A DNA stretch of 64,000 nt from Desulfitobacterium metallireducens DSM 15288 (GTDB taxonomy: Bacteria; Bacillota; Desulfitobacteriia; Desulfitobacteriales; Desulfitobacteriaceae), in contig NZ_CP007032.1 of assembly GCF_000231405.2 (NCBI RefSeq), positions 682,001 to 746,000 on the forward strand. Reading direction: 5' to 3'. Both the position numbers and the translations under genes were made by a program. Below the pieces are notes generated by a model. The model was not told the origin of the DNA. It searched no databases and saw nothing but the letters and a program-made list of their open reading frames with translations. This document shows, in pieces, positions 1 through 64,000 of this stretch (positions are counted from its first letter, which is position 1; every line of letters begins with the position of its first letter).

Positions 1-134
1 CTCTTATATTTTTTCAGAAGGAATTAAGCCATGAAGAGAGAAACATCTTATCAACCGGCAGATTTAAAAAATAGAGATAAGCAATAGAAAATAAAAGAAG
101 GATTAAAGCGCGTAAAGAAAAGGAGAATTCTAAA

Positions 135-938
135 ATGAAAGATCAATCTCATTCGGTTGAAGAGATCTTAAAAAAACGGGTATCTATGCGTCAGTATGCA
201 GAGCGGGACTTAAGTGAAGAGGATATAGAGTGGATCATTGAAGGAGCAAGGCGAGCTCCAACCGCTGGGGGCATGATGCTCTATTCAATTATCGCCGTAA
301 AAGATCCAGCGAAAAAGCTAATTCTGAGTGAAACGTGTGATCATCAACCCTTTATTGCTAAAGCACCGTTAGTCATGATTTTCGTTGCGGATTATCAGCG
401 CTGGTTTGATTATTTTCAACTCTCCGGGGTTGAGGAATATTGTCAAAAAACGGGACGGAAATTTAAGGAACCCAGTGAAGGCGATTTATTCCTCGCCTGT
501 TCCGATGCGCTTATTGCCGCCCAAAATTCGGTTATTGCTGCTGAAGCTCGCGGCATTGCGTCCTGCTACATTGGTGATATTATGGAAAATTACGAAAAAC
601 ATCGTGAACTTTTGAATTTACCACCCTGGGCCTTTCCAATCGCTATGCTTTGTTTTGGCTATTATCCAGAAACTAAACGCCCAGATCCTCGATCCCGCTT
701 CGATCCAAAATATTTTGTGTATAATGAGGCGTATCAAAGGCTGAGCCCTGATGAGCTGAGAGAGATGTTCCAAGAGGAGGAAAACTCTTTTCCCAAGAAT
801 AATCCTTTCAAGGCTGAGAATGCTGCCCAATGGATCTATGCTCGGAAAGCCGGGAGTGATTTTGCAGCGGAAATGACGCGGTCAATTCGTGAAGCTTTAA
901 AGAGTTGGCAAGAGAAGAATAATTACAAAAGTGAATAA
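135..938 (+). CDS. nitroreductase family protein
   Basis: FMN-dependent nitroreductase-fold oxidoreductase of 267 aa, cytoplasmic, substrate unknown. The family N-terminus is visible (KKRVSMRQY, then an Arg-rich ARRAPTAGG segment that in this family contacts FMN phosphate), as is the later GIASCYIGD segment. The last 60 residues (from about residue 205) extend past the usual core and are charged, with no recognisable domain. The ATG follows a GGAG site at 121-124. It appears monocistronic, because a promoter and RNA leader for the next gene start directly after its stop. The electron donor and physiological substrate cannot be read from sequence. Confidence 0.9.
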   Translation: MKDQSHSVEEILKKRVSMRQYAERDLSEEDIEWIIEGARRAPTAGGMMLYSIIAVKDPAKKLILSETCDHQPFIAKAPLVMIFVADYQRWFDYFQLSGVEEYCQKTGRKFKEPSEGDLFLACSDALIAAQNSVIAAEARGIASCYIGDIMENYEKHRELLNLPPWAFPIAMLCFGYYPETKRPDPRSRFDPKYFVYNEAYQRLSPDELREMFQEEENSFPKNNPFKAENAAQWIYARKAGSDFAAEMTRSIREALKSWQEKNNYKSE

Positions 939-943
939 CACGG

Positions 944-972
944 TTGTAAATCTTAGGAAGGAATTATATAAT
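944..972 (+). promoter_or_regulatory. promoter of the short T-box leader
   Basis: TTGTAA at 944-949 and TATAAT at 967-972 are separated by 17 bases, a good sigma-A-type match. It begins 6 bases after the nitroreductase stop and would start RNA near 979, just upstream of the T-box-like sequence. Confidence 0.6.
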
Positions 973-978
973 ATATAA

Positions 979-1090
979 AACGTTAAAATTGGAATGACGG
1001 GTATCTTGTCGAGTGAGCCTTTATTAGGGCTAAGTTGGGTGGTAACACGCGAGGATAACTTCTCGTCCCTGCAGGGATGAGAAGTTTTTG
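979..1090 (+). ncRNA. short T-box-like leader with terminator
   Basis: The 3' half of a T-box is clear. GGGTGGTAACACGCG at 1037-1051 is the antiterminator T-box sequence. AACTTCTCGTCCCT (1057-1070) pairs with AGGGATGAGAAGTT (1073-1086) as an intrinsic terminator followed by T residues, and a small hairpin GCC...GGC at 1018-1030 sits where Stem III would be. The 5' part is far shorter than a normal Stem I. If the promoter at 944-972 is right, only about 75 nt precede the terminator. By position it should regulate the downstream aromatic-pathway gene in response to an uncharged aromatic tRNA. I cannot assign the specifier codon securely. Confidence 0.75.
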
Positions 1091-1184
1091 TTTTGCTTAC
1101 ACTACAAATGCCAAAAGACTAAATTGGGTAGATTTAATAGATTTGATAGATGAAGAGTGGTCAGGATAAAAGGAGGACACAAGG

Positions 1185-2261
1185 ATGAATTTACCTTTAG
1201 TTGGTTTGAAAGATGAAAGAACGCAAGTTAAGGTAAAAAACATAGTGTTTGGTGGAAATGAAGTGATACTGATGGGCGGTCCCTGCGCAGTAGAGTCGGA
1301 ATCACAAATGCATGAAGCGGCGAAGGCAGTGAAAGCCGCGGGGGGAAAAGTCCTAAGGGGAGGAGCCTTCAAGCCTCGTACCTCTCCATATAGTTTCCAA
1401 GGACTTGGGAAAGAAGGACTTTATTATTTAGAGGAGGCTGCCGCTGAACAGGGCTTGTTGACTATTTCGGAAGTCGTGGATGAGAAAAGTTTAGAACTCA
1501 TGGTGGATCGAGTCGATATTTTCCAGATTGGTTCGCGGAATATGCAAAATTTCCAGCTTTTAAAATTGATGGGTGAGTTACGGAGGCCAGTCGTTTTAAA
1601 ACGGGGTTTATCAGCAACGATAGAGGAGTGGCTCAATGCAGCAGAATATATTTTAGCGGGTGGAAATTCCCAAGTTATTCTTTGTGAACGGGGAATTCGG
1701 ACGTATGAACCCAGTACTAGAAATACTTTGGACTTAAGTGCAGTAGGTCTGGTAAAGGAACTTACGCATTTGCCCATTATCATTGATCCCAGCCATGCTG
1801 CAGGGAGAAGAGATTTAATTCCCTATTTGGCGAAGGGGGCAATTGCGGGAGGTGCGGATGGATTACTGATTGAAATGCATCCGCATCCCGAAGCGGCGAA
1901 AAGTGATGGGGACCAATCTTTGACCCCAGATCAATTTAATCAACTTTCTGAAGAACTTGTACCGATTGCTAAAGCCGTAAATCGCAAGCTGATTCGTTCT
2001 AACGATTTAGAGGGGCTCGATGATTTGCAGATTTTAAGAAACAGAATAGATAAGATTGATCGAGATATCGCCGAACTGCTTGCGGAAAGAATGAATACTA
2101 CTCGAGAAATGGGTAAGCATAAAAGCCCAGGTCATATTCGAGATGGGATAAGGGAACATGAAGTGATGGAGCAACTACAGGAGTGGGCGAATAAAGTAGG
2201 ATGTCCTGTGGAGGTTGTGTTGAAGGGTAAAAAGGCTCAGAAAGCGGAAAAGGCAATTTAA
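1185..2261 (+). CDS. DAHP synthase with C-terminal chorismate mutase domain
   Basis: Bifunctional entry enzyme of the shikimate pathway (358 aa). Residues about 25-265 are a type I DAHP synthase of the KDO8PS-like class, condensing PEP and erythrose 4-phosphate: GGPCAVES, KPRTSPYSFQGLG, QIGSRNMQN, DPSHAAGRRD and the EMHPHPEAAKSDG metal/substrate segment are all present. Residues about 275-340 are an AroQ-type chorismate mutase (LRNRIDKID, LLAERM, a GKHK lysine, REHEV). The final helix is replaced by a short Lys-rich tail, so the glutamine that AroQ enzymes carry near the C-terminus (Gln88 in E. coli) has no equivalent. The mutase may therefore act mainly as a regulatory domain. The ATG has an AGGAGG site at 1171. 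Control is by the T-box just upstream. Confidence 0.93.
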   Translation: MNLPLVGLKDERTQVKVKNIVFGGNEVILMGGPCAVESESQMHEAAKAVKAAGGKVLRGGAFKPRTSPYSFQGLGKEGLYYLEEAAAEQGLLTISEVVDEKSLELMVDRVDIFQIGSRNMQNFQLLKLMGELRRPVVLKRGLSATIEEWLNAAEYILAGGNSQVILCERGIRTYEPSTRNTLDLSAVGLVKELTHLPIIIDPSHAAGRRDLIPYLAKGAIAGGADGLLIEMHPHPEAAKSDGDQSLTPDQFNQLSEELVPIAKAVNRKLIRSNDLEGLDDLQILRNRIDKIDRDIAELLAERMNTTREMGKHKSPGHIRDGIREHEVMEQLQEWANKVGCPVEVVLKGKKAQKAEKAI

Positions 2262-2288
2262 GAATAGGAAGAGTAATTGAAACTAATA

Positions 2289-2339
2289 TTGCAATGATTT
2301 AAATTGTATACTATAATATGCGTATACCCCGTAAGGGTA
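2289..2339 (+). promoter_or_regulatory. promoter with CsoR-like inverted repeat
   Basis: TTGCAA (2289-2294) and TATAAT (2312-2317) have 17-bp spacing. Just downstream lies TACCC (2325-2329), five bases, then GGGTA (2335-2339). G/C-tract inverted repeats of this form are typical operators of the CsoR/RcnR/FrmR/CstR repressor family. No such repressor gene is in the window, so the regulator assignment is inference. Confidence 0.5.
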
Positions 2340-2415
2340 CATGAGCATAAAAAATCTTATGCATGTTGATATTATAAGAATAGGTATGAGGGTAGGAACG
2401 AAAGGAGATTTTTGA

Positions 2416-2796
2416 ATGGCTATTGTAAAATCAATCTCAGAACAAGAGGCTGAAGGCGAAGTTAAAGCAGTATACGAACAAGTAAAGCCAATGTCGGGAG
2501 GAGTTGTGCCCCCTACTTTTCAGGCTATGGCAAATCATCCAGAGTATATGAAACTCGTTTTGCAGAAAATGCAAACAGTCATGGGTTCACCTGAATTAGA
2601 TAAGAAAACAAAACTTGCGATTGCTTTTGCTATCTCAATCTTGAATAATTGCGAAATGTGCATTACGATGTATTCAAAACAGCTAACGGATGCTGGTTTT
2701 ACGGACAAACAAAAGGTCGAGATCCTCTCCGTTATTGATTTGGTTGGATCCATGAACCACTTTAATAATGGGATGCTGATTAAACCTGGGAAATAA
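2416..2796 (+). CDS. AhpD-like carboxymuconolactone decarboxylase family protein
   Basis: A 126-aa all-helical protein of the CMD/AhpD superfamily. The redox motif NNCEMCITMYSKQL gives a CxxC (Cys about 78 and 81) followed by the helix seen in AhpD-type disulfide reductases, which reduce peroxiredoxins or act as thiol oxidoreductases. The family His three residues after the second Cys is Met/Tyr here, so alkyl-hydroperoxide-type chemistry is uncertain. It stands alone with its own promoter and terminator. The start ATG follows AAAGGAG at 2401. A thiol-stress role is plausible given the operator-like repeat upstream, but unproved. Confidence 0.8.
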   Translation: MAIVKSISEQEAEGEVKAVYEQVKPMSGGVVPPTFQAMANHPEYMKLVLQKMQTVMGSPELDKKTKLAIAFAISILNNCEMCITMYSKQLTDAGFTDKQKVEILSVIDLVGSMNHFNNGMLIKPGK

Positions 2797-2825
2797 TGAA
2801 TTCAAGGTTTTTTAGAGTAGATATT

Positions 2826-2858
2826 TCGGTTGGAAGAATTTCTTCCAACCGATTTTTT
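2826..2858 (+). terminator. intrinsic terminator after the AhpD-like gene
   Basis: TCGGTTGGAAGA (2826-2837) pairs with TCTTCCAACCGA (2841-2852), followed by a run of T. Confidence 0.9.
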
Positions 2859-2886
2859 GTACTTTCAGAATTTGGGGTGCTATAAT
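2857..2886 (+). promoter_or_regulatory. promoter of the pseudouridine synthase gene
   Basis: TTGTAC (2857-2862), 18-bp spacer, TATAAT (2881-2886) preceded by TGC, so also an extended -10 element. Confidence 0.6.
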
Positions 2887-2918
2887 AAATTATTAATGTT
2901 ATGAGCAAGGGGTATAAA

Positions 2919-3830
2919 ATGCACAATTCACAGCAGCCGTTAAAGCATAGAAAAACAAAAGTGAATCAAACTTCTTTTAAAGTTACAGAACCGACGGAAT
3001 TGATGCCATTTCTTTCTCAACAATTGCCGGATCAAGGAAGAAACAATATTAAGTCGCTTTTAGCACATCATCAGATTCTTGTAGATGATGAAATGGTATC
3101 TCAATATAATCATCCTCTTGTAATCGGTCAGCAGGTGTCGGTGATTTGGGGCAAAGTGCGCAAAGAAAATCAACCTCGTGGATTAGAAATCCTGTTTGAA
3201 GATGATTATCTTATTGTTGTCGTTAAAGAGGCGGGGCTACTATCCATTGCTACAGCTAAAGAAAGAGAACAAACGGCATATAGCATCTTGAGTGACCATG
3301 TTAAAAAGAAAGATGCTAAAAATCGAATTTTTATCGTTCATCGACTGGATCGAGATACGTCGGGGATTATGCTCTTTGCCAAAAGTGAAAAAGTTAAAAA
3401 GTTGTTGCAAGAGAGCTGGAAGGATGCCGTTGAAGAGCGGAGATATATCGCGATTACGGAAGGACCCGTTACGAAACCCGAAGAGACAATCACGTCTTGG
3501 CTTAAGGAGAGCAAGGCGTATATCATGTATTCAAGCCCAACCCCGAATGGGGGACAAAAGGCGGTTACCCACTACAAGGTTCTGAAGAAAAACAAAAATT
3601 ACTCGATGCTTGAAGTCGAATTGGAAACGGGTCGGAAGAATCAGATCCGTGTTCATATGCAAGATCTCGGACATCCTATTATTGGCGATAAGAAGTATGG
3701 CTCATTGAAGAATCCCATACGACGTTTAGGGCTTCATGCTCGAGTGCTGGCTTTTCGACATCCGATAACGGGTGAGGATGTTCGCTTTGAGACAGAGATC
3801 CCGAAAGAATTCTTAAGTCTATTTAACTAG
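2919..3830 (+). CDS. RluA family pseudouridine synthase
   Basis: Isomerises uridine to pseudouridine in rRNA or tRNA. The catalytic segment HRLDRDTSGIMLFAKS carries the essential Asp (second D of LDRD). The later GRKNQIRVHMQDLGHPIIGDKKYG motif is characteristic of RluA/RluC/RluD enzymes. An N-terminal S4-like region (about 25-90) precedes the catalytic domain. A longer reading frame opens at 2901, but that ATG lacks a ribosome site, whereas AAGGGG at 2908-2912 is correctly spaced for the ATG at 2919, giving 303 aa. The target position on RNA cannot be read from sequence. Monocistronic, with its own promoter and terminator. Confidence 0.92.
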   Translation: MHNSQQPLKHRKTKVNQTSFKVTEPTELMPFLSQQLPDQGRNNIKSLLAHHQILVDDEMVSQYNHPLVIGQQVSVIWGKVRKENQPRGLEILFEDDYLIVVVKEAGLLSIATAKEREQTAYSILSDHVKKKDAKNRIFIVHRLDRDTSGIMLFAKSEKVKKLLQESWKDAVEERRYIAITEGPVTKPEETITSWLKESKAYIMYSSPTPNGGQKAVTHYKVLKKNKNYSMLEVELETGRKNQIRVHMQDLGHPIIGDKKYGSLKNPIRRLGLHARVLAFRHPITGEDVRFETEIPKEFLSLFN

Positions 3831-3835
3831 AAGAG

Positions 3836-3871
3836 ATACCTCAAAATCACAGTATTGTGATTTTGAGGTAT
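3836..3871 (+). terminator. hairpin after the pseudouridine synthase gene
   Basis: A perfect 15-bp stem (3836-3850 with 3857-3871), loop AGTATT. The T tract is weak and comes a few bases late, so it may act in both directions or simply as a stabilising hairpin. Confidence 0.7.
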
Positions 3872-3952
3872 TCACATTTTTAGGAAGGATTATTTTTCCT
3901 TTAAAACGAATATGAAATAGTAGATTATGCTTTAAGCTAAAGGAGAATATGG

Positions 3953-4417
3953 ATGGCCCAGTTAGAGTATCGTTTGCTGGACGAAGAAAATGGATTTCCC
4001 GCACTATATGGGTATGAGCAGATCCAGAAGGAAGAGATCATTGCAAGATGCTTATGCGATTATTTCATCAAAGAAGGTATTGTTTATGAACTCACTTCAT
4101 CTGCCAAAGAAGAATCTCTGCAAGTTATCTATGTCAAGAAAGTGGAGGATAAACCCCATCCTCAGACACCAGGGCAAATCAAGGGCATGGGATTTATTCT
4201 TTTAGAGCTTCGGGAGTTCCAAGAGGAAGCAGACTCTTACCCCATTATGAAGACTCTTGAATTTGGAAATATGCAGGATCTTCTTCTTTACGCGGTTAGC
4301 CTATATATTAATTTTCAGGACAGTGAATGGGAAAAAACCTCATTTGAAATCGATGAGGATCGAGAAATTTTCTGCTTGTATCTTAAGCAATCAGTGAAGG
4401 AAGAAGGGGTAAAGTGA
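3953..4417 (+). CDS. unknown 154-aa cytoplasmic protein, first gene of the GspS-like operon
   Basis: I do not recognise this protein. It is acidic, has no signal peptide or membrane segment, and reads as a compact alpha/beta domain (start MAQLEYRLLDEENGFPALY; alternating charged and hydrophobic strands; C-terminal KQSVKEEGVK). The ATG follows AAAGGAGAAT at 3940. Its stop overlaps the start of the next gene by four bases (GTGA), so the two are translationally coupled. Position suggests it serves the same pathway as the Gly/Ser-rich protein and ligase that follow. In E. coli yjfKLMC a cytoplasmic protein of unknown function (YjfK) is at a similar place, but I see no sequence match I could defend. 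Confidence 0.75.
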   Translation: MAQLEYRLLDEENGFPALYGYEQIQKEEIIARCLCDYFIKEGIVYELTSSAKEESLQVIYVKKVEDKPHPQTPGQIKGMGFILLELREFQEEADSYPIMKTLEFGNMQDLLLYAVSLYINFQDSEWEKTSFEIDEDREIFCLYLKQSVKEEGVK

Positions 4418-4914
4418 CCAAGACACAACGAATGGTCGGGATTTTTTTGTCAACAGCTCTTGTGGTCGGCGTCGTCGGTTATGGATCGAAGCAGATAGCA
4501 CAAGGTGAACCTGAATCCGAAGCACAAGTGAGTAATGGGGAAAATAACGATTATCAAGGTGGAGGCGGATTTTTCTCAAGCTTTTTTGGTCCGTTTGGAC
4601 CGTTTGGACCGTTTGGTCCCTTCGGGTTTTTTAGCGGTCGTTCTTCAGGCTATTACTCCGGTTACAATTCGGGAGTATCCTCGGGAACCGCGGGTAGTGT
4701 GAAAAATCCAGCAACGGATTCCGCTACAGGAACCTCAGATACGAGTGCTAAAACTCAATCGAATAATGCGGGGATAGCGGGGACCTCTCCGTGGGGAAAG
4801 TCAGGTTCTACAAGTTCTAACAGCTCGTCCTCGACATCTTCAAGTTCTAAAAGCGGGATTTCGAGTGGCAGCCATGGTGGAATTGGAAGCAGTGGAGGAA
4901 CGAGTGTAAGCTAA
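4414..4914 (+). CDS. exported Gly/Ser-rich protein with Gly-Pro-Phe repeats
   Basis: A 166-aa protein with an N-terminal membrane or signal segment (about residues 7-24, hydrophobic with GVVGYG) after MTKTQR, so exported or membrane-tethered. The mature part is low complexity. It has a run of Gly-Pro-Phe units (about 58-70), then Ser/Gly/Tyr repeats (SGYYSGYNSG), a Ser/Thr-rich stretch and a Gly/Ser-rich tail ending GGTSVS. The GTG start overlaps the preceding stop. The DUF1190 proteins YgiB/YjfM, which neighbour GspS-like ligases in enterobacteria, also end in Gly/Ser-rich tails, so this may be the Gram-positive counterpart and possibly the substrate of the next enzyme. That is inference; homology is not demonstrated because composition dominates. 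Confidence 0.75.
   Translation: MTKTQRMVGIFLSTALVVGVVGYGSKQIAQGEPESEAQVSNGENNDYQGGGGFFSSFFGPFGPFGPFGPFGFFSGRSSGYYSGYNSGVSSGTAGSVKNPATDSATGTSDTSAKTQSNNAGIAGTSPWGKSGSTSSNSSSSTSSSSKSGISSGSHGGIGSSGGTSVS
4588..4623 (+). repeat. four 9-bp tandem units encoding Gly-Pro-Phe
   Basis: Units GGTCCGTTT, GGACCGTTT, GGACCGTTT, GGTCCCTTC run in frame within the Gly/Ser-rich gene. The near-identical DNA copies suggest recent slippage expansion. Confidence 0.85.
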
Positions 4915-4934
4915 AAATGAAGGGGAGTTAAGCT

Positions 4935-6185
4935 GTGAACAGGGGGAATTACCCGGAGGTCCGTGAACAATTTTATGGTTCGATTCGCGAGGTTTTCTCA
5001 TGGGACTGGATTGATGGAAATGAGTATGGCTTAGCTGAAATGCACTACATCACCCCTGAGTTTCGAAAGGAAGTCGCCTATGCAACAGAAGAACTGGGGA
5101 AGATCTATGCTAAAACGGTATTGAGGGTTCAACAAAGCCCAGATAATCTACTCGAAATGCTAGGTATTCCTATAGAAGCTTTCGCGGCAATCAGACTTCC
5201 GATTATGCCAGACATTCCGACGCTGATTGGTCGCTTTGATTTTGCGAATACCCCTCAGGGGATTAAAATGCTTGAGTTTAATGCGGATACTCCAACGAGT
5301 GTGGTTGAAGCATTTTATGTTAATGGGAAGGCTTGTGAATTTTTTGGCGCAGGAGATCCTAATGAAGGTCAGGAACAAGAAATCACAAGGGCATTCCAGA
5401 AAATCCTGAAGCGTTATCACGACTTCGGGTATGAAACTGAAAATATTATTTTTAGTTCTTTGGACTGGCATGAGGAAGATAGGGGAACAGTACACTATTT
5501 ATTGAAAGTGTCTGGAGTTTCAGGCTATTTTGTTCCTTTGGAAAATCTCCGAGTCGTTGAGGATGAACTTCATGCCTTAATTGAAGGTGAATATCGGAAA
5601 GTTGATGTTTGGTACCGGTTGCATGCCCTTGAAAAGTTAGCTGAAGAGAAGGATGAAGATGAATATCCTACCGGAGCTCATGTACTGGATATGATCTCTC
5701 GTGGAAAATTAGCAATTATCAATCCTCCTTCAGCATTTATTGCCCAGACAAAGGCCTTGCAGGCTTTGATCTGGGGGCTACATGAAGCGAAAGAGTTCTA
5801 TACAGATTCTGAGCAAACCATAATTGAGCGTTATATGCTCCCGACTTATATGGAAAATCCTTTCTTAGGGCAAGAAGCATTTGTCGCCAAGCCCATTTAT
5901 GGACGCGAAGGGGGAGCAGTCAGTATTTTTCAGGCTGACGGTTCGGTTTTGGAAAAAGACCAAGATGAGTTTTATTGGGAACAACCGATGATCTATCAAA
6001 AGTTCGTGGAAATGGAAGAGGTTGAAAGTATGACTGTATCCGGACCCTATAAGGGACGGTTACTTTGGGGTTCTTTCCTTATTGGAGGGAAAGCTTCTGC
6101 TCTTAGCGCACGAATTGGGGAACGAATTACCGGGAATTTATCGTACTTTCTACCTTCCGGATATTATAGAAGACTTGGCTACTGA
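4935..6185 (+). CDS. GspS-like ATP-grasp amide ligase (YgiC/YjfC family)
   Basis: A 416-aa homologue of the synthetase half of glutathionylspermidine synthase (no N-terminal amidase domain), an ATP-grasp enzyme that forms amide bonds between a peptide carboxylate and an amine. Visible family features are the Trp-rich N-terminus (FSWDWIDG), RFDFANTPQGIKMLEFNADTP in the middle, and the ATP-grasp segment KPIYGREGGAVSIF near residue 320, followed by EQPMIYQKF. The start is GTG at 4935 with AAGGGGAG at 4920-4927. Glutathionylspermidine is unlikely in this organism type. As in E. coli ygiBC and yjfLMC, the ligase sits next to a Gly/Ser-rich exported protein and a DUF350 membrane protein, which points to modification of an envelope component. 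Substrate unknown. Confidence 0.88.
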   Translation: MNRGNYPEVREQFYGSIREVFSWDWIDGNEYGLAEMHYITPEFRKEVAYATEELGKIYAKTVLRVQQSPDNLLEMLGIPIEAFAAIRLPIMPDIPTLIGRFDFANTPQGIKMLEFNADTPTSVVEAFYVNGKACEFFGAGDPNEGQEQEITRAFQKILKRYHDFGYETENIIFSSLDWHEEDRGTVHYLLKVSGVSGYFVPLENLRVVEDELHALIEGEYRKVDVWYRLHALEKLAEEKDEDEYPTGAHVLDMISRGKLAIINPPSAFIAQTKALQALIWGLHEAKEFYTDSEQTIIERYMLPTYMENPFLGQEAFVAKPIYGREGGAVSIFQADGSVLEKDQDEFYWEQPMIYQKFVEMEEVESMTVSGPYKGRLLWGSFLIGGKASALSARIGERITGNLSYFLPSGYYRRLGY

Positions 6186-6218
6186 CAAGCGTTAGCAAAA
6201 TAAGAAAGGGGAAAACGT

Positions 6219-6644
6219 ATGCTTTTAGTTAATTTTTTAAAATATTTAGGGGTGACTCTACCTCTTATGGCTTTTGCTATCTTCCTTTTCACCTTAACCA
6301 CACCCTACCAGGAATTTAAAATTATGTTTGATGGGGATGTTTTGGAAGATCCGCTAAAGGTGGCTTCAGCTAAAGCAGTATCGTTGGATTTGGGCGGAAA
6401 AATCCTTGGAATTGCCTTCTTGATGGCATCAGCGATCTACCATGCTGTGAGCTTCTGGGATCTTGTCGTATGGGCTCTAACAGGTACAATCTTTTTAATC
6501 GCGGTATATTATCTCTTTGAACTTTTGACTCCAGGAATATCGATTCGTAAAGAGATTCCTCAGGGTAATGTCGGTGTTGCGATTTTTTCCTTTTGCTTAA
6601 GTTTAACCTCAGGAATTTTAATGGCAGCGCTGATTAGTTATTAG
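6219..6644 (+). CDS. DUF350 membrane protein (YjfL-like)
   Basis: A 141-aa integral membrane protein with four predicted helices (about 8-28, 52-72, 78-100, 118-138) and the DUF350 pattern: TTPYQEFKIMFDGD after helix 1, then ASAKAVSLDLGGKILGIA, and LLTPGISIRKEIPQGNVGVA before the last helix. Function is unknown in the family. It closes the operon 33 bp after the GspS-like ligase, a pairing also seen in E. coli yjf genes. ATG with AAAGGGG at 6206. A strong terminator follows. Confidence 0.85.
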   Translation: MLLVNFLKYLGVTLPLMAFAIFLFTLTTPYQEFKIMFDGDVLEDPLKVASAKAVSLDLGGKILGIAFLMASAIYHAVSFWDLVVWALTGTIFLIAVYYLFELLTPGISIRKEIPQGNVGVAIFSFCLSLTSGILMAALISY

Positions 6645-6657
6645 AGTTACAAAATAG

Positions 6658-6707
6658 AAAGGGATGAAGTCGACCTCGCGGTTGACTTCATCCCTTTTGA
6701 TGTTTTT
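6658..6707. terminator. bidirectional terminator between DUF350 and symporter genes
   Basis: An 18-bp stem with tetraloop TCGC (6658-6675 with 6680-6697), T-rich to the right and A-rich to the left, so it can end both convergent transcripts. Confidence 0.9.
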
Positions 6708-6713
6708 TTCGAG

Positions 6714-8177
6714 TTAGGAGATTTTCACAACTTGATCAAATTCAGTTTCAATTTCTGGAGAGGGTTTAGCTGTTAAAAGACTGACAACAACGATGGTGAT
6801 TAAACTGAGAATAAATCCGGGGATGATTTCGTAGAGAGAGTAAAAGGAGGCTTTAAGATTAGGAATTTGGGTCCAAGCAATAACTGTAGTTGCTCCGACG
6901 ATCATTCCTGCTAATGCCCCTGATTTAGTCATGCGCTTCCAGTAGAGGCTCAAGAAAATCGCGGGCCCAAAGGAGGCACCAAACCCAGCCCAAGCATAAC
7001 CGACAAGGTTAAGAATTGTATCATTTTGAGTCCAGGCGAGAGCTGCCGCAATTAAGGAAACGAGCAGGACAGATAAGCGACTGACCACAAGCAGTTCTTT
7101 GTCACTAGCGGAGCGGTGAAGGAGAATTTTATATAAGTCTTGAGTTAGGGAACTAGAGGTTACGAGGAGCTGAGAAGAAATAGTGCTCATAATCGCGGCT
7201 AAAATAGCGGCAAGCAAGAATCCAGTGATGATGGGGTGAAAAAGAAGCTTTCCAAGTTCGATAAAAACGGTTTCTGGATTAGCTAAGGTCATCCCGTGCT
7301 GAGCGAAATAGGCGATTCCAATCAACCCCGTAAACATCGCACCGACGACCGAGAAGACCATCCAAGTCATGCCAATTTTACGTGCTTTCTTTGTTTCTTG
7401 AACCGAGGAAATAGCCATAAAACGAATAATAATATGAGGCTGACCAAAGTAACCCAATCCCCAAGCGAAAAGAGAGATAATTCCAGCAACACTTGTCCCG
7501 GTGAAAATATTAAGGAGTGCGGGGTTAATGGATTGAATTGTATTAAAGGAGGCAAAAAGTCCGCCACTGTTTATAATGGCTATGGTAGGAACCAAAATGA
7601 GAGCTAAGACCATGATCAAACCCTGAACAAAGTCAGTGAGGCTAACTGCCAGAAAGCCTCCGAAAAGGGTGTAGGTAACGACTACAGCGGTGATTAGGAA
7701 TAAACCCGTATGGTAGCTTATCCCAAAGGTTGTTTGAAAGAGGATACCTCCTGAGACTATTCCTGAAGAAACGTAAAATGTAAAGAAAATAATAATAACA
7801 AGTGCGGAAACCAAGCGGAGAATGTGAGATTGATCATGAAAACGATTGCCAAGATACTCAGGGACAGTAATCGAGTTACTAGCAATTTCTGTATAAGCAC
7901 GTAAACGCGGGGCGACATAAAGCCAGTTGGCGTAAGCTCCTAGTGTCAGACCCAGGACAATCCAGCCTGAACTTAACCCTTGAATAAACATAGCTCCTGG
8001 TAAGCCCATCATCAGCCAGCCGCTCATATCGGAAGCACCTGCACTTAAGGCGGTGACTGCTGGACCTAAGCTTCGTCCGCCAATCATGTAACCGGAGAGG
8101 TCGGTGGTTTTCTTATAGGAATAATACCCGATGAGTAACATGCCAATCATATAAAGGATAATTGAAAAAGCAATCAC
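6714..8177 (-). CDS. putP: sodium/solute symporter, PutP-like (SSS family)
   Basis: A 487-aa inner-membrane Na+-coupled symporter of the SSS family with about 13 helices. The opening region (MIGGRSLGPAVTALSAGASDMSGWLMMGLPG) closely follows the proline permease PutP, including the Ser/Asp residues near the Na+ site. Proline is the most likely substrate, though relatives carry other solutes. The start is GTG (8175-8177) with a G-rich site just upstream on the minus strand; no ATG fits. Transcribed divergently from the CooS homologue across a 230-bp intergenic region holding inverted repeats. Confidence 0.88.
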   Translation of the reverse strand: MIAFSIILYMIGMLLIGYYSYKKTTDLSGYMIGGRSLGPAVTALSAGASDMSGWLMMGLPGAMFIQGLSSGWIVLGLTLGAYANWLYVAPRLRAYTEIASNSITVPEYLGNRFHDQSHILRLVSALVIIIFFTFYVSSGIVSGGILFQTTFGISYHTGLFLITAVVVTYTLFGGFLAVSLTDFVQGLIMVLALILVPTIAIINSGGLFASFNTIQSINPALLNIFTGTSVAGIISLFAWGLGYFGQPHIIIRFMAISSVQETKKARKIGMTWMVFSVVGAMFTGLIGIAYFAQHGMTLANPETVFIELGKLLFHPIITGFLLAAILAAIMSTISSQLLVTSSSLTQDLYKILLHRSASDKELLVVSRLSVLLVSLIAAALAWTQNDTILNLVGYAWAGFGASFGPAIFLSLYWKRMTKSGALAGMIVGATTVIAWTQIPNLKASFYSLYEIIPGFILSLITIVVVSLLTAKPSPEIETEFDQVVKIS

Positions 8178-8280
8178 TAATGTATTCCCCCCTGAATTAA
8201 TATTTTGTCTATTATAATACTGTTCGTAACCTTTAAAACTATAGTAGCATAACCTCTTCTCTTTCTAAATAAGAAAATGA

Positions 8281-8301
8281 ATAAGTATACAAGATACTTA
8301 T
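8281..8301. promoter_or_regulatory. inverted repeat in the symporter/cooS divergent region
   Basis: ATAAGTAT (8281-8288) and ATACTTAT (8294-8301) form a perfect 8-bp inverted repeat with a 5-bp spacer, operator-sized and centrally placed between divergent genes. The binding protein is unknown. Confidence 0.45.
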
Positions 8302-8352
8302 AAAATATTCATAATCTAATTTTCAGAAGTGAACATACATAATTATTCATGG

Positions 8353-8364
8353 GGGTGCGCACCC
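8353..8364. promoter_or_regulatory. GC-rich palindrome upstream of cooS
   Basis: GGGTGCGCACCC is a perfect 12-bp palindrome 44 bp before the cooS start in an otherwise AT-rich region. A repressor or activator site is plausible. It does not resemble a CRP/FNR/CooA half-site that I could defend. Confidence 0.4.
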
Positions 8365-8407
8365 TTTATAAGGTGTGTAGATATTTATAAAGGGGTGACG
8401 CTTTCAC

Positions 8408-10321
8408 ATGTCCGAAACCATCTTAGAAAAAACTGAAGGCCGAGTGAGTTATCATGATTCCGTCGAGGAGATGTTGGTTCGAATCCGCGAGGATGGGATG
8501 TCAAATGTCTTTGATCGCTATGCAGCTCAAGAGAAAATACGCTGCAAATTCTGTCTGCAAGGGTTAAGCTGTCAACAATGTTCCCAAGGGCCTTGTCGCA
8601 TTAATGAAAAAGGGGAACAAGATAAGGGCGTTTGCGGGATTGGGCCTGATGCTATGGCGATGCGCAAACTCTTGCTTCAAAATATTATGGGAGCAGGCAC
8701 CTATAGCCATCATGCCTATGAAGCCTACCGAACGTTGAAAGCAACGGGTGAAGGAAAAACCCCGTTTAAGATTAAGGATGTCGCTAAGCTCAAATGGATG
8801 TGCGAAAAGTTGGGTATCGACGCCAATCAAGAGGTTAATCAGATGGCGATCCAATTAGCGGATCTTCTCGAAAATCAACAACGCGTTGGTGTGGAAGAGC
8901 CCAACCTTATGGTCGAAGCTTTTGCTCCCAAAAAACGCAAGGAAGTTTGGAGAAATACAAATCTTTATCCTGCCGGAACGATGCATGAAGAACAAAATTG
9001 CGTCGCCAGTTGTTTAACTAACGTAGATGGGAATTACGCTTCCTTGGCGATTAAGGCGTTGCGCTTGGGTTTAGCCACGATCTATAATTCCCAAATTGGC
9101 TTAGAAATGGTTCAGGATATCCTCTTTGGGACACCGCAACCTCATGAAGTCGATGTTGACCTAGGAATTATGGATCCAGACTATGTCAATATTGTTTTTA
9201 ATGGACACCAACCATGGGCTGGAGCTGCGTTGATTGAAAAAGCCCAAGCTTCAGAGGTACAGCAGCAGGCCAAAGCAGCTGGGGCTAAGGGGTTAAGAGT
9301 CGTCGGCTCCATCGAGACCGGTCAAGAACTTTTGCAGCGTTTTAAAATGGATGGGGTCTTTGTTGGATTGATGGGAAATTGGCTGGCGATCGAGCCTTTG
9401 CTGGCAACGGGAACGGTTGATGTCATTGCCATGGAAGAAAACTGTTCCCCGCCTGCAATTGATATGTATGCTGAAAAGTATCAAGCAACCCTTGTTGCAA
9501 TCAGTACGATTATTGATATTCCAGGACTTCAGCATAAAATACCCTATGATCCCTCTGAAGTCGATAAAATGGTGGATACGTTGATCGAACTGGGAATAGA
9601 GAACTTTAAAAAGAGACATGGCAAAATTAAACCGATGGTTCCACAAAAGACCACAAAGGCGATTGCTGGTTTTTCAACGGAGGCTGTTTTAGGAGCTTTG
9701 GGCAATAAACTCGATCCCTTGGTTGAAGTTATTGTTGCTGGCAAGATTAAGGGAGTTGTTGCCTTAGCAAATTGTTCAACGCTGCGCAATGGCCCCCATG
9801 ATTGGAATACGGTCAATCTTACAAAAGAACTGATTAAGAAGGACATCTTGGTGGTTGCTGGCGGTTGTGGAAATCACGGTTTAGAGGTAGCCGGACTTTG
9901 TAACCTTGATGCCATTAACATAGCGGGGCCTGGCTTAAAAGAAGTATGCGGTGCCTTGAAGATTCCACCTGTTCTCAGTTTTGGAACGTGCACCGATACA
10001 GGGAGAATTTCCATGTTGGTATCGGCCCTTGCTGATCATCTTGATGTCGATGTGCCGCAACTTCCGATTGCTGTTACAGCTCCAGAGTGGATGGAGCAGA
10101 AGGCCACGATTGATGGCGTTTTTGCAGTTGCTTATGGTGCCTATACGCACTTGTCACCAACCCCTTTTGTGACGGGAGGACTGCAACTTGTTAAACTCCT
10201 GACTGAAGATGTTGAAGGAATAACGGGTGGGAAGATTGCGCTTGGGGATGATCCGGTCGAAGTGGCCAATAATATTGAGGCTCATATTAATTTAAAACGT
10301 AAAGGGTTAGGATTAAACTAA
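8408..10321 (+). CDS. cooS: CooS-type Ni-CO dehydrogenase homologue with altered C-cluster site
   Basis: A 637-aa homologue of the anaerobic CO dehydrogenase catalytic subunit (homodimer, CO + H2O to CO2 + 2e- in active members). The N-terminal Fe-S cysteines are present: C46/C49, then C55, C58, C63 and C76 for a B-cluster. For the active-site C-cluster, equivalents of His261 (H267), Cys333 (C346), Cys446 (C456), Cys476 (C487), Cys526 (C528) and Lys563 (K565) of the Carboxydothermus enzyme can be placed. The usual CCTGNE stretch containing Cys295 reads SIETGQE (301-307), so both cysteines are gone and an Ile-Glu replaces them. No cooC, cooF, hydrogenase or acetyl-CoA synthase gene lies nearby. 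ATG with AGGGGTGA at 8391. It may carry a different cluster or do other chemistry. Confidence 0.88.
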   Translation: MSETILEKTEGRVSYHDSVEEMLVRIREDGMSNVFDRYAAQEKIRCKFCLQGLSCQQCSQGPCRINEKGEQDKGVCGIGPDAMAMRKLLLQNIMGAGTYSHHAYEAYRTLKATGEGKTPFKIKDVAKLKWMCEKLGIDANQEVNQMAIQLADLLENQQRVGVEEPNLMVEAFAPKKRKEVWRNTNLYPAGTMHEEQNCVASCLTNVDGNYASLAIKALRLGLATIYNSQIGLEMVQDILFGTPQPHEVDVDLGIMDPDYVNIVFNGHQPWAGAALIEKAQASEVQQQAKAAGAKGLRVVGSIETGQELLQRFKMDGVFVGLMGNWLAIEPLLATGTVDVIAMEENCSPPAIDMYAEKYQATLVAISTIIDIPGLQHKIPYDPSEVDKMVDTLIELGIENFKKRHGKIKPMVPQKTTKAIAGFSTEAVLGALGNKLDPLVEVIVAGKIKGVVALANCSTLRNGPHDWNTVNLTKELIKKDILVVAGGCGNHGLEVAGLCNLDAINIAGPGLKEVCGALKIPPVLSFGTCTDTGRISMLVSALADHLDVDVPQLPIAVTAPEWMEQKATIDGVFAVAYGAYTHLSPTPFVTGGLQLVKLLTEDVEGITGGKIALGDDPVEVANNIEAHINLKRKGLGLN

Positions 10322-10332
10322 AGAAGAAGGAA

Positions 10333-10624
10333 AGAGTTGTTGCATAATCTGTGGTCGTGTAGCTTGTCGCATATCCGCTCACTCAGGCGCTCCGTGGCTG
10401 GTACACTTTGTTTCCGTAGCAGCTTCGCCAAACCTCAGGGTAATACCTGAAGTAAACCATGGGCTCCGCTATGCTACGAAAGCTTCGTTCACCTGCACGC
10501 CCCTGCGCGAATCGTTCACTTCTATGCGGCAAGCTACGCTATCGGGCCTTTTTAGGAATTTCAGAATCGTAACTTCGCATAATGGGCGTAAAAACAAGGG
10601 ACTGTTGTAAAACAGCCCCTTTAC
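10333..10624 (+). repeat. structured intergenic repeat, copy A
   Basis: A non-coding element of about 290 bp, clearly homologous by eye to 49551-49838 over its whole length and in the same orientation. It contains nested inverted repeats. An outer helix joins 10359-10372 with 10524-10537 (GTAGCTTGTCGCAT with ATGCGGCAAGCTAC), and an inner helix joins about 10410-10420 with 10473-10483. It closes with a terminator-like hairpin AAGGGACTGTT...AACAGCCCCTT (about 10598-10622). It has no ORF of note and lies just after the cooS stop. It could be a MITE-like remnant or a structured RNA/terminator element. Confidence 0.8.
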
Positions 10625-10648
10625 CTTTCCTTGCCAGTGCATAATGAG

Positions 10649-11302
10649 TTAGGAAATCTGATTTTTGCTTGTCTTGCTTAAGAAATAGCTAATTCCCCAA
10701 ACGGTGAGAATAGCAACACCACCGACAGCTAACCAGATCCAGGTCGATTGGGCTACTCCGATGTATACGAGAGCGGTTCCTATGTAGTAGGGAATGATCG
10801 ATAAAGCGGCAGTCCATGTATAAGGCCAAAGTTTAACTGAGGGTATCGCCCCAGCGATATAGTTGACGGCAAAGGCGGGAATCGGGAGAAGGCGCGCGAT
10901 AAGCAAACCTGAAGAACCTTTCTTCTGAATCCAATGATCCACCGTTTCAAAACGTTGGGGAGTAAGCAATTTTTGAAAGAAACTCTTTCCAAGATAGCGA
11001 GTAATATAGAAAATTGCTATTGAGCTTAAGATTGAACCTAGCCAGGAGTATAGTATCCCCCCATAGACCCCGTATATTTTTAGTAAAAGGATAACAAGAC
11101 CTTCAGAAGGTATGGGCGTCATACAAAGTGCTGCCATGAGTAAGATGCCGAGAAAAATACCCCCTATTCCCCAGGTTTGAATGAAGTAGGAGATATTATT
11201 TTGACGATCTAAATAAAAAAAGAGGACAATCAACAGAACGGAAATGACGAGAATTAAGGTGAGCCAGCCATAATTCTTGTCTTCAATTTTATGACTTTCC
11301 AA
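10649..11302 (-). CDS. TVP38/TMEM64 family membrane protein
   Basis: A DedA/SNARE-associated-fold integral membrane protein with about six hydrophobic segments. The family core is visible (GILLMAALCMTPIPSEGLVILLL, then ARLLPIPAFAVNYIAGAIP, then YIGTALVYIG). Members are implicated in envelope lipid or small-solute transport; the specific role is unknown. A reading frame opens at 11332 with two ATGs lacking a ribosome site. On the minus strand GTGAGG lies 7 bases before a TTG at 11302, which I take as the start (217 aa). Divergent from the MFS gene. Confidence 0.8.
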   Translation of the reverse strand: MESHKIEDKNYGWLTLILVISVLLIVLFFYLDRQNNISYFIQTWGIGGIFLGILLMAALCMTPIPSEGLVILLLKIYGVYGGILYSWLGSILSSIAIFYITRYLGKSFFQKLLTPQRFETVDHWIQKKGSSGLLIARLLPIPAFAVNYIAGAIPSVKLWPYTWTAALSIIPYYIGTALVYIGVAQSTWIWLAVGGVAILTVWGISYFLSKTSKNQIS

Positions 11303-11483
11303 GTTAGTTACCTCACTTATCGTATACATCATAAAGAAAACGCTTTTTCTTTTTAATTTTGATCATATCATAATTTGTGTAATGCAAACAGTTCTTAAAC
11401 AAAAAGTGAATTAAAGTTAAATTGTTGATAAAATGTTACAATTAAAGAAGTCTTTTTATGAACGAAGAACGAGGAGGAAGCCC

Positions 11484-12743
11484 ATGTTTAGCCTCAGCAA
11501 GTTATTTCTTCCCTATCAGGGGATGCCCAAAGAGATTTACGTGATCTTCGCAGCTCGTATCGTTAATGCGTTAGGGTGTTTTGTCATGCCGTTGATGACG
11601 ATCATTCTGACCCAAAGTATCGGGCTATCGAAAGAAAGTGCTGGAATATATCTCAGCTTAACGGGTTTGCTTTATCTACCCGCTTCCCTTCTGGGAGGAA
11701 AACTTGCAGATCATATCGGTCGTAAACGGGTCATCCTATTTTTTGATGGGTTAGGCATCATCTTATATCTCCTGGCGAGTTCTATACAGCCTTCGCTCGA
11801 TTTAGTGCACGTAATGATGTTGGCTGGTGCGTCCATGACAGTATCGGGTCCGGCCTATAATTCACTTATCGCCGATTTGACAAGTCCAGAGAATAGGTCA
11901 GGAGCTTATGCTTTATCATACTTAGGTTGGAATATGGGATTTGCTATTGGACCGGTACTTGGCGGAGTGCTGTATCAACATCATTTGCCTTGGGTATTTA
12001 TGGGAGATGCTGTGACCGCAATGATCGCATTGAGTCTAATTGCTTTGTTCATACCGGAAACGATTCAGAAGACAAGGCTTGAGGTTACGGAAGGAACACG
12101 TAAATTGGAGAGGCGGGAGGAAGGGTCTATATTTAGTGTCCTGGCAAAACGCCCGATTATGTTGTATTTCGCCGTCATCATGTTTGGCTATAATTTTGCT
12201 TATTCTCAATGGGCGTTCATGTTGCCGATTCAAACGATGCAGCTTTTTCCGGAAACGGGTGCCCGATATTTTGGCTATCTCGCGGGATTTAATGGTTTGA
12301 TCGTAATGGTATTTACCCCTATTGTGACAAAGCTTGCTGAGAAAACACCCGTGATGCGCCGCATGGTTTATGGTGGCTTGTTCTATGCTGTAGGGTTTGG
12401 CATGTTGGGTGTGCTCAATTCTCTTTTCTTTGTTTTCCTTTGGTCATTTACCTTTACTTTAGGAGAAATTATTTTAGCAATCAGCGTTACGCCATTTATT
12501 GCAGATCATTCTCCTTCTTCACATCGTGGCCGAATGAACGCGGTTGTTCCCCTTCTTTTTAATCTGGGAAATACCTTAGGCCCTTTTGGAATGGGCAAAG
12601 TTCTTAATTACATAAGTATTGAATCGGGTTGGAAAGGGCTTGGTGTTTCGACGTTTATTTTTACATTGTTGATGTTTGGGTTGGAGTTCTATGAAAAACG
12701 AGATCAAAGGGTAGATATGAACTCTGAAGTGGAGTCGATCTAA
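11484..12743 (+). CDS. major facilitator superfamily transporter
   Basis: A 12-helix secondary transporter of about 419 aa. The MFS loop-2/3 signature GGKLADHIGRKRVILFFDG is intact and GYLGWNMGFAIGPVLGG matches the helix-5 drug:H+ antiporter motif region, so drug or metabolite efflux is the likeliest role. The frame opens at 11433, but GAGGAGG at 11471-11477 is spaced for the ATG at 11484 (MFSLSKLFLPYQG). Substrate cannot be inferred. Followed by a strong terminator. Confidence 0.88.
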   Translation: MFSLSKLFLPYQGMPKEIYVIFAARIVNALGCFVMPLMTIILTQSIGLSKESAGIYLSLTGLLYLPASLLGGKLADHIGRKRVILFFDGLGIILYLLASSIQPSLDLVHVMMLAGASMTVSGPAYNSLIADLTSPENRSGAYALSYLGWNMGFAIGPVLGGVLYQHHLPWVFMGDAVTAMIALSLIALFIPETIQKTRLEVTEGTRKLERREEGSIFSVLAKRPIMLYFAVIMFGYNFAYSQWAFMLPIQTMQLFPETGARYFGYLAGFNGLIVMVFTPIVTKLAEKTPVMRRMVYGGLFYAVGFGMLGVLNSLFFVFLWSFTFTLGEIILAISVTPFIADHSPSSHRGRMNAVVPLLFNLGNTLGPFGMGKVLNYISIESGWKGLGVSTFIFTLLMFGLEFYEKRDQRVDMNSEVESI

Positions 12744-12772
12744 TAATATAATAGATTACGAGTTAATAACAA

Positions 12773-12818
12773 AAAAGTGCAGTTATCACTTAGGTGAGGA
12801 TAACTGCACTTTTTTTTC
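12773..12818 (+). terminator. intrinsic terminator after the MFS gene
   Basis: A 15-bp perfect stem AAAAGTGCAGTTATC (12773-12787) with 12799-12813, followed by T8. Confidence 0.92.
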
Positions 12819-12844
12819 TCAATTCCGGGAATGTCTTTTTACCC

Positions 12845-12973
12845 TTAAGATTGTTCTAAAGTATTCGGGTCATTTTTTTTCTTCTGCTCTTGTTTATCGC
12901 TTACGCTTCTGGATTCATACTTCGCACTATCGGGCCCCTTGGGTTTTCTTTGGATTTCACCCGTCCTTTTCAT
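12845..12973 (-). CDS. possible small basic protein, 42 aa
   Basis: An ATG at 12973 opens 42 codons (MKRTGEIQRKPKGPDSAKYE... ending NTLEQS) to TAA at 12845-12847. It is rich in Lys, Arg, Ser and Gln, with no hydrophobic segment, so likely disordered. A GAGG motif sits 10 bases upstream on the minus strand. It fills an otherwise empty 340-bp gap. I do not recognise it; composition and spacing look like a real small gene, but without homologues this is tentative. Confidence 0.45.
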   Translation of the reverse strand: MKRTGEIQRKPKGPDSAKYESRSVSDKQEQKKKNDPNTLEQS

Positions 12974-13085
12974 CTTCTCACATCCTCAGTTTTTAATATC
13001 CTAAAAGGATTGGAAATCGAAATCGCTTGCTACAGTATAGTATGGAAAAGAAAATGGAGCTTCATGTAAGGTTGATGAAATTATT

Positions 13086-13409
13086 CTATTTTCCGTATTT
13101 ATGAATAAAAATGTCGGTACTAAATACTAGACCTTTAGGAACCATTTGACAAAGTTCAGGAAGGATTTCTTCGATCTTTTCCGCTGAATCCACAACCTCT
13201 AGAACAATCGGTAGATCAGCGGACAGTTCCAAAAGCCGAGTGGTATGAACCACTTTATCCTGACCATAGCCTTCAATTCCACGGTTAATTGTGACCCCGG
13301 CGATTCCTTTTTCACGAAGCCATTTTATTAAGTATTGGTAGAGAGGTTTGTTTCTGTAGCGCTCACTTTCGCCAACATAGACTTTAAGAAGTTTCCCTTT
13401 GCCTTGCAT
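13086..13409 (-). CDS. DUF190 family protein
   Basis: A 107-aa cytoplasmic protein with the DUF190 fold, a PII-like ferredoxin-fold family: start KLLKVYVGESERYRNKPLYQYL, then GIAGVTINRGIEGYG and LPIVLEVVDSAEKIEEILP, the pattern seen in PII-like trimers. It lies 14 bp downstream of crcB on the same strand. DUF190-CrcB pairing is frequent in bacteria and suggests a regulatory subunit or partner for fluoride export, though no biochemical role is established. Confidence 0.88.
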   Translation of the reverse strand: MQGKGKLLKVYVGESERYRNKPLYQYLIKWLREKGIAGVTINRGIEGYGQDKVVHTTRLLELSADLPIVLEVVDSAEKIEEILPELCQMVPKGLVFSTDIFIHKYGK

Positions 13410-13423
13410 ATTAAAACCTCCAG

Positions 13424-13807
13424 TTAGATAATACGAGCTAAACCAATACCCAACGCGACGCCCGCAAATCCTATAAGAATACTTAACAAAGTGTATGTAG
13501 CAGCGGTAATATAGCTTCCCCCTTCAAGTAGGGTAATCACTTCAAAACCGAAGGTGGAAAAAGTCGTATAGGCCCCGAGAAAACCAACGCCGATTCCTAG
13601 ACGCCAGAGTGGGCTAATGGTCATTCGCTCTAGGAAAAGTATATTCAGGAAGCCTAATAAAAAGGCCCCAGTAATGTTGATTAGAAAAGTATGGAGAGGA
13701 AAACCTTGATTCCATTTATTGGATATCCATAGACCTAACTCATATCGAGTTAAAGCTCCTAAGGCACCCCCTAGTGCTATGACCCAAAGTTCACGAATTT
13801 TAATCAC
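13424..13807 (-). CDS. crcB: CrcB/Fluc fluoride channel
   Basis: A 127-aa, four-helix membrane protein that works as a dual-topology dimer to let fluoride leave the cell. Hallmarks are GGALGALTRYELG in helix 1, the Asn of LINITGAFLLGFL in helix 2, and the helix-3 break GFLGAYTTFSTFGFE with the Phe residues that line the fluoride path. The only usable start appears to be GTG at 13805-13807, with an AGGA unusually close upstream on the minus strand. Only one crcB is present, consistent with the homodimeric dual-topology type. No fluoride riboswitch was seen upstream. Confidence 0.92.
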   Translation of the reverse strand: MIKIRELWVIALGGALGALTRYELGLWISNKWNQGFPLHTFLINITGAFLLGFLNILFLERMTISPLWRLGIGVGFLGAYTTFSTFGFEVITLLEGGSYITAATYTLLSILIGFAGVALGIGLARII

Positions 13808-13938
13808 ATCCTAATTCGTAGTCTGTTTAAGTTATAGTTTAGCTTATTTCTGGGTTTTCCGTCAAACACGAGAAAGGAAAGAGTGTTATAGGAGAATTAA
13901 GGGCATATAGTTTAGAGGTGGGGTTAAGAGGAGGGGTG

Positions 13939-14688
13939 ATGGTGAGAATTTTATTGATTAACAGAAGAAGGGCGACAAGGATTCTTCTTCTGTGCGCTTT
14001 TATTGTATTAGGAATAAGTTTGGCCAGTCGCAATATACCCGTTCCTTCGCTTGTACGTACACCAGGTACCTATTATATGGTGAATACTCAAGAAAAGGTA
14101 GTTGCGTTGACATTCGATGATGGGCCTGATCCAAATTATACAGGACTCGTTCTTGACGTTCTGCAAGAAGAAAACGTCAAGGCAACCTTTTTTGTACTTG
14201 GAGAAAATGCTAAACAGAATCCAGAGTTACTCCTTCAAATCAATAAAGCAGGACATGAGATAGGGAATCATGGTTATACCCATAGCTATAATTCAAATCA
14301 GTTTGTTCGAGAATTAGTAAAGACGGATCAAGTCATTTTTGACTTGCTTCAGCAACATACGTATTTTTATAGACCTCCTGGAGGATTTGTATCCAAAGAT
14401 GTTGTTCAGGGAGTAAAGGCAAAGGGGCATCTTCTTACTTTGTGGAGTATTGATAGTAAGGATTGGCGAAATCCTGGGCCAAATCGGATTGTGCAAAATG
14501 TATTGGAGAGCCGTTTACCAGGAGCTATTATTTTGCTTCATGATGGAGGAGAAAAACGGGAGCAGACGGCGGAAGCCCTGAAAGTCATTATTGATCGTTT
14601 AAGAAAAGACGGTTATCGCTTTGTGACCTTGTCGGAGCTAAAACGTTTCGAAGAAGAAAACAGCCAAATTCCTACCTCTGCAAGATAG
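13939..14688 (+). CDS. polysaccharide deacetylase, membrane-anchored
   Basis: A carbohydrate esterase family 4 (NodB-homology) enzyme removing N-acetyl groups from peptidoglycan or another wall glycan. One N-terminal membrane helix (about residues 10-30) puts the domain outside. Catalytic motifs are TFDDGPDPNYT (base and metal Asp), GNHGYTHS (metal His), FYRPPGG, DSKDW and LLHDGG. GGAGGGG at 13930-13936 serves an ATG at 13939 or GTG at 13942; a longer GTG start at 13918 has no site of its own. This belongs to the short PdaA/PdaB-like type found in sporeformers, without clear evidence for a spore role here. Confidence 0.87.
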   Translation: MVRILLINRRRATRILLLCAFIVLGISLASRNIPVPSLVRTPGTYYMVNTQEKVVALTFDDGPDPNYTGLVLDVLQEENVKATFFVLGENAKQNPELLLQINKAGHEIGNHGYTHSYNSNQFVRELVKTDQVIFDLLQQHTYFYRPPGGFVSKDVVQGVKAKGHLLTLWSIDSKDWRNPGPNRIVQNVLESRLPGAIILLHDGGEKREQTAEALKVIIDRLRKDGYRFVTLSELKRFEEENSQIPTSAR

Positions 14689-14720
14689 AAACACTGGAAA
14701 TTAGAGTATTTGGAGTAGTT

Positions 14721-14750
14721 CCTCTATTTTATAATAGGGGGATTTTTCTT
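14721..14750 (+). terminator. terminator after the deacetylase gene
   Basis: CCTCTATT (14721-14728) pairs with AATAGGGG (14733-14740) with one G-T pair, followed by ATTTTTCTTTT. Confidence 0.65.
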
Positions 14751-14785
14751 TTGAGTTGATTATTTTAAAATTATCGAATAAAATA

Positions 14786-14807
14786 CATATGAACACATAT
14801 TCATATG
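14786..14807. promoter_or_regulatory. ArsR/SmtB-type operator
   Basis: CATATGAA (14786-14793) and TTCATATG (14800-14807) form a perfect inverted repeat with a 6-bp spacer, matching the TATGAA...TTCATA form used by metal-sensing ArsR/SmtB repressors. It lies 15 bp before the repressor start, so autoregulation of the repressor-ATPase operon is likely. Confidence 0.75.
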
Positions 14808-14822
14808 AAGAGGTGAACATGA

Positions 14823-15224
14823 GTGGGGGATAAAGAAATTCTAGAGACAGATAATAATTCTGCAGCGGATAATCTGCTTTGTGAGGTGGATTGCGTTCAT
14901 CCGGAAGTTATTGAAAGATTTTCGACTCAGGTCATTGATGTGAATCAAGCCAATGATTTAGCAGACCTCTTTAAGACACTGGGAGATCCCACACGGGTGA
15001 GGATAATGGATGCTTTGGCATTAGCCAAAGGCGAATTTTGTGTGTGCGATTTAGCAGAAGTCCTGGGCCTAAGCCAATCCGCTACATCTCACCAATTGCG
15101 CGTGCTTCGTAACAGCAAACTTGTGAAATATCATCGTGAGGGAAAAATGGTCTATTATTCTTTGGATGATAATCATGTTTTAGGATTATACCGGCAAGGG
15201 TTAGAGCATATTTCAGAGAAATAG
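14823..15224 (+). CDS. ArsR/SmtB-family metal repressor (CadC-like)
   Basis: A 133-aa winged-helix repressor that releases DNA on binding a thiophilic metal. The core is typical: LADLFKTLGDPTRVRIMDAL, FCVCDLAEVLGLSQSATSHQLRVLRNSKLV as the recognition helix region, and KMVYYSLDDNHVLGLY. Metal ligands are plausible at the N-terminal CEVDCVHPE cysteines together with the CVC of helix 3, the alpha-3N arrangement of CadC (Cd/Pb/Zn). The GTG start at 14823 has AGGTGA upstream; an ATG at 14819 is in another frame and stops at once. It precedes the P-type ATPase by 20 bp and so is its regulator. Confidence 0.88.
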   Translation: MGDKEILETDNNSAADNLLCEVDCVHPEVIERFSTQVIDVNQANDLADLFKTLGDPTRVRIMDALALAKGEFCVCDLAEVLGLSQSATSHQLRVLRNSKLVKYHREGKMVYYSLDDNHVLGLYRQGLEHISEK

Positions 15225-15244
15225 AAAAGAGAGGGTGGAGAAAG

Positions 15245-17464
15245 ATGAGGGAGGATAGAACTGAATCAGTACAGCAACCTTCTGATAAGGTGAAATATCG
15301 AATTAAAGGGGAATTTTGTGCCAATTGTTCAGCTAAGATGGAAAGAGCATTAAGTGGTACTGAGGGATATGGGGAAACGACGATTAATTATATAACTAAG
15401 ACCGTATATCTTCCTCCATCTAAACGTCAGGAAGCTCAAGATATTATGGAAAAGATTGAGCCTGGAGTGAAGCTGGTCGAGTTATTAGGAGGAAAAAAGG
15501 GAAGTCGTAGCTCCGAGGAGGAAGAGACTGAGAAGGATTTATCAAAGCAACTTTTAAGAATCGGTATCGCTTCGGTACTGTTTGTTGTGGGTTTGATTTT
15601 TGCGTCAAGATGGCATAACACCTCTTATCATTTTTTAGAGTATTTGGTTTTTATCAGTGCTTATATATGGGTCGGATACGAGGTTTTAACCAAGGCGATT
15701 CGAAATATTATTCGAGGAGCGGTCTTTGATGAGAACTTCCTTATGGCATTGGCGACGATTGGAGCGATCGTGATTCATCAATTACCTGAAGCTGTGGGCG
15801 TGATGCTTTTTTATGCTGTGGGTGAATATATTGAGGATCGGGCGGTTGACCGTTCACGTCATTCCATTCAAGCGTTGCTCGATATTCGACCGGATTCGGC
15901 CAATCTTATTCATCAACTCCAAATCATTAAAGTGGCTCCTGAGGATGTTCAAGTGGGGCAACAGATTGTCGTGCGTCCGGGGGAGAAAGTACCTCTTGAT
16001 GGAGTCGTGGTCAATGGCAGTTCTTATCTTGATACATCCGCTTTAACGGGAGAATCGGTCCCGCGTAAAGCGGAGAAGGATGACACGGTTTTGGCAGGGA
16101 TGATCAATACTTCTGGTGCGCTGACAGTTCGTGTAGTTCGAGAATACGCAGATTCCTCTGTACAGAAAATCCTTGATTTAGTTGAAAATGCGAGTGCGAG
16201 GAAAGCTAAAGTTGAGAAATTCATCACGACTTTTGCTCGGTATTATACACCAGGTGTTGTGATCGTTGCTTTAGGAATTGCTATTCTTCCTCCGTTAATG
16301 GGAATGGGGAGTTTTAGTCAATGGCTCTATCGGGCACTCACCATTCTGGTTATTTCTTGTCCGTGTGCTTTAGTGATTTCGGTACCTTTAGGTTACTTCG
16401 GTGGAATCGGGGGTGCATCGCGTCATGGTATTCTAGTTAAGGGTGCAAACTATTTAGAGGCTTTGACTCAATTAAAAACGGTTGTTTTTGATAAGACGGG
16501 AACATTAACCCAAGGGGTATTTGAGGTGATCCAGGTTCAGCCTACAGAAGGGTTTAAGGAGGAGCGTCTTCTTGAAATTGCGGCCAAGGCTGAAGTTCAT
16601 TCTAATCATCCGATTGCGCAGTCGATTCGAAAGAAGTTTAACGCTGAAATTGATGCTTCTCTGATCGAAGACTATGAGGAAATCTCGGGAAAAGGAGTTC
16701 TCGCTAAAGTAGGTGGTCTTTCCGTTATTGCGGGAAGGAAGAGTTTGCTGGAGGAGCGAGGAATTCAGCTTTCCCCTGAGCAGGTAGAGCAAGGAACGCA
16801 GGTTTATTTAGCGATAGATGGAAGCTATGCGGGGTTCATTGTCATTTCAGATCAGGTCCGAGTTGGAGCTCGGGAAACGGTTCACTATCTTAATCAAGCC
16901 GGAATTAAAACGGTCATGTTAACGGGGGATCATCCCTCTGTGGCTCAAAGTATGGCTATGAGACTAGGAATTCAGGAGTTCCATGCTGAGCTTTTGCCGG
17001 AAGATAAAGTGTCGTGGCTAGAAAAACTCTTGAAGGAGCAAGAAACCCCTCAGGGTAAAGTGGCGTTCGTAGGGGATGGAATTAATGATGCACCTGTTTT
17101 GACCCGTGCGGACATCGGGATTGCGATGGGGGGGTTAGGCTCAGATGCGGCAATTGAAGCTGCCGATGTTGTTCTCATGGAGGATCAGCCAACAAAGCTT
17201 ATTAATGCGTTAGAAATTTCGCAGTTTACGAAGATGATAATTTGGCAGAACATTGCCTTTGCACTCTTGATTAAACTCGGCTTTATCCTTCTAGGAATGT
17301 TCGGGTTAGCGAATATGTGGGAAGCTGTGTTTGCGGATGTTGGAGTAGCGCTTCTCGCAATTCTTAATGCAACTCGGGTTCGGCGTTATTCTAGTCCAGG
17401 AATACGTCTTGGTGAAAAGAGTGTTCAGGCTGAACGCAATCTTGGAGAAGTTACCGCGAAATAA
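15245..17464 (+). CDS. heavy-metal P1B-type ATPase, Zn/Cd/Pb class
   Basis: A 739-aa membrane pump exporting Zn2+, Cd2+ or Pb2+ with ATP. In order: one HMA domain with CANC (C25/C28), transmembrane helices, the actuator TALTGES loop (about 260), the membrane metal site SCPCAL (about 370), the phosphorylation motif DKTGTLT (about 415), HSNHPIA (the HP motif), and the GDGINDAPVL hinge. The CPC together with CadC-like regulation favours Zn/Cd/Pb over copper. ATG with GAGGGTGGAG upstream. Operon with the CadC-like repressor. Confidence 0.93.
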   Translation: MREDRTESVQQPSDKVKYRIKGEFCANCSAKMERALSGTEGYGETTINYITKTVYLPPSKRQEAQDIMEKIEPGVKLVELLGGKKGSRSSEEEETEKDLSKQLLRIGIASVLFVVGLIFASRWHNTSYHFLEYLVFISAYIWVGYEVLTKAIRNIIRGAVFDENFLMALATIGAIVIHQLPEAVGVMLFYAVGEYIEDRAVDRSRHSIQALLDIRPDSANLIHQLQIIKVAPEDVQVGQQIVVRPGEKVPLDGVVVNGSSYLDTSALTGESVPRKAEKDDTVLAGMINTSGALTVRVVREYADSSVQKILDLVENASARKAKVEKFITTFARYYTPGVVIVALGIAILPPLMGMGSFSQWLYRALTILVISCPCALVISVPLGYFGGIGGASRHGILVKGANYLEALTQLKTVVFDKTGTLTQGVFEVIQVQPTEGFKEERLLEIAAKAEVHSNHPIAQSIRKKFNAEIDASLIEDYEEISGKGVLAKVGGLSVIAGRKSLLEERGIQLSPEQVEQGTQVYLAIDGSYAGFIVISDQVRVGARETVHYLNQAGIKTVMLTGDHPSVAQSMAMRLGIQEFHAELLPEDKVSWLEKLLKEQETPQGKVAFVGDGINDAPVLTRADIGIAMGGLGSDAAIEAADVVLMEDQPTKLINALEISQFTKMIIWQNIAFALLIKLGFILLGMFGLANMWEAVFADVGVALLAILNATRVRRYSSPGIRLGEKSVQAERNLGEVTAK

Positions 17465-17482
17465 AAGGAAAGGAGAATTTAT

Positions 17483-17938
17483 ATGATTGCAGTAGGAGAG
17501 GTCGCTCCCGATTTTACAGCGCAAGGGAGCCAGGGAGAACAGATCACATTATCAACTTTGCGGGGGAAAAAGGTGATCTTATATTTTTATCCTAAGGATA
17601 TGACTTCAGGTTGCACAACCGAAGCTTGTGACTTCCGTGATCATCATGCTGAATTTCTGATCGCGGATACTGTTATTATAGGTATAAGCAAAGATTCAAT
17701 GGGAAGCCACCATAAATTTATTGAAAAATATCAGCTTCCTTTTGTTTTAGTCTCAGATCCAGAGTTAGCTATTATTCAGGCCTATGGCGTTTGGAAAGAG
17801 AAAAATATGTATGGCAAGAAAACGATGGGGATTGAACGGACGACGATCGTTATCGATGAACAGGGTTTCATTCGGAAAATTTACTCGAAAGTTAAAGTAA
17901 AAGGACATGTAGAGCAGGTTCTTCAGGACTTAAAGTAA
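17483..17938 (+). CDS. bcp: thiol peroxidase, BCP/PrxQ type
   Basis: A 151-aa atypical 2-Cys peroxiredoxin reducing peroxides with thioredoxin. The motif PKDMTSGCTTEACDFRDHH gives the peroxidatic Cys and a resolving Cys five residues later, diagnostic of PrxQ/BCP. It begins 19 bp after the metal ATPase with its own AGGAG site, so it is probably co-transcribed, linking metal export and peroxide defence. Strong terminator downstream. Confidence 0.93.
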   Translation: MIAVGEVAPDFTAQGSQGEQITLSTLRGKKVILYFYPKDMTSGCTTEACDFRDHHAEFLIADTVIIGISKDSMGSHHKFIEKYQLPFVLVSDPELAIIQAYGVWKEKNMYGKKTMGIERTTIVIDEQGFIRKIYSKVKVKGHVEQVLQDLK

Positions 17939-17962
17939 TAATAAAAATGCTGTCAAAAAAAC

Positions 17963-17999
17963 ATAACCGTTATTCTTGAAAACAGAATAACGGTTATTT
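17963..17999 (+). terminator. intrinsic hairpin after bcp
   Basis: A perfect 14-bp stem ATAACCGTTATTCT (17963-17976) with 17984-17997, loop of 7, short T-rich tail. Confidence 0.8.
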
Positions 18000-18098
18000 A
18001 CGTTCCAATTTGATTTTACTCGAATTCTTTCATCGAGAACAGGATAGAACATAAAGGAATAATATGGAATAAAATAATGCAACGAAGGGGGTGAAAGG

Positions 18099-18797
18099 AT
18101 GAATCAATGGGACGAAATGAGTAGACAGCATCCACCACACATTTGGTATCCTCCGCTTCCTTATCCTACAGATTCCACTTTCTTAGGTGTCAAAGAAGAG
18201 GCAATAATAACTCAAAGACCTTACTCAATACCCGAGCATGGAGTTACTGAACGAGCTGTAGCTACAGCAAATATCTGGCCTTTGATGCCGGCCATCGTTG
18301 GAACTGGGACCTCCTTTTTACTCCTGTTAATGCTGAACCATAAAACATGGAGAAGTAAGGAAGATACAACAAGGAGTGACGAAGAGTGTCCCATGACTCG
18401 GAAGGCTTCCTTAGGATCGGCCGTAGTGGTTCTTAATTCTTTATTAGCGACTGCAGGTATTTCCTATTATGTGTTTAGTGTGTTGACAGCTTCTGATGGG
18501 CCGATCATTACAGCATTTTTGCCAGTATCTGCAGGGATTTCTATTTTAATTTTATATTTTGCATCTGCATTTGCACTGCAAGATCATCTGGATCCAGGCA
18601 GCTTTTCGGGTGAAAATATAGGAGATGATATCGTATCAAGATTAAATACGTTTGTTTATTTTAGTATTACGACTTTTTCTACTGCAGGTGGGGATTTGGC
18701 CCCTGTAAACAATGCATCAAGAATACTGGTTGCAATTGAAGTTCTGTTTTTTGTTTTCATATTTACAATGGGTATTGTGTTCTTTCCAAAAACTTAG
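18099..18797 (+). CDS. ion-channel-like membrane protein with atypical selectivity filter
   Basis: A 232-aa membrane protein of uncertain function. Hydrophobic helices are at about 58-80, 106-128, 135-160 and 205-228. Between the last two lies FVYFSITTFSTAGGDLAP (about 185-202), which has the layout of a two-helix potassium-channel pore loop (YFSxxTxTTVGYGDxxP), but the filter TVGYG is replaced by TAGGD. The protein ends five residues after the last helix, so it has no cytosolic ligand domain, and it begins with a Pro-rich 55-residue N-terminus. The ATG follows GGGGGTGAAAGG. Its stop overlaps the convergent deacetylase by four bases. Altered selectivity or a non-conducting relative is possible. 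Confidence 0.6.
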   Translation: MNQWDEMSRQHPPHIWYPPLPYPTDSTFLGVKEEAIITQRPYSIPEHGVTERAVATANIWPLMPAIVGTGTSFLLLLMLNHKTWRSKEDTTRSDEECPMTRKASLGSAVVVLNSLLATAGISYYVFSVLTASDGPIITAFLPVSAGISILILYFASAFALQDHLDPGSFSGENIGDDIVSRLNTFVYFSITTFSTAGGDLAPVNNASRILVAIEVLFFVFIFTMGIVFFPKT

Positions 18798-20044
18798 GAT
18801 AACCAGCGTTTTATAAAGGCATCTTTACTGACCCAAATGAGCTTAGGCTCTCCTAAGCGAGTCATTGAATGAGCCTTGCCCATGGGGTGATAGATGCGCA
18901 TAATCATGCGTTGGAGCGTACCCACCCAACGAACAAAGGGACTGACAGGGACTTCCTGAACATTAAAGCCTAAGCCTTTCGCACCGCGGTTAAGCAAGGT
19001 GAGACCGACAAAAACACGAATCTCCCGATATTCTGGATTTTGTGCAATATAGTCAGCAAGGACAGGGAGAGAGGTTCGTACTTTGCGTAAGGCTTCAATT
19101 GCAATTTTATGGGAATCGGTTTGGCGTATTTGTAACCGAGTATTATCTAAGTGAAGTTCGCCGACTAGATCACCTTCATGAGCAAGGATTATCCCTTGGT
19201 CATCGCAAAGATCGGGACCGTGGTATTTGATTTTTCCTAACCGAAAAAGGCTGGTCGAGTTAATTCGGCTGATATGGTTATGGCGGGCATAAAAGTTTTC
19301 CCACTTTTCCCAGAGTCGATAGCTTATGCGGCGATACATCGGCCAGTCGGGGAGATCAAGGGGAATTATAGGCAGCTTTTTTTCCGTGGGGATTTTTTGC
19401 ATTAGAAGCTCAACTGCTTGTAAGGTGTTTTCAGGTGCGCCTGCATCTCCCCCACTATCATGCATAACAATGATTCCACCCTCTTGGACTTTATTTAAAA
19501 TACGTTCTGCAATTTGTGCGGGGGTTCTCCGAGCATCCCAGTCATGGCCCTCAGCAGTCCAAAGAATGGCGTTGAGTTTGTGGTGTTTGAACCAGAGAAA
19601 AGTGAAGAGATTAAAGGTTCCCCACGGAGGACGAATCCAATGGACGGGCGATCCCGTTATGCGTTCTAGAGTTGAAAGTCCTTCAGTCCATACCCGCCAG
19701 GTTTTCCAGGGACTAATCAACCAGGCATATTGATGAATTTGACAGTGGAGGCCGATTTGGTGGCCGCGTGCAACAATTTCCTGGACAAGTTCTGGATGTT
19801 GGGCTGCTCTTTCCCCAACCATGAAAAAGGTTGCTTTAACTTGATAGCGGTCGAGAAGATCAAGAAGATGGGGAGTATAAGTGGGATCTGGACCATCGTC
19901 AAAGGTTAAGGCAACTCCAGGTTGATAATGCCTTTTCCAGGCGCCGATTCCCAATCGGTGGGGGAAAACGTCGGGGATTGCGGTATAAATTAAGAGAAGC
20001 GTGAGAACCAAGAGAAGGCTGATCCACAAAATAACTCCACCCAT
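18794..20044 (-). CDS. polysaccharide deacetylase with YkoP-like C-terminal domain
   Basis: A 416-aa protein: an N-terminal membrane anchor (about 4-22), a CE4 deacetylase domain (about 40-230) with TFDDGPDPTYT, GLHCQIHQ, WIRPPWGTFN, EGHDWDA and IVMHDSGGD, then a second domain (about 235-416) resembling B. subtilis YkoP, a protein found beside deacetylases (FRLGKIKYHGPDLCDDQGI, GDLVGELHLDN, FVGLTLLNRGAKGLGF). The first metal-site His motif reads H-C-Q-I-H. Probable surface glycan deacetylation. Convergent with the channel-like gene, with a four-base overlap of stops. Confidence 0.85.
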   Translation of the reverse strand: MGGVILWISLLLVLTLLLIYTAIPDVFPHRLGIGAWKRHYQPGVALTFDDGPDPTYTPHLLDLLDRYQVKATFFMVGERAAQHPELVQEIVARGHQIGLHCQIHQYAWLISPWKTWRVWTEGLSTLERITGSPVHWIRPPWGTFNLFTFLWFKHHKLNAILWTAEGHDWDARRTPAQIAERILNKVQEGGIIVMHDSGGDAGAPENTLQAVELLMQKIPTEKKLPIIPLDLPDWPMYRRISYRLWEKWENFYARHNHISRINSTSLFRLGKIKYHGPDLCDDQGIILAHEGDLVGELHLDNTRLQIRQTDSHKIAIEALRKVRTSLPVLADYIAQNPEYREIRVFVGLTLLNRGAKGLGFNVQEVPVSPFVRWVGTLQRMIMRIYHPMGKAHSMTRLGEPKLIWVSKDAFIKRWLS

Positions 20045-20188
20045 TATAGGATTCCTTCTTTCATTTTAAGTATTTATAATATTATACTGCCCCATTTTAA
20101 GCTATACCAGAAACTTTGCTTTACCTTTACGCTTAATGATGGAACGCTGTATACTATAGATGAATAAATATGCAGGAGGCTATCGATC

Positions 20189-21055
20189 TTGAAAGTTGTA
20201 CTTGAATGTATTCCTTGTTATATGAAACAAGTCATCAATGCGGTCGCGCAAACGGAATGTTCAGAAGAAAAGGCTCGTCAGATTATGTATCAGATTTTAC
20301 CGATGATTCCAGAGCTTGATTCGGAGGAAACTCCTGCTGTGAATTCTACGTTTGTTCTTCGCAAGATTAATGAGTTACTTGAAATTGAGGATCCGTTTAA
20401 GGACGCGAAAAGGAAATCGAATGAACTCGCCTTATCTCTTGTTCCTCAACTTAGAGAACGTATTAACCAGAGCGAGGATCCATTATATACAGCTTGTCAG
20501 ATTTCGGTTGCGGGTAATATTATCGATTTAGGTATATTTTCGGATTATGACCTTGAAGCAACACTTCAGGAATCTTTAGCTAAGCGATTTTTCCGAGATG
20601 ACTCAGAGGAGTTTAAGGAAAGGTTATGTAGTGCCCATGAAGTCCTAATTCTAGGAGATAATTCGGGGGAGATTGCCTTCGATAAGCTTTTAGCAGAAGA
20701 ACTCAGAAGAAGAGGAGTACGGGTTAGGTTTGTTGTCAAAGGTCAATCCATCTTAAATGATGCGACACTAGAAGATGCGGCCCTGGTTGGCATGGGAGAA
20801 GTGGCCGAAGTAATGACCAATGGGAACGGATATCTTGGAACTGTTGTTCAAGCACGTTCACAGGAGTTAATCGAAGCGATGGAGCAGGCGGATTTAATCA
20901 TTAGTAAGGGTCAGGCCAATTATGAGTCGTTAGAATCGACACAAGAAGCAGGTGATAAGACCTATTTCTTATTGCGTGCTAAATGTGAAATTGTGGCGAA
21001 AAATCTTGGGGTTGATTTAGGAAGCATGGTCTTTGCTCGGAATCGGAACGAGTAA
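20189..21055 (+). CDS. DUF89 (ARMT1-like) family protein
   Basis: A 288-aa cytoplasmic metal-dependent protein of the DUF89 family, some of whose members are damage-control phosphatases acting on sugar phosphates. Family features include the N-terminal CIPCYMKQVINA cysteine motif typical of the prokaryotic branch, ILGDNSGEIAFDKLLAEEL (the metal-binding Asp-Asn), FVVKGQSILNDATLEDA, and ADLIISKGQANYESLE. The start is TTG at 20189 with AGGAGG at 20174-20179; no in-frame ATG competes. The substrate of this subfamily is unknown. Preceded by a 143-bp gap with no other feature seen. Confidence 0.85.
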   Translation: MKVVLECIPCYMKQVINAVAQTECSEEKARQIMYQILPMIPELDSEETPAVNSTFVLRKINELLEIEDPFKDAKRKSNELALSLVPQLRERINQSEDPLYTACQISVAGNIIDLGIFSDYDLEATLQESLAKRFFRDDSEEFKERLCSAHEVLILGDNSGEIAFDKLLAEELRRRGVRVRFVVKGQSILNDATLEDAALVGMGEVAEVMTNGNGYLGTVVQARSQELIEAMEQADLIISKGQANYESLESTQEAGDKTYFLLRAKCEIVAKNLGVDLGSMVFARNRNE

Positions 21056-21109
21056 CCCTTCTTCAGATAGAGAGCAATCGGCATTTTTTTCGAAAATTGA
21101 GCTTATATA

Positions 21110-21139
21110 TTGACGGGTTACAGAGAATAGACATATAAT
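21110..21139 (+). promoter_or_regulatory. promoter of the M-box transcript
   Basis: TTGACG (21110-21115), 18-bp spacer, TATAAT (21134-21139), immediately upstream of the M-box. Confidence 0.75.
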
Positions 21140-21159
21140 TAATCAGAATCGAAAATTCT

Positions 21160-21325
21160 CAGTTAGGTGAGGTTCCTGCATAAACATAGGCCACTGCCCC
21201 GAAATGTCGAGAGACGCCAAGGGGTAGAACAGGTATTACCGGCATAAGGTTTTACTTAAGGTGGCTGAGGTTACTCTACGTTATGCAGTGCTAAAGCTCA
21301 ACGAGTTAGAGAAGGTTAAAAATGG
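21160..21325 (+). ncRNA. M-box (ykoK) Mg2+ riboswitch
   Basis: Recognised from the conserved blocks in order: GTTAGGTGAGGTTCCT (21162-21177), ACTGCCCCGAAATGTCGAG, GACGCCAAGGGG, GGCATAAGG, and the 3' ATGCAGTGCTAAAGCTCAACGAG. This is the Mg2+-sensing aptamer that shuts off Mg2+ transport genes when the ion is plentiful. It precedes a terminator at 21349-21372 and an operon of an MgtE-N/CBS gene plus an NRAMP-like transporter. Confidence 0.95.
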
Positions 21326-21348
21326 CGCTATTTTATTTGCGTGCTAAG

Positions 21349-21373
21349 GCCTTCTATTTAGAGGGCTTTTTTA
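21349..21373 (+). terminator. M-box-controlled terminator
   Basis: GCCTTCTA (21349-21356) pairs with TAGAGGGC (21359-21366), then T6. This is the expression platform of the riboswitch. Confidence 0.85.
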
Positions 21374-21427
21374 TTTTGTTTTTATAATTTGCTTGCCTAT
21401 AAATGGGAAGAATTAAAGGAGGTGGTT

Positions 21428-21538
21428 ATGATGGATTCTGGCCCTAGTCCGGAGATATTTATGAGTTATAAGATGAGAATCAATATTCAATTACAGGGAG
21501 TTGCTTCCGGGTACGAGGAGGTCAGACTCCAGAGCTAA
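21428..21538 (+). CDS. small ORF in the Mg2+ operon, 36 aa
   Basis: Begins MMDSGPSPEIF and ends EEVRLQS, 36 codons from ATG 21428 (or 35 from 21431), with an excellent AGGAGGTGG site at 21418-21426. It lies between the riboswitch terminator and the PRC/MgtE-N gene and ends 11 bp before the latter's ATG. No membrane segment. I do not recognise it. The strong ribosome site argues for translation; it could be a leader peptide or small partner protein. Confidence 0.5.
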   Translation: MMDSGPSPEIFMSYKMRINIQLQGVASGYEEVRLQS

Positions 21539-21549
21539 GGGGGAGGAAA

Positions 21550-22849
21550 ATGAGTGAAGTTAAGATCCTTGGTGAATTTTATTTTAGCCAGATCCTGAAT
21601 AAACCCATCTTAGACGCTCAAGGGCGAAGGGTGGGGCGGGTTAGAGATATGGTCATGCGCTGGGATAGTTTGGCCCCTCACGTGACAGGGATTAAGACAG
21701 CCAAAGGGGCTCAAGCGGTGATTCCGATTGAGTTGGTGTCTTTTATGAATCATCGAGAAATCAGACTGTCCGTCGATTTCAGCTCTAACATTACGGTTCC
21801 GCTTCAAGAAGATGAAACGTTTATTGGAAAATGGCTATTAGATAAGCAAATTATTGATTTGGAGGGGTCTAAACTTGTTCGTGTGAATGATTTGACCCTG
21901 TCTTGGATTACTCGAAATCATAAACAAATCATGGTTTTAGTTGCAGTTGATATTGGTTTGAGGGGCGTATTCAGACGTTTAGGGGTCGAGTTTCTTGTGC
22001 GGAGGGTGAAAAACAATTTCCTCGGGTGGCAATATATTAAGCCTCTTGAAAGCCGGTCTTCTGCATTACAGATTACTCGGGAGAAGGAGCAACTCAGAGA
22101 ACTTCATCCTGCTGATATTGCGGATTTGTTGGAAACCATGGGATATTAAGGAAAGAACGGATTTAATTCATACTTTAGATTCGCAACAGGCCATTGATGC
22201 CTTGGCTGAAATGGAACTTGAAGCCCAGGTCGAAGTGATTAATCAATTGGATGAAGATACCGCTTCCGATCTCTTGGAAGATATGCCGCCTGATGAGGCT
22301 GCGGATATCTTAGGAGAACTTTCAACTGAGAAATCAGAGATACTCTTAGGCTTGATGGAGTCAGAGGATGCGGAAGATGTCCGTGAGTTGATGAAGTATG
22401 AGGAAAATACGGCAGGAGCGCTGATGACGACGGAATATATTGGCTTTCCGCTTTATCTCACCGCAGAAGAAGCCATTAATAAACTCCGTGAGCTGGCGCC
22501 AGAGGCAGAAACGATTTATTATTTGTTTGTTGTCGATGAGGAAGAAACTCTCGAGGGAGTACTTTCTTTGCGTGAACTTATTATTGCGCAACCGTCAACT
22601 CAACTGAAGGATATAATGCATAAGAAAGTTGTTAAGATCCATCCCTTAGAGAATACAGAAATAGCTGCGGATATTATTAATAAATATGGTCTGCTAGCTC
22701 TGCCAGTTGTGGATGAAAATGAGAAGATGCTTGGTATTATCACGGTGGATGATGTTCTGGAGCTTCTTATTCCAGAACGCGGGAAAAGCGAGCTTGATTC
22801 CTGGCTCGTTGTCCGCAAGAGACAAGCGAAAAGGGGGCAGGCCGAATGA
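21550..22849 (+). pseudogene. PRC-barrel/MgtE-N/CBS protein, interrupted by a +1 frameshift
   Basis: One gene read in two frames. 21550-22149 encodes 199 aa: two PRC-barrel-like domains (ILNKPILDAQGRRVGRVRDM and a second at about 95-170) and the first MgtE-N residues (LHPADIADLLETMGY). At 22147 a TAA follows TAT; skipping one T gives AAG GAA AGA and continues KERTDLIHTLD to 22849 through the rest of MgtE-N and a CBS pair (GALMTTEYIGF, GIITVDDVLELL). No membrane domain, so a soluble sensor or regulator of the adjacent transporter. Everything else is intact, so this is a recent mutation or a sequence error. I saw no programmed-frameshift signal. The ATG follows GGGGGAGG. Confidence 0.85.
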
Positions 22850-24096
22850 CCTTGAAAAGCAGGTTTGCCCTCTTCTTATCGGTAATGGGGCCGGGAATTG
22901 TGACAGCTTTTGCCGATAATGATGCCGGTGGAATTGCAACTTATGCTTCTGCAGGGGCTAATTATGGCTATGCGCTGATTTTTACAATGATTGTAAGCAC
23001 CGTTTTTTTAGCGATTGCTCAAGAAATTTCAGCCCGAACTGGAGCAGCAACCGGTCGTGGTCTAGCTGACTTGATTCGTGAGCAATATGGTGTCCGGTGG
23101 ACCTTGTTTGCTATGGCTGTTTTAATGGTTGCTAATTTAGGAACGACGGTTTCTGAGTTTTCAGGGATTGCCACAGCATTTGAAATATTTGGCGTCAGTA
23201 AATACATCTCAGTTCCTTTAGTTGCCTTCATTATTTGGTGGCTGGTTATTAAGACAGATTACGAAAAGATTGAGAAGATTTTTCTTCTACTTTGTCTTAC
23301 CTTTTTTAGCTATGTTATTTCTGGGGTGATGGTCCATCCACCGTGGCATGAGGTTATGATTCAATCTATTACTCCAAATTTTTCGGGTTCACCGGCTTTT
23401 CTGTTGATGGCTATCGGCGTGATTGGAACAACCATTACGCCCTGGGGTCAGTTTTATGTTCAGGCCTCAGTTGTCGATAAAGGGATTACCTCTAAAAACT
23501 ATCGGTATACGCGCTGGGATGTTCTCATTGGTTCTTTCTTCACAGGATTTATTGCTTTTTTTATCATCGTAGCCACAGCGGCAACGCTTTTTGTTAATCA
23601 TATTCCGATTGAAACGGCTAAAGATGTAGCCATCGCCTTGAAACCCTTAGCTGGGGAATATGCGAGCTTGCTCTTCGGCTTTGGTTTGCTCGGTGCGTCT
23701 GTATTAGCTGCTTTTGTGCTTCCTCTCAGTACGTCCTATGCCGTTTGTGAAGCATTTGGGTTTGAACATGGTATCAGTAAATCTAATCGAGAAGCACCTG
23801 TCTTTTTTGGGCTGTATACGGTAATCATTATTTTAGGGGCTGCCATTGTGCTTTGGCCTGGGCTCTCCCTCTATCATGTCATGCTTTTCACGCAGGTGAT
23901 CAACGGAATGTTGCTCCCGCCGATTCTTATTTTTATGGTGCTTATCGCGAGTAAGAAAAGTATTATGGGCGAGTATGCAAATACGCCTTTTTTCAACGGG
24001 GTGGCTTGGTTTTTTAACGGGATTCTTATTGTTTTGACTTTGCTTTTGTTGCTTTCAACACTGTTTCCAGGGCTAACAGCCAGGCTGTTTGGCTGA
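22846..24096 (+). CDS. NRAMP-related Mg2+ transporter (NRMT type)
   Basis: A 416-aa, about 11-helix member of the SLC11/NRAMP superfamily. The metal-site segments depart from Mn/Fe NRAMPs. Helix 1 reads ADNDAGGIATY where DPGN is expected, and helix 6 reads TTITPWGQFY where the MPH methionine-histidine is expected. Loss of the thiophilic Met and the M-box control match the NRAMP-related Mg2+ transporters described from clostridia. ATG overlaps the stop of the MgtE-N/CBS gene (ATGA), so it is translationally coupled to it. Mg2+ uptake is the likely role. Confidence 0.88.
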   Translation: MTLKSRFALFLSVMGPGIVTAFADNDAGGIATYASAGANYGYALIFTMIVSTVFLAIAQEISARTGAATGRGLADLIREQYGVRWTLFAMAVLMVANLGTTVSEFSGIATAFEIFGVSKYISVPLVAFIIWWLVIKTDYEKIEKIFLLLCLTFFSYVISGVMVHPPWHEVMIQSITPNFSGSPAFLLMAIGVIGTTITPWGQFYVQASVVDKGITSKNYRYTRWDVLIGSFFTGFIAFFIIVATAATLFVNHIPIETAKDVAIALKPLAGEYASLLFGFGLLGASVLAAFVLPLSTSYAVCEAFGFEHGISKSNREAPVFFGLYTVIIILGAAIVLWPGLSLYHVMLFTQVINGMLLPPILIFMVLIASKKSIMGEYANTPFFNGVAWFFNGILIVLTLLLLLSTLFPGLTARLFG

Positions 24097-24145
24097 GCAA
24101 CAGGAATGGCCATTTATTTTAATGAAGGGAGTTCCTTAATTTATA

Positions 24146-26305
24146 ATGCAGCAGGATTGGCTTCAAATCCTGGAACAGGAGACAGAAGTTAAATTAAATG
24201 ATGTGCAGAAGCAAGCGGTTCTTCAAACGGAAGGGCCGGTGCTTCTTTTAGCAACTCCAGGTGCAGGAAAAACAACAGTCTTAAATTTCCGAATCGCCTA
24301 TCTTATCCTGGAAAAAGGAGTTTCTCCAAGCCATATTCTAGCTTTAACCTTTAGCCGCGCAGCGGCTCAAGATATGGGGGAACGTTTTCATACTTTATTT
24401 GGACGGCGCATACCTGAATGGGTGCGCTTTTCAACCATTCATAGCTTATGCTACCGGATTGTCCGCACATGGTTTCAGAGGGTTAATCAATCCTATCGCC
24501 TCATTGAACAGGAACAAGGGGCTTTCAGTAAAAGTGCCGTCCTGCGTCAGCTGTATGAGTCAATCAATCATACGATGTTAACTGAAGATAAGCTTGAAGA
24601 GTTGTCACAAGCCATTGGGTATATTAAAAATAGTTTGATGTCCCGTTCCGAGATGGGCGAGCTTGAGGTTAAAGTAAAGAATTTAGAGGAGATTTATCTG
24701 GCCTATGAAGAGTACAAATGCAAGGCACATGCTCCTATTATTCTTCTCGACTTTGATGATATGCTCACCGTTGCATATGACATTTTACGAAAACAGCCTG
24801 ATTTGATTAAGGCGTATCAACAGCATTATCGCTATATTTTGATGGATGAAAGTCAAGATACTTCGCTTGTCCAAAATAAAATCGTCGAACTTCTGGCTCA
24901 ACCGCAAAACAATCTATTTCTTGTCGGAGATGACGATCAAAGCATCTTCTCGTTCCGGGCAGCAGATCCTCAATATCTCCTCAATTTTCACGCGATCTAT
25001 CCTCAAGCTCAGATTCTTACTATGGATCAGAATTATCGAGCGACTCAAAAGTTGGTGGCTTCTGCTAATGAATTGATTCAGGCAAATCAAAAGCGATATC
25101 CCAAGAATATGTTTTCAAAACAAGCTTCTGGTGAACCGCCGCGGATTCGCCAGTTTGGAACAAATGAAGAAGAGTTGGAGTATCTGGTTAAGTCCTTGAA
25201 GATGAGACCTCTTTCCCAGAACGTGAATTCGGTCGCGGTACTGTATCGAAATAATCTTTCAGCCGTACTTTTAATGGACCGTTTAGAGCGAGCTGGGATT
25301 CCTTTTTATATGAAGGATTTTCGCGACCGCTTTTTTAAGCATTGGGTGGTTGAAGATGTTTTGAACTTTTTGCGATTTTCATATAGCGATAAGAATGTAA
25401 CGCTTCTCGAAAAGATCTTCACGAAGTTTGACTCGTATATCTCAAGAAAACAGATTGAATGGCTTAAATCCTGCCCCTCTAAGGAGTCTGTATTCGATCG
25501 TTTAGCGGAAATTCCAGAGACCAAGGAGTTTCGAAAGAAACGGTTGCTTCAATTTAAACGGGATTTTAAACGCTTAAATCATATGTACCCCATTCCGGCA
25601 CTTCATTTTATTCGTGAGGACTTTAAATATGAAGAGAAAGTAAAAGATTTCGCAGATCGCTTGGGGTATTCCATGGAAGTGGTAAGGGAGATGCTCGATA
25701 TTCTGGAGACCCTTGCAGAAGATCAGCAAGATCTGACAGCCTTCGCTAACCGTTTGAAGTCGCTCGAAGAAGCAGCAATAAACTCAGCTCAAAATAGAGG
25801 AAAACCAGTGGTTACGCTGTCCACTTTACATGCTGCTAAGGGTTTAGAGTTTGACGAGATATACTTAATGGATTTAGCTGAAGGAATTCTTCCTGCTGCA
25901 GATGCGATTAAAGCAGTCGAACAAAAACAAGGTGCAGCGATGGAGGAAGAGAGACGTCTTTTCTATGTAGGGATAACTCGGGCGAAACGCAAATTGGAAC
26001 TCTTAAGTGTCCAATTTCAAAACCATCAGGAAGTTTTACCTTCACGATTTGTAGTCGAGTTAAGCCAAATTCTTAGAGTTAAAGAACAACCTGGGGAGGT
26101 TAGACCTGTTAAAGAAATTGCAGATTCTTCACTAACACGTCTTATTATCAAGAAAGGTGCTCTCGTTCGGCATAAGAAGTTTGGAATTGGTGAAATTACA
26201 AAAGTAGAGGGCGATATAATTTTTGTTCAATTTAAGGAAGGATTAAAACAACTTTCTGTAGAATTGTGTTTGTCAGAGCAAATTATAAAATCAATAATTG
26301 AATGA
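24146..26305 (+). CDS. UvrD/Rep-family ATP-dependent DNA helicase
   Basis: A 719-aa SF1A 3'-5' helicase of the UvrD/Rep/PcrA group. Visible motifs are Q-motif LNDVQKQAV (about 17), Walker A ATPGAGKTT (36-44), motif Ia LTFSRAAA, motif II MDESQD (about 232), motif III GDDDQSIFSFR, motif IV DQNYRAT, motif V LSTLHAAKGLEF and motif VI EEERRLFYVGITRAKRKL. A C-terminal Tudor-like segment (VRHKKFGIGEITKVEGD) is typical of PcrA. ATG at 24146 with GAAGGGAG upstream. It may be the main PcrA or an accessory paralogue; the window cannot decide. Confidence 0.92.
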   Translation: MQQDWLQILEQETEVKLNDVQKQAVLQTEGPVLLLATPGAGKTTVLNFRIAYLILEKGVSPSHILALTFSRAAAQDMGERFHTLFGRRIPEWVRFSTIHSLCYRIVRTWFQRVNQSYRLIEQEQGAFSKSAVLRQLYESINHTMLTEDKLEELSQAIGYIKNSLMSRSEMGELEVKVKNLEEIYLAYEEYKCKAHAPIILLDFDDMLTVAYDILRKQPDLIKAYQQHYRYILMDESQDTSLVQNKIVELLAQPQNNLFLVGDDDQSIFSFRAADPQYLLNFHAIYPQAQILTMDQNYRATQKLVASANELIQANQKRYPKNMFSKQASGEPPRIRQFGTNEEELEYLVKSLKMRPLSQNVNSVAVLYRNNLSAVLLMDRLERAGIPFYMKDFRDRFFKHWVVEDVLNFLRFSYSDKNVTLLEKIFTKFDSYISRKQIEWLKSCPSKESVFDRLAEIPETKEFRKKRLLQFKRDFKRLNHMYPIPALHFIREDFKYEEKVKDFADRLGYSMEVVREMLDILETLAEDQQDLTAFANRLKSLEEAAINSAQNRGKPVVTLSTLHAAKGLEFDEIYLMDLAEGILPAADAIKAVEQKQGAAMEEERRLFYVGITRAKRKLELLSVQFQNHQEVLPSRFVVELSQILRVKEQPGEVRPVKEIADSSLTRLIIKKGALVRHKKFGIGEITKVEGDIIFVQFKEGLKQLSVELCLSEQIIKSIIE

Positions 26306-26323
26306 TCAAGGAGGCGTTGTTTA

Positions 26324-27511
26324 ATGAGTTTTAAGATTAACGACCACATTACATATGTAGGGAAAATCGATTGGGAATTACGGAAATTTCACGGTGAGGA
26401 GTATTCAACGCAAAAGGGGTCATCTTATAATTCTTATTTGATTAGGGATGAAAAAACGGTTCTTATTGATACCGTTTGGAAACCTTTTGGTAAAGAATTC
26501 GTGGAAAATCTTAAACAAGAAATTGATTTGACCAAAATTGATTTTATTATTATGCAGCATTCAGAAGTGGATCACAGCGGAGCTCTTCCTTATTTGATGC
26601 AAGAGATTCCGAATACGCCTATTTATTGTACAGCAAGCGGGAAGAAGATTATCCAGGGACATTATCATCAAAATTGGAACTTCGTTGAAGTTAAAACGGG
26701 GGATAAATTGAATCTCGGTCAGCGAGAAATTACTTTTATAGAAGCAAAAATGCTGCATTGGCCGGATACCATGTTCTCGTATCTCTCAGGAGATAATATT
26801 CTGTTCAGCAACGACGGTTTTGGGCAACATTACGCTTCAGAACATATGTATAATGATTTGGTTAACCAGGATGAAATTGCTACAGAAGCAATGAAGTATT
26901 ATGCGAATATCTTGGCTCCTTTTAGCAAAATGGTGGTTGGAAAAATTAACGAGCTTGAAAAATTATCATTACCCATCGAGATGATTTGTCCAAGTCATGG
27001 TATCCTCTGGCGTGATAATCCGATGCAAATCGTCAAAAAGTACATGGAGTGGGCCACAGATTATCAGGAAAACCAAGTGACCATTATTTATGATACGATG
27101 TGGAATAGCACGCGGAGAATGGCTGAGGAAATTGCATTAGGGCTTCGGGAGGCAGATCCCAATTTGACGGTTAAGCTCTTTAATTCAGCGCGTTCAGATA
27201 AGACGGAAATTATTGCGGAGGTTTTCCGCTCGAAAGGAATTCTGGTGGGGTCACCGACGGTCAATAATGGATATCTTTCGTCGGTTGCAGGAATTTTAGA
27301 AGAAATTAAAGGAATGAAGTTTAAGCAGAAAAAAGCAAGTTCCTTCGGAAGTTATGGATGGAGCGGCGAAAGTGCAAAATTGATTTCTGAGGAACTCCAA
27401 AAAGCCGGTTTTGAAGTGGTTGATTCAGGACTTCGTTTGCTCTGGGTTCCTGATGAAGAAGCTTTAAATCAATGCAAAGAGTTTGGAAAACGGGTCGGGG
27501 AAGCATTTTAA
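26324..27511 (+). CDS. fprA: A-type flavodiiron protein (FprA)
   Basis: A 395-aa soluble O2 or NO reductase of anaerobes. The N-terminal metallo-beta-lactamase domain has the diiron ligands HSEVDHSGA (H-x-E-x-D-H), a later CTASGKKII segment, SNDGFGQH and CPSHGILW. Residues about 250-395 are a flavodoxin domain (IIYDTMWNSTRRMAEEIA for FMN phosphate, GSPTVNNGYLSSVAG). No rubredoxin domain is fused. ATG with AAGGAGG at 26310. Protects oxygen-sensitive enzymes such as those elsewhere in the window. Follows the helicase by 18 bp but probably has a separate role. Confidence 0.95.
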   Translation: MSFKINDHITYVGKIDWELRKFHGEEYSTQKGSSYNSYLIRDEKTVLIDTVWKPFGKEFVENLKQEIDLTKIDFIIMQHSEVDHSGALPYLMQEIPNTPIYCTASGKKIIQGHYHQNWNFVEVKTGDKLNLGQREITFIEAKMLHWPDTMFSYLSGDNILFSNDGFGQHYASEHMYNDLVNQDEIATEAMKYYANILAPFSKMVVGKINELEKLSLPIEMICPSHGILWRDNPMQIVKKYMEWATDYQENQVTIIYDTMWNSTRRMAEEIALGLREADPNLTVKLFNSARSDKTEIIAEVFRSKGILVGSPTVNNGYLSSVAGILEEIKGMKFKQKKASSFGSYGWSGESAKLISEELQKAGFEVVDSGLRLLWVPDEEALNQCKEFGKRVGEAF

Positions 27512-27528
27512 GATAACGTACTAAATCA

Positions 27529-27570
27529 TAAGGCTTGAATGTCGTATATTGCGCATTCAAGCCTTAATTT
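27529..27570 (+). terminator. hairpin after fprA
   Basis: A perfect 13-bp stem TAAGGCTTGAATG (27529-27541) with 27554-27566, with a weak T tail. Confidence 0.75.
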
Positions 27571-27609
27571 GTGTCCTTAATATATTTCTTAATAGAAGGA
27601 AGCTATAGC

Positions 27610-27756
27610 ATGAATGAGATTGAAAAGCGTCGAAGTATAAGAAAGTATATCAATAAACCAGTTGAAGATGAAAAAATAAATAATCTAATTGAGAGTGCAA
27701 GGCAATTTGAAGCCTGCACTTTGGCTATGCTTACTTGTTTTTTGGCGATAATATAG
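27610..27756 (+). pseudogene. 5' fragment of a nitroreductase gene
   Basis: From ATG 27610 (AGAAGGAAG upstream) the reading MNEIEKRRSIRKYINKPV... is the canonical nitroreductase N-terminus, with ESAR of the FMN-binding segment. At about 27703 similarity ends and the frame continues into unrelated sequence to a stop at 27756 (48 aa). The rest of the gene is absent. It borders a higher-GC patch carrying the DUF1254/DUF1214 genes, so it was probably cut by an insertion or deletion. Distinct from the intact nitroreductase at 135-938. Confidence 0.75.
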
Positions 27757-27804
27757 CTGTTTTAACATGGGAAAAGTCGACTTTATTGTAGGGAACATCG
27801 CACA

Positions 27805-28389
27805 CTATGGTTGCGTCAACGAAGATAGTTGTAGCTGCTTCGAGAGCCTATAAGCGGTCGGGAGGTCGCTGTCGCTGCCGACCAAAACGCGACCAATAAT
27901 AAGCACCGAATTATTTGGCGAAGAAATCTGTGACACCCCCTGCGGCACGGCCCCTTGCCAACCGGGACCGCAGATGAGGTAGGCTCCAGCCTCTGTTCCT
28001 GTGGTACGTTTACCGACGTAGGCAAAGGTAGTATTTTTCGATGGATCGGTGAACTGCACACTGTAATAGCGACCGACCATGTCCGGCACATGCAAGATTT
28101 GCGGCCCTTTGCTGAGGTCTAACCAGCCGATCGTGATGAGTGTGTCACGGTTCACGCCAGTAGTTGTTAAGTGCGAGCCTGATGAATGGAGGGGGTCTGC
28201 AAATTGCGCTTGAGGTTGCGTATAGAGCGTGTTAATTGGGACAGGGCCCTCACCAAACCCTTTAACAAGGATCGCTCTCTTAAACACGGACAAAAGCATA
28301 CGCGGCAAAAAGTAGATGACAATGAACCATGCAGCGACCATGAATGAACCAAAAATCAGCAAATGCTCGTATCTCACATGTTCCATCAT
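27805..28389 (-). CDS. DUF1254 domain protein, membrane-anchored
   Basis: A 194-aa protein with one N-terminal membrane helix (HLLIFGSFMVAAWFIVIYFLP region) and a DUF1254 domain (GVNRDTLITIGWLDLSKGPQIL, VPDMVGRYYSVQFTDP, GWQGAVPQG). The domain is normally found fused N-terminal to DUF1214 in one protein; here the two are separate genes in reverse order. ATG at 28389 overlaps the DUF1214 stop. The upstream longer frame has no ribosome site. Function is unknown in the family. Base composition is visibly richer in G+C than the neighbours, suggesting transfer. Confidence 0.8.
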   Translation of the reverse strand: MMEHVRYEHLLIFGSFMVAAWFIVIYFLPRMLLSVFKRAILVKGFGEGPVPINTLYTQPQAQFADPLHSSGSHLTTTGVNRDTLITIGWLDLSKGPQILHVPDMVGRYYSVQFTDPSKNTTFAYVGKRTTGTEAGAYLICGPGWQGAVPQGVSQISSPNNSVLIIGRVLVGSDSDLPTAYRLSKQLQLSSLTQP

Positions 28390-29051
28390 TTCACCTCCAC
28401 AATTGGCGGTACGTTGTATTTTCCGTCTAGAATTGTCGCACCAGGCATATATACGCGTAACCAAAGAATGAATTTACCCGAGGGCGCGGGCAGCCAGTTG
28501 GATTCACAACCTGCCGGAGCGGTGTTCTGAATGTAAATATCAACAGAGCCGTCGGCGTTTGGTACGAGTCCCGACCGATCACTCACGCTATACCGATTGA
28601 TTGAATTCGCCACAAAGCGATTCATCGCATCACCCATGGTCAGTGACCAGAACGCATCATTCGGCGGGAGTCCACCCGTAGGAAAGCGCATGATGTAGTC
28701 GTGCTCTCCGGAGAGATCATGACTCGCGCCATCTACGGATGTGGTCCAGTACATCGCCTCTTGCGGTATGTTTACTGGGCCAGGAAAGGCTAGGACACAC
28801 GCAGCGCGCATGAACATGCCATTGTCAGGTACGCTTAATCTAAACATGGTGGTCCATCCGTTGACCTTTGTGGCCTTCAGTTTCGCGGTAATTTGGGCCG
28901 TGACAAGCGACAGCCCGAAGCCGACGAGAATGCCTTGAATCACGTCAGTTCTCACAGGTCTTGTTTGGATAAAGAAGAACGATTTTATCATGACATAACC
29001 GCAGATCACACCGCTGATCATCAATAGATAATTATACGCTTTTTTGGTCAT
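28386..29051 (-). CDS. DUF1214 domain protein, membrane-anchored
   Basis: A 221-aa protein: two N-terminal hydrophobic segments (about 8-28 and 38-55), then a DUF1214 domain with its signature order PNDAFWSLTMGDA, NRYSVSDRSGLVPNADGSVDIYIQ, and SNWLPAPSGKFILWLRVYMP. First gene of a two-gene unit with DUF1254 (ATGATGA overlap). Family role unknown; proteins of this type are often annotated as exported enzymes without evidence. The gene pair stands between two gene fragments and has higher GC than its surroundings. Confidence 0.82.
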   Translation of the reverse strand: MTKKAYNYLLMISGVICGYVMIKSFFFIQTRPVRTDVIQGILVGFGLSLVTAQITAKLKATKVNGWTTMFRLSVPDNGMFMRAACVLAFPGPVNIPQEAMYWTTSVDGASHDLSGEHDYIMRFPTGGLPPNDAFWSLTMGDAMNRFVANSINRYSVSDRSGLVPNADGSVDIYIQNTAPAGCESNWLPAPSGKFILWLRVYMPGATILDGKYNVPPIVEVK

Positions 29052-29079
29052 TTAGTTATTCCCTCCTAGTTCTGCCCGT

Positions 29080-29265
29080 AGTGGGGATCGTTACATTTGC
29101 CGGGAACCCCTTACAAAAATTAAAGTTATTGCCTTTCCTGAAATAACTCTTAAAGAGATAACCGACAAGTTAAATATACTGACAAACAACTGGGCATATC
29201 CAACTTCAGGTATTATAATTCTTGCAATTTTAGGATTCGCGACTTTTCATGCATTATTCAAGTGA
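29080..29265 (+). pseudogene. C-terminal fragment of an unidentified membrane protein
   Basis: One frame runs open without a plausible start from about 29080 to TGA at 29263-29265. It reads ...VIAFPEITLKEITDKLNILT followed by a hydrophobic helix GIIILAILGFATFHALF and Lys. Codon use is AT-rich like the host chromosome, unlike the adjacent DUF1214 gene. It looks like the 3' end of a host gene whose 5' part was lost when the DUF1254/1214 segment arrived. The family is not recognised. Confidence 0.45.
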
Positions 29266-29368
29266 GTTAACGACACAAGTGCTTCGCATAATTCTTATCC
29301 GCGAACCAATTGTAGGATTATGTGCAGTTCAGGCCGGACGGATCTATCACACTTTTTAAGATTTAAAG

Positions 29369-29408
29369 AGGAAGAAGCCCACTTTTTAATTAAAGTGGGC
29401 TTCTTCCC
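29369..29408 (-). terminator. hairpin at the end of sbcC
   Basis: GGAAGAAGCCCACTTT (29370-29385) pairs with AAAGTGGGCTTCTTCC (29392-29407), ending one base before the sbcC stop. The minus-strand tail CTCTTTAAA is only weakly T-rich. Confidence 0.7.
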
Positions 29409-32400
29409 TTATCCCACTTTAAACGCGGCTACGCTTCCTTTAGAGGTTGGCGTAACTTCAAGGCGGGCGTCAATTCTCTCTTTTAGCTCGGGAACGTGGG
29501 AGATGATTCCGACTAAGCGGCCTCCCTGCTGTAGATCGAGCAGGGCTTTAATCGCAAAATCGAGAGACTCAGGATCTAAGGTTCCAAAGCCTTCATCGAC
29601 AAAAAGGGTATCGAGGTGAATTCCTCCCGCATAGGACTGGACAACATCGACTAAGCCTAAGGCTAAGGAGAGAGAAGCGAGAAAGGTTTCACCACCGGAT
29701 AGGGTTCCGACTCCTCGGGCGAAGCCGGTGTAGTTATCAAATACTTCTAAGTCGAGACCGCCAGCTGTATTTTTACGCGCACGATCCATCGTCCGTTGCA
29801 GATAATAACGGCCTCGGCTCATTGTTTTCAGCCGCTCATTCGCGGCGAGTGCGACATCATCGAGTAATGCTCCAAGGACAAAGCGTTGAAGCGTGAGGCG
29901 GTAATCATTTTGGCCGTTGGCAACTTCAGAAAGCCGTCCAATGACCGCATATCGGGAAGAAAGCGTCTCGGCTTTTTGCTTAATTTCGTTCAATCGGTCA
30001 TACCAGCGTTTTTTGGATTCTAACGTATGGAGAAGTTCAGAATGATGACGCAAAGCAGTTTCGTACTCTTGCTGAAGCGTTGCAGCAACCTGATGAAGTC
30101 TTTCTAAATCGGGACGGGCGAGAGCTTCTGTCCTTTCTTTGCTTCGTTGGACGCGCTGTTTAGAGGCACTTAAGTTGAGTTCAAAGTCTTTAATATGTTC
30201 CTGGACTTTCATAATTCGTTCAGGCGGCCACTTCGATTGGGCATATTGCTCAACGGTTAGGAATCCAGAGGTTTCGAGGCGGGCGTTAAATTCAGCCTGA
30301 ATTTGGATTAAGCGTTCTTGAGTTCGGCTTAGGTTGGCTAAGGTATTATCAAAGTCGGCTTGAAGTTTGGTGAGGTTTTGAAGCGAGAGTTGCTCGTTTT
30401 TCTGCGCTTCTTCCCAGTCGAAGTTCAGCCGGGATTGAAGCGTTTGAGTTTCTTGCAGGGCTTTTTGCAGGGATTGGGGATCTTGAAGCTCAGTGGGAAC
30501 GTTCCCTTGACGTTCTTCTAAAATAGCTTGGGCTTTTTGAACTGCTATATTAGCTAACTCCCAAGCTTTTTCTGATTCTACCTGTTCACTCTCTAATTGG
30601 GTTCGTTGATCCGCCCAGGTGGCTACTTCGTTGCGCAGCGTTTCAAGTTGTTGGGTAGCTCTTAGGGCTTCCTGGTAGGTGGAACGGGCATGTTCGAGTT
30701 CAGAAGTTAGGGTGACGAGTTCCATTTGAGCATAGTTTCCGAGTTCCTCACTTAAGCTTTGAACTTTTTGAGCGGATAGGTCGCGTTCGTTTGATTCCTG
30801 ATGATAGGATGTTTGGAGGAGTTTGACGTTGTTTTCTGCTTGCTCGAGTTCTGTATGTTTTCGTTTGAGGGTGTTTTCATCCGGCGTATCTGAAACGAAG
30901 GCTGCAGGTTGAGGATGATGAGTGGAACCGCAAACGGGGCAAGATGTTCCCTCAGCGAGTTGAGAGGCCATAACTCCGGCTTGACCATTGAGCCAGGCTT
31001 GTTGAAGTGCGGAATAAACTAGCTTTAACTCCTTGAGCTGGTCCTCAGACTGCTCTAGCTTGCGCAAGCTTGAAGATAATTGGCGCTCAGCGGTGAGGCA
31101 TTTTTTCTTTTCACCTTCTAGATTTTGCCGCTTATCAAGGAAGGATTGAAGCTTTTCCAATTCCATGCGACGTGACGGGGCTTCAGTGGACAGGAGGAGG
31201 AGAACTTGGACTTGTTCAGCTTTTGATTGCTGAGTTTTCTGGGCTTCTTCGAGTTGAAGTTGGAAATGATTTTTACGTTCTAGAGCTGAATGGAGTGCTT
31301 TCTGTGTTTCAAGTGCTTCCTTACGTGATAAGGCAAGCGCTTGCACTGTCCCTGAAAGTTGCTGGAGACGATGAATTTCGGCAACTGCTTTTTCGCGTTC
31401 CGGAGCTTTATTTTCTTGAGCCTTTAAGGTCTGTTGGGAAAGTTCAAACTGTTGCTTCCCGGACTGCAGAGCTTTTTCCTGAACTTCCTGGTGAGCCTGC
31501 AGTGTTTTGACATCTTGGGTTTGTTGGTTGAGTAGCGTTTCAGTATCGGCTATAGTGGCTGCAGCGAGGGCTTTAGTAAGGTCTTGGCGAAATTGATCCA
31601 CAACGGAGATCTTCGTAATGAGTTTATTGAGCTCATCTTCAGCGGTCTCGCGTTCCTTCCATTGATCTTCAGCCTGGGTGGCTGTCGTAATTTCAGCTTG
31701 GGCGTTCTTTAGCTGTTGCTCCAATTCGCCAACCTGTTTATTGAATTGAATTTCATCTTGGCGCTTTTGCTCGAGTTCCGTTTCCAAATCACTTAAATTT
31801 GCAACGGAAGCTTCTTGGAGAATGAGTTCTTGATCATGAAGCAGTTCTTTATGGAGTTGGGTTAGTTCTTTAGCCTTGGCTTTGAGTTTGTCTTCTATTA
31901 AACGATATAAATCGGTTTTAAACAGGGTTTGCATAATCGCTTCTCGTTCGTCTGAAGAGGCGGTTAAGAGTTTGCGGAAGTCTCCCTGAGGCAAGAGGAC
32001 AACTTGGCGGAATTGTTCACTCTTGAAGCCGAGGAGGGCTTCCACTTTTTCGGTGACTTCCCGCCACGAACTGGCCAGCAATTCATAGTTACCGTATTCT
32101 GTATGGAGATAAAGTTCAGCTTTGGCTGGGGCAATGGTTGTCCCTCCGCCGCGCTTGCTGGGACGTTCTTGCTCTGGCCAACGATTGACTTTATAGTGTT
32201 TTTCGCCGATTGCAAATTCAAATTCGACCTCTGTTTGAATGGAAACATCGGCATGATCGCTGCGCATGGATTTGCCCGTGCGTGAGCTCCCGCTAGTCGT
32301 TCCATACAGCGCAAAGCAAATTGCATCCAAAATTGAGGTTTTTCCTGAACCCGTTGGTCCATTAATCAGAAAGAAGGAGCGCCCCTTTAATTCCGCAAAA

Positions 32401-32462
32401 TCTAAAATTTGTTGATAGGCGTATGGTCCAAAGGCGTACATTTTTAAAACTAAAGGTTTCAT
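29409..32462 (-). CDS. sbcC: exonuclease subunit SbcC
   Basis: A 1017-aa SMC-like ATPase partner of SbcD (Rad50 homologue), which processes hairpins and blocked DNA ends. The N-terminal Walker A is NGPTGSGKTSILDA. Two long Gln/Glu-rich coiled-coil arms (about 180-480 and 560-830) flank the zinc hook CPVCGSTHHP. The C-terminal ABC signature GTLSGGETFLASLSLALG and Walker B LFVDEGFGTLD are intact. Its start overlaps the sbcD stop by four bases, so SbcD and SbcC are made in a coupled fashion. Confidence 0.96.
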   Translation of the reverse strand: MKPLVLKMYAFGPYAYQQILDFAELKGRSFFLINGPTGSGKTSILDAICFALYGTTSGSSRTGKSMRSDHADVSIQTEVEFEFAIGEKHYKVNRWPEQERPSKRGGGTTIAPAKAELYLHTEYGNYELLASSWREVTEKVEALLGFKSEQFRQVVLLPQGDFRKLLTASSDEREAIMQTLFKTDLYRLIEDKLKAKAKELTQLHKELLHDQELILQEASVANLSDLETELEQKRQDEIQFNKQVGELEQQLKNAQAEITTATQAEDQWKERETAEDELNKLITKISVVDQFRQDLTKALAAATIADTETLLNQQTQDVKTLQAHQEVQEKALQSGKQQFELSQQTLKAQENKAPEREKAVAEIHRLQQLSGTVQALALSRKEALETQKALHSALERKNHFQLQLEEAQKTQQSKAEQVQVLLLLSTEAPSRRMELEKLQSFLDKRQNLEGEKKKCLTAERQLSSSLRKLEQSEDQLKELKLVYSALQQAWLNGQAGVMASQLAEGTSCPVCGSTHHPQPAAFVSDTPDENTLKRKHTELEQAENNVKLLQTSYHQESNERDLSAQKVQSLSEELGNYAQMELVTLTSELEHARSTYQEALRATQQLETLRNEVATWADQRTQLESEQVESEKAWELANIAVQKAQAILEERQGNVPTELQDPQSLQKALQETQTLQSRLNFDWEEAQKNEQLSLQNLTKLQADFDNTLANLSRTQERLIQIQAEFNARLETSGFLTVEQYAQSKWPPERIMKVQEHIKDFELNLSASKQRVQRSKERTEALARPDLERLHQVAATLQQEYETALRHHSELLHTLESKKRWYDRLNEIKQKAETLSSRYAVIGRLSEVANGQNDYRLTLQRFVLGALLDDVALAANERLKTMSRGRYYLQRTMDRARKNTAGGLDLEVFDNYTGFARGVGTLSGGETFLASLSLALGLVDVVQSYAGGIHLDTLFVDEGFGTLDPESLDFAIKALLDLQQGGRLVGIISHVPELKERIDARLEVTPTSKGSVAAFKVG

Positions 32463-33613
32463 ACGGATACCTCCCGTGCATCGCGGAAGACTTCCTCGAG
32501 TACACCTGCTAATTCACCCTCTTGCTCTGGGTTTAAGGCTTGTCCAGACATTTGCTCAAAAAAGGAGGCGAAAAGTTCTTTCTCCGTCAACTTACGATGA
32601 TCATCTTTTAATCCCAGTAAGTTTCCTGTATTTGTGATGTAAGGTCGTTCAATCGCTAAGACATTGGGGAAAACGTTACGAAGTTGTCCGATTGGATCAA
32701 GAATAGGATCGGTATCTTTGAGCACGATCTGTAGATAATCCTCAGAATTGCCTAGAGTGTCAGCATGTTCGAGAATTTCCTTAAAGTAACCTTCAAGGAT
32801 TCGGACATCCCGGCGGGGAGATAAAGGAATGCTTTCGATATGAGCATCACCTTGAGCATCTAGCTCAACGAGGTTGATTCCTTTCGTTTGATGCGCCTCA
32901 GAAAAGGAATATTTAAACAGAGATCCGGGATAGCGGATGGAGTCATTTCCTACTTTTTGAGAATGATGCAAGTGGCCTAAGGCAGTGTAATTAAAGGGCT
33001 TAAACAGATCTGCACTGACCATACCGCTTCCTCCGACGGAAAGGGGTCTTTCCGAATCAGTAACAGATCCGCCACTGAGGAAAGCGTGAGCGATAGCTAC
33101 TTTACGTGAGGAGTCCGGAATTTGTTTTAAAGCATGCTGAATCATAAAATTTAAAGCGTGCTCATGATCCAAGGCTTCTGGTTCTTGAAGACGTTCCCTC
33201 ACCACCGATGGTTCTGCGTAAGTAAGGGGAACAAAATGAACTGGGCCGTATTCATCTTCTAAAATAATGGTTCTAGGTTTACCCGTGAGTGGGCCGAAGA
33301 CATGAAGTCCTTGTCGTGTAAGAAGTTGATTCCCAAAGCCGAGTCGTTCGGGGCTATCATGGTTTCCCGCAATCAAAATGACGGGCGTTTGGTAATCTAA
33401 GATGATTTGGGAGAGTGTCTCATTTAAAAGTTCCACAGCTTCGGTGGGAGGCACAGCACGATCATAGATATCTCCAGCAATCACCACAGCTTGGGGTTTG
33501 CTGTCGCGAATTAAATCCAAAAATTGGTCGAGTAAGTAAGCTTGATCTTCGGTCAAATGGATGCCATGAAAAATTCGGCCAAGATGCCAGTCTGAGGTAT
33601 GAAGAAAGCGCAA
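32459..33613 (-). CDS. sbcD: exonuclease subunit SbcD
   Basis: A 384-aa Mn2+-dependent nuclease (Mre11 homologue). Calcineurin-like phosphoesterase motifs appear in order: HTSDWHLGR, GDIYDRAVPP, GNHDSPERLG, an AHAF segment and GHLHHSQ. The C-terminal capping domain follows. The ATG at 33613 has GGAGG upstream on the minus strand. First gene of sbcDC. Confidence 0.96.
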   Translation of the reverse strand: MRFLHTSDWHLGRIFHGIHLTEDQAYLLDQFLDLIRDSKPQAVVIAGDIYDRAVPPTEAVELLNETLSQIILDYQTPVILIAGNHDSPERLGFGNQLLTRQGLHVFGPLTGKPRTIILEDEYGPVHFVPLTYAEPSVVRERLQEPEALDHEHALNFMIQHALKQIPDSSRKVAIAHAFLSGGSVTDSERPLSVGGSGMVSADLFKPFNYTALGHLHHSQKVGNDSIRYPGSLFKYSFSEAHQTKGINLVELDAQGDAHIESIPLSPRRDVRILEGYFKEILEHADTLGNSEDYLQIVLKDTDPILDPIGQLRNVFPNVLAIERPYITNTGNLLGLKDDHRKLTEKELFASFFEQMSGQALNPEQEGELAGVLEEVFRDAREVSV

Positions 33614-33779
33614 GGGGGGAACCTCCTTTAGTCAGATTTCCTGATTATACTCTAGCATAACAATTCGTCAAAAATTTGTTATCCCCTCTGAAACTTTTTG
33701 AGAACATGAATCGTATATCAAGTGTAGAAACAAAGAACAAAGAGAACAAAGTACAGAATTTAATCAGGAGGAAAGAAAT

Positions 33780-34232
33780 ATGACAGACAAATTATATCGT
33801 TCAGGCGTCGATAAAAAACTCGGCGGAGTATGTGGGGGTCTCGCAGATTACTTTGATATTGATGCAACGCTGATCCGACTGATTGTTTTGATCACCTTTT
33901 TTATGGGGGGGATGGGCTTTCTCGCTTATATTCTCGCATGGGTGATCATTCCTTTGAATCCAGAGGATCAGTTGGGAGTGCATCCACAAAATGTTAGAGA
34001 TGAAATCCGCTCCAGTGTTCAGGATTTTTCAAGTAGCGCTCAGGGTTTTGCAGAAGATCTCAAGGCTACGCATCCGGAGCGTCGCAAGAGATATGTGGGA
34101 ATTGCGTTGATTGTCTTAGGAATTCTATTTTTATTAGAACAATGGATGCCGTTTTTCTTTGATTGGGGTAAGATGTGGCCGATCTTTCTCATTATCATTG
34201 GGGTTGGAGTAATTTGGAGGAGGGACAGATAA
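33780..34232 (+). CDS. PspC domain membrane protein
   Basis: A 150-aa protein of the phage-shock/envelope-stress group. The PspC domain is at the N-terminus (KLYRSGVDKKLGGVCGGLADYFDIDATLIRLIVLITFF), followed by helix 2 (FLAYILAWVIIPL), a charged linker, and two more helices (about 105-123 and 128-146). ATG with AGGAGG at 33767. TAATG overlap with the next gene gives a two-gene envelope-stress unit. Confidence 0.9.
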   Translation: MTDKLYRSGVDKKLGGVCGGLADYFDIDATLIRLIVLITFFMGGMGFLAYILAWVIIPLNPEDQLGVHPQNVRDEIRSSVQDFSSSAQGFAEDLKATHPERRKRYVGIALIVLGILFLLEQWMPFFFDWGKMWPIFLIIIGVGVIWRRDR

Positions 34233-35197
34233 TGCGCCACGCAGTCGATTCAGTAAGTCGGGGGTTACTCTTTATCGCTTTGGGGATTGTCTTTTTCCTC
34301 AATACGTATGGAATTTTGCCTTGGGGCTTTTGGGTTAATGTCGCAGATCTTTGGCCACTTCTCTTCATCTTAGGCGGGATCGCTCTTTTATTGAATAAAC
34401 GGGTTCCTTTCAGTACAGTTCTGCTTGTTTTTTTGATTGCCCTAGTGGGATATTCCTTTGTGCCTGGTAATAATCACCTGAAGTATCAAGGCCCTTATCA
34501 TACGGGATCAGGTGGAAGTATGGATTTTGCGGTTCCGCTCGAAGAAGGAATTAATAAAGCAAATGTTGCCCTTAATTTAGGGGGGGCGGACATCAATCTT
34601 AATACAGTAGCGCCAAAGACTAATTCTAAAAATATACTTGAGGGACAATATGAGTGGACGGCAAATGTTAATCCTTCTTCAGATCAATCGCCTAAGCTAT
34701 CCCAGAATAGAAATGGGGATACCTTAAACATCGAATTTGATGCCGAAAAAAGAATAGGTAATGGAGAAAGTAAGCTAGACTTTACGCTTAATCCGCAGAT
34801 TGACTATGGAAACATGGAAGTTAATGCAGGAGCGTTCAATGGAACTTTGGACTTAAGTCAATTGCGGATGAGTAATCTCGATATTAATAGTGGGGCAAGC
34901 CAGCTGGAATTACGTTTTGGAGACACAGGAACGAAGACTCAAGCAGAGGTTAATGCGGGAGCCTCAAAAGTTACGTTAGTCGTTCCCGAGCAAGTGGGGC
35001 TTAAAATTAAAATTAGTGGTTTTACAAACAGTACTAATTTTGCTGGGGATGGGCTATTTTTACAGGATAAAGAATGGGTGAGTCCTAACTATGATTCAGC
35101 AAAGTCGAAGATAGATCTATCAATGTCGGTAGCGGCTGGAAAAATTGATTTAGTAAGGCCTGACACTCCAAGCGCTAGCTCTGATAAAATTTACTAA
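34232..35197 (+). CDS. LiaI/LiaF-like TM plus toastrack-domain protein
   Basis: A 321-aa membrane protein: an N-terminal block of three to four short helices (to about residue 75) of the LiaI-LiaF TM type, then an extracytoplasmic beta-rich domain (about 95-305) of the toastrack/DUF2154 kind, with repeated short strands (GGADINLNT, NAGAFNGTLDLSQL, NSGASQLELRFG, NAGASKVTLVVP). Such proteins act with PspC in membrane-stress sensing. The start is ATG 34232 (GGAGGAGGG upstream), overlapping the PspC stop by one base. A longer frame into the PspC gene is not needed. Confidence 0.85.
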   Translation: MRHAVDSVSRGLLFIALGIVFFLNTYGILPWGFWVNVADLWPLLFILGGIALLLNKRVPFSTVLLVFLIALVGYSFVPGNNHLKYQGPYHTGSGGSMDFAVPLEEGINKANVALNLGGADINLNTVAPKTNSKNILEGQYEWTANVNPSSDQSPKLSQNRNGDTLNIEFDAEKRIGNGESKLDFTLNPQIDYGNMEVNAGAFNGTLDLSQLRMSNLDINSGASQLELRFGDTGTKTQAEVNAGASKVTLVVPEQVGLKIKISGFTNSTNFAGDGLFLQDKEWVSPNYDSAKSKIDLSMSVAAGKIDLVRPDTPSASSDKIY

Positions 35198-35225
35198 AGT
35201 ATCATATAAGATGAGATAAAGCATG

Positions 35226-35266
35226 AATAATCCCGTAACAAAATAAAATGTTACGGGATTATTTGG
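35226..35266 (+). terminator. terminator after the PspC/toastrack unit
   Basis: A perfect 14-bp stem AATAATCCCGTAAC (35226-35239) with 35250-35263, loop of 10. Placed to serve either side before the convergent symporter gene. Confidence 0.8.
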
Positions 35267-35306
35267 TATACATATTAAGTGGTATAGATACGGCATGAAT
35301 TAAAGG

Positions 35307-36686
35307 TTATTTTCCGACGATGGGAATAGGCTCATCAGAAACCTCATCCAATCGGTCTTCCCAGAGATATTTCTTTGTTTCAGATACGATGATGGGGCTT
35401 AAGAGAAGTAATGCGACAAGGTTCGGAATGGCCATCAAGGCGTTGAACGCGTCTGCCATATCCCATACTAAAGGAAGGCTCATAATGGAGCCAAGGAAAA
35501 CTGCAATAACCCAAAAAAGACGGTAGGGCGTAATGGCAATTTTACCAAATAGGTATTCAATTGCTCTTTCACCATAGTAAGACCAACCGAGGATGGTTGA
35601 AAATACGAAAGTGAGTAGACCAACGGTAAGTACAATCGGACCAATTACGGGGATTTGCTCAAAAGCCATGTTGGTCAGAGCAGCTCCTTTTAAGCCTTCC
35701 GCTGCTGCAGGGTTACTTATGATGCTACTGACAACAACAAGTCCGGTCATTGCACAGACTACGACTGTATCCCAGAAAGTTCCGGTAGAAGACACCAGAG
35801 CTTGGCGGACAGGATTTCTCGTTTGAGCTGCAGCTGCTACGATTGGAGCAGAACCTAAGCCAGACTCATTGGAGAAGAGACCTCGAGCAATACCGTATCG
35901 AGCAGCCATCATAACGCTAGCTCCAATGAAGCCGCCACCAGCTGCATGAGGGGTAAAAGCAGATTGGAAGATTAAAGAGATGGCGGGTGCTACAAATTCA
36001 GAATTCATGGCTAAGATAATGATACATCCTAAGACATAGAAAATGGCCATAAAAGGAACAAGCATCTCAGTGACTCGAGCGATGGATTTGATTCCACCAA
36101 GAATAACGGCAGCTGTGAGGATCGCCATGATTGCCCCGCTGATATAGGGAGAGATATGAAAGGTTTCATTCACCATAGCTGAAATGGAATTCGCTTGAAC
36201 GGTGTTACCGATCCCAAAGGCGGCGATCGATGTAAAGATAGCGAACAATATGGCAAGCCATTTTTGACCCAGCCCGTTTTCGAGAGCATACATTGGACCA
36301 CCAAGCATTGTTCCATCAGACGTTTTAACCCGGTATTTAACGGATAAAAGGGCTTCCGAGTATTTTGTTGCAATACCGAATACTCCCGTCAACCAGCACC
36401 AAAGCACAGCACCAGGACCACCAAGTGCAACTGCCGTCGATACTCCAACAATATTACCGGTACCAATGGTAGCAGCCAAAGCTGTAGTGAGGGCACCGAA
36501 TTGACTGACATCCCCCTCAGCGGATGTATCCTTAGTTACCGAAAGTTTAATCGCTTTGAAGGTGTACTTTTGAATAAAGCGGGTGCGAAAAGTTAGGAAT
36601 AAGTGCGTACCGAAAAGTAGAATCAGCATCGGGGGACCCCAGAGGTATGTGTTTAACCAGAGAATAAAATTGTGAAATGCATCCAT
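35307..36686 (-). CDS. alanine/glycine:cation symporter (AGCS family)
   Basis: A 459-aa inner-membrane Na+ or H+ coupled amino-acid symporter. AGCS hallmarks are GALTTALAATIGTGNIVGVSTAVA (helix with the family signature), GGPGAVLWCWLTGVFG, YSEALLSVKYR, GGPMYALENG, and RGLFSNESGLGSAPIVAAAA. ATG at 36686 with AGGAGG upstream. The tandem glycine riboswitch and terminator in its leader indicate glycine as the effector and probably a transported substrate. Confidence 0.93.
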   Translation of the reverse strand: MDAFHNFILWLNTYLWGPPMLILLFGTHLFLTFRTRFIQKYTFKAIKLSVTKDTSAEGDVSQFGALTTALAATIGTGNIVGVSTAVALGGPGAVLWCWLTGVFGIATKYSEALLSVKYRVKTSDGTMLGGPMYALENGLGQKWLAILFAIFTSIAAFGIGNTVQANSISAMVNETFHISPYISGAIMAILTAAVILGGIKSIARVTEMLVPFMAIFYVLGCIIILAMNSEFVAPAISLIFQSAFTPHAAGGGFIGASVMMAARYGIARGLFSNESGLGSAPIVAAAAQTRNPVRQALVSSTGTFWDTVVVCAMTGLVVVSSIISNPAAAEGLKGAALTNMAFEQIPVIGPIVLTVGLLTFVFSTILGWSYYGERAIEYLFGKIAITPYRLFWVIAVFLGSIMSLPLVWDMADAFNALMAIPNLVALLLLSPIIVSETKKYLWEDRLDEVSDEPIPIVGK

Positions 36687-36750
36687 GTTTTGTCTCCTCC
36701 TTGTTTTCTCAATCTGTTTTTATTTAGCTTGAGGACTAATCCTTATATAA

Positions 36751-36780
36751 AAAGAGCCAAATCAGGAAAGATTTGACTCT
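36751..36780 (-). terminator. glycine-riboswitch-controlled terminator
   Basis: On the minus strand AGAGTCAAATC (36780-36770) pairs with GATTTGGCTCT (36763-36753) with one mismatch, then TTTTTATATAA. Lies between the riboswitch and the symporter gene. Confidence 0.8.
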
Positions 36781-36837
36781 GGAGTGCTAGCGTAAGTCTA
36801 AGAGAGATCGCGTTTTAGAGCTATCTCCTAGATAAAC

Positions 36838-37005
36838 TAATACTCTGTCCTTTTGCCTGAGAGATTTAAAAATAATCTTATGTTGCCCCTTCGGCGCCCA
36901 ATTTGGGTCTCTCCAGAGTGCTGTCAATTTACGGTCTAAACTTGAAATCAAGTACCTGAAAGTTTAACTTCTTCGGCGGGCAATAGCCACTCTCCCGTAA
37001 ATATC
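36838..37005 (-). ncRNA. tandem glycine riboswitch
   Basis: Read on the minus strand: GGGAGAGTGGC (36996-36986), then GCCGAAGAAGTTAAACTTTCAGG, then a second aptamer CTGGAGAGACC...GCGCCGAAGGGGCAA...AATCTCTCAGGCAAAAGGACAGAG ending near 36840. Two GCCGAAG...CAGG cores in series are diagnostic of the gcvT glycine riboswitch. It controls the AGCS symporter through the terminator at 36751-36780; whether glycine turns it on or off cannot be settled by eye. Confidence 0.94.
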
Positions 37006-37123
37006 ATCCAGTAATATGCAGTTGTTTTAAAGCTAATTATCTAATATTATAATTTTTTAGATTATTATATTCAAGGGATATATTAGGATAAAGTGACAGA
37101 AAGCCTCATGAATTATGTATACT

Positions 37124-38854
37124 TTACAGGATATCAAGATGAAAGCGATTTATTTCGAGTTTGAGGTTTTGCGCTAATTCGGTAAGGTTAAGATTCGCTA
37201 CTTTTAAGTCCTCAAGCGACGCGTTTTGTTCCTCGATTCCAGCATAAACAGTTTGGGCTTGAGCAGCCGTCTCACGGCTAACCTCATCAACATCGCGAAC
37301 CGCGGCTGTGACGGTTTGACTCGAGGAAGAGATGCTGTAGATCGACTGTGTGACTTCTTGAATTTCACTCATAACGTTTTGAATGAGCTCAGTGATGCTG
37401 TCGAATCCTTCTCCAGCATGATTAACGACTTCAATTCCTTCATTGACTAAACTTGCGTCATTTTGCATCGATTGAATGGCATCTTGTAAATTATTTTCGT
37501 TGTCTTGAATTAAGACCACGATTTCGCGGGTTGCTCCAGCGGTCTGCTCGGCGAGCTTTCTGACTTCTGCGGCAACAACGGAAAAACCGCGTCCGTTTTC
37601 ACCTGCTCGAGCCGCTTCAATGGCTGCATTAAGGGCGAGCAGATTGGTTTGATCAGCGATTCCGGAAATGACTTCGGTGATGTCAGAAATTTGGCGTGAA
37701 CTCTGAGACAATTTCTGAATCGCCGCTTGAACACTCTTTGTTCCCTGACCAATATAAGACATTTGAGTCATCGCTTGAACAACGGCTTTTTGACCTCCCT
37801 GAGCTGTATTCTCTGTTTTTTCAACGAGTCTCGTGACACTAGAACTGTGTGTAGCAATAGACTTTACTGTAGAAGAAATTTCTTCGATACCGTTTAAGGT
37901 GCTATCAAGGGAAGAGGATTGTTTGGCTGTTCCTGCAGCAACATGATCGATTGAGGCGGCTATTTGATCTGAGGTGAGGGCTGTTTGTTCTGTTACGAAG
38001 AGAAGCTGGTTTGAGGAATCAGCTACATGTTGTGCGGAAATTTGGATATGTTTTACAAGATGCTGAAGATTTTCTAACATCTTGTTTACTCCAGTTGCAA
38101 GCCGCCCTGCCTCATCGCGGGCTTGACCCGTCAGCGGCTGTACATCTAAATTTCCGTCCGCAATTTTTTCAACTGTCTGAAGGATGAGCTTTAAGGGCTT
38201 GGAAATTAACCGGGACAGCCATAAACCGATAAGTAAAGCGATAAGGCCTGCTGCAAGAGGAAGTCCAAATAGAATTTTTTCGGCTCTGGCAAAATTAAGA
38301 TTATCTCTTGCGAGAGTTGCTTCCGCTTCTTGAGTGTTAAATTCCAGAAGCTCAGTATAAATCGTATTACTTTCAAATAAGCTTTGTGCAGTTTTGGTTT
38401 GATATTCTTGATAGATCTGAGCTGGGTTTTCGGTGTCCATGCGGGTGAGGATTTTTTGACGCTCAGTGTTTGTTGCTGCGATCAGTTCTTGCAACCGGGT
38501 TAGACGCTGTTCTTCATAAGGTTCAAGCGGCAGAGCCTGATATTTTTCTAGCGCTTCAGCGCCAAGTGCTGCTGAGATATTGGCTTCAGTTATAAGCGTT
38601 CGTTGGGTACCTGATTCAGTTGCGGCGAGGAGAGCTTGGGTAGTGAAGAGCTCTGAATTTTTTGACCGGCTTGCCGCATCGCTTAAAAGTTCGATTGAAA
38701 GGGTTGAATTGGAGTAAATCGAATTCATAGCCTGTTCGGCTTGAAGATAATAAGAATAACCAGTGTAACTTAAGACTCCCATAAAGAGAATCATGAGCAA
38801 AACTAAGGAAATGATTTTAGAAGCGGTTTTCCAATGTCGAAATCCAATCATCAA
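37124..38854 (-). CDS. methyl-accepting chemotaxis protein
   Basis: A 576-aa transmembrane chemoreceptor: helix 1 (about 12-34), an extracellular four-helix-bundle-like sensor (about 35-190), helix 2 (about 193-214), HAMP ([25 protein letters not shown]), then the signalling coiled coil with the conserved hairpin tip containing [20 protein letters not shown] and [20 protein letters not shown] overlaps the stop of the upstream diguanylate/phosphodiesterase gene by four bases, so receptor and c-di-GMP protein are coupled. Confidence 0.95.
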
Positions 38855-41052
38855 ATGCCAGTCCCTTCATTTTTTTGAATCCGAAGCGGTTCAATTCGAT
38901 AAGCATTTCCCGGGATAGTTTTCGTTTCTTTTTTGAGATGTGCAGCATGTTGGGCAATCTCAGCGGGGGTTAAGGCATCATTTTCCGGTAGGATGAGGGC
39001 AGCAAGCGCAACACTGAGATGATTTGCTCCAACCATGTGCTCGGTTTTTATTTTGAACTCAGCGATGATTGCTTCACAGAGTTCTTCGAGTTGGGTTCTC
39101 TCAGTGATGAATAAAAAGTCGTCCCCGCCGATGTGACCGACAAAGGCGGATTCGTGGTCGAAGCCGCCAGCTCTGAGTAATATCTCGCCCAATAGCTTGA
39201 TGACCATATCTCCTCTTTGAAATCCAAAGGAGTCATTATAATATTTGAAGTGATTGAAGTCTGCATAAATGAGGGTAAATGATTTCCTATTAGTAATCCT
39301 TTTTTGAATCTCTTGTTCGATCGCAATATTGCCCGGTAATCCGGTCAACGGATTAGCTCCTCGAGCAATCTTGATTTGCGTAGCCGCCATTGCTTTGATG
39401 AGAGAAGCGACTTTAACCATGCCAACGGCTGTTTGCTGGTGTATGACGACGAGCCCGTCATACAGTTGGGCATCAGAACGAGACATGGCAAGGGTCGAAG
39501 CGATCTCAATCGGTGTATTATCTTCAAGCATAAGCAGGTTTGAGTCCATAAGCAGGGTGATGGGGCGTTCCATATAGAGACTTACTCCGTAGCGGGTCCC
39601 AAGCGAAGAATAGAATTTATCGCGGTGAATAACCCCGTTAACTCGTTTATGTTCAGCGATTCCTATGAACCAGATGTTAGGATGAGTTCGAAAATACTCG
39701 TCAACAACGTGAACGGAGTCGTCAGGGTTAAAAAGGGGAAGCGGTTCGACCAGGGAAAGAATGGTATTGCTATCCTGGACATTCACGTTGTGTCTGTTTT
39801 TAACTAACTCAAGACTCCGGGGATTGATCACGGCACGCTCAAAAGAAGGGTGGGCAACAAAATAGCCTTGAACGTAATCTACACCTAATTGAACAACGGT
39901 CCGCATTTCGGCTTCGGTTTCAACTCCCTCGGCGAGAAGACGGCAGCCAATGCGGCGGGAAAAGGTGCTGAAAGTTTCGAGCAAGGCCCATTTCGTCGGA
40001 TCGGTATGAATAGATTGGATCAGTGAGCGGTCAATTTTTAGAAAATCAGGCTGAAGTTCGGCGATGGATTGTAAAGAGGAATAGCCTGCTCCAACATCGT
40101 CCAGGGCTATGAGATAGCCTTGGCTTTTGTAGTGCTCCAAGGCTTCACGGAAGGTGGAAAAATCCTGAATAGCGCTGCGTTCTGTAATTTCAAGGACGAC
40201 GTCAGAAGGCTTTAGATTTTTTTGAGCAAGAAGTTTACGCGTTTGGCCTGAAGCAAAATCTGGATCAGTTAAAATCTGGGGATTAACATTAAGAAATAAT
40301 AGCTCTTGAGGCTTGAGGACTTTAGAAGAACTTGAGATTGCACTTCGCCGGCATAATGTTTCAATTGGATAAAGCTCTCCAATCTTTTCAGCAAAGGGAA
40401 AAAGCTCAGCAATATTAGAAAAACAAGTGGGGGCTTTCATTCTGGCTAAAGCTTCAAAGCCAAAGATTTCGCCTCGTTTAACATCAAGGATGGGTTGATA
40501 AGCAGAGGTTAAATGGTTTTCCTGATGAGTTAATAATCGATGAATCTCATCCTTGCGTTCATCATATTGAGGATCGGGTTCAGATTTATTTAAGCGGAAA
40601 GCTTCCTTCACTGCGTTATAGAGCAAATAATCGGCACTTCTTGAGGCTTGAGGTTTACATTCAACAAATCCTGTTCGTATATGGATGTTTTCCAATACAA
40701 ACTCTTGAATTCGAGTATTGATTTTGCTTTGAAGTGAAGGAAGCCAGGGAGTAATGAACGTTTGAAAATCAAAAGAGACCTGAGTGTGAGGTACAAAGTA
40801 GATTACAAAGTCATCACCGCCTCTGCATTCAAGCAGCGTTGTTTTAAAGAGATGAGCATGCTGCTTAAGGTTATGATTAATTTCTTTTTCTACTTCTTCG
40901 AGAATTCGGTTACAGGTTTTATAGCCGCGACGGAACTCAACTTCGTGAAATTTAACGATATCGAGATAGAGGACCCAGATGGAACGCCCATCGCGCAGAA
41001 TTTGGTAGAGTTGACGTTCATGAGGTTGGTTATATTGCGCACTGTTGTTCAT
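38851..41052 (-). CDS. GGDEF-EAL-CBS-GGDEF cyclic-di-GMP protein
   Basis: A 733-aa cytosolic protein with four blocks. An N-terminal GGDEF-like domain (about 20-130) carries RGGDDF at 77-82. An EAL domain (about 180-410) has FEALARM (Glu200), [18 protein letters not shown] and LAEGVE, so it is probably a working phosphodiesterase. A CBS-like region (about 430-560) follows, then a C-terminal GGDEF domain (about 580-730) with [20 protein letters not shown] and GGDDF, which is compatible with cyclase activity. No membrane segment. First gene of a pair with the chemoreceptor. ATG with AGGGGA upstream on the minus strand. Confidence 0.9.
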
Positions 41053-41108
41053 AATTCATTCCCCTTTAGTACAACGGATAACTATTGAAGTCTTAAGGTA
41101 ACACCTTG

Positions 41109-41162
41109 TTACTGGCGTTTCATAAAATTCAAATACCCTGCGGTAGTATTTCCTCTGCTCAT
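41109..41162 (-). CDS. possible 17-aa upstream ORF of the c-di-GMP gene
   Basis: MSRGNTTAGYLNFMKRQ on the minus strand, ATG at 41162 with a GAGGTGTG ribosome-like site, ending 56 bases before the GGDEF-EAL start. A leader peptide is possible. It is short enough to be chance. The rest of the 41053-41384 gap holds only the Pho repeats described next. Confidence 0.25.
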   Translation of the reverse strand: MSRGNTTAGYLNFMKRQ

Positions 41163-41288
41163 TCTCACACCTCGTTAATTTATTCTTCATGTTTATTACA
41201 AGTTTAAAAGTTAATCGTTAATTTTATATTAGAAAGATAGAAGGAATTATTAAGATCTGTTAAATTTTATGTAAAGTATACATAAGCG

Positions 41289-41340
41289 TTAACAGGAATT
41301 TAACTAATTCTTCACTATGAGTTAACATGAAAAGTATAAA
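41289..41340 (+). promoter_or_regulatory. Pho box array and promoter of phoB
   Basis: Four TTAACA-like hexamers at an exact 11-bp period: TTAACA 41289, TTAACT 41300, TTCACT 41311, TTAACA 41322. A -10-like TATAAA is at 41335-41340. This is the layout of Gram-positive PhoP/PhoB boxes, indicating autoregulation. Confidence 0.85.
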
Positions 41341-41384
41341 ATGAATTCAATACTTAATATTTGAACCGGTGGGAGGGGCGTCTA

Positions 41385-42086
41385 ATGTCTAAGGTTTTGT
41401 TAATTGAAGATGAAAAAGAGATTCAAGAATTGGTGAGTTATAATCTGAAAAGGGAAGGGTATGACGTTAGAATAGCCGGCGATGGGAAAAGCGGATTGAA
41501 GATGGTGTATGCCGAGCATCCGGATTTAGTCCTGTTAGATGTTATGTTACCTGAGCTGGATGGCTACGAAGTGTGTAAAGCGATTCGAGCAAATCCTGAA
41601 AGCGCAAATCTACCTATAATAATCTTGAGTGCCAGAGATGAAGTAGCGGACAAAGTCATCGGGCTTGAATTAGGAGCAGATGATTACGTGACCAAGCCCT
41701 TTAGTCCTCGAGAATTACTTGCGCGGGTCAAAGCCAGATTCCGTGAGGGTAAGCGTAATAATGATCTTGAGAAGGAAAAGACGATCAGCTGGGGAGATTT
41801 AGAACTCAGGACGGATAGCTATATCGCTACTGTGGCAGGGGAGAACATGAACCTAACGGCTAAGGAGTTTGAACTGTTGCATATTTTTCTTAATCGACCC
41901 AATCAAGTTTTTAGCCGAGAATATCTCATGCAAAAGGTATGGGGGTATCAAACAAGTGGTGATACGCGAACGGTCGATGTTCATATCAGTAATTTAAGGA
42001 GTAAGCTCAAATCTCTGGGCCCAATCATTGAATCCGTACGAGGTATTGGATATCGCTTCGCCTCAAATCAATTAACGAAAAATTAA
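41385..42086 (+). CDS. phoB: phosphate response regulator PhoB/PhoP
   Basis: A 233-aa OmpR/PhoB-class response regulator. The receiver domain (1-120) has the acidic pair EDE (about 9), phospho-acceptor Asp in LVLLDVMLPELDGYE (about 53), Thr/Ser in IIILSARDE and Lys in ADDYVTKPFSPREL. The winged helix (about 140-230) has DVHISNLRSKL and SVRGIGYRF. GGGAGGGG at 41370-41377 fixes the ATG at 41385; an in-frame TTG at 41361 is upstream of that site. It precedes pst directly, with no histidine kinase gene beside it. Confidence 0.93.
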   Translation: MSKVLLIEDEKEIQELVSYNLKREGYDVRIAGDGKSGLKMVYAEHPDLVLLDVMLPELDGYEVCKAIRANPESANLPIIILSARDEVADKVIGLELGADDYVTKPFSPRELLARVKARFREGKRNNDLEKEKTISWGDLELRTDSYIATVAGENMNLTAKEFELLHIFLNRPNQVFSREYLMQKVWGYQTSGDTRTVDVHISNLRSKLKSLGPIIESVRGIGYRFASNQLTKN

Positions 42087-42136
42087 CAAGTCCTTTACGA
42101 TTAATTCATAGTCAATTAACAAACATTATCTATAAT
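42072..42136 (+). promoter_or_regulatory. Pho box array and promoter of pstS
   Basis: Five hexamers at an exact 11-bp period: TTAACG 42072, TTAACA 42083, TTTACG 42094, TTCATA 42105, TTAACA 42116, then TATAAT at 42131-42136. The first repeat lies inside the last codons of phoB. Predicts strong induction on phosphate starvation. Confidence 0.9.
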
Positions 42137-42196
42137 GCAGTTGTGAAAGCGTTTCATATAGTTTTTAAAACCGAAATTGAGGGAGGAAATTAAAAC

Positions 42197-43060
42197 ATGT
42201 TTAAGAAGAAGTCTAGAATTGCTATTGTGAGCACTGCGTTAGTTGCCCTATTGGCATTGGCAGGTTGTGGACAAGCTGCCGCTCCTCAAGGAGGAAACAC
42301 AACAGCTGATAAGAAAACAATCACGGCAGCAGGTTCGACCGCTCTCCAACCATTAGCACAAGCAGCGGCTAAAGATTTCATGAGCAAGAATGCTGGCGTT
42401 CAAGTGAACATCAGCGGCGGCGGATCCTTCACCGGACTTAACAACGTAGCAAGCGGCTCTTCTGATATCGGTAACTCTGACGTCAGTGTCGATGGAAATG
42501 CTGATTACAAAGACAAAGGCTTAGTCGATCATCAAGTTGCTGTTGAACCGTTCTTAGTTATTACTAATAAAGATGTTACCGTTGATGATTTGTCCAAAGC
42601 TCAATTAACGGATATCTTTACAGGTAAAATCACCAACTGGAAGGATGTTGGCGGAAAAGACGCTAAAATTACGATTATTGGCCGTGCTGCTTCGTCTGGT
42701 TCACGGGCAACTATTAGCAAAATTGTGTTAGATGGAAAAGACTTCACTTCTGCTGCAACAGCTCAAGATTCCACAGGTAACTTGATTACTGCTGTAGGAC
42801 AAACTCCTGGATCTATTGGTTATATCGATGCTGCTTATTTAAAAGATACTGTTAAAGCTCTGAAATACAATGGTGTTGCTTATAGTGCTGATGCAGTGAT
42901 CAATGGACAATATCCTATCTTTGCATACGGCCACATGTATACGAAGGGTGAAGCTACGGGAACTGTGAAAGCATATCTCGATTACATCATGAGTGCAGAT
43001 TTCCAAAATACTAATGTTGAGAAAGCTGGCTTTATCCCTGTCAGCAAAATGAAGAAATAA
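42197..43060 (+). CDS. pstS: phosphate-binding lipoprotein PstS
   Basis: A 287-aa ABC-transporter binding protein. A lipoprotein signal ends LALAGCGQ (lipid-anchored Cys about 24), so it is fixed to the outer membrane face. Phosphate-binding loops include TAAGSTALQPLA, SGGGSFTGLNNV, and GRAASSGSRATISKI (the Ser/Gly/Arg phosphate cradle). Start ATG with GGGAGG at 42181. Leads the pst operon; a hairpin after it would let it be made in excess over the permease. Confidence 0.96.
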   Translation: MFKKKSRIAIVSTALVALLALAGCGQAAAPQGGNTTADKKTITAAGSTALQPLAQAAAKDFMSKNAGVQVNISGGGSFTGLNNVASGSSDIGNSDVSVDGNADYKDKGLVDHQVAVEPFLVITNKDVTVDDLSKAQLTDIFTGKITNWKDVGGKDAKITIIGRAASSGSRATISKIVLDGKDFTSAATAQDSTGNLITAVGQTPGSIGYIDAAYLKDTVKALKYNGVAYSADAVINGQYPIFAYGHMYTKGEATGTVKAYLDYIMSADFQNTNVEKAGFIPVSKMKK

Positions 43061-43099
43061 TCGGTTATCCTGCTGGAAATAGTAATCAATAAAGAATTA

Positions 43100-43151
43100 A
43101 AAATCCTAACCCCTGTTAAGATGTTGAATTTTAATAGAAGGTTAGGATTTT
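43100..43151 (+). terminator. hairpin between pstS and pstC
   Basis: AAAATCCTAAC (43100-43110) pairs with GTTAGGATTTT (43141-43151), followed by a short T-rich run. Since pstC has its own Pho box just downstream, this probably ends most pstS transcripts. Confidence 0.75.
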
Positions 43152-43204
43152 TAACATAGATTTAACAATTGTTTAATTCGGGCTTAACAGAGGCAAGCTA
43201 AAGT
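43151..43204 (+). promoter_or_regulatory. Pho box array and promoter of pstC
   Basis: TTAACA 43151, TTAACA 43162, TTAATT 43173, TTAACA 43184, exact 11-bp period. A -10-like TAAAGT at 43199 keeps the same 15-bp offset from the last repeat as at pstS. Confidence 0.85.
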
Positions 43205-43256
43205 AAGTATGTCATGTATACAGTGGGGGGTGGGAATTTTGCCTCGGAGTAGGTCT

Positions 43257-44117
43257 ATGGTTTATTTTAACGATCGTCTGTTTCGCTATCTTTTTATTGC
43301 CAGTGCAGTTCTGGTTTCATTGATTATCGTTTCGATTATCTGGTTTGTAGGGAATCAAGGGCTAGCGACTTTTCATGATGCTAGTTTGATTGAATTTTTT
43401 ACGAGTAGTATTTGGAACCCGAGTAATGGAAATTACGGGGCATTGTCCTTTATTACAGGATCCCTTGTTTCAACCTTGATTGCCATTCTTATCGGAGGAC
43501 CTCTCGGTTTAGCTGGTGCAGTATTTATGGCAAAAATTGCCCCGCCTTGGTTAAGGCGAATTATGCGCCCGGCTACCGATCTTTTTGCGGGTATTCCTTC
43601 AGTCGTCTATGGTTATGTTGGAATTACGGTTCTCGTTAATTTTATACGCGAAACAACAGGTTCACCTACAGGGTTTGGATTGCTTGCTAGTGGCATTGTC
43701 TTATCGATTATGATTTTGCCGACGGTTATTAGCATTACAGAAGATACTCTACGTTCCTTGCCTGCTACTTATGAAGAAGCATCATTAGCACTGGGTGCTA
43801 CTCGTTGGCAAACCATCTGGAGAGTGTTAGTTCCGGCTGCCTCACCAGGAATCCTAACCGCACTGATTTTAGCGATGGCACGTGCTATCGGAGAAACCAT
43901 GGCAGTGCAAATGGTCATCGGCAATTCTTCACAATTTCCGAATTCATTGATAAGCCCATCGTCAACTTTAACGAGTAATATTGTTATGGAGATGGGAAAT
44001 ACTCCGTTTGGTTCAACTTGGAATAATGCTTTATTTATGATGGCCTTAATTCTCTTACTTATTTCCCTTGTCCTCATTATTCTTGTAAGGGTAGCGGCTA
44101 AAAAGGGGGCTGAATAA
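43257..44117 (+). CDS. pstC: phosphate ABC transporter permease PstC
   Basis: Six-helix permease subunit, about 286 aa. The EAA loop is TYEEASLALGATRWQTIWRVLVPAA, and FAGIPSVVYGYVG is typical of PstC/PstA. The frame extends back to an ATG at 43209, but that would precede the predicted transcription start. GGAG at 43246-43249 serves the ATG at 43257; a TTG at 43239 is an alternative. Overlaps pstA by one base. Confidence 0.93.
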   Translation: MVYFNDRLFRYLFIASAVLVSLIIVSIIWFVGNQGLATFHDASLIEFFTSSIWNPSNGNYGALSFITGSLVSTLIAILIGGPLGLAGAVFMAKIAPPWLRRIMRPATDLFAGIPSVVYGYVGITVLVNFIRETTGSPTGFGLLASGIVLSIMILPTVISITEDTLRSLPATYEEASLALGATRWQTIWRVLVPAASPGILTALILAMARAIGETMAVQMVIGNSSQFPNSLISPSSTLTSNIVMEMGNTPFGSTWNNALFMMALILLLISLVLIILVRVAAKKGAE

Positions 44118-44959
44118 TGAGCGCTAAAAAAATGGATAAATTGGCGACGGGAGTGCTCTGGTTTGCTGCATTGTTTATCCTTGGCCTACTTATCTGGTTT
44201 TTGGTATACATCTTAGGTCGCGGATTACATTACCTCAATCTTGAGTTTTTTATCGGCCCGGATGGTATAGGGGCTCAACTCTTTAACTCGTTTTATATCC
44301 TCTTTCTCTCGCTACTCTTTTCCTTACCGATCGGGATTGGAGCGGGTATTTATTTAGCGGAATATGCACCTCAGAATAAGCTGACCGATTTAATCCGTTT
44401 GAGTGTGGAATGCTTGGCAAGTGTACCTTCAATTGTGTTTGGTTTATTTGGTATGATTATCTTTGTTAATGTATTGGGACTAGGGTACACCATTGTGGGT
44501 GGTGCCGCCACTTTAGCCCTCTTGAATTTACCTATCCTTGTGCGTGTCACGGAAGATTCCTTAAGGGGAGTTCCCGCAAGTTATCGTGAAGCAAGCCTTG
44601 CTCTAGGTGCAACGATGTGGCAAACTATACGTAAGGTTGTTCTGCCGACTGCGTTCCCGGGAATTCTGACTGGAATAACGCTCGTTGCTGGACGCGCTCT
44701 AGGGGAAACAGCGATTTTGATCTTTACAGCAGGAATGAATGTCTCCCGATATTTATTTGATACTAATCCAATGGCAGCTGGTGAAACTTTAGCCGTTCAT
44801 TTATATGCTGTGAAGGCTAATCCGTTGCCAGGGACAAATGCTGATGCCATAGCAGATGGTACAGCGGCATTGTTGATTATTGTTGTATTGATTTTTAATC
44901 TCGTATTATCTTTGCCAAGCCGCTTGATGGAAAGACGACTAAACAGCAAAAACGAATAA
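44117..44959 (+). CDS. pstA: phosphate ABC transporter permease PstA
   Basis: A 280-aa six-helix partner of PstC. EAA loop SYREASLALGATMWQTIRKVVLPTAFPGI; LASVPSIVFGLFG and RALGETAILIFTAG are family marks. ATG overlaps the pstC stop (TAATG). Confidence 0.95.
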   Translation: MSAKKMDKLATGVLWFAALFILGLLIWFLVYILGRGLHYLNLEFFIGPDGIGAQLFNSFYILFLSLLFSLPIGIGAGIYLAEYAPQNKLTDLIRLSVECLASVPSIVFGLFGMIIFVNVLGLGYTIVGGAATLALLNLPILVRVTEDSLRGVPASYREASLALGATMWQTIRKVVLPTAFPGILTGITLVAGRALGETAILIFTAGMNVSRYLFDTNPMAAGETLAVHLYAVKANPLPGTNADAIADGTAALLIIVVLIFNLVLSLPSRLMERRLNSKNE

Positions 44960-44971
44960 AGGAGACTAGTG

Positions 44972-45727
44972 ATGAGGGATAAAATCGTTGTTGAGAACCT
45001 AGATCTCTTCTACGGTGACCATAAGGCTTTAAATAATATTAGTCTGAAGATGGCTGAGAAGAGCGTTACAGCGCTGATTGGACCGTCAGGCTGCGGAAAG
45101 TCAACCTTTATCCGAAGTCTGAATCGAATGCATGATCTCTTGCCAGATGTTAAAATTTTGGGTAAGATCAAGATTGATGATGAAGATATTTACGCGTCAG
45201 ATACTGATATTGCCCTTTTGCGGAAACGGGTCGGCATGGTTTTCCAAAGGCCAAATCCTTTTCCAAAATCGGTTTATGAGAATATTGCTTATGGACCGCG
45301 AATCCATGGCGAAAATTCGAAAGCACGTTTGGATGAAATTGTCGAGTCCAGCCTGCGGGGAGCCGTTTTATGGGATGAAGTGAAGGACCGCTTGCACAAG
45401 AGCGCTCTCGGACTTTCGGGGGGACAGCAGCAGCGGCTATGTATTGCTCGCCTCTTAGCGGTGGAACCGGAAGTTCTGCTCATGGATGAACCAACCTCTG
45501 CACTTGACCCGATTTCAACAATGAAGATCGAAGAGTTGATTAGTCAATTAAAAGCAAAGTATACAATTGTTATTGTCACACATAATATGCATCAAGCCTC
45601 GCGGATTTCTGATCAAACCGCCTTTTTCTTAAACGGAGTACTTGTTGAAGCGGATGAAACAGGGGTTTTATTTACTCGACCTGCAGATCAGAGAACAGAG
45701 GATTACATTTCTGGCCGTTTTGGTTAA
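44972..45727 (+). CDS. pstB: phosphate ABC transporter ATPase PstB
   Basis: A 251-aa ABC ATPase energising PstCA. Walker [22 protein letters not shown]-loop [19 protein letters not shown] (a PstB signature), [33 protein letters not shown], and the switch His in [15 protein letters not shown] at 44959 fits the ATG at 44972. Confidence 0.96.
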
Positions 45728-45743
45728 TAAGGGGGTATTCAGA

Positions 45744-46400
45744 GTGGCAACTCGACATTTATTTGATCAAGCCTTAGAGGACTTGAATGAGGAAATATTT
45801 CGCTTAGGGGAAATGGTGAACAGCCAGATTAAAGACGCAATGACCGCCCTTGATAAACAAGATTTAGAGTTAGCCAACCATGTGATTACTGGGGATCTTA
45901 AGGTTAACGAATTGCAAGCGAAAATTGAAGAGAAATGTACACTTCTCATTGCTACACAACAGCCTTTTGCAAAAGACTTGCGTAAAATCGTGGCTTATTT
46001 CAAAATTTCAATCAATCTCGAGCGCATGGGTGATTTAGCAGTTGACCTTGCTAAAATTTCGTTACGCATTGGTGGCGAAAAGTTGATTAAACCTCTTATT
46101 GATTTACCCCGTATGGCAGAGCTTGTTCGGGAGATGTCCTTACAAGGTATCACGGCGTGTAAGGATGAAAATGCTGAAGAAGCACAAGCTATGGCTGCAA
46201 AAGATGACATTGTTGATCATCTTTATAATCAGATTTTCAGTGAATTAATGCTCTTGATGATTGAGGACCCGAAGAAAATCAATCAAGCCGCTTATCTTTT
46301 ATTTGCGGGACGACACTTGGAACGCATCGGTGACTATTGTACCAATATCTCGGAAGAAGTCCTTTATGTTGTCACAGGTAAACGGACCGATTTAAATTAA
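45744..46400 (+). CDS. phoU: phosphate signalling protein PhoU
   Basis: A 218-aa cytosolic protein made of two three-helix PhoU repeats, each with an acidic metal-binding motif (TALDKQDLELANHVI and AKDDIVDHLYNQIF). It links Pst activity to the PhoR/PhoB system and limits phosphate uptake. AGGGGG at 45729 serves GTG 45744; a longer frame running into pstB lacks a ribosome site. Last gene of the operon. Confidence 0.93.
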   Translation: MATRHLFDQALEDLNEEIFRLGEMVNSQIKDAMTALDKQDLELANHVITGDLKVNELQAKIEEKCTLLIATQQPFAKDLRKIVAYFKISINLERMGDLAVDLAKISLRIGGEKLIKPLIDLPRMAELVREMSLQGITACKDENAEEAQAMAAKDDIVDHLYNQIFSELMLLMIEDPKKINQAAYLLFAGRHLERIGDYCTNISEEVLYVVTGKRTDLN

Positions 46401-46429
46401 ATAAGGCAAATTTGGAAGCTGGAGTATCA

Positions 46430-46463
46430 AGACTTTGAATCGGTCGATTCAAGGTCTTTTTTA
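46430..46463 (+). terminator. terminator of the pst-phoU operon
   Basis: AGACTTTGAATCG (46430-46442) pairs with CGATTCAAGGTCT (46445-46457) with one G-T pair, followed by T6. Confidence 0.85.
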
Positions 46464-46577
46464 TAGACTTGAAGACAGGTATAGTTATTGAATTATAGGC
46501 AAATGGTATTATATTATGTATTATAATATTAGGAAGTCTTTTTTTAGTCATAGAGTGTAAGATAAAGGGGATAAATC

Positions 46578-46904
46578 GTGGAAGATCAAATTACGAAAAT
46601 AAAAAGTGACTTTTTTAAAGCGCTTGCTCATCCAACTCGGGTAGCAATTCTTGAACGTATTGCGGATCAAGAAGTATGTGTTTGCGAGATTATTGAGGAT
46701 TTGGGCCTAGAACAATCTAATGTTTCTCAACATCTTGCGATTTTACGCAAACAGAATATTATTACCTCGACAAAAGCGGGGCTACAAGTTCATTATCAGA
46801 TCAAATATCCTGAAGTTTTGGAGATTTTAAAAACGGTTGAAAGTATTATGACCAAACAACTCAATGAAACTCAAGAGTTAATTCGTCATTTGGGAGGACG
46901 GTGA
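46578..46904 (+). CDS. ArsR-family repressor
   Basis: A 108-aa winged-helix repressor with the ArsR metalloid motif EVCVCEI at the start of the recognition helix region (Cys about 34 and 36), the core FFKALAHPTRVAILERI, and LGLEQSNVSQHLAILRKQNII. Start GTG with AAAGGGG at 46565. An AT-rich inverted repeat (46507-46513 with 46522-46528) upstream may be its operator. Convergent with the TDT transporter, so its target is not obvious. Confidence 0.87.
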   Translation: MEDQITKIKSDFFKALAHPTRVAILERIADQEVCVCEIIEDLGLEQSNVSQHLAILRKQNIITSTKAGLQVHYQIKYPEVLEILKTVESIMTKQLNETQELIRHLGGR

Positions 46905-46980
46905 GAAAGGAATAACTAATAGCGGTATATTTGTGGACATATTTGACCTCCATGTTAATCACAGTTTGTTTCTTAGGAAA

Positions 46981-47009
46981 AAAGCAACTCCGATTGGAGT
47001 TGCTTTTAT
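46981..47009. terminator. bidirectional terminator between arsR and the TDT gene
   Basis: AAAGCAACTCC (46981-46991) pairs with GGAGTTGCTTT (46996-47006), loop GATT. A-rich left and T-rich right flanks suit both convergent genes. Confidence 0.88.
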
Positions 47010-47044
47010 GTTACTTCTCGCTGAAACAGTCGTTTTTTCAGTAC

Positions 47045-48151
47045 CTATTTATTGGTAGACGTAGGATTTGGCATAGGTTGAGGTGGGGCTTGGAAAAGCT
47101 TTCCGTTAAAACTTCCAGCGAGGGTTCGTACAAAGGATAAGATCCATTGCACAGTGAGCAAAGCTGTGAGAAGAGCGGTGTATCCAAGGACTAGGCTGGA
47201 TTGGTAATACACCCCTAATTTAAAACTGGCCATCGTATAGGCAGCAAGGGGGAAGATGAAGGCCCACCAGGATAGGGTAAAAGGGATGCCTCCATGCTTT
47301 TGGTAATGACGTGAGATCAAGAGGGTAATTAAGATGGCCCATAAGCCGAGTCCCCAAATGATGTTTGCCAGGAGATAAAGCGTTTCTACACCGGGAAGAA
47401 CCCCTAGGAGCTTAGCTGAATCGGCTAAACCCATTAATGATACAGTTCCCACGCCGATTGGCCCGAGAATAATCCAAAAGGTGGGTGCCATCGGATTTGG
47501 AGGTAACGAATGTTGAGCAAATCGTGTGAAGACTATAGCCCCGATGAAAAGAAAGAGGAAAAAGCCAAGTCCCCAAAAACTGAAATTGATGAGAAGTGCC
47601 GTTTTAGCCCAAGAAGCATTCATGGAATGTAACATTGTTGTTAAAGGGTTTCCGATTAGGGGAACAGCAATACTCGCAACCGGTGAAATTAACCAAGCAA
47701 AGTTGATCATTTGAGGCGGCGTTTGTTCAGAACGCATCATGTTGTAAGAAGCTTGCGTTCCGAAAATTAACGCACCCAGCACCCCAATCAACCAAGAGAG
47801 CAAGGCGAGGGAAGATAAAAAAGAGGGACTAAAAAATTTTTGACCCATTAGTGCAGCATTCGAAGCAAGAATGATTAACCCGATAGGCATGGTCACAAAG
47901 AAGTTTCCCATAATGGGGTGCATTAAATCTTTTTTGATATTGTCAAAGTGCGAAAACCAGCGAAGTAACCAGGGGATAAAGATTAAAATAAAAAGTAGTG
48001 CATTTAGCCAGGCTAGACCGATTCCTAGGCTGCGAGAGGGTGCCCAAATGTTACCCCATAGATAGAGTACATTAGCAAATCCACCCGTGCCCATGACGGC
48101 AGCAAACCAAGCCGGAGAAAAGTTTTTAACGATTCCTTTCTCTCGTGACAT
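47045..48151 (-). CDS. TDT/SLAC1-family transporter (TehA-like)
   Basis: A 368-aa ten-helix membrane protein of the tellurite-resistance/dicarboxylate (TDT) family, related to TehA, Mae1 and the SLAC1 anion channel. The opening NFSPAWFAAVMGTGGFANVL is the family signature, and GIGLAWLNALLF and FVTMPIGLIILA match helices 2-3. Possible roles are dicarboxylate, sulfite or other anion efflux; the substrate is not determinable. ATG at 48151 with GGAGG upstream on the minus strand. Divergent from the arsR-arsM unit, with which it may share an operator. Confidence 0.85.
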   Translation of the reverse strand: MSREKGIVKNFSPAWFAAVMGTGGFANVLYLWGNIWAPSRSLGIGLAWLNALLFILIFIPWLLRWFSHFDNIKKDLMHPIMGNFFVTMPIGLIILASNAALMGQKFFSPSFLSSLALLSWLIGVLGALIFGTQASYNMMRSEQTPPQMINFAWLISPVASIAVPLIGNPLTTMLHSMNASWAKTALLINFSFWGLGFFLFLFIGAIVFTRFAQHSLPPNPMAPTFWIILGPIGVGTVSLMGLADSAKLLGVLPGVETLYLLANIIWGLGLWAILITLLISRHYQKHGGIPFTLSWWAFIFPLAAYTMASFKLGVYYQSSLVLGYTALLTALLTVQWILSFVRTLAGSFNGKLFQAPPQPMPNPTSTNK

Positions 48152-48277
48152 CTAAAATCCTCCTCTTTACTATATTATGAATTACGAATATAGTATATAT
48201 CTGTAGGAGGTATCAATCAAGGGAAATGTATAAATATGTTATCACGAAGAACAAAACTTCTAAGTTTAGTTGTTAAC

Positions 48278-48293
48278 ATCAAAAATATTTGAT
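48278..48293. promoter_or_regulatory. ArsR-type operator before arsR-arsM
   Basis: ATCAAA (48278-48283) and TTTGAT (48288-48293) with a 4-bp spacer resemble the ATCAAAT...ATTTGAT half-sites of arsenic-responsive ArsR proteins, 12 bp before the repressor start. Confidence 0.6.
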
Positions 48294-48304
48294 ATGATGA
48301 AGCT

Positions 48305-48613
48305 ATGATAGATACAATTAGAATTTCAAATGCTTTAAGTGATCCCATTCGTCATCGTATTCTACTGATGTTAGCTAAAAATGAAAGGGGTGAAACTCAA
48401 GGGTGCTGTAATTCCCCATATGAGGGGGTATGCAATTGTGATATCGTATCCGCATTAGGATTGATCCAATCGAGAGTTTCCTATCATATGAAAGAACTCG
48501 CAGATGCCAAGCTTATCACCGAAGAATCTAAAGGGAAATGGAAATATTATTACCTTAATCAAGAAACGCTAAGGAGGTATATTGAACAAGTCGAATTGGA
48601 CTTTAAACTATAA
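48305..48613 (+). CDS. ArsR-family repressor of the arsM unit
   Basis: A 102-aa repressor with an unusual cysteine-rich insert in front of the DNA-recognition helix, GCCNSPYEGVCNCDI (five Cys including the CNCDI equivalent of the ArsR CVC site), which differs from the other ArsR proteins of the window and suggests a distinct As(III)/MAs(III) site. The core SNALSDPIRHRILLML and QSRVSYHMKELADAKLI are intact. ATG 48305; transcription through a 33-84 bp gap leads into arsM. Confidence 0.88.
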   Translation: MIDTIRISNALSDPIRHRILLMLAKNERGETQGCCNSPYEGVCNCDIVSALGLIQSRVSYHMKELADAKLITEESKGKWKYYYLNQETLRRYIEQVELDFKL

Positions 48614-48697
48614 CCTCTATTTTTTTATTCTACATATCAAGAAAATTTGATGTGCCTTAAATTTCTACTCAATACTGTAAAAAGGGAGGAAACTGAA

Positions 48698-49510
48698 ATG
48701 GAAGATATACGTGAAACGGTAAGAGAGAAGTACGCTTTTGCCATTACGAATCAGAATCAAGGATGTTGTGGAAGCAGCGGGTGCTGTGGTAGTTCCTTAA
48801 GTGATGCGAAAGACCCGATTACAGCTAATCTTTATGATGAAGCGGATTTACAAGGCTTAGATTCAGATCTAGTCGCCAATTCCTTCGGATGTGGAAATCC
48901 TACAGCTTTGGCAACCTTAAATCCGGGTGAGGCTGTATTGGATTTGGGAAGTGGTTCCGGACTAGATGTTCTTCTCTCAGCTAAAAGGGTGGGACCGACA
49001 GGGAAAGCATATGGACTCGATATGACGGAGGAAATGCTTGCAGTTGCAAGGGAGAATCAAAGAAAGAGCGGAGTGGAGAATGTAGAGTTCTTGAAAGGGC
49101 ACATTGAAGAAATTCCCTTACCTGATAATACAGTCGATGTGATTATTTCAAACTGTGTTATAAACCTTTCAGGGGATAAAGATCAAGTACTGAAAGAAGC
49201 ATTCCGTGTATTGAAACCCCAGGGAAGATTCGCTGTCTCGGATATTGTATTAAAGAAATCTCTCCCGGAAAGGATCCGGGAGAATATGTTAGCTTGGGCA
49301 GGGTGTATCGCTGGGGCATTGTTGGAAGAAGAATATCGTGAAAAGCTCGCTTTATCAGGGTTTGAAAATATCGAACTTCAAGTGACCCGCGAGTATGATC
49401 TTACAGACCCAAGTTTGAGAGGTATGCTGGAGGAATTCTCAGAGGAGGAAATCGAGAAATTCCAAGGGTCAATTGTGAGTGCCTTTATTCGGGCGAATAA
49501 GCCAGTCTAG
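48698..49510 (+). CDS. arsM: arsenite S-adenosylmethionine methyltransferase ArsM
   Basis: A 270-aa SAM-dependent enzyme that methylates As(III) to mono-, di- and trimethyl forms. The N-terminal Cys cluster [14 protein letters not shown] motif [45 protein letters not shown] with the As-binding Cys, and AGCIAGAL with the last catalytic Cys are all present. GGGAGG at 48684 fixes the ATG at 48698; upstream TTG/ATG codons at 48647 have no site. Together with the ArsP-like permease at 57.3 kb it suggests an organoarsenical route. Confidence 0.95.
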
Positions 49511-49550
49511 AAAAAATTGAAGATTGAACGTGAATCTATGAGAAATTCAA

Positions 49551-49838
49551 GAAACGAGACTGTCGCAAAACCTATGGTCGTGTAGTTTCGCGCCTATCCG
49601 TTCACTCTAGCGCTCTGGGACTGGTTCACTTCGCCTTCGTAGCAGCTCCGCCAAACCTCTAGGCAATACCTGATGTGAACCTCTGGCTGCGCTAGGCTAC
49701 GAAGGCTTTGTTCACCTGCACGTCACTCCGCGAATCGTTCTCTCCTATGCGCGAAACTACGCTTTCGGGTCTTTTGCAATAGTTCATAATTATTTTGAGC
49801 ATCGAAAACGGGGCTGTTTTGCGACAGCCCCGTTTTTT
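49551..49838 (+). repeat. structured intergenic repeat, copy B
   Basis: Homologue of 10333-10624 in the same orientation. Helix 1 is GTAGTTTCGCGC (49582-49593) with GCGCGAAACTAC (49749-49760). Helix 2 is GCCTTCGTAGC (49633-49643) with GCTACGAAGGC (49696-49706). It begins with ACTGTCGCAAAAC and ends with a terminator hairpin whose right side holds GTTTTGCGACAG, so its termini are inverted repeats. No ORF. It occupies almost the whole gap between arsM and arsC. Confidence 0.82.
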
Positions 49839-49839
49839 C
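49806..49839 (+). terminator. terminator hairpin closing repeat copy B
   Basis: AAAACGGGGCTGT (49806-49818) pairs with ACAGCCCCGTTTT (49824-49836) and is followed by further T. A strong intrinsic terminator in its own right. Confidence 0.85.
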
Positions 49840-49924
49840 TAGGTAATACTATTGATCGCATTACAATATAAGTATATAATTATATTATAAATCGCACCTG
49901 CGAATAAATTAAGGAGATAGACCT

Positions 49925-50344
49925 ATGAACAAAAAGACGATCTATTTCATTTGTACTGGAAATTCCTGCCGTAGTCAAATCGGCGAAGGATTCGGTAAGA
50001 AATACCTGGACCATGAATATAATGTGTATAGTGCTGGGATCGAGGCTCATGGTTTGAATCCCTTGGCAGTTAAGGTCATGGCCGAAGTGGGGGTAGATAT
50101 TTCGGGACAGACTTCGGACGTGATTAACTTAGAACAACTTAATCAAGCGGATTATGTAATCACCCTGTGTGGAGATGCCCATGATCGATGTCCAATGACT
50201 CCTCCACATGTCAAAAGAGATCATTGGGGATTCGAAGACCCGGCAAGAGCAGAAGGCTCCGATGAGGAGCGATTACAGGTTTTTAGGCGAGTTCGTGATG
50301 AGATCGAAGAACGGATCAAGCAATTTGCTTTAAATGGGGAGTAA
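49925..50344 (+). CDS. arsC: thioredoxin-dependent arsenate reductase ArsC
   Basis: A 139-aa LMW-phosphatase-fold arsenate reductase converting As(V) to As(III). P-loop [13 protein letters not shown] (nucleophilic Cys about 10, plus second Cys), and the redox pair CGDAHDRCP (about 81 and 88) as in B. subtilis/S. aureus ArsC. ATG with AAGGAG at 49909. First gene of arsC-arsR-acr3. Confidence 0.96.
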
Positions 50345-50408
50345 TTGAATTAAATAAAAATGAAAGTAAAAATGCTCGAGGGAATATGAAGAAGAAGGAG
50401 GGAATCAG

Positions 50409-50741
50409 TTGCACGAAATGGAAGGTCTGGAACACCTTGTGGAGGAATTTAAGACTTTAGGCGATAAGACACGTCTACGGATTCTGGGACTTCTCCGAAA
50501 ACGGGAATTATGTGTGTGTGATCTACAAGAAGTTTTAGCAATTAGCCAACCGGGTGTATCACAACATATGCGAAGGCTGCGTTTGAATGGATTGGTAAAA
50601 GAACGACGTGAAGGGCAGTGGACTTATTATTCTTTGAACGAGGAGAATCCCTTATTAGAAATGATCCTCCCGATGATTCCCACGATTGAAGAAGATGAGA
50701 AACGATTAAACCATGCTCCAGGGTGTAAAACCCAAAAATAG
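50409..50741 (+). CDS. arsR: ArsR-family arsenic repressor
   Basis: A 110-aa repressor with ELCVCDL (Cys at the recognition helix, the As(III) site), [16 protein letters not shown] and [17 protein letters not shown]. The start is TTG 50409, spaced from AGGAGGG at 50395; an ATG at 50418 would be too far. Between arsC and acr3, so it controls this operon. Confidence 0.92.
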
Positions 50742-50752
50742 GAGGTCTTTTG

Positions 50753-51823
50753 ATGAGTGTTGATTTGCCAGTCAGTCGAAAGCTTTCGACATTAGACCGT
50801 TATCTCACTTTATGGATTTTTTTAGCGATGGCGATAGGGGTAGGAATCGGATATGTGTTCCCAGGAGTTGCAGGTTGGTTAAATTCCTTATCGATTGGGG
50901 CGACTTCAATTCCGATTGCCATAGGACTCATTGTCATGATGTACCCTCCCTTGGCCAAGGTCAAATATGAAGAGATGGGTCTGGTTATCAAAAATAAAAA
51001 GGTCATGACCTTGTCTATTGTTCAAAACTGGATTGTTGGACCTATCATTATGTTTGTGCTTGCAGTGGTCTTTCTTCACAATTATCCTGAATATATGGCT
51101 GGACTGATCTTAATCGGTTTAGCTCGTTGTATTGCGATGGTCATTCTTTGGAACAGCTTGGCCAAAGGAGATTCTGAGTATGCTGCTGCTATTGTCGCAC
51201 TGAACTCTATTTTTCAAGTTGTTTTCTATTCTGTATTCGCGTATTTCTTTATTACAGTTTTTCCACAATGGTTGGGCTTATCCAAGGGCATGGAAGTCCA
51301 TATTAGTATGTGGGAAGTTGCGAAAAGCGTTTTAACCTATTTGGGAATTCCTTTTTTGGCGGGATTGCTTACTCGTATGTTTTTGGTGCCTCGGAAGGGA
51401 AAAGAATGGTATGAGAAAAAGTTTGTCCCCAAAATTAGTCCACTCGCTTTAATTGCGCTCCTTTACACGATTGTAATTATGTTCTCTCTTAAAGGGCAGT
51501 ATATTGTGGCTCTCCCTATGGATGTCGTGCGGATTGCGATTCCACTCGTGCTCTATTTCCTTTTGATGTTCTTTGTCTCATTTTATATGAGTTATAAAAT
51601 GAAAATTTCATACCAACAAACCGTGACTCTATCATTTACGGCAGCAAGCAACAATTTTGAACTGGCTATTGCGGTAGCGGTGGCAGTCTTTGGCATCAAT
51701 TCTGGCCAAGCATTTGCTGCAGTCATAGGTCCACTGATTGAGGTACCCGTGATGATTGCGTTAGTAAATGTGGCGCTTAGACTTGGGAGAAAGTATTTTG
51801 ATGTGGGTAAAACGACAACTTAA
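50753..51823 (+). CDS. acr3: arsenite efflux transporter Acr3
   Basis: A 356-aa ten-helix As(III) exporter of the ACR3 family. Typical stretches are [32 protein letters not shown] (the conserved membrane Cys), and [18 protein letters not shown] plus [14 protein letters not shown] near the end. GGAGG at 50741 serves ATG 50753. Extrudes the arsenite made by ArsC. Confidence 0.95.
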
Positions 51824-51879
51824 CATGAGGCATTCTTACCTGTTCACCTATAGGGTATTGTATTAGATATGGGACTGAT

Positions 51880-51893
51880 ATTAGACGTCTAAT
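51880..51893. promoter_or_regulatory. 14-bp palindrome upstream of the SDR gene
   Basis: ATTAGACGTCTAAT is a perfect palindrome lying just before a TATAAT at 51909-51914, i.e. over the expected -35 region, where a TetR/GntR-type repressor would bind. No such gene adjoins. Confidence 0.5.
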
Positions 51894-51964
51894 TTAGATG
51901 TGAATGGTATAATAAGAATTAAAGAGAAAGGCGAAATTGATATAGGGGATAAGGTGGGATTCAG

Positions 51965-52753
51965 ATGGATTTGGAAAACAAAGTGGTCTTGATTACTGGG
52001 GCTTCGAGCGGGATTGGTAAAGAGCTGGCTAAGAAGCTTGCTCACAAAAAAACGAAGCTCATTTTGGTCGCAAGACGTGAAGAAAGGCTGAAAGAAGTTG
52101 CTGAGGGCCTAGGAGATTCAGTCCAAGTGATCATTGTGAGAGCGAATGTAACCCAAAGGGATGAAGTGGATCAGGCTGTTCAGAGTGGTATTGAACGATT
52201 TGGAAAGTTAGATATTCTAATTAATGTTGCTGGACAGGGATATTTTGGCCCTATAGCGTCTATGGATATGAAAGCTTTCGATCAAGTTGTAAAAACGAAT
52301 GTATATGGACTTCTGAACATGGTGCAAGCCTCTGTTCCTTTCCTCAAAAAAACTCAAGGTATGGTTGTCAATATATCCTCAGGTTTAAGTAAACGGGCTT
52401 TACCTTTTTTGACTGCTTATGCGAGTAGTAAAAGCATGGTTGATGCTCTTTCCGATGGAATGCGCCTAGAGCTTAGAAAGTATGGAATTGATGTGCTTAA
52501 CTTTTGTCCGCCGGAAACAGAGACAGAGTTTTTCGAGAAGACTTTGCACGATCCGAAAATGAATCCGAATGCTCATCCCAGAAAAATGGCTAAATCTGAA
52601 GATGTAGCAGGAAGGATTGTAGAAGCAATGATCGCTGAAAAGCGCGAAGTTGTGGAAGGTCGCTTTTTACAAATCATGAACTTCTTTGCTCCCAAACTCC
52701 TGGATAAGATGTTTTATAAGGGTATGGTACTCAAGTTGGGAGGGGATGAATAG
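51965..52753 (+). CDS. short-chain dehydrogenase/reductase
   Basis: A 262-aa NAD(P)-dependent oxidoreductase of the classical SDR family. Cofactor motif TGASSGIGKE, NVAG in strand 4, active-site Ser (NISSG) and YASSK (Tyr/Lys pair, about 157-161). Related to YqjQ/DltE-like SDRs acting on lipid or ketone substrates; the substrate is unknown. ATG at 51965 after a weak GATAAGGTGGGA site. Monocistronic, with a terminator downstream. Confidence 0.9.
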   Translation: MDLENKVVLITGASSGIGKELAKKLAHKKTKLILVARREERLKEVAEGLGDSVQVIIVRANVTQRDEVDQAVQSGIERFGKLDILINVAGQGYFGPIASMDMKAFDQVVKTNVYGLLNMVQASVPFLKKTQGMVVNISSGLSKRALPFLTAYASSKSMVDALSDGMRLELRKYGIDVLNFCPPETETEFFEKTLHDPKMNPNAHPRKMAKSEDVAGRIVEAMIAEKREVVEGRFLQIMNFFAPKLLDKMFYKGMVLKLGGDE

Positions 52754-52774
52754 CCTGGAATAAAAAATAGTTTA

Positions 52775-52808
52775 AAAATCCCACGTATTAAATGCGTGGG
52801 ATTTTTAT
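52775..52808 (+). terminator. terminator after the SDR gene
   Basis: AAAATCCCACG (52775-52785) pairs with CGTGGGATTTT (52795-52805), continuing into T. Confidence 0.85.
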
Positions 52809-52931
52809 TTGTCCTATAGGTGTCATTAAATAAAAAAGTAACATTACATATAAATTATGAAGGTGATAACCAATATGTTATAGAATATTATCTAAAGGTA
52901 TAACTAAGAATTTTTTAGGGGGATGGATTGT

Positions 52932-54200
52932 GTGGAAAATCATGAGTTATGGAAACTTCTCAATGTCGATTTAGAGAAACATGATGAATTTTTAGCCCCT
53001 CTACCACAGGGCATTACGGAGTTGTTTTTAAACCGACCGAACCGTCCTAAGGCCATGGCGTATTTCGATATGGTCGTGGGAGATGTGCATGGCATTCGTG
53101 TGAAAGAACTCTATGATAAGAAACAGCAAGGGGCCAAAGTATTTGCAACTTTTTGTGTCTATGTTCCTGAGGAAATTATTGTTGCATCAGGAAGTGTTTG
53201 TATTGGCCTCTGTGCTGGGGCACAGTACACTGTACCAACTGGGGAGAAAGTCTTACCCCGCAATCTTTGTCCTCTCATTAAATCGACTCTAGGTTTCAAA
53301 CTGGATCGAATCTGCCCGTATTTTCAGGTTTCGGACTGGGTAATCGGAGAAACAACGTGTGATGGTAAGAAAAAGGCCTGGGAAATTCTTAATGAACATA
53401 TTCCTACCTATGTTATGGAGCTCCCTCAGAAAAAAGCGGAAAAAGATATCCGTCTATGGGAAGAAGAAGTGCGTGAATTTGCTACATTTATTGAAAAGGA
53501 GACTGGGGTTGAATTAACCACCGAAGCCATAAAAGATAGTGTCCAAAAAATAAATCATAAGCGTAAGGCGTTACAACGTCTTGCCGATTTAAGAAAACAT
53601 AACCCTTCACCCATTCAGGGATTGGATGTTCTTTTAATCAATCAGTTATCCTTCTTTGATGATCCTGAACGCTTTGCGGCACAGGTTAATGCTCTGTGTG
53701 ATGAGCTTGAAGAGCGCGTGCAACAAGGAATAGGGGTCGCGCCAATTGATGCCCCTCGCATTTTACTTACTGGTACACCACAACCCCTGCCTAACTGGAA
53801 AATCCATGCTCTTATTGAGCAAGCCGGTGCGGTTATTGTTGGCGAAGAGACGTGTACAGGAGAACGCTACTTTAAAGATTTAACTCGAGAAGCAGATACC
53901 CTAGATGAAATGCTTGCCAATATTGCAAAGCGTCCGATGCAAGTGAATTGTGCATGCTTTACGCCCAATACGGGTCGATTGGAAGATATTATTCAGATGA
54001 AGGAAAATCTAAAAGCGGATGCGGTTATCGATTTTAATCTTCAGTTTTGTCAACCCTATGGAGTCGAAAGTCATGCTGTGAGTAAAGAGTTGGAGAAACG
54101 GGAGATTCCTTATTTACACTTGGAAAGTGACTTTTCAGATGAAGATCAAGGTCAGCTCTCGACGCGGATCGAAGCGTTGTTGGAGATGGTTCGTTCGTGA
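52932..54200 (+). CDS. double-cubane-cluster reductase (HgdB/BcrB-like)
   Basis: A 422-aa member of the 2-hydroxyacyl-CoA dehydratase superfamily, of the sub-type called double-cubane cluster proteins, in which an [8Fe-9S] centre is charged by an ATP-driven activase and reduces small molecules. Cysteines suitable for the cluster lie in FCVYVPEE, SVCIGLCAGAQ, NLCPLIKS, RICPYFQ and TTCDGKKKAWE (about 70-145), with the later CACFTPN and LQFCQPYG. AGGGGG at 52917-52922 directly abuts an ATG at 52923, so the GTG at 52932 is the better start. Stop overlaps the activase start by four bases. Physiological substrate unknown. Confidence 0.85.
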   Translation: MENHELWKLLNVDLEKHDEFLAPLPQGITELFLNRPNRPKAMAYFDMVVGDVHGIRVKELYDKKQQGAKVFATFCVYVPEEIIVASGSVCIGLCAGAQYTVPTGEKVLPRNLCPLIKSTLGFKLDRICPYFQVSDWVIGETTCDGKKKAWEILNEHIPTYVMELPQKKAEKDIRLWEEEVREFATFIEKETGVELTTEAIKDSVQKINHKRKALQRLADLRKHNPSPIQGLDVLLINQLSFFDDPERFAAQVNALCDELEERVQQGIGVAPIDAPRILLTGTPQPLPNWKIHALIEQAGAVIVGEETCTGERYFKDLTREADTLDEMLANIAKRPMQVNCACFTPNTGRLEDIIQMKENLKADAVIDFNLQFCQPYGVESHAVSKELEKREIPYLHLESDFSDEDQGQLSTRIEALLEMVRS

Positions 54201-54946
54201 TCAAAATAGGGCTTGATCTTGGCTCCGTGAACACGAAATTGGTGGTTTTTGACGGTGAAGAGAGAATTTATAGCCAAGTTGTTCCTTCCCGATTCGACTC
54301 AGTTGGGGCTGGAAAAAAATTATTAGCAACTTGGAAAGAGCCTCTGGAACAAGAAGTAGCCTTTGATCTGGTTGTCACAGGCTATGGGCGAGTTAGTTTT
54401 CCTGAGGGCAAGGTTTTAACAGAGATTACCTGTCAAGCTCGAGGCTGTCATGAGTATTTTCCCGAGGTTCCGTTCATCCTAGATGTAGGTGGGCAGGATG
54501 CAAAGGTGATTCGCAAGAATGGGCTGGGAAAAGTTACGCAGTTTGTGATGAATGATAAATGCGCTGCAGGGACAGGGCGTTTTCTCGACGTTATCCTTAA
54601 AGGGCTTGAGCTTACTCCGGAAGAACTAGCGATGGCTACTCATGCTAAGCCCATGCCCATCAATTCGATGTGTACTGTTTTTGCTGAATCTGAAGTGATT
54701 ACTTTGCTTGCTAAAGGTGCCCCTAAACCAGAGGTTGTGGCTGGGATTTTCCGAAGCACAGCAAAACGCCTCGCCCGATTTGTAGAATCTCTCGCGCAAC
54801 CGCAACCGGATTGCTTGATTTTCGCGGGTGGAGGAGCACACTATGCGCTCTTGGTTCACTTTTTAGAGCAGGAACTCAAGGCAAAGATTGTGATTCCATC
54901 AGAACCAGAACTTACTGTGGCCTTAGGAGCAGCCTTACTGGCTTAG
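54197..54946 (+). CDS. acyl-CoA dehydratase activase-type ATPase (HgdC/BcrD-like)
   Basis: A 249-aa ASKHA-fold [4Fe-4S] ATPase that injects low-potential electrons into the partner reductase. GLDLGSVNTKLVVFDG (phosphate 1), LDVGGQDAKVI (phosphate 2), NDKCAAGTGRFLDV with one bridging Cys, PINSMCTVFAESEVI with the second, and FAGGGAHYALL. The two cysteines form the dimer-bridging cluster. The start overlaps the reductase stop (GTGA), so the pair is co-translated. Confidence 0.93.
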   Translation: MIKIGLDLGSVNTKLVVFDGEERIYSQVVPSRFDSVGAGKKLLATWKEPLEQEVAFDLVVTGYGRVSFPEGKVLTEITCQARGCHEYFPEVPFILDVGGQDAKVIRKNGLGKVTQFVMNDKCAAGTGRFLDVILKGLELTPEELAMATHAKPMPINSMCTVFAESEVITLLAKGAPKPEVVAGIFRSTAKRLARFVESLAQPQPDCLIFAGGGAHYALLVHFLEQELKAKIVIPSEPELTVALGAALLA

Positions 54947-54989
54947 GTAAGATATAATTTTACAGGTTAAATAAGGGAGGTTTTTATTT

Positions 54990-55328
54990 ATGCCTAATTT
55001 CGTTTATTATATTTCCTCTGATAAAATGGGGAGTCAGGATCCTGAACTGGGGAAGAAACTTATGGGGAACTTCTTTCGCAAACTTTTTGAAGCCGATCAA
55101 AAACCCACACACGTTCTTTTAGTGGAAAGTGGAGTTAAGCTACTTCTTCCTGAATTTGATGCGTTTGGAGTGTTAAGAGAATTGGAAGCAGAAGGCGTGA
55201 AATTTCTTGCTTGTGTCACTTGCCTTGAATATTACGGCATCAAAGAAAAGATTGGGCTGGGGGAAGTTTCGAACATGCCAACTATCATAAAAACGATGCA
55301 TGAGGCAGATAAAGTCATTTCTCTCTAA
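54990..55328 (+). CDS. DsrE-like sulfur-relay family protein
   Basis: A 112-aa single-domain DsrE/YchN-fold protein. Cysteines in FLACVTCLEYYGIKEKIGLGEVSNM match the conserved Cys region of the DsrE domain found also in YedF proteins. 43 bp after the activase with its own GGGAGG site, so likely the third gene of the reductase unit. A sulfur or persulfide carrier role is inferred from the fold. Confidence 0.8.
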   Translation: MPNFVYYISSDKMGSQDPELGKKLMGNFFRKLFEADQKPTHVLLVESGVKLLLPEFDAFGVLRELEAEGVKFLACVTCLEYYGIKEKIGLGEVSNMPTIIKTMHEADKVISL

Positions 55329-55337
55329 TCAAATGAA

Positions 55338-55385
55338 ATAGAAAAGGATGCTGCGGCTAAAATCTCCGTAGCATCCTTTTCTATT
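55338..55385. terminator. bidirectional terminator
   Basis: A near-perfect 19-bp stem (55338-55356 with 55366-55384, one G-T pair), A- and T-rich flanks, between convergent genes. Confidence 0.92.
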
Positions 55386-55390
55386 TAAGA

Positions 55391-56017
55391 TTAGCGTTTA
55401 ATCGCCAGTCTCCAGTCTTTTCCTTCTGGGGTGATATCGCATTGATATCCTTGGGTGTTCAAATACGCTTTAATATTTTTCGCCGATTGTTCTCGCTCGG
55501 TAAGGATTTTGAAGTCTAAGCTGGGTCTTTCATTACGAGCCTGTTTGAATAGATGCATTGCATCAGGAACTGGAAGCCCACGTAATGGATTAATTTCTTG
55601 ACCTCGTGTATCCAAAGTATTTCCTTGCCATTTTAGTGGGATTTTATATTCATGCATGACTTTTCCTTCAGCTTTCTTAAAGTCAGCTTCTGAATAATCC
55701 TCCCGTCCGAATAACCCACAATGACAGGTTCCGTGCGTTGCAATATCTTCAGCGGCAAAGTTACATGGGCAGATTAGTTTTTTATCAAGGGAAGGGTCGC
55801 CACTTGCTTCAAAACATGGACAAATCTGCTGGCCGTAAAGATGTTTGTTTTCTTCAAGCCAGATTGATAGCTGTGTTAGATACATACGATGAGGGTTGAT
55901 TTTAAACCCTTGCTTTTGGACATAACGGTTCATCCACTGGCGATCTTTCTTGATCTCTTTACGATATTTCCATGCCCCTTTAAAGAAATCAAGATACATT
56001 TGAGTATTTTTTGACAT
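55391..56017 (-). CDS. ferredoxin-thioredoxin reductase catalytic-domain protein
   Basis: A 208-aa protein. Residues about 60-115 hold the FTR beta-subunit pattern, three Cys-X-Cys pairs in ICPCFEASG, LICPCNF and THGTCHCGLFG, that bind a [4Fe-4S] cluster next to a redox disulfide. The first 60 residues (Tyr/Lys-rich, N-terminal helix) and the last 90 have no recognised domain; the latter could dock a partner. Predicted to pass electrons from ferredoxin to a disulfide in thioredoxin or another thiol protein. ATG at 56017 with GGAGG upstream on the minus strand. Confidence 0.82.
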   Translation of the reverse strand: MSKNTQMYLDFFKGAWKYRKEIKKDRQWMNRYVQKQGFKINPHRMYLTQLSIWLEENKHLYGQQICPCFEASGDPSLDKKLICPCNFAAEDIATHGTCHCGLFGREDYSEADFKKAEGKVMHEYKIPLKWQGNTLDTRGQEINPLRGLPVPDAMHLFKQARNERPSLDFKILTEREQSAKNIKAYLNTQGYQCDITPEGKDWRLAIKR

Positions 56018-56151
56018 ATAGGCTCCTCCTACTCCCCGTGGGTATCATCTACTCTTAATGATATCATCTAATTATTATGCAGTAAATAATAAAAACATTA
56101 TAGCAGCGAGGATAACCCCATTGCGCTGGAATTGGCCTTCGTTATGATTAT

Positions 56152-56188
56152 AAAAATGCCTTGCGGGCTATTCCGCAAGGCATTTTTT
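56152..56188 (-). terminator. terminator hairpin near the HAD gene
   Basis: A perfect 14-bp stem (56152-56165 with 56174-56187), bordered by A on the left and T on the right. It can end the minus-strand HAD transcript. Confidence 0.85.
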
Positions 56189-56219
56189 GCACGATTATCA
56201 TATTGAATAATTTTAGCGT

Positions 56220-56690
56220 TTATTTCCTTAATGTTGCTTTAAGACGGGTGGTTTCTAAGAGTAAACCTAAGGCATCCTCTATGCTATGAACCACAATATC
56301 AGCGGCTAAAAGGGTGTGAGAGGAGGCTCCTTCAAATCCGATCACAGCAATTCCTAAATCGGCTTTTTTAAGCATGAGTTCATCGTTTACACCATTTCCA
56401 ACTGCAACGATTTGCCGCTCGCCAAACTGAACCAAGAAATTTTCTTTTTCATGGATGTGGTCTGAGCTTTCTAGGACCTTTACGTGAATAGGCAAATCTT
56501 CACATTGTTTGACCACTGTACCAAAGGTATCTGAGGTAATAACATGTATTCCTAAATGAGGGGATAAACGAATGAGACTCTCTTTAACTGACTCAAGCAT
56601 TTGCCCGTCTAAAGCGAGCGTCCCGTTATAATCGAGAACCAATACCTCTAGGTTCAGGGTTTCCTGACCCGGAATAACAACTTGAATCAT
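56220..56690 (-). CDS. HAD-superfamily phosphatase-like protein
   Basis: A 156-aa soluble HAD protein resembling an isolated P-type ATPase phosphorylation domain. Motif I is LDYNGTLALDG (nucleophile Asp about 20), motif II Thr/Ser in ITSD, and motif IV GNGVNDELMLKKADLGIA as in P-type pumps. No cap domain. Function unknown; similar small proteins occur near metal and redox genes. ATG 56690 with GGAG upstream on the minus strand. Confidence 0.85.
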   Translation of the reverse strand: MIQVVIPGQETLNLEVLVLDYNGTLALDGQMLESVKESLIRLSPHLGIHVITSDTFGTVVKQCEDLPIHVKVLESSDHIHEKENFLVQFGERQIVAVGNGVNDELMLKKADLGIAVIGFEGASSHTLLAADIVVHSIEDALGLLLETTRLKATLRK

Positions 56691-56840
56691 AGATTCAATC
56701 TCCTTTTGATGTTAGTTTTTAACAAGCGAACAATCCGAAATTTATATTCTCGATTAGTATATTGTTTTCCTTTAATTATCTTTTTTCTGTTATTAAGCAT
56801 AACGGAAAAGAAATTGACATTATTTTGAATTAAGCGCATA

Positions 56841-56864
56841 ATACTCATATGCGCATATGAGTAT
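56841..56864. promoter_or_regulatory. 24-bp perfect palindrome, ArsR/SmtB-type operator
   Basis: ATACTCATATGC followed by its exact reverse complement (centre 56852/56853). A further TATGAGTAT half-site follows at about 56864-56872, giving a second, overlapping array. It lies 29 bp before the arsR start, overlapping where the promoter must be. Confidence 0.85.
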
Positions 56865-56892
56865 ATGAGTATTATATAAATGGAGGAAGCTC

Positions 56893-57246
56893 ATGAATAA
56901 CCTTACCGATTTTTTTAAACTCCTATCGGATGAAACCCGTTTGAGGATTTTAATCTTACTTTTTCATCAAGAATACTGTGTCTGTCAAATTTGCGGAATC
57001 TTAGGAGAGTCACAGCCCAAGGTTTCTAAGCATCTTGCCAAATTGCGGGATCTAGGCTTGGTTAAAGATGTTAGGAAAGAGCAGTTCATGTATTATTCTA
57101 TAACGCTTGAGCCATTGTTTTATGAGATCATACAAAAAATTGTTGCTAGCGCCGATTTATATCCCGTTATTCGTGACGATATTCAGAAGCGGGAAGAAGC
57201 ACAAAGCTATCTTGAATCATGCTCCACTATAACGCCAAAATCTTAA
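56893..57246 (+). CDS. ArsR-family repressor of the permease operon
   Basis: A 117-aa repressor with FKLLSDETRLRILILL, EYCVCQICGILGESQPKVSKHLAKLRDLGLV (three Cys in CVCQIC, a metalloid site) and QFMYYSITL. ATG with GGAGGAAG at 56881. First gene of a three-gene unit with the ArsP-like permease and a thioredoxin-like protein. Confidence 0.9.
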   Translation: MNNLTDFFKLLSDETRLRILILLFHQEYCVCQICGILGESQPKVSKHLAKLRDLGLVKDVRKEQFMYYSITLEPLFYEIIQKIVASADLYPVIRDDIQKREEAQSYLESCSTITPKS

Positions 57247-57281
57247 GATTTACTTACTTATAGAAAGGAAATGGGGGTAAA

Positions 57282-58298
57282 ATGGGTAATATTACACAGA
57301 TATTTAGCATGCTTAATGATCAACTTCTAAAAATGAATTGGCTTTCTGATCTTATTAAGTTGTTGGTCGAAAACGTCTTTGGGTTATCGATAAGCGATCA
57401 AATCGGGGGGAGTCTCCACTTTTTTATCTATGATACGATAAAGATCTTCATTCTTTTGTCGGTCTTAATCTTCGTTATTTCGTATATTCAAAGTTACTTC
57501 CCTCCAGAAAGAACCAAGAAGATTCTTGGTGGAATCAAAGGGATAAAAGGAAATATTTTAGGAGCATTGCTTGGGACGATCACTCCGTTTTGCAGTTGTT
57601 CAAGTATCCCGATTTTTATCGGTTTTACCGCAGCAGGGCTTCCCTTAGGAATCACATTTTCATTTCTAATCTCCTCACCCATGGTTGATATTGCTTCATT
57701 ATTGATTCTAATGTCCTTTTTTGGAGCTAAAATTGCTATTGCTTATGTCGTTTTCGGGTTGCTGTTAGCTGTTGTAGGAGGAACATTAATCGATAAACTT
57801 GGACTTGAAGATCAAGTTCAAGGATATGTTCGACAGATTGAAAATACGGAGAGCGTCGAACTTGAGATGACTCGCCAAGAGAGAATTTCATTTGCTAAAG
57901 AGCAGGTTGTAGATATTATTCATCGGGTATGGCTTTATATTCTCATCGGTGTGGGAATTGGGGCGGCTATTCACAACTGGATTCCTCAATCGGTGATTGA
58001 AACAGTCATCGGAAACAATAACCCCTTTGCTGTTCTTTTGGCGACTGCTGTAGGGATTCCCATGTATGCAGATATTTTTGGAACGATCCCGATTGCTGAA
58101 GCTCTTATTGGTAAGGGAGTGGGTATCGGAACGGTACTTTCCTTCATGATGGCTGTTACGGTTCTGTCACTTCCGTCGTTAATTATGCTGAGTAAAGTGA
58201 TCAAACCCAAGTTATTGGGAATTTTTGTGGCGATTGTATCCACTGGGATTATTTTAATTGGATACTTATTTAATGCATCTCAGGGTTTCTTTGTGTAA
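57282..58298 (+). CDS. permease of the ArsP/SO_0444 family
   Basis: A 338-aa membrane protein with about eight helices. The motif TPFCSCSSIPIFIGF is the ArsP/DUF318 signature, in which cysteines bind trivalent arsenicals, and PMYADIFGTIPIA is the second half's conserved loop. ArsP proteins export methylarsenite, but other permeases of the family have other cargos, so arsenic is inferred from the ArsR context and the ArsM gene in this window. ATG with AAAGGAAATGGGGG upstream. Confidence 0.85.
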   Translation: MGNITQIFSMLNDQLLKMNWLSDLIKLLVENVFGLSISDQIGGSLHFFIYDTIKIFILLSVLIFVISYIQSYFPPERTKKILGGIKGIKGNILGALLGTITPFCSCSSIPIFIGFTAAGLPLGITFSFLISSPMVDIASLLILMSFFGAKIAIAYVVFGLLLAVVGGTLIDKLGLEDQVQGYVRQIENTESVELEMTRQERISFAKEQVVDIIHRVWLYILIGVGIGAAIHNWIPQSVIETVIGNNNPFAVLLATAVGIPMYADIFGTIPIAEALIGKGVGIGTVLSFMMAVTVLSLPSLIMLSKVIKPKLLGIFVAIVSTGIILIGYLFNASQGFFV

Positions 58299-58339
58299 TC
58301 ATTATAAATTGTGGAGTCTAAATGAAAGGGGATAGGAAA

Positions 58340-58582
58340 ATGAAAGTGAAGATTTTAGGGACGGGTTGTTCGAAATGTAAAAAGCTTGAAGAAATAGCGC
58401 GTGAGGCAGTTGCAGATCTTGGGATTGACGCAGAGGTTGAAAAAGTAGAAGATATCGCAAAAATCATGTCCTATGGGGTTATGAGTACTCCTGCTTTAGT
58501 GATTAACGAAAAGGTAAAATTAGCCGGGAAGGTTCCTAATAAACAACAAGTAATTGAGCTCTTACAAACCGAACTAAGTTGA
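58340..58582 (+). CDS. thioredoxin-like small redox protein
   Basis: An 80-aa glutaredoxin/thioredoxin-fold protein of the MTH895/TM0996 type. GTGCSKCKKLEEIA gives the CxxC, and STPALVINEK the cis-Pro loop. Homologues travel with ArsP-like permeases. AAGGGG at 58326-58331 serves the ATG at 58340 rather than the ATG at 58322. Probably supplies thiol reduction for the metalloid handled by the permease. Confidence 0.9.
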   Translation: MKVKILGTGCSKCKKLEEIAREAVADLGIDAEVEKVEDIAKIMSYGVMSTPALVINEKVKLAGKVPNKQQVIELLQTELS

Positions 58583-58605
58583 GGAAAGCGGAAGGGTTAA
58601 ATGAT

Positions 58606-59169
58606 TTAAGCTTTCCTTCCAATACCCCAGCGAAAGATATCATGTCCGAATGTTCCGGATTGCTCCATGATAAGGCCTGAAGCTTCAATAAGCTTATGCG
58701 GTTCGCGTGTTAATTGACATCCACTGGCGATTTTAGGCCAGACGGTATTCGTTGCTTTGAACAGAGTAGCCATACTTTTTTCTTCTGGCAGTACATGATC
58801 CATGAAAATAAAGAGGCCGCCTGGCTTTAGCACGCGTAGTACTTCATTTATGGCTTTGTCAAGGTTTTTCACACTGCAGAATACCAGAGTTTCAACTACA
58901 GTATCAAAAGATTCAGGAGCAAAGGGAAGATTCTCCGCCTGCCCTTCAAAAAATTCTAAAGGCAGGCCAGTTTTTATTTTAATCGGAGAAGTTTTCGTAT
59001 CTAAAGCAGAAATATGTTGAACAGTAGACAGGTTATAATAGGGGAAGTTCACTCCAGTTCCATAACCGATTTCAAGTACATCTCCAAAAGCCTGAGGGAT
59101 AATATTTTTCCTGATTTTTGTCAGCCCGCTTTTCTCAAAGGGCGACATAAAGATATCATATATGTTCAT
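58606..59169 (-). CDS. class I SAM-dependent methyltransferase
   Basis: A 187-aa methyltransferase. SAM motif I VLEIGYGTGVNFPYY, an acidic ALD after strand 2, ENLPFAPESFDTVVETLVFCSV (motif II) and EVLRVLKPGGLFIFMDHV (motif III), with a C-terminal FGHDIFRWGIGRK. It resembles the METTL7/phospholipid-like group, but the substrate is unknown. GGAG on the minus strand is spaced for ATG 59169; a GTG at 59178 is less likely. Confidence 0.87.
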   Translation of the reverse strand: MNIYDIFMSPFEKSGLTKIRKNIIPQAFGDVLEIGYGTGVNFPYYNLSTVQHISALDTKTSPIKIKTGLPLEFFEGQAENLPFAPESFDTVVETLVFCSVKNLDKAINEVLRVLKPGGLFIFMDHVLPEEKSMATLFKATNTVWPKIASGCQLTREPHKLIEASGLIMEQSGTFGHDIFRWGIGRKA

Positions 59170-59330
59170 CAGAAACACTCCAATCTAGACTAAACAATGC
59201 TTTAGGCATAATAATTCGAATTATAACACTTTTGAGTGAGGATAGTTGACAGATTGAAGTTTACTTGCTATTCTTAGAATAAAATTTTTTAATTTAGAGT
59301 TATTTTAAAGTGTTCTAGAAAATTTAATAA

Positions 59331-59460
59331 ACTCTTATCCGGAGTGGTGGAGGGACTGGCCCGATGAAACCCGGCAACCAGCTTGTAGTACCCTGTAACA
59401 GGGACATTTGAGTATGGTGCTAATTCCTGCAGAAGATATCTTCTGACAGATAAGAGGAGT
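59331..59460 (+). ncRNA. SAM-I (S-box) riboswitch
   Basis: Conserved blocks: P1 ACTCTTATC (59331-59339) closing with GATAAGAGGAGT (59449-59460), GGTGGAGGGACTGGCCC, GATGAAACCCGGCAACC, GGTGCTAATTCC. It binds S-adenosylmethionine and lowers expression of the methionine-synthesis genes downstream when SAM is abundant. Confidence 0.97.
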
Positions 59461-59476
59461 TACAATATGATTTTGT

Positions 59477-59508
59477 AAGCCTCTTCGCTATTGGAAGGGG
59501 CTTTTTTC
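59477..59508 (+). terminator. S-box-controlled terminator
   Basis: AAGCCTCTTC (59477-59486) pairs with GAAGGGGCTT (59494-59503) with one G-T pair, then T6. Confidence 0.9.
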
Positions 59509-59570
59509 ATATCAGTGAAGTATCAGAGAATCTGAATAGATATTTTGAAGCAATGAAATGAGGAGTAACG

Positions 59571-62500
59571 ATGATGACACGATTTGAAGAAGAGTTAGGT
59601 AAACGTATTTTGATTATCGATGGTGCGATGGGAACGATGTTGCAACGGGCAAACCTCACAGTTAAAGATTTTGGCGGAGAGGAATATGAGGGATGTAACG
59701 AAATCCTGACGTTAACTCGGCCGGAGGTGATCCGTTCCGTTCATGAAGCTTATCTCGAAGCCGGAGCGGATTTAATCGAAACGAATACGTTTGGGGCAAC
59801 AACTGTTGTCTTAGCTGAGTATAACCTTGCTGACCGGGATCAGGAGCTTAATCGGGAGTCCGCGAAAATAGCTCGTGAGGCGGCAGATCGTTATTCCACC
59901 CCTCAAAAGCCGCGTTTTGTGGCAGGTTCCATGGGACCGACGACAAAGAGCCTTTCCTTAACTGGCGGCGTAACCTTTGAGGAATTAGAAGAAGCCTACT
60001 ATCGTCAGGCTGTGATTCTAATTGAAGGGGGAGTCGATGTCCTTTTAGTCGAGACAGCACAAGACACCCTTAATGTCAAAGCGGCGGGGTCGGGGATCCA
60101 AAGAGCTTTTGCTGATCAGGGATTGGAGCTTCCCGTCATGGTTTCGGGTACGATTGAACCGATGGGGACGACTTTGGCGGGACAAAATATTGAAGCTTTT
60201 TATGTTTCCATTGCTCACTTGCATCCAATCTCTGTGGGGCTTAACTGCGCTACAGGTCCGGAGTTTATGCGGGATCATATTCGGTCACTTGCGCAGATTG
60301 CGGACTGCGGCGTGAGTTGTTATCCGAATGCTGGTTTACCCGATGAAGATGGACATTATCATGAGGAACCGGAAGGTTTAGCCCATAAGATGGTCGGATT
60401 CGCAGAAAAGGGGTGGTTGAATATTGCAGGGGGGTGTTGTGGCACAACGCCCGAACATGTCCGTGCTTTGACTAAGGCTTTGCAGGGATATTCACCTCGC
60501 CCCATTGAAGCCCATCATCTTAGTGCTGTTTCGGGTTTGGAGCCGGTCTATGCCGAAGACGAAAATCGGCCACTCATCGTGGGTGAACGGACAAATGTAA
60601 TCGGTTCGAAAAAGTTCAGGGATCTAATCGCTGACGGTCATTTTGAAGAAGCCTCGGAGATCGCTCGGGCCCAGGTTAAGAAGAATGCTCAAGTTATTGA
60701 CGTTTGCTTGGCGAATCCGGATCGAGATGAGTATGCGGACATGGCGGAATTTCTTCCATATGTAGTCAAGAAAGTGAAAGCGCCCTTGATGATCGATTCC
60801 ACGGATCCGAAGGTGATTGAGTTAGGACTTAAGCGTTCCCAAGGTAAAGCCATTATCAACTCAATCAATCTCGAAGAGGGGTTGACCCGCTTTAATGAAG
60901 TCGTTCCTCTTTTAAGGACTTACGGGGCAGCGGTTGTCGTCGGTACGATTGATGAGCAGGGGATGGCCATTACGAAGGAAAAGAAATTAGAAGTGGCTAA
61001 ACGATCTTACGACGTTTTAACCGAGAAGGGTGTCCCAGCAGAAGATATTATTTTTGATCCGCTAACGTTTCCGGTCGCGACAGGCGATGAAACGTATATT
61101 GGCTCGGCACGCGAAACCGTCGAAGGGATTCGGCTAATCAAGCAAGCGTTTCCCCAATGCAAAACAATCCTTGGTGTAAGTAATGTTTCCTTTGGTTTAC
61201 CGGCAGCTGGTCGGGAAGTCTTAAATGCTGTTTTCTTATATCATACGACGAAGGCGGGCTTGGATTACGCCATTGTGAATGCTGAAAAGCTGGTTCGTTT
61301 TGCTTCCCTTTCAGAGGAGGAAAAGAAACTTGCCGATGATCTTCTTTTTGAGACGAATGAAGAAACGGTCAGCCGTTTCGCTGAATTTTATAGGAACAAA
61401 ACGGTTCAATCCAAGGTGACGGAACAAAAAAACTTAAGCTTAGAGGAACGTCTTGGACAATACGTTATTGAAGGGTCAAAAGAGGGGCTTTTTAAGGACT
61501 TGGAAGAAGGACTTCAAAAATACGGGGCTTTGGAACTCATCAATGGACCATTGATGAAAGGAATGGGGGAAGTCGGTCGTCTCTTTAACGCGAATCAACT
61601 GATTGTCGCTGAAGTCTTACAAAGCGCAGAGGTGATGAAAGCCGCTGTAACCTATCTCGAACCTTACCTCGAGAAAAAGGATGCAGCAGTTAAGGGCAAG
61701 ATCCTTTTGGCCACAGTTAAAGGGGATGTCCATGATATTGGCAAAAATCTTTTGGAAATTATTTTATCCAACAACGGATTTGACGTCGTCAATTTAGGAA
61801 TTAAGGTTTCACCAGAGCAAATTATTGCCGCCTGCGAAAAGGAAAAGCCGGATGCTATTGGACTCTCGGGACTATTGGTGAAGTCTGCTCAGCAGATGAT
61901 TGTAACGGCACAGGATTTGAAGAATGCGGGGATCAGTCTCCCGCTCTTAACCGGTGGGGCAGCGCTGACAGCACGCTTTGTCGAAAATAGAATTGCTCCG
62001 GAGTATGATGGCCCGGTGCTTTATGCAGGGGATGCTATGAAGGGGTTAGAGCTTGCCAATCAATACGTGAAAGCAGGCTCTGTTATCAGTGGAAAGAGTG
62101 GAGTAAGGACTGAAAGTAATTTATCTCAGGATGAAAAGAAAGCAAATTCTGATGAGCCAAAACAAGGTGCTGAATTACTTGAAAACCATCGCTCCTCCAT
62201 TTCACTTGTATCTCCAGTCATCCCTCCTGATATCGAACGTCATGTTCTACGGGATTATCCAATAGGACAACTTTGGCCTTACATCAATCAGAAAATGCTC
62301 TTAGGTAAACATCTCGGGATTAAAGGGGATGTTGAACAGCGGCTAGCTGAAGGTGATTCGCAGGTTGTTAAAGTTTACGAGACGGTAGAAAAGATCATTA
62401 AGGAAGCTAAGGAAACGGGGAAGATCAAGGCGCAGGGTATTTATCAATTTTTTCCGGCTCAAGCGGCGGGTGATGAGATTCTCATTTATGATGCCTTGGA

Positions 62501-63008
62501 TCAAAGCAAAGTCATCAAGCGTTTTCACTTTCCCCGTCAAGTTAAAGAACCGTATCTTTGCCTCGCTGATTTCCTCCAACCCGTATCAAGCGGAAAAATG
62601 GATTATCTGGGGATGTTTGTAGTGACAGCAGGACAAGGGGTTCGGGAGGAAGCGCAACAGCTTAAGGAACAAGGAGCCTATCTGGAATCTTATGCTCTGC
62701 AAGCTCTCGCCTTGGAATTAGCTGAAGGTTTCGCTGAACGGATCCACCATATGATGCGGGATGCTTGGGGAATCTCCGATCCGGTTGAGATGATGATGAA
62801 AGAACGGCTAGCGGCGCGATACAGAGGCCTGCGTGTTTCCTTCGGATACCCTGCATGTCCAGCCCTTGAGGATCAGAAAAAATTATTTGGATTGATTAAG
62901 CCTGAGGATATTGGAATTGAACTGACCGAAGGATTGATGATGGAGCCTGAAGCATCCGTTAGCGCACTTGTTTTTGCTCACCCTGAGGCTAAATATTTTG
63001 CAGTGTAA
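59571..63008 (+). CDS. metH: cobalamin-dependent methionine synthase MetH
   Basis: A full-length 1145-aa four-module enzyme. Homocysteine-binding domain (1-310) with zinc cysteines GLNCATG and GGCCGTTP. Methyltetrahydrofolate (pterin-binding) domain (about 335-600) with VGERTNVIGSKKFRDLI. Cobalamin cap and Rossmann domain (about 625-850) with DVHDIGKNLLEIIL (DxHxxG, the Co ligand). C-terminal reactivation domain (about 885-1145) with RYRGLRVSFGYPACP for SAM binding. A Lys/Ser/Asp-rich linker (about 845-880) precedes the last module. GAGGAG at 59560 serves ATG 59571 or 59574. Under S-box control. Confidence 0.97.
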   Translation: MMTRFEEELGKRILIIDGAMGTMLQRANLTVKDFGGEEYEGCNEILTLTRPEVIRSVHEAYLEAGADLIETNTFGATTVVLAEYNLADRDQELNRESAKIAREAADRYSTPQKPRFVAGSMGPTTKSLSLTGGVTFEELEEAYYRQAVILIEGGVDVLLVETAQDTLNVKAAGSGIQRAFADQGLELPVMVSGTIEPMGTTLAGQNIEAFYVSIAHLHPISVGLNCATGPEFMRDHIRSLAQIADCGVSCYPNAGLPDEDGHYHEEPEGLAHKMVGFAEKGWLNIAGGCCGTTPEHVRALTKALQGYSPRPIEAHHLSAVSGLEPVYAEDENRPLIVGERTNVIGSKKFRDLIADGHFEEASEIARAQVKKNAQVIDVCLANPDRDEYADMAEFLPYVVKKVKAPLMIDSTDPKVIELGLKRSQGKAIINSINLEEGLTRFNEVVPLLRTYGAAVVVGTIDEQGMAITKEKKLEVAKRSYDVLTEKGVPAEDIIFDPLTFPVATGDETYIGSARETVEGIRLIKQAFPQCKTILGVSNVSFGLPAAGREVLNAVFLYHTTKAGLDYAIVNAEKLVRFASLSEEEKKLADDLLFETNEETVSRFAEFYRNKTVQSKVTEQKNLSLEERLGQYVIEGSKEGLFKDLEEGLQKYGALELINGPLMKGMGEVGRLFNANQLIVAEVLQSAEVMKAAVTYLEPYLEKKDAAVKGKILLATVKGDVHDIGKNLLEIILSNNGFDVVNLGIKVSPEQIIAACEKEKPDAIGLSGLLVKSAQQMIVTAQDLKNAGISLPLLTGGAALTARFVENRIAPEYDGPVLYAGDAMKGLELANQYVKAGSVISGKSGVRTESNLSQDEKKANSDEPKQGAELLENHRSSISLVSPVIPPDIERHVLRDYPIGQLWPYINQKMLLGKHLGIKGDVEQRLAEGDSQVVKVYETVEKIIKEAKETGKIKAQGIYQFFPAQAAGDEILIYDALDQSKVIKRFHFPRQVKEPYLCLADFLQPVSSGKMDYLGMFVVTAGQGVREEAQQLKEQGAYLESYALQALALELAEGFAERIHHMMRDAWGISDPVEMMMKERLAARYRGLRVSFGYPACPALEDQKKLFGLIKPEDIGIELTEGLMMEPEASVSALVFAHPEAKYFAV

Positions 63009-63025
63009 GGAGACGCAAACCGGAT

Positions 63026-64000
63026 ATGACTTTTAATAATTTAAGAGAGCACCTGCAACAGCATGTCGTCATCGGCGATGGTGCAATGGCGACCCTCCTT
63101 TATCAGTTTGGTGTACCTGTGGGAAGCTGTTATGAAGAACTCAACCTAACCCATCCAGCCTTAATTCGTTCTGTTCATGAAGCCTATATTCGAGCGGGTG
63201 CTCAGTTGATCGAGACCAATACTTTTCGGGTTAATCGTGAGGTTTTGACCCGCTTTGGCTTAGAACAAAAAGTTGGCGAAATTAACCGGACCGCTGTTAA
63301 GGTCGCTCAAGAGGCTGTTGCAGTTGCAGAGAAAAATGCGTTTATTATCGGAAGCATGGGATCAATACTCGCCGGACGTGTCAGAACTGAGCCACTTGTC
63401 TCGTACCGTTCTCTGTATGAGGAGCAAGCGTCCGCTCTTCTCGAGAGTGGCGTGGATGGGATTATGCTGGAGACGTTCGAGGATTTAGAGGAGCTTTTGC
63501 TCGTTTTAGAGCTGATGCTATCCCTCACGGATCGTCCAATATTAGCTCACTTGGCGACCCCTCAGGTTGGAAGAACACGGGATGGGTATACAGTTACCCG
63601 GAGTTTTGAGCTTATGCGAAAGGCTGGGGCGGACGTTATTGGACTGAATTGCCGCTTAGGACCGACAGAAATGCTGCGGACCTTGGAGCAAACGCAAGTT
63701 CCTGAAGGTGCTCTTCTTTCTATTTTTCCAAACGCTGGACGTTCAGGGTTTGTGGAAGGGAAGCTTTCTTTTAAGTCTTCGCCAGAATACTTTGCAGATT
63801 ATGCATTACGGCTTCGAGATGAAGGTGTCAGGCTTATCGGTGGATGCTGCGGAACAACGCCAGATCATATTCGGGCTATTGCGCAAGCGCTGCAGGAGCT
63901 ATCTCCTATACAACGCGTAAATCCTGATCTTAAGGAGAACAATCAAGATAAGGAAAAAGATCAGGTTCGTTTCCATATTCAACCCCAAGCCCATGTTAAG
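63026..64000 (+). CDS. homocysteine S-methyltransferase/methylenetetrahydrofolate reductase, 5' part
   Basis: An uninterrupted frame of 325 codons from ATG 63026 (AAGGAG at 63008) to the window edge. Residues 1-295 are a homocysteine S-methyltransferase domain (GDGAMATLLYQFG, LIETNTFRVNRE, GLNCRLGP and GGCCGTTPDH, the zinc cysteines). A charged Asn/Lys/Asp linker follows. In relatives such as B. subtilis YitJ this linker leads into a methylenetetrahydrofolate reductase domain, which would supply the methyl donor to MetH; that part is beyond the window. 17 bp after metH, so co-transcribed under the S-box. Confidence 0.9.
   Translation, partial: MTFNNLREHLQQHVVIGDGAMATLLYQFGVPVGSCYEELNLTHPALIRSVHEAYIRAGAQLIETNTFRVNREVLTRFGLEQKVGEINRTAVKVAQEAVAVAEKNAFIIGSMGSILAGRVRTEPLVSYRSLYEEQASALLESGVDGIMLETFEDLEELLLVLELMLSLTDRPILAHLATPQVGRTRDGYTVTRSFELMRKAGADVIGLNCRLGPTEMLRTLEQTQVPEGALLSIFPNAGRSGFVEGKLSFKSSPEYFADYALRLRDEGVRLIGGCCGTTPDHIRAIAQALQELSPIQRVNPDLKENNQDKEKDQVRFHIQPQAHVK

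Follow-up and report, generated by a model that had tools for sequence, protein, structure and literature searches.

The closest described systems are those of Escherichia coli, in which the GspS-like ATP-grasp ligases YgiC and YjfC (PDB 7uk6-7uka) are encoded beside the DUF1190 proteins YgiB and YjfM, and in the yjf locus also beside a DUF350 protein, YjfL. YgiC and YjfC were reported to be peptide-spermidine ligases by Pederick et al. in 2023, as cited in PMC12568646, and their RefSeq names agree. The chemistry of the family is the joining of an acid and an amine, here peptide and spermidine. A preliminary description of the locus studied here, made from the DNA sequence, stated that no function was established for such systems, which the 2023 report makes outdated. 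No accessible paper names the natural substrates of these ligases, which occur in E. coli and in other phyla as well. A related arrangement comes from an mSystems 2024 survey of PspA operons, whose "third group" of PspA-linked polyamine operons combines a GspS-like ATP-grasp protein with DUF350, DUF1190, a K+ channel and DUF2491; the same survey noted an association between polyamines and envelope stress, without a mechanism (PMC11237479). Proteins that bear spermidine on their C-terminal carboxylate have a precedent in SUMO and ubiquitin (PMC12270671).

We compared these systems with a four-gene unit of Desulfitobacterium metallireducens DSM 15288. Our main reading, to which we assign a probability of about one half, is that these genes are the Bacillota version of a YgiBC/YjfLMC-type system, whose ligase links the C-terminal carboxylate of an exported protein (ORF2) to a polyamine, probably spermidine, before export.

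Four genes between two terminators

The window, by which we mean the whole 64,000-nucleotide stretch that was analyzed (NZ_CP007032.1, positions 682,001 to 746,000), contains at positions 3953-6644 a single co-directional unit of four genes, located on the + strand between two terminators. Its features are:

3835..3872, + strand: terminator-like hairpin of the preceding gene, with a 17-pair stem and then a T-rich stretch; upstream border of the unit
3953..4417, + strand: ORF1, 154 aa, ATG start
4414..4914, + strand: ORF2, 166 aa, GTG start
4432..4485, + strand: N-terminal hydrophobic export or anchor segment of ORF2, with Tyr in place of the lipobox Cys of its relatives (alignment of 15 orthologs)
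4588..4629, + strand: Gly-Pro-Phe-Gly repeats of ORF2, found only in some close relatives (alignment)
4855..4911, + strand: C-terminal tail of ORF2, GISSGSHGGIGSSGGTSVS-COOH, the proposed recognition and modification site (from conservation; GGIG at 4876-4887)
4935..6185, + strand: GspS-like ATP-grasp ligase (PF03738), 416 aa, GTG start
6219..6644, + strand: DUF350 (YjfL-type) membrane protein (PF03994), 141 aa, ATG start
6657..6698, + strand: strong terminator-like hairpin, 19-pair stem with a T-run; downstream border of the unit

All four open reading frames of the preliminary description are present at the coordinates it gave. One hairpin follows the unit; the other precedes it, on the 3' side of a pseudouridine synthase gene. 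ORF1 and ORF2 overlap by 4 bp, and gaps of 20 bp and 33 bp separate ORF2 from the ligase gene and the ligase gene from the DUF350 gene. Between the delimiting terminators there is no PspA gene with DUF2170 (CesT/Tir-like). PADLOC returned no match for the cassette, and on that ground we rejected a defense system as its identity.

The linkage of the genes is strong. Among 74 genomes of the host's order, ORF1 is present in all 18 that carry the ligase and in none of the 56 that do not (Fisher p = 1e-17), with no exception in either direction, and the four genes recur in identical order in those genomes whose contig spans the region. Because the gene order recurs and ORF1 and the ligase co-occur without exception, the four-gene arrangement is not due to chance. 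Rarity of the four genes together in relatives had been named beforehand as grounds for giving up the idea of a system; they are nearly always together in the neighborhoods of relatives. The suggestion of a cross-phylum unit also holds, in that a GspS-like ligase with an exported Gly/Ser-tailed partner is conserved, and DUF350 is found in most of the Bacillota and Pseudomonadota ligase loci examined; our survey of genome contigs reaches Bacillota-type ligases only, and plasmid records supplied the sample of other phyla.

The ligase

The ligase matches PF03738 over residues 21-407 of its 416 (E = 4.6e-57; 194.3 bits against a curated cut-off of 29.3), and no other Pfam domain in it exceeds its own cut-off, which bears out the earlier remark that the amidase half is missing. 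Its closest relative of solved structure is YjfC (7uk6, E = 2.5e-17), and its sequence identity to E. coli YgiC and YjfC is only about 25-27%. Across 18 ligase sequences that include Gss (GspSA), YgiC and YjfC, 14 columns are invariant, and all 14 map to E. coli Gss. Residues R100, D102, E114, N116 and E181 of the window ligase align with Gss R316, D318, E330, N332 and E391, and K273, K319, R324, Q355 and R393 with Gss K498, K533, R538, Q568 and R598, in both cases together with YgiC and YjfC. In this family the invariant columns are the active-site residues of Gss for ATP/Mg and for substrate. A ligase without ATP-grasp catalytic residues had been the second anticipated objection, and the alignment gave the opposite result, with these residues intact.

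In family and catalytic residues the enzyme is therefore like YgiC and YjfC and like the ligase half of Gss. Unlike Gss, it has no amidase half, and with the Gss equivalog model NF007801, whose cut-off is 882 bits, it reaches 64.5 bits, matching model residues 254-580 only. From these sequence comparisons we classify it as a YgiC/YjfC-type GspS-like ATP-grasp enzyme with putative peptide-spermidine ligase activity.

The C-terminal tail of ORF2 and the proposed reaction

ORF2 is a Gly/Ser-rich protein, predicted to be exported or membrane-anchored by its N-terminal hydrophobic segment. Its relatives are mostly lipoproteins with a lipobox Cys, which has been lost in the window ORF2 and in its nearest relative (locus L036). 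The preliminary description had emphasized Gly-Pro-Phe repeats; these are present in the window ORF2, but they are a local feature, missing from most orthologs while the C-terminal tail is kept, so we rejected the GPF/Gly-Ser repeat as the key feature. ORF2 matches no Pfam family. In particular, we found no match to DUF1190 (PF06693) in ORF2 or in the partners at six other loci (L073, L075, L077, L110, L157 and L128), and the L084 partner reached 13.5 bits, under the cut-off of 22. We rejected ORF2 as a DUF1190 homolog for want of a Pfam match, and by this measure the Bacillota partner differs from YgiB and YjfM. ORF2 is like those proteins in being exported, in adjoining the ligase gene, and in its Gly/Ser tail with a C-terminal xGG[FYI]Gx motif.

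The conserved tail consists of (K/H)GGIG and then 7-8 residues, most of them Ser or Gly. In the ORF2 family alignment the modal residue makes up a fraction of 0.81 in the last 18 columns, compared to 0.45 in the central part of ORF2. A neighboring protein passed our tail test in 73 of 80 Bacillota ligase loci, whereas none of 1054 control ORFs did. Exact GGIG occurs in 60 of the 73 tail-positive partners (3.0 expected after shuffling), the motif is 7-8 residues from the C-terminus in 67 of them, and the final residue is Ser in 40, Gly in 31 and Glu in 2. The 60 GGIG loci use 32 different DNA spellings of the motif, so selection acts at the protein level. The shuffles, control ORFs and codon diversity together led us to reject chance or a DNA-level repeat as its source. 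There are exceptions: two Paenibacillus loci (L133, L171) have no partner protein that we could find, and in three Thermoactinomycetaceae loci the partner keeps only the ...GG end, without GGIG. Similar tails occur on E. coli YgiB and YjfM, on DUF1190 proteins of Pseudomonas, Rhizobium and Vibrio, and on otherwise unrelated cyanobacterial partners of 376-389 aa. Because the exported partner of the ligase nearly always ends in the same short tail, this tail is the likely place where the ligase attaches a polyamine. The near-invariance of the tail strengthens the original suggestion of the exported protein as the target of the ligase.

We infer that ORF2 is the substrate and spermidine the amine. 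The cytosolic ligase would recognize GGIG together with the 7-8 small residues after it, the last being Ser or Gly, and would use ATP to activate the ORF2 C-terminal carboxylate as an acyl phosphate, which would then react with the amine, most likely spermidine, to give ORF2-CO-NH-polyamine. Since a cytosolic enzyme would act on an exported protein, the reaction must precede or accompany export. After export, modified ORF2 would stay attached to the outer membrane face through its N-terminus (most relatives doing so as lipoproteins). Its flexible Gly/Ser chain, with a positive charge at the end, would thus be displayed at the membrane or wall, perhaps for protection against envelope stress. 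Such a conjugate would resemble those of SUMO and ubiquitin in having carboxylate-linked spermidine on a small flexible protein end, although that system is eukaryotic, uses E1/E2 enzymes and involves unrelated proteins (PMC12270671).

The same substrate and site might be used with a different amine–putrescine, an aminopropylated compound, an amino acid or a cell-wall amine–which we consider unlikely. The host carries AdoMet decarboxylase and spermidine synthase genes, but polyamine genes occur in 66-68 of the 74 genomes of the order and here lie outside the unit, unlinked to the cassette. Being near-universal and unlinked they do not single out spermidine, and their co-distribution with the ligase was uninformative as a test of it. 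"Aminopropylation of other substrates" was also raised in the PspA-operon survey (PMC11237479). On the other hand, the nearest characterized homologs, YgiC and YjfC, are described as peptide-spermidine ligases, and the window ligase retains the residues that are invariant with Gss.

Alternatively, the conserved tail might serve for binding, with ORF2 left covalently unaltered. ORF2 would then be a docking protein that recruits or regulates the ligase or a DUF350 complex through its tail, and the ligase would use some other peptide to make a small peptide-polyamine. Gss has such a small peptide, glutathione, as its substrate, and some partners (L118, L129, L140) retain only the final small residues, so that recognition may be loose. 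However, a docking peptide needs no fixed end, whereas the tail motif lies at a fixed distance from the C-terminus and the last residue is almost always Ser or Gly, which is what use of the carboxylate itself would predict; moreover, an extracellular tail cannot dock a cytosolic enzyme after export. We regard docking as improbable. It is very improbable that the tail is cut to release a short Gly/Ser peptide-polyamine as a product exported by DUF350: in other peptide systems processing is common at GG pairs, and DUF350 is a conserved membrane protein with four transmembrane helices and no assigned function, but no protease gene is linked to the cassette in the window, the conserved N-terminal signal or lipobox would serve nothing, and the DUF350 model gives no support for transport, having matched no solved structure.

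If polyamine ligation to the ORF2 tail is correct, it would add a bacterial protein modification, a polyamine on the C-terminus of an exported protein, and would tie polyamines to envelope stress systems. The conserved tail provides a direct handle on what peptide-spermidine ligases act on, since it indicates for each genome which protein would be modified, at which position and with what change in mass. A wider proposal, which we make tentatively, is that several phyla have a system dedicated to attaching spermidine, or a polyamine related to it, to exported membrane-anchored proteins at their C-terminal carboxylate, that these otherwise unrelated proteins are recognized by a tail common to them, [GSKHR]-G-[IFYW]-G plus a short small-residue end, that YgiB and YjfM are two of the substrates, and that ORF1 is a new helper family of the Bacillota version.

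ORF1, DUF350 and related operons

ORF1 is an acidic protein (pI 4.4) that matches no Pfam family. It is confidently modeled as two tandem strand-strand-helix-strand-strand-strand repeats, and D134, D136 and R137 are invariant. The structural register fits an internal duplication, with a weak sequence score between the two halves (65 of 500 shuffles reach it). The ORF1 model has no significant match in the PDB; the weak hits (HisI, protein L and glutamine synthetase N-terminal domains, Z of 4.4 or lower) may reflect merely a common arrangement of sheet and helix. Comparison of ORF1 with YjfI (DUF2170) and YjfK (DUF2491), using single sequences only as targets, gave an hhalign probability of 0.2% for each. 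No homology to either was thus detected, and we do not favor a kinship of ORF1 with them; we rejected one with a 213-aa protein at locus L085, to which ORF1 showed no profile similarity either.

The DUF350 protein matches PF03994 (E = 2.2e-27; 96.1 bits against a cut-off of 26), and its AlphaFold2 model consists of four long transmembrane helices (mean pLDDT 92.8), with no convincing match among solved structures (all E above 1). ORF1 and DUF350 presumably assist the ligase reaction, ORF1 perhaps as an adaptor that holds the tail and DUF350 perhaps as a membrane docking part.

The presence of DUF350 is a likeness to the E. coli yjf locus, from which the unit differs in having the Pfam-less ORF1 family instead of PspA, DUF2170 and DUF2491 genes. 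It similarly shares a GspS-like ligase, DUF350 and an exported partner with the third group of PspA-linked operons (PMC11237479), but there is no PspA/CesT-Tir dyad in the window, nor one recognized among the recurrent neighbors, and ORF1 is in its place. In some relatives of the cassette (L073, L074, L111) the likeness to these operons extends to an ion channel gene nearby.

A conserved four-gene cassette

The four co-directional ORFs that the preliminary description placed at window positions 3953-6644 are present exactly as it described them, bordered on both sides by terminator-like hairpins:

3835-3872: terminator-like hairpin (upstream border), behind the preceding pseudouridine synthase
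3953-4417, + strand: ORF1, 154 aa
4414-4914, + strand: ORF2, 166 aa, GTG start, its first 4 bp shared with the end of ORF1
4935-6185, + strand: GspS-like ligase, 416 aa, GTG start (PF03738, E = 4.6e-57)
6219-6644, + strand: DUF350 protein, 141 aa (PF03994, E = 2.2e-27)
6657-6698: terminator-like hairpin (downstream border), behind DUF350

PF03738 and PF03994 each occur once in the host genome (one 3.18-Mb contig). Searches with ORF1 and ORF2 gave no match in Pfam or PADLOC, and nothing above noise in NCBIfam.

The cassette is a real, strongly conserved system. The ligase is present in 18 of 74 genomes of the host's order, and the order ORF1-ORF2-ligase-DUF350 is kept at the loci with enough contig. 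By profile search we found ORF1 in exactly these 18 genomes, with zero exceptions. DUF350 accompanies the ligase in 17 of the 18; the other genomes of the order retain no more than fragments or weak remnants of it. Fisher tests of association with the ligase give P = 1e-17 for ORF1 and 8e-16 for DUF350, values that overstate independence because the genomes are related. A scan of GTDB species genomes gave 374 relatives. We examined the best 80, which come from Desulfosporosinus, Brevibacillus, Paenibacillus, Tumebacillus, Thermoactinomycetaceae, Sporomusa and others and include a few species already in the order survey. ORF1 is present at 76 of these best 80 loci and DUF350 at 74. Our survey of genome contigs covered Bacillota-type ligases; the sample from other phyla consisted of E. 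coli and a small number of loci on plasmids.

The cassette belongs to the kind known from E. coli YgiC and YjfC, to which it adds a presumed helper family without a Pfam entry and a clear candidate substrate site.

Broken or partial DUF350 genes in ligase-free genomes of the order (G009:C37:189197, G023:C65:3020, G042:C13:27068 and G043:C32:5819) suggest loss of the cassette. The window cassette resembles the one in genome G008 (L036 6871-9619; ligase 81% identical) much more than those in other members of the G008 genus (about 60-65%), a hint that the entire cassette was transferred.

The C-terminal tail of ORF2 and its counterparts

ORF2 orthologues begin with a short shared stretch that includes a hydrophobic segment, change quickly in their low-complexity middle and hardly vary at the C-terminus (mean modal-residue fractions of 0.71 in the first 25 residues, 0.45 in the middle and 0.81 in the last 18). 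Most carry a lipobox cysteine, which is lost in the window protein and at L036. We scored a tail as [GSKHAR]G[IVLFYM]G within the last 35 residues plus a Gly+Ser content of 40% or more over the final 20. A same-strand ORF no more than 3 kb from the ligase (the partner) has such a tail at 73 of the best 80 loci, as against 0 of 1054 control ORFs (at least 60 aa, farther than 3 kb). Exact GGIG occurs in 60 of the 73 partners (3.0 expected when their residues are shuffled). In 67 the motif stops 7 or 8 residues short of the C-terminus, and the last residue is Ser in 40, Gly in 31 and Glu in 2. GGIG is encoded by 32 different 12-mers in the 60 loci, so conservation acts on the protein. Among the seven exceptions, L095 lies at a contig end, no partner was seen at L133 or L171, and at L118, L129, L140 and L166 an exported protein ends in FGG, SGG, FGG and SGS, respectively, without GGIG. 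L118 (3483-6712) and L129 (3197-6702), where the Gly-Gly end is kept, have two DUF350 genes each. Acidic EF-hand-like D.[DN].DG loops occur in 53 of the 73 partners; in the lineage of the window protein, Gly-Pro-Phe-Gly repeats (4588-4629) take the place that these loops have in most Bacillota partners.

Partners at more distant Bacillota ligases end, for example, in KSSGFGSFFRSSGG, AKSGFGSAGARSASS or RSGSSKSGFGG, and those beside tandem double ligases (820-880 aa) in KSGGYGAIRGGSAIS. In E. coli, YjfM ends in VSRGGYGRSSSARGHWGG, and YgiB has a similar tail. The same kind of tail is found on DUF1190 proteins adjoining ligases in Pseudomonas, Rhizobium and Vibrio, and on 376-389 aa proteins adjoining ligases in the cyanobacteria Leptolyngbya and Trichormus (RGGFGGSAV...GGSFGG, RQGFGGRSSFSFGG, SRGGWGSFSSSKSSWGS, VSGMGSSRSGGASS and VSGFGSFRSGGSSS). 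Pfam detected no relatedness among the bodies of tail-bearing partners, so the tail must be old or have arisen by convergence; either way it accompanies the ligase.

The double ligases (L079 6390-9026, L080 7330-9798, L085 7050-9518) have the canonical PF03738 domain as their C-terminal half, and each adjoins an exported GGY-tailed partner and a 210-225 aa protein of unknown family. On Bacillus plasmid NZ_CP076118.1 (L173, 3000-5315) a ligase and a lipoprotein ending in SSGFGG are followed by a poly-gamma-glutamate hydrolase gene, with DUF350 and ORF1 absent nearby.

The ligase and its proposed reaction

Judged from its sequence, the ligase is predicted to be CATALYTICALLY complete. Among solved structures, E. 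coli YjfC (E = 2.5e-17) and YgiC come closest, ahead of glutathionylspermidine synthetase/amidase (Gss), an enzyme that links spermidine to the carboxylate of a tripeptide's C-terminal glycine. Unlike Gss, the window ligase has no amidase half, and its score is well under the cut-off of the Gss equivalog model. When 18 sequences (distant Bacillota, YgiC, YjfC and Gss) are aligned, 14 positions are invariant (R316, D318, E330, N332, E341, E391, E445, K498, W505, K533, R538, G540, Q568 and R598 in Gss numbering), several of which bind Mg-ATP and glutathione's glycine carboxylate in Gss structures.

The earlier statement that no function is established for this family is outdated: YgiC and YjfC were reported as peptide-spermidine ligases by Pederick et al. 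2023 (Biochemistry 62:899; cited by title in PMC12568646), and RefSeq names both ygiC and yjfC 'peptide--spermidine ligase'. In Ravi et al. 2024 (PMC11237479), operons linked to PspA are said to contain a GspS-like ATP-grasp ligase together with DUF350, DUF1190 and a K+ channel, and a connection of polyamines with membrane stress is proposed. No protein substrate for these ligases is named in passages of PMC11237479 and PMC12568646, or in a literature search covering few subscription papers; YgiB and YjfM may already be discussed by Pederick et al. 2023.

Ligation at the ORF2 C-terminus best explains why a Gss-related ligase that keeps the invariant residues adjoins an exported protein with a C-terminus of fixed distance and residue type. 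The ligase would join the C-terminal carboxylate of exported ORF2 to an amine; since this takes ATP, the step would have to come before or during export. AdoMet decarboxylase and spermidine synthase genes are present in the host genome and in nearly the whole order, so their presence does not single out the amine. Outside the window, the host has a second, order-conserved AdoMet decarboxylase-like frame (G000:C1:1602118-1602519; 287 aa, split PF02675 match) in addition to the canonical one.

ORF1 is acidic and is modeled as two tandem strand-strand-helix-strand-strand-strand repeats (pLDDT 88); we infer that its role may be to grip the tail or to provide a dock for the ligase. The DUF350 model has four transmembrane helices (pLDDT 92.8), and no informative structural match to it was found. 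Some relatives have ion channel genes near the cassette (L073 8448-9476, L074 5017-6030, L111 6825-7592), two of them with RCK/TrkA-N domains, and these genes, together with the D.[DN].DG loops of the partners, fit a role in the envelope.
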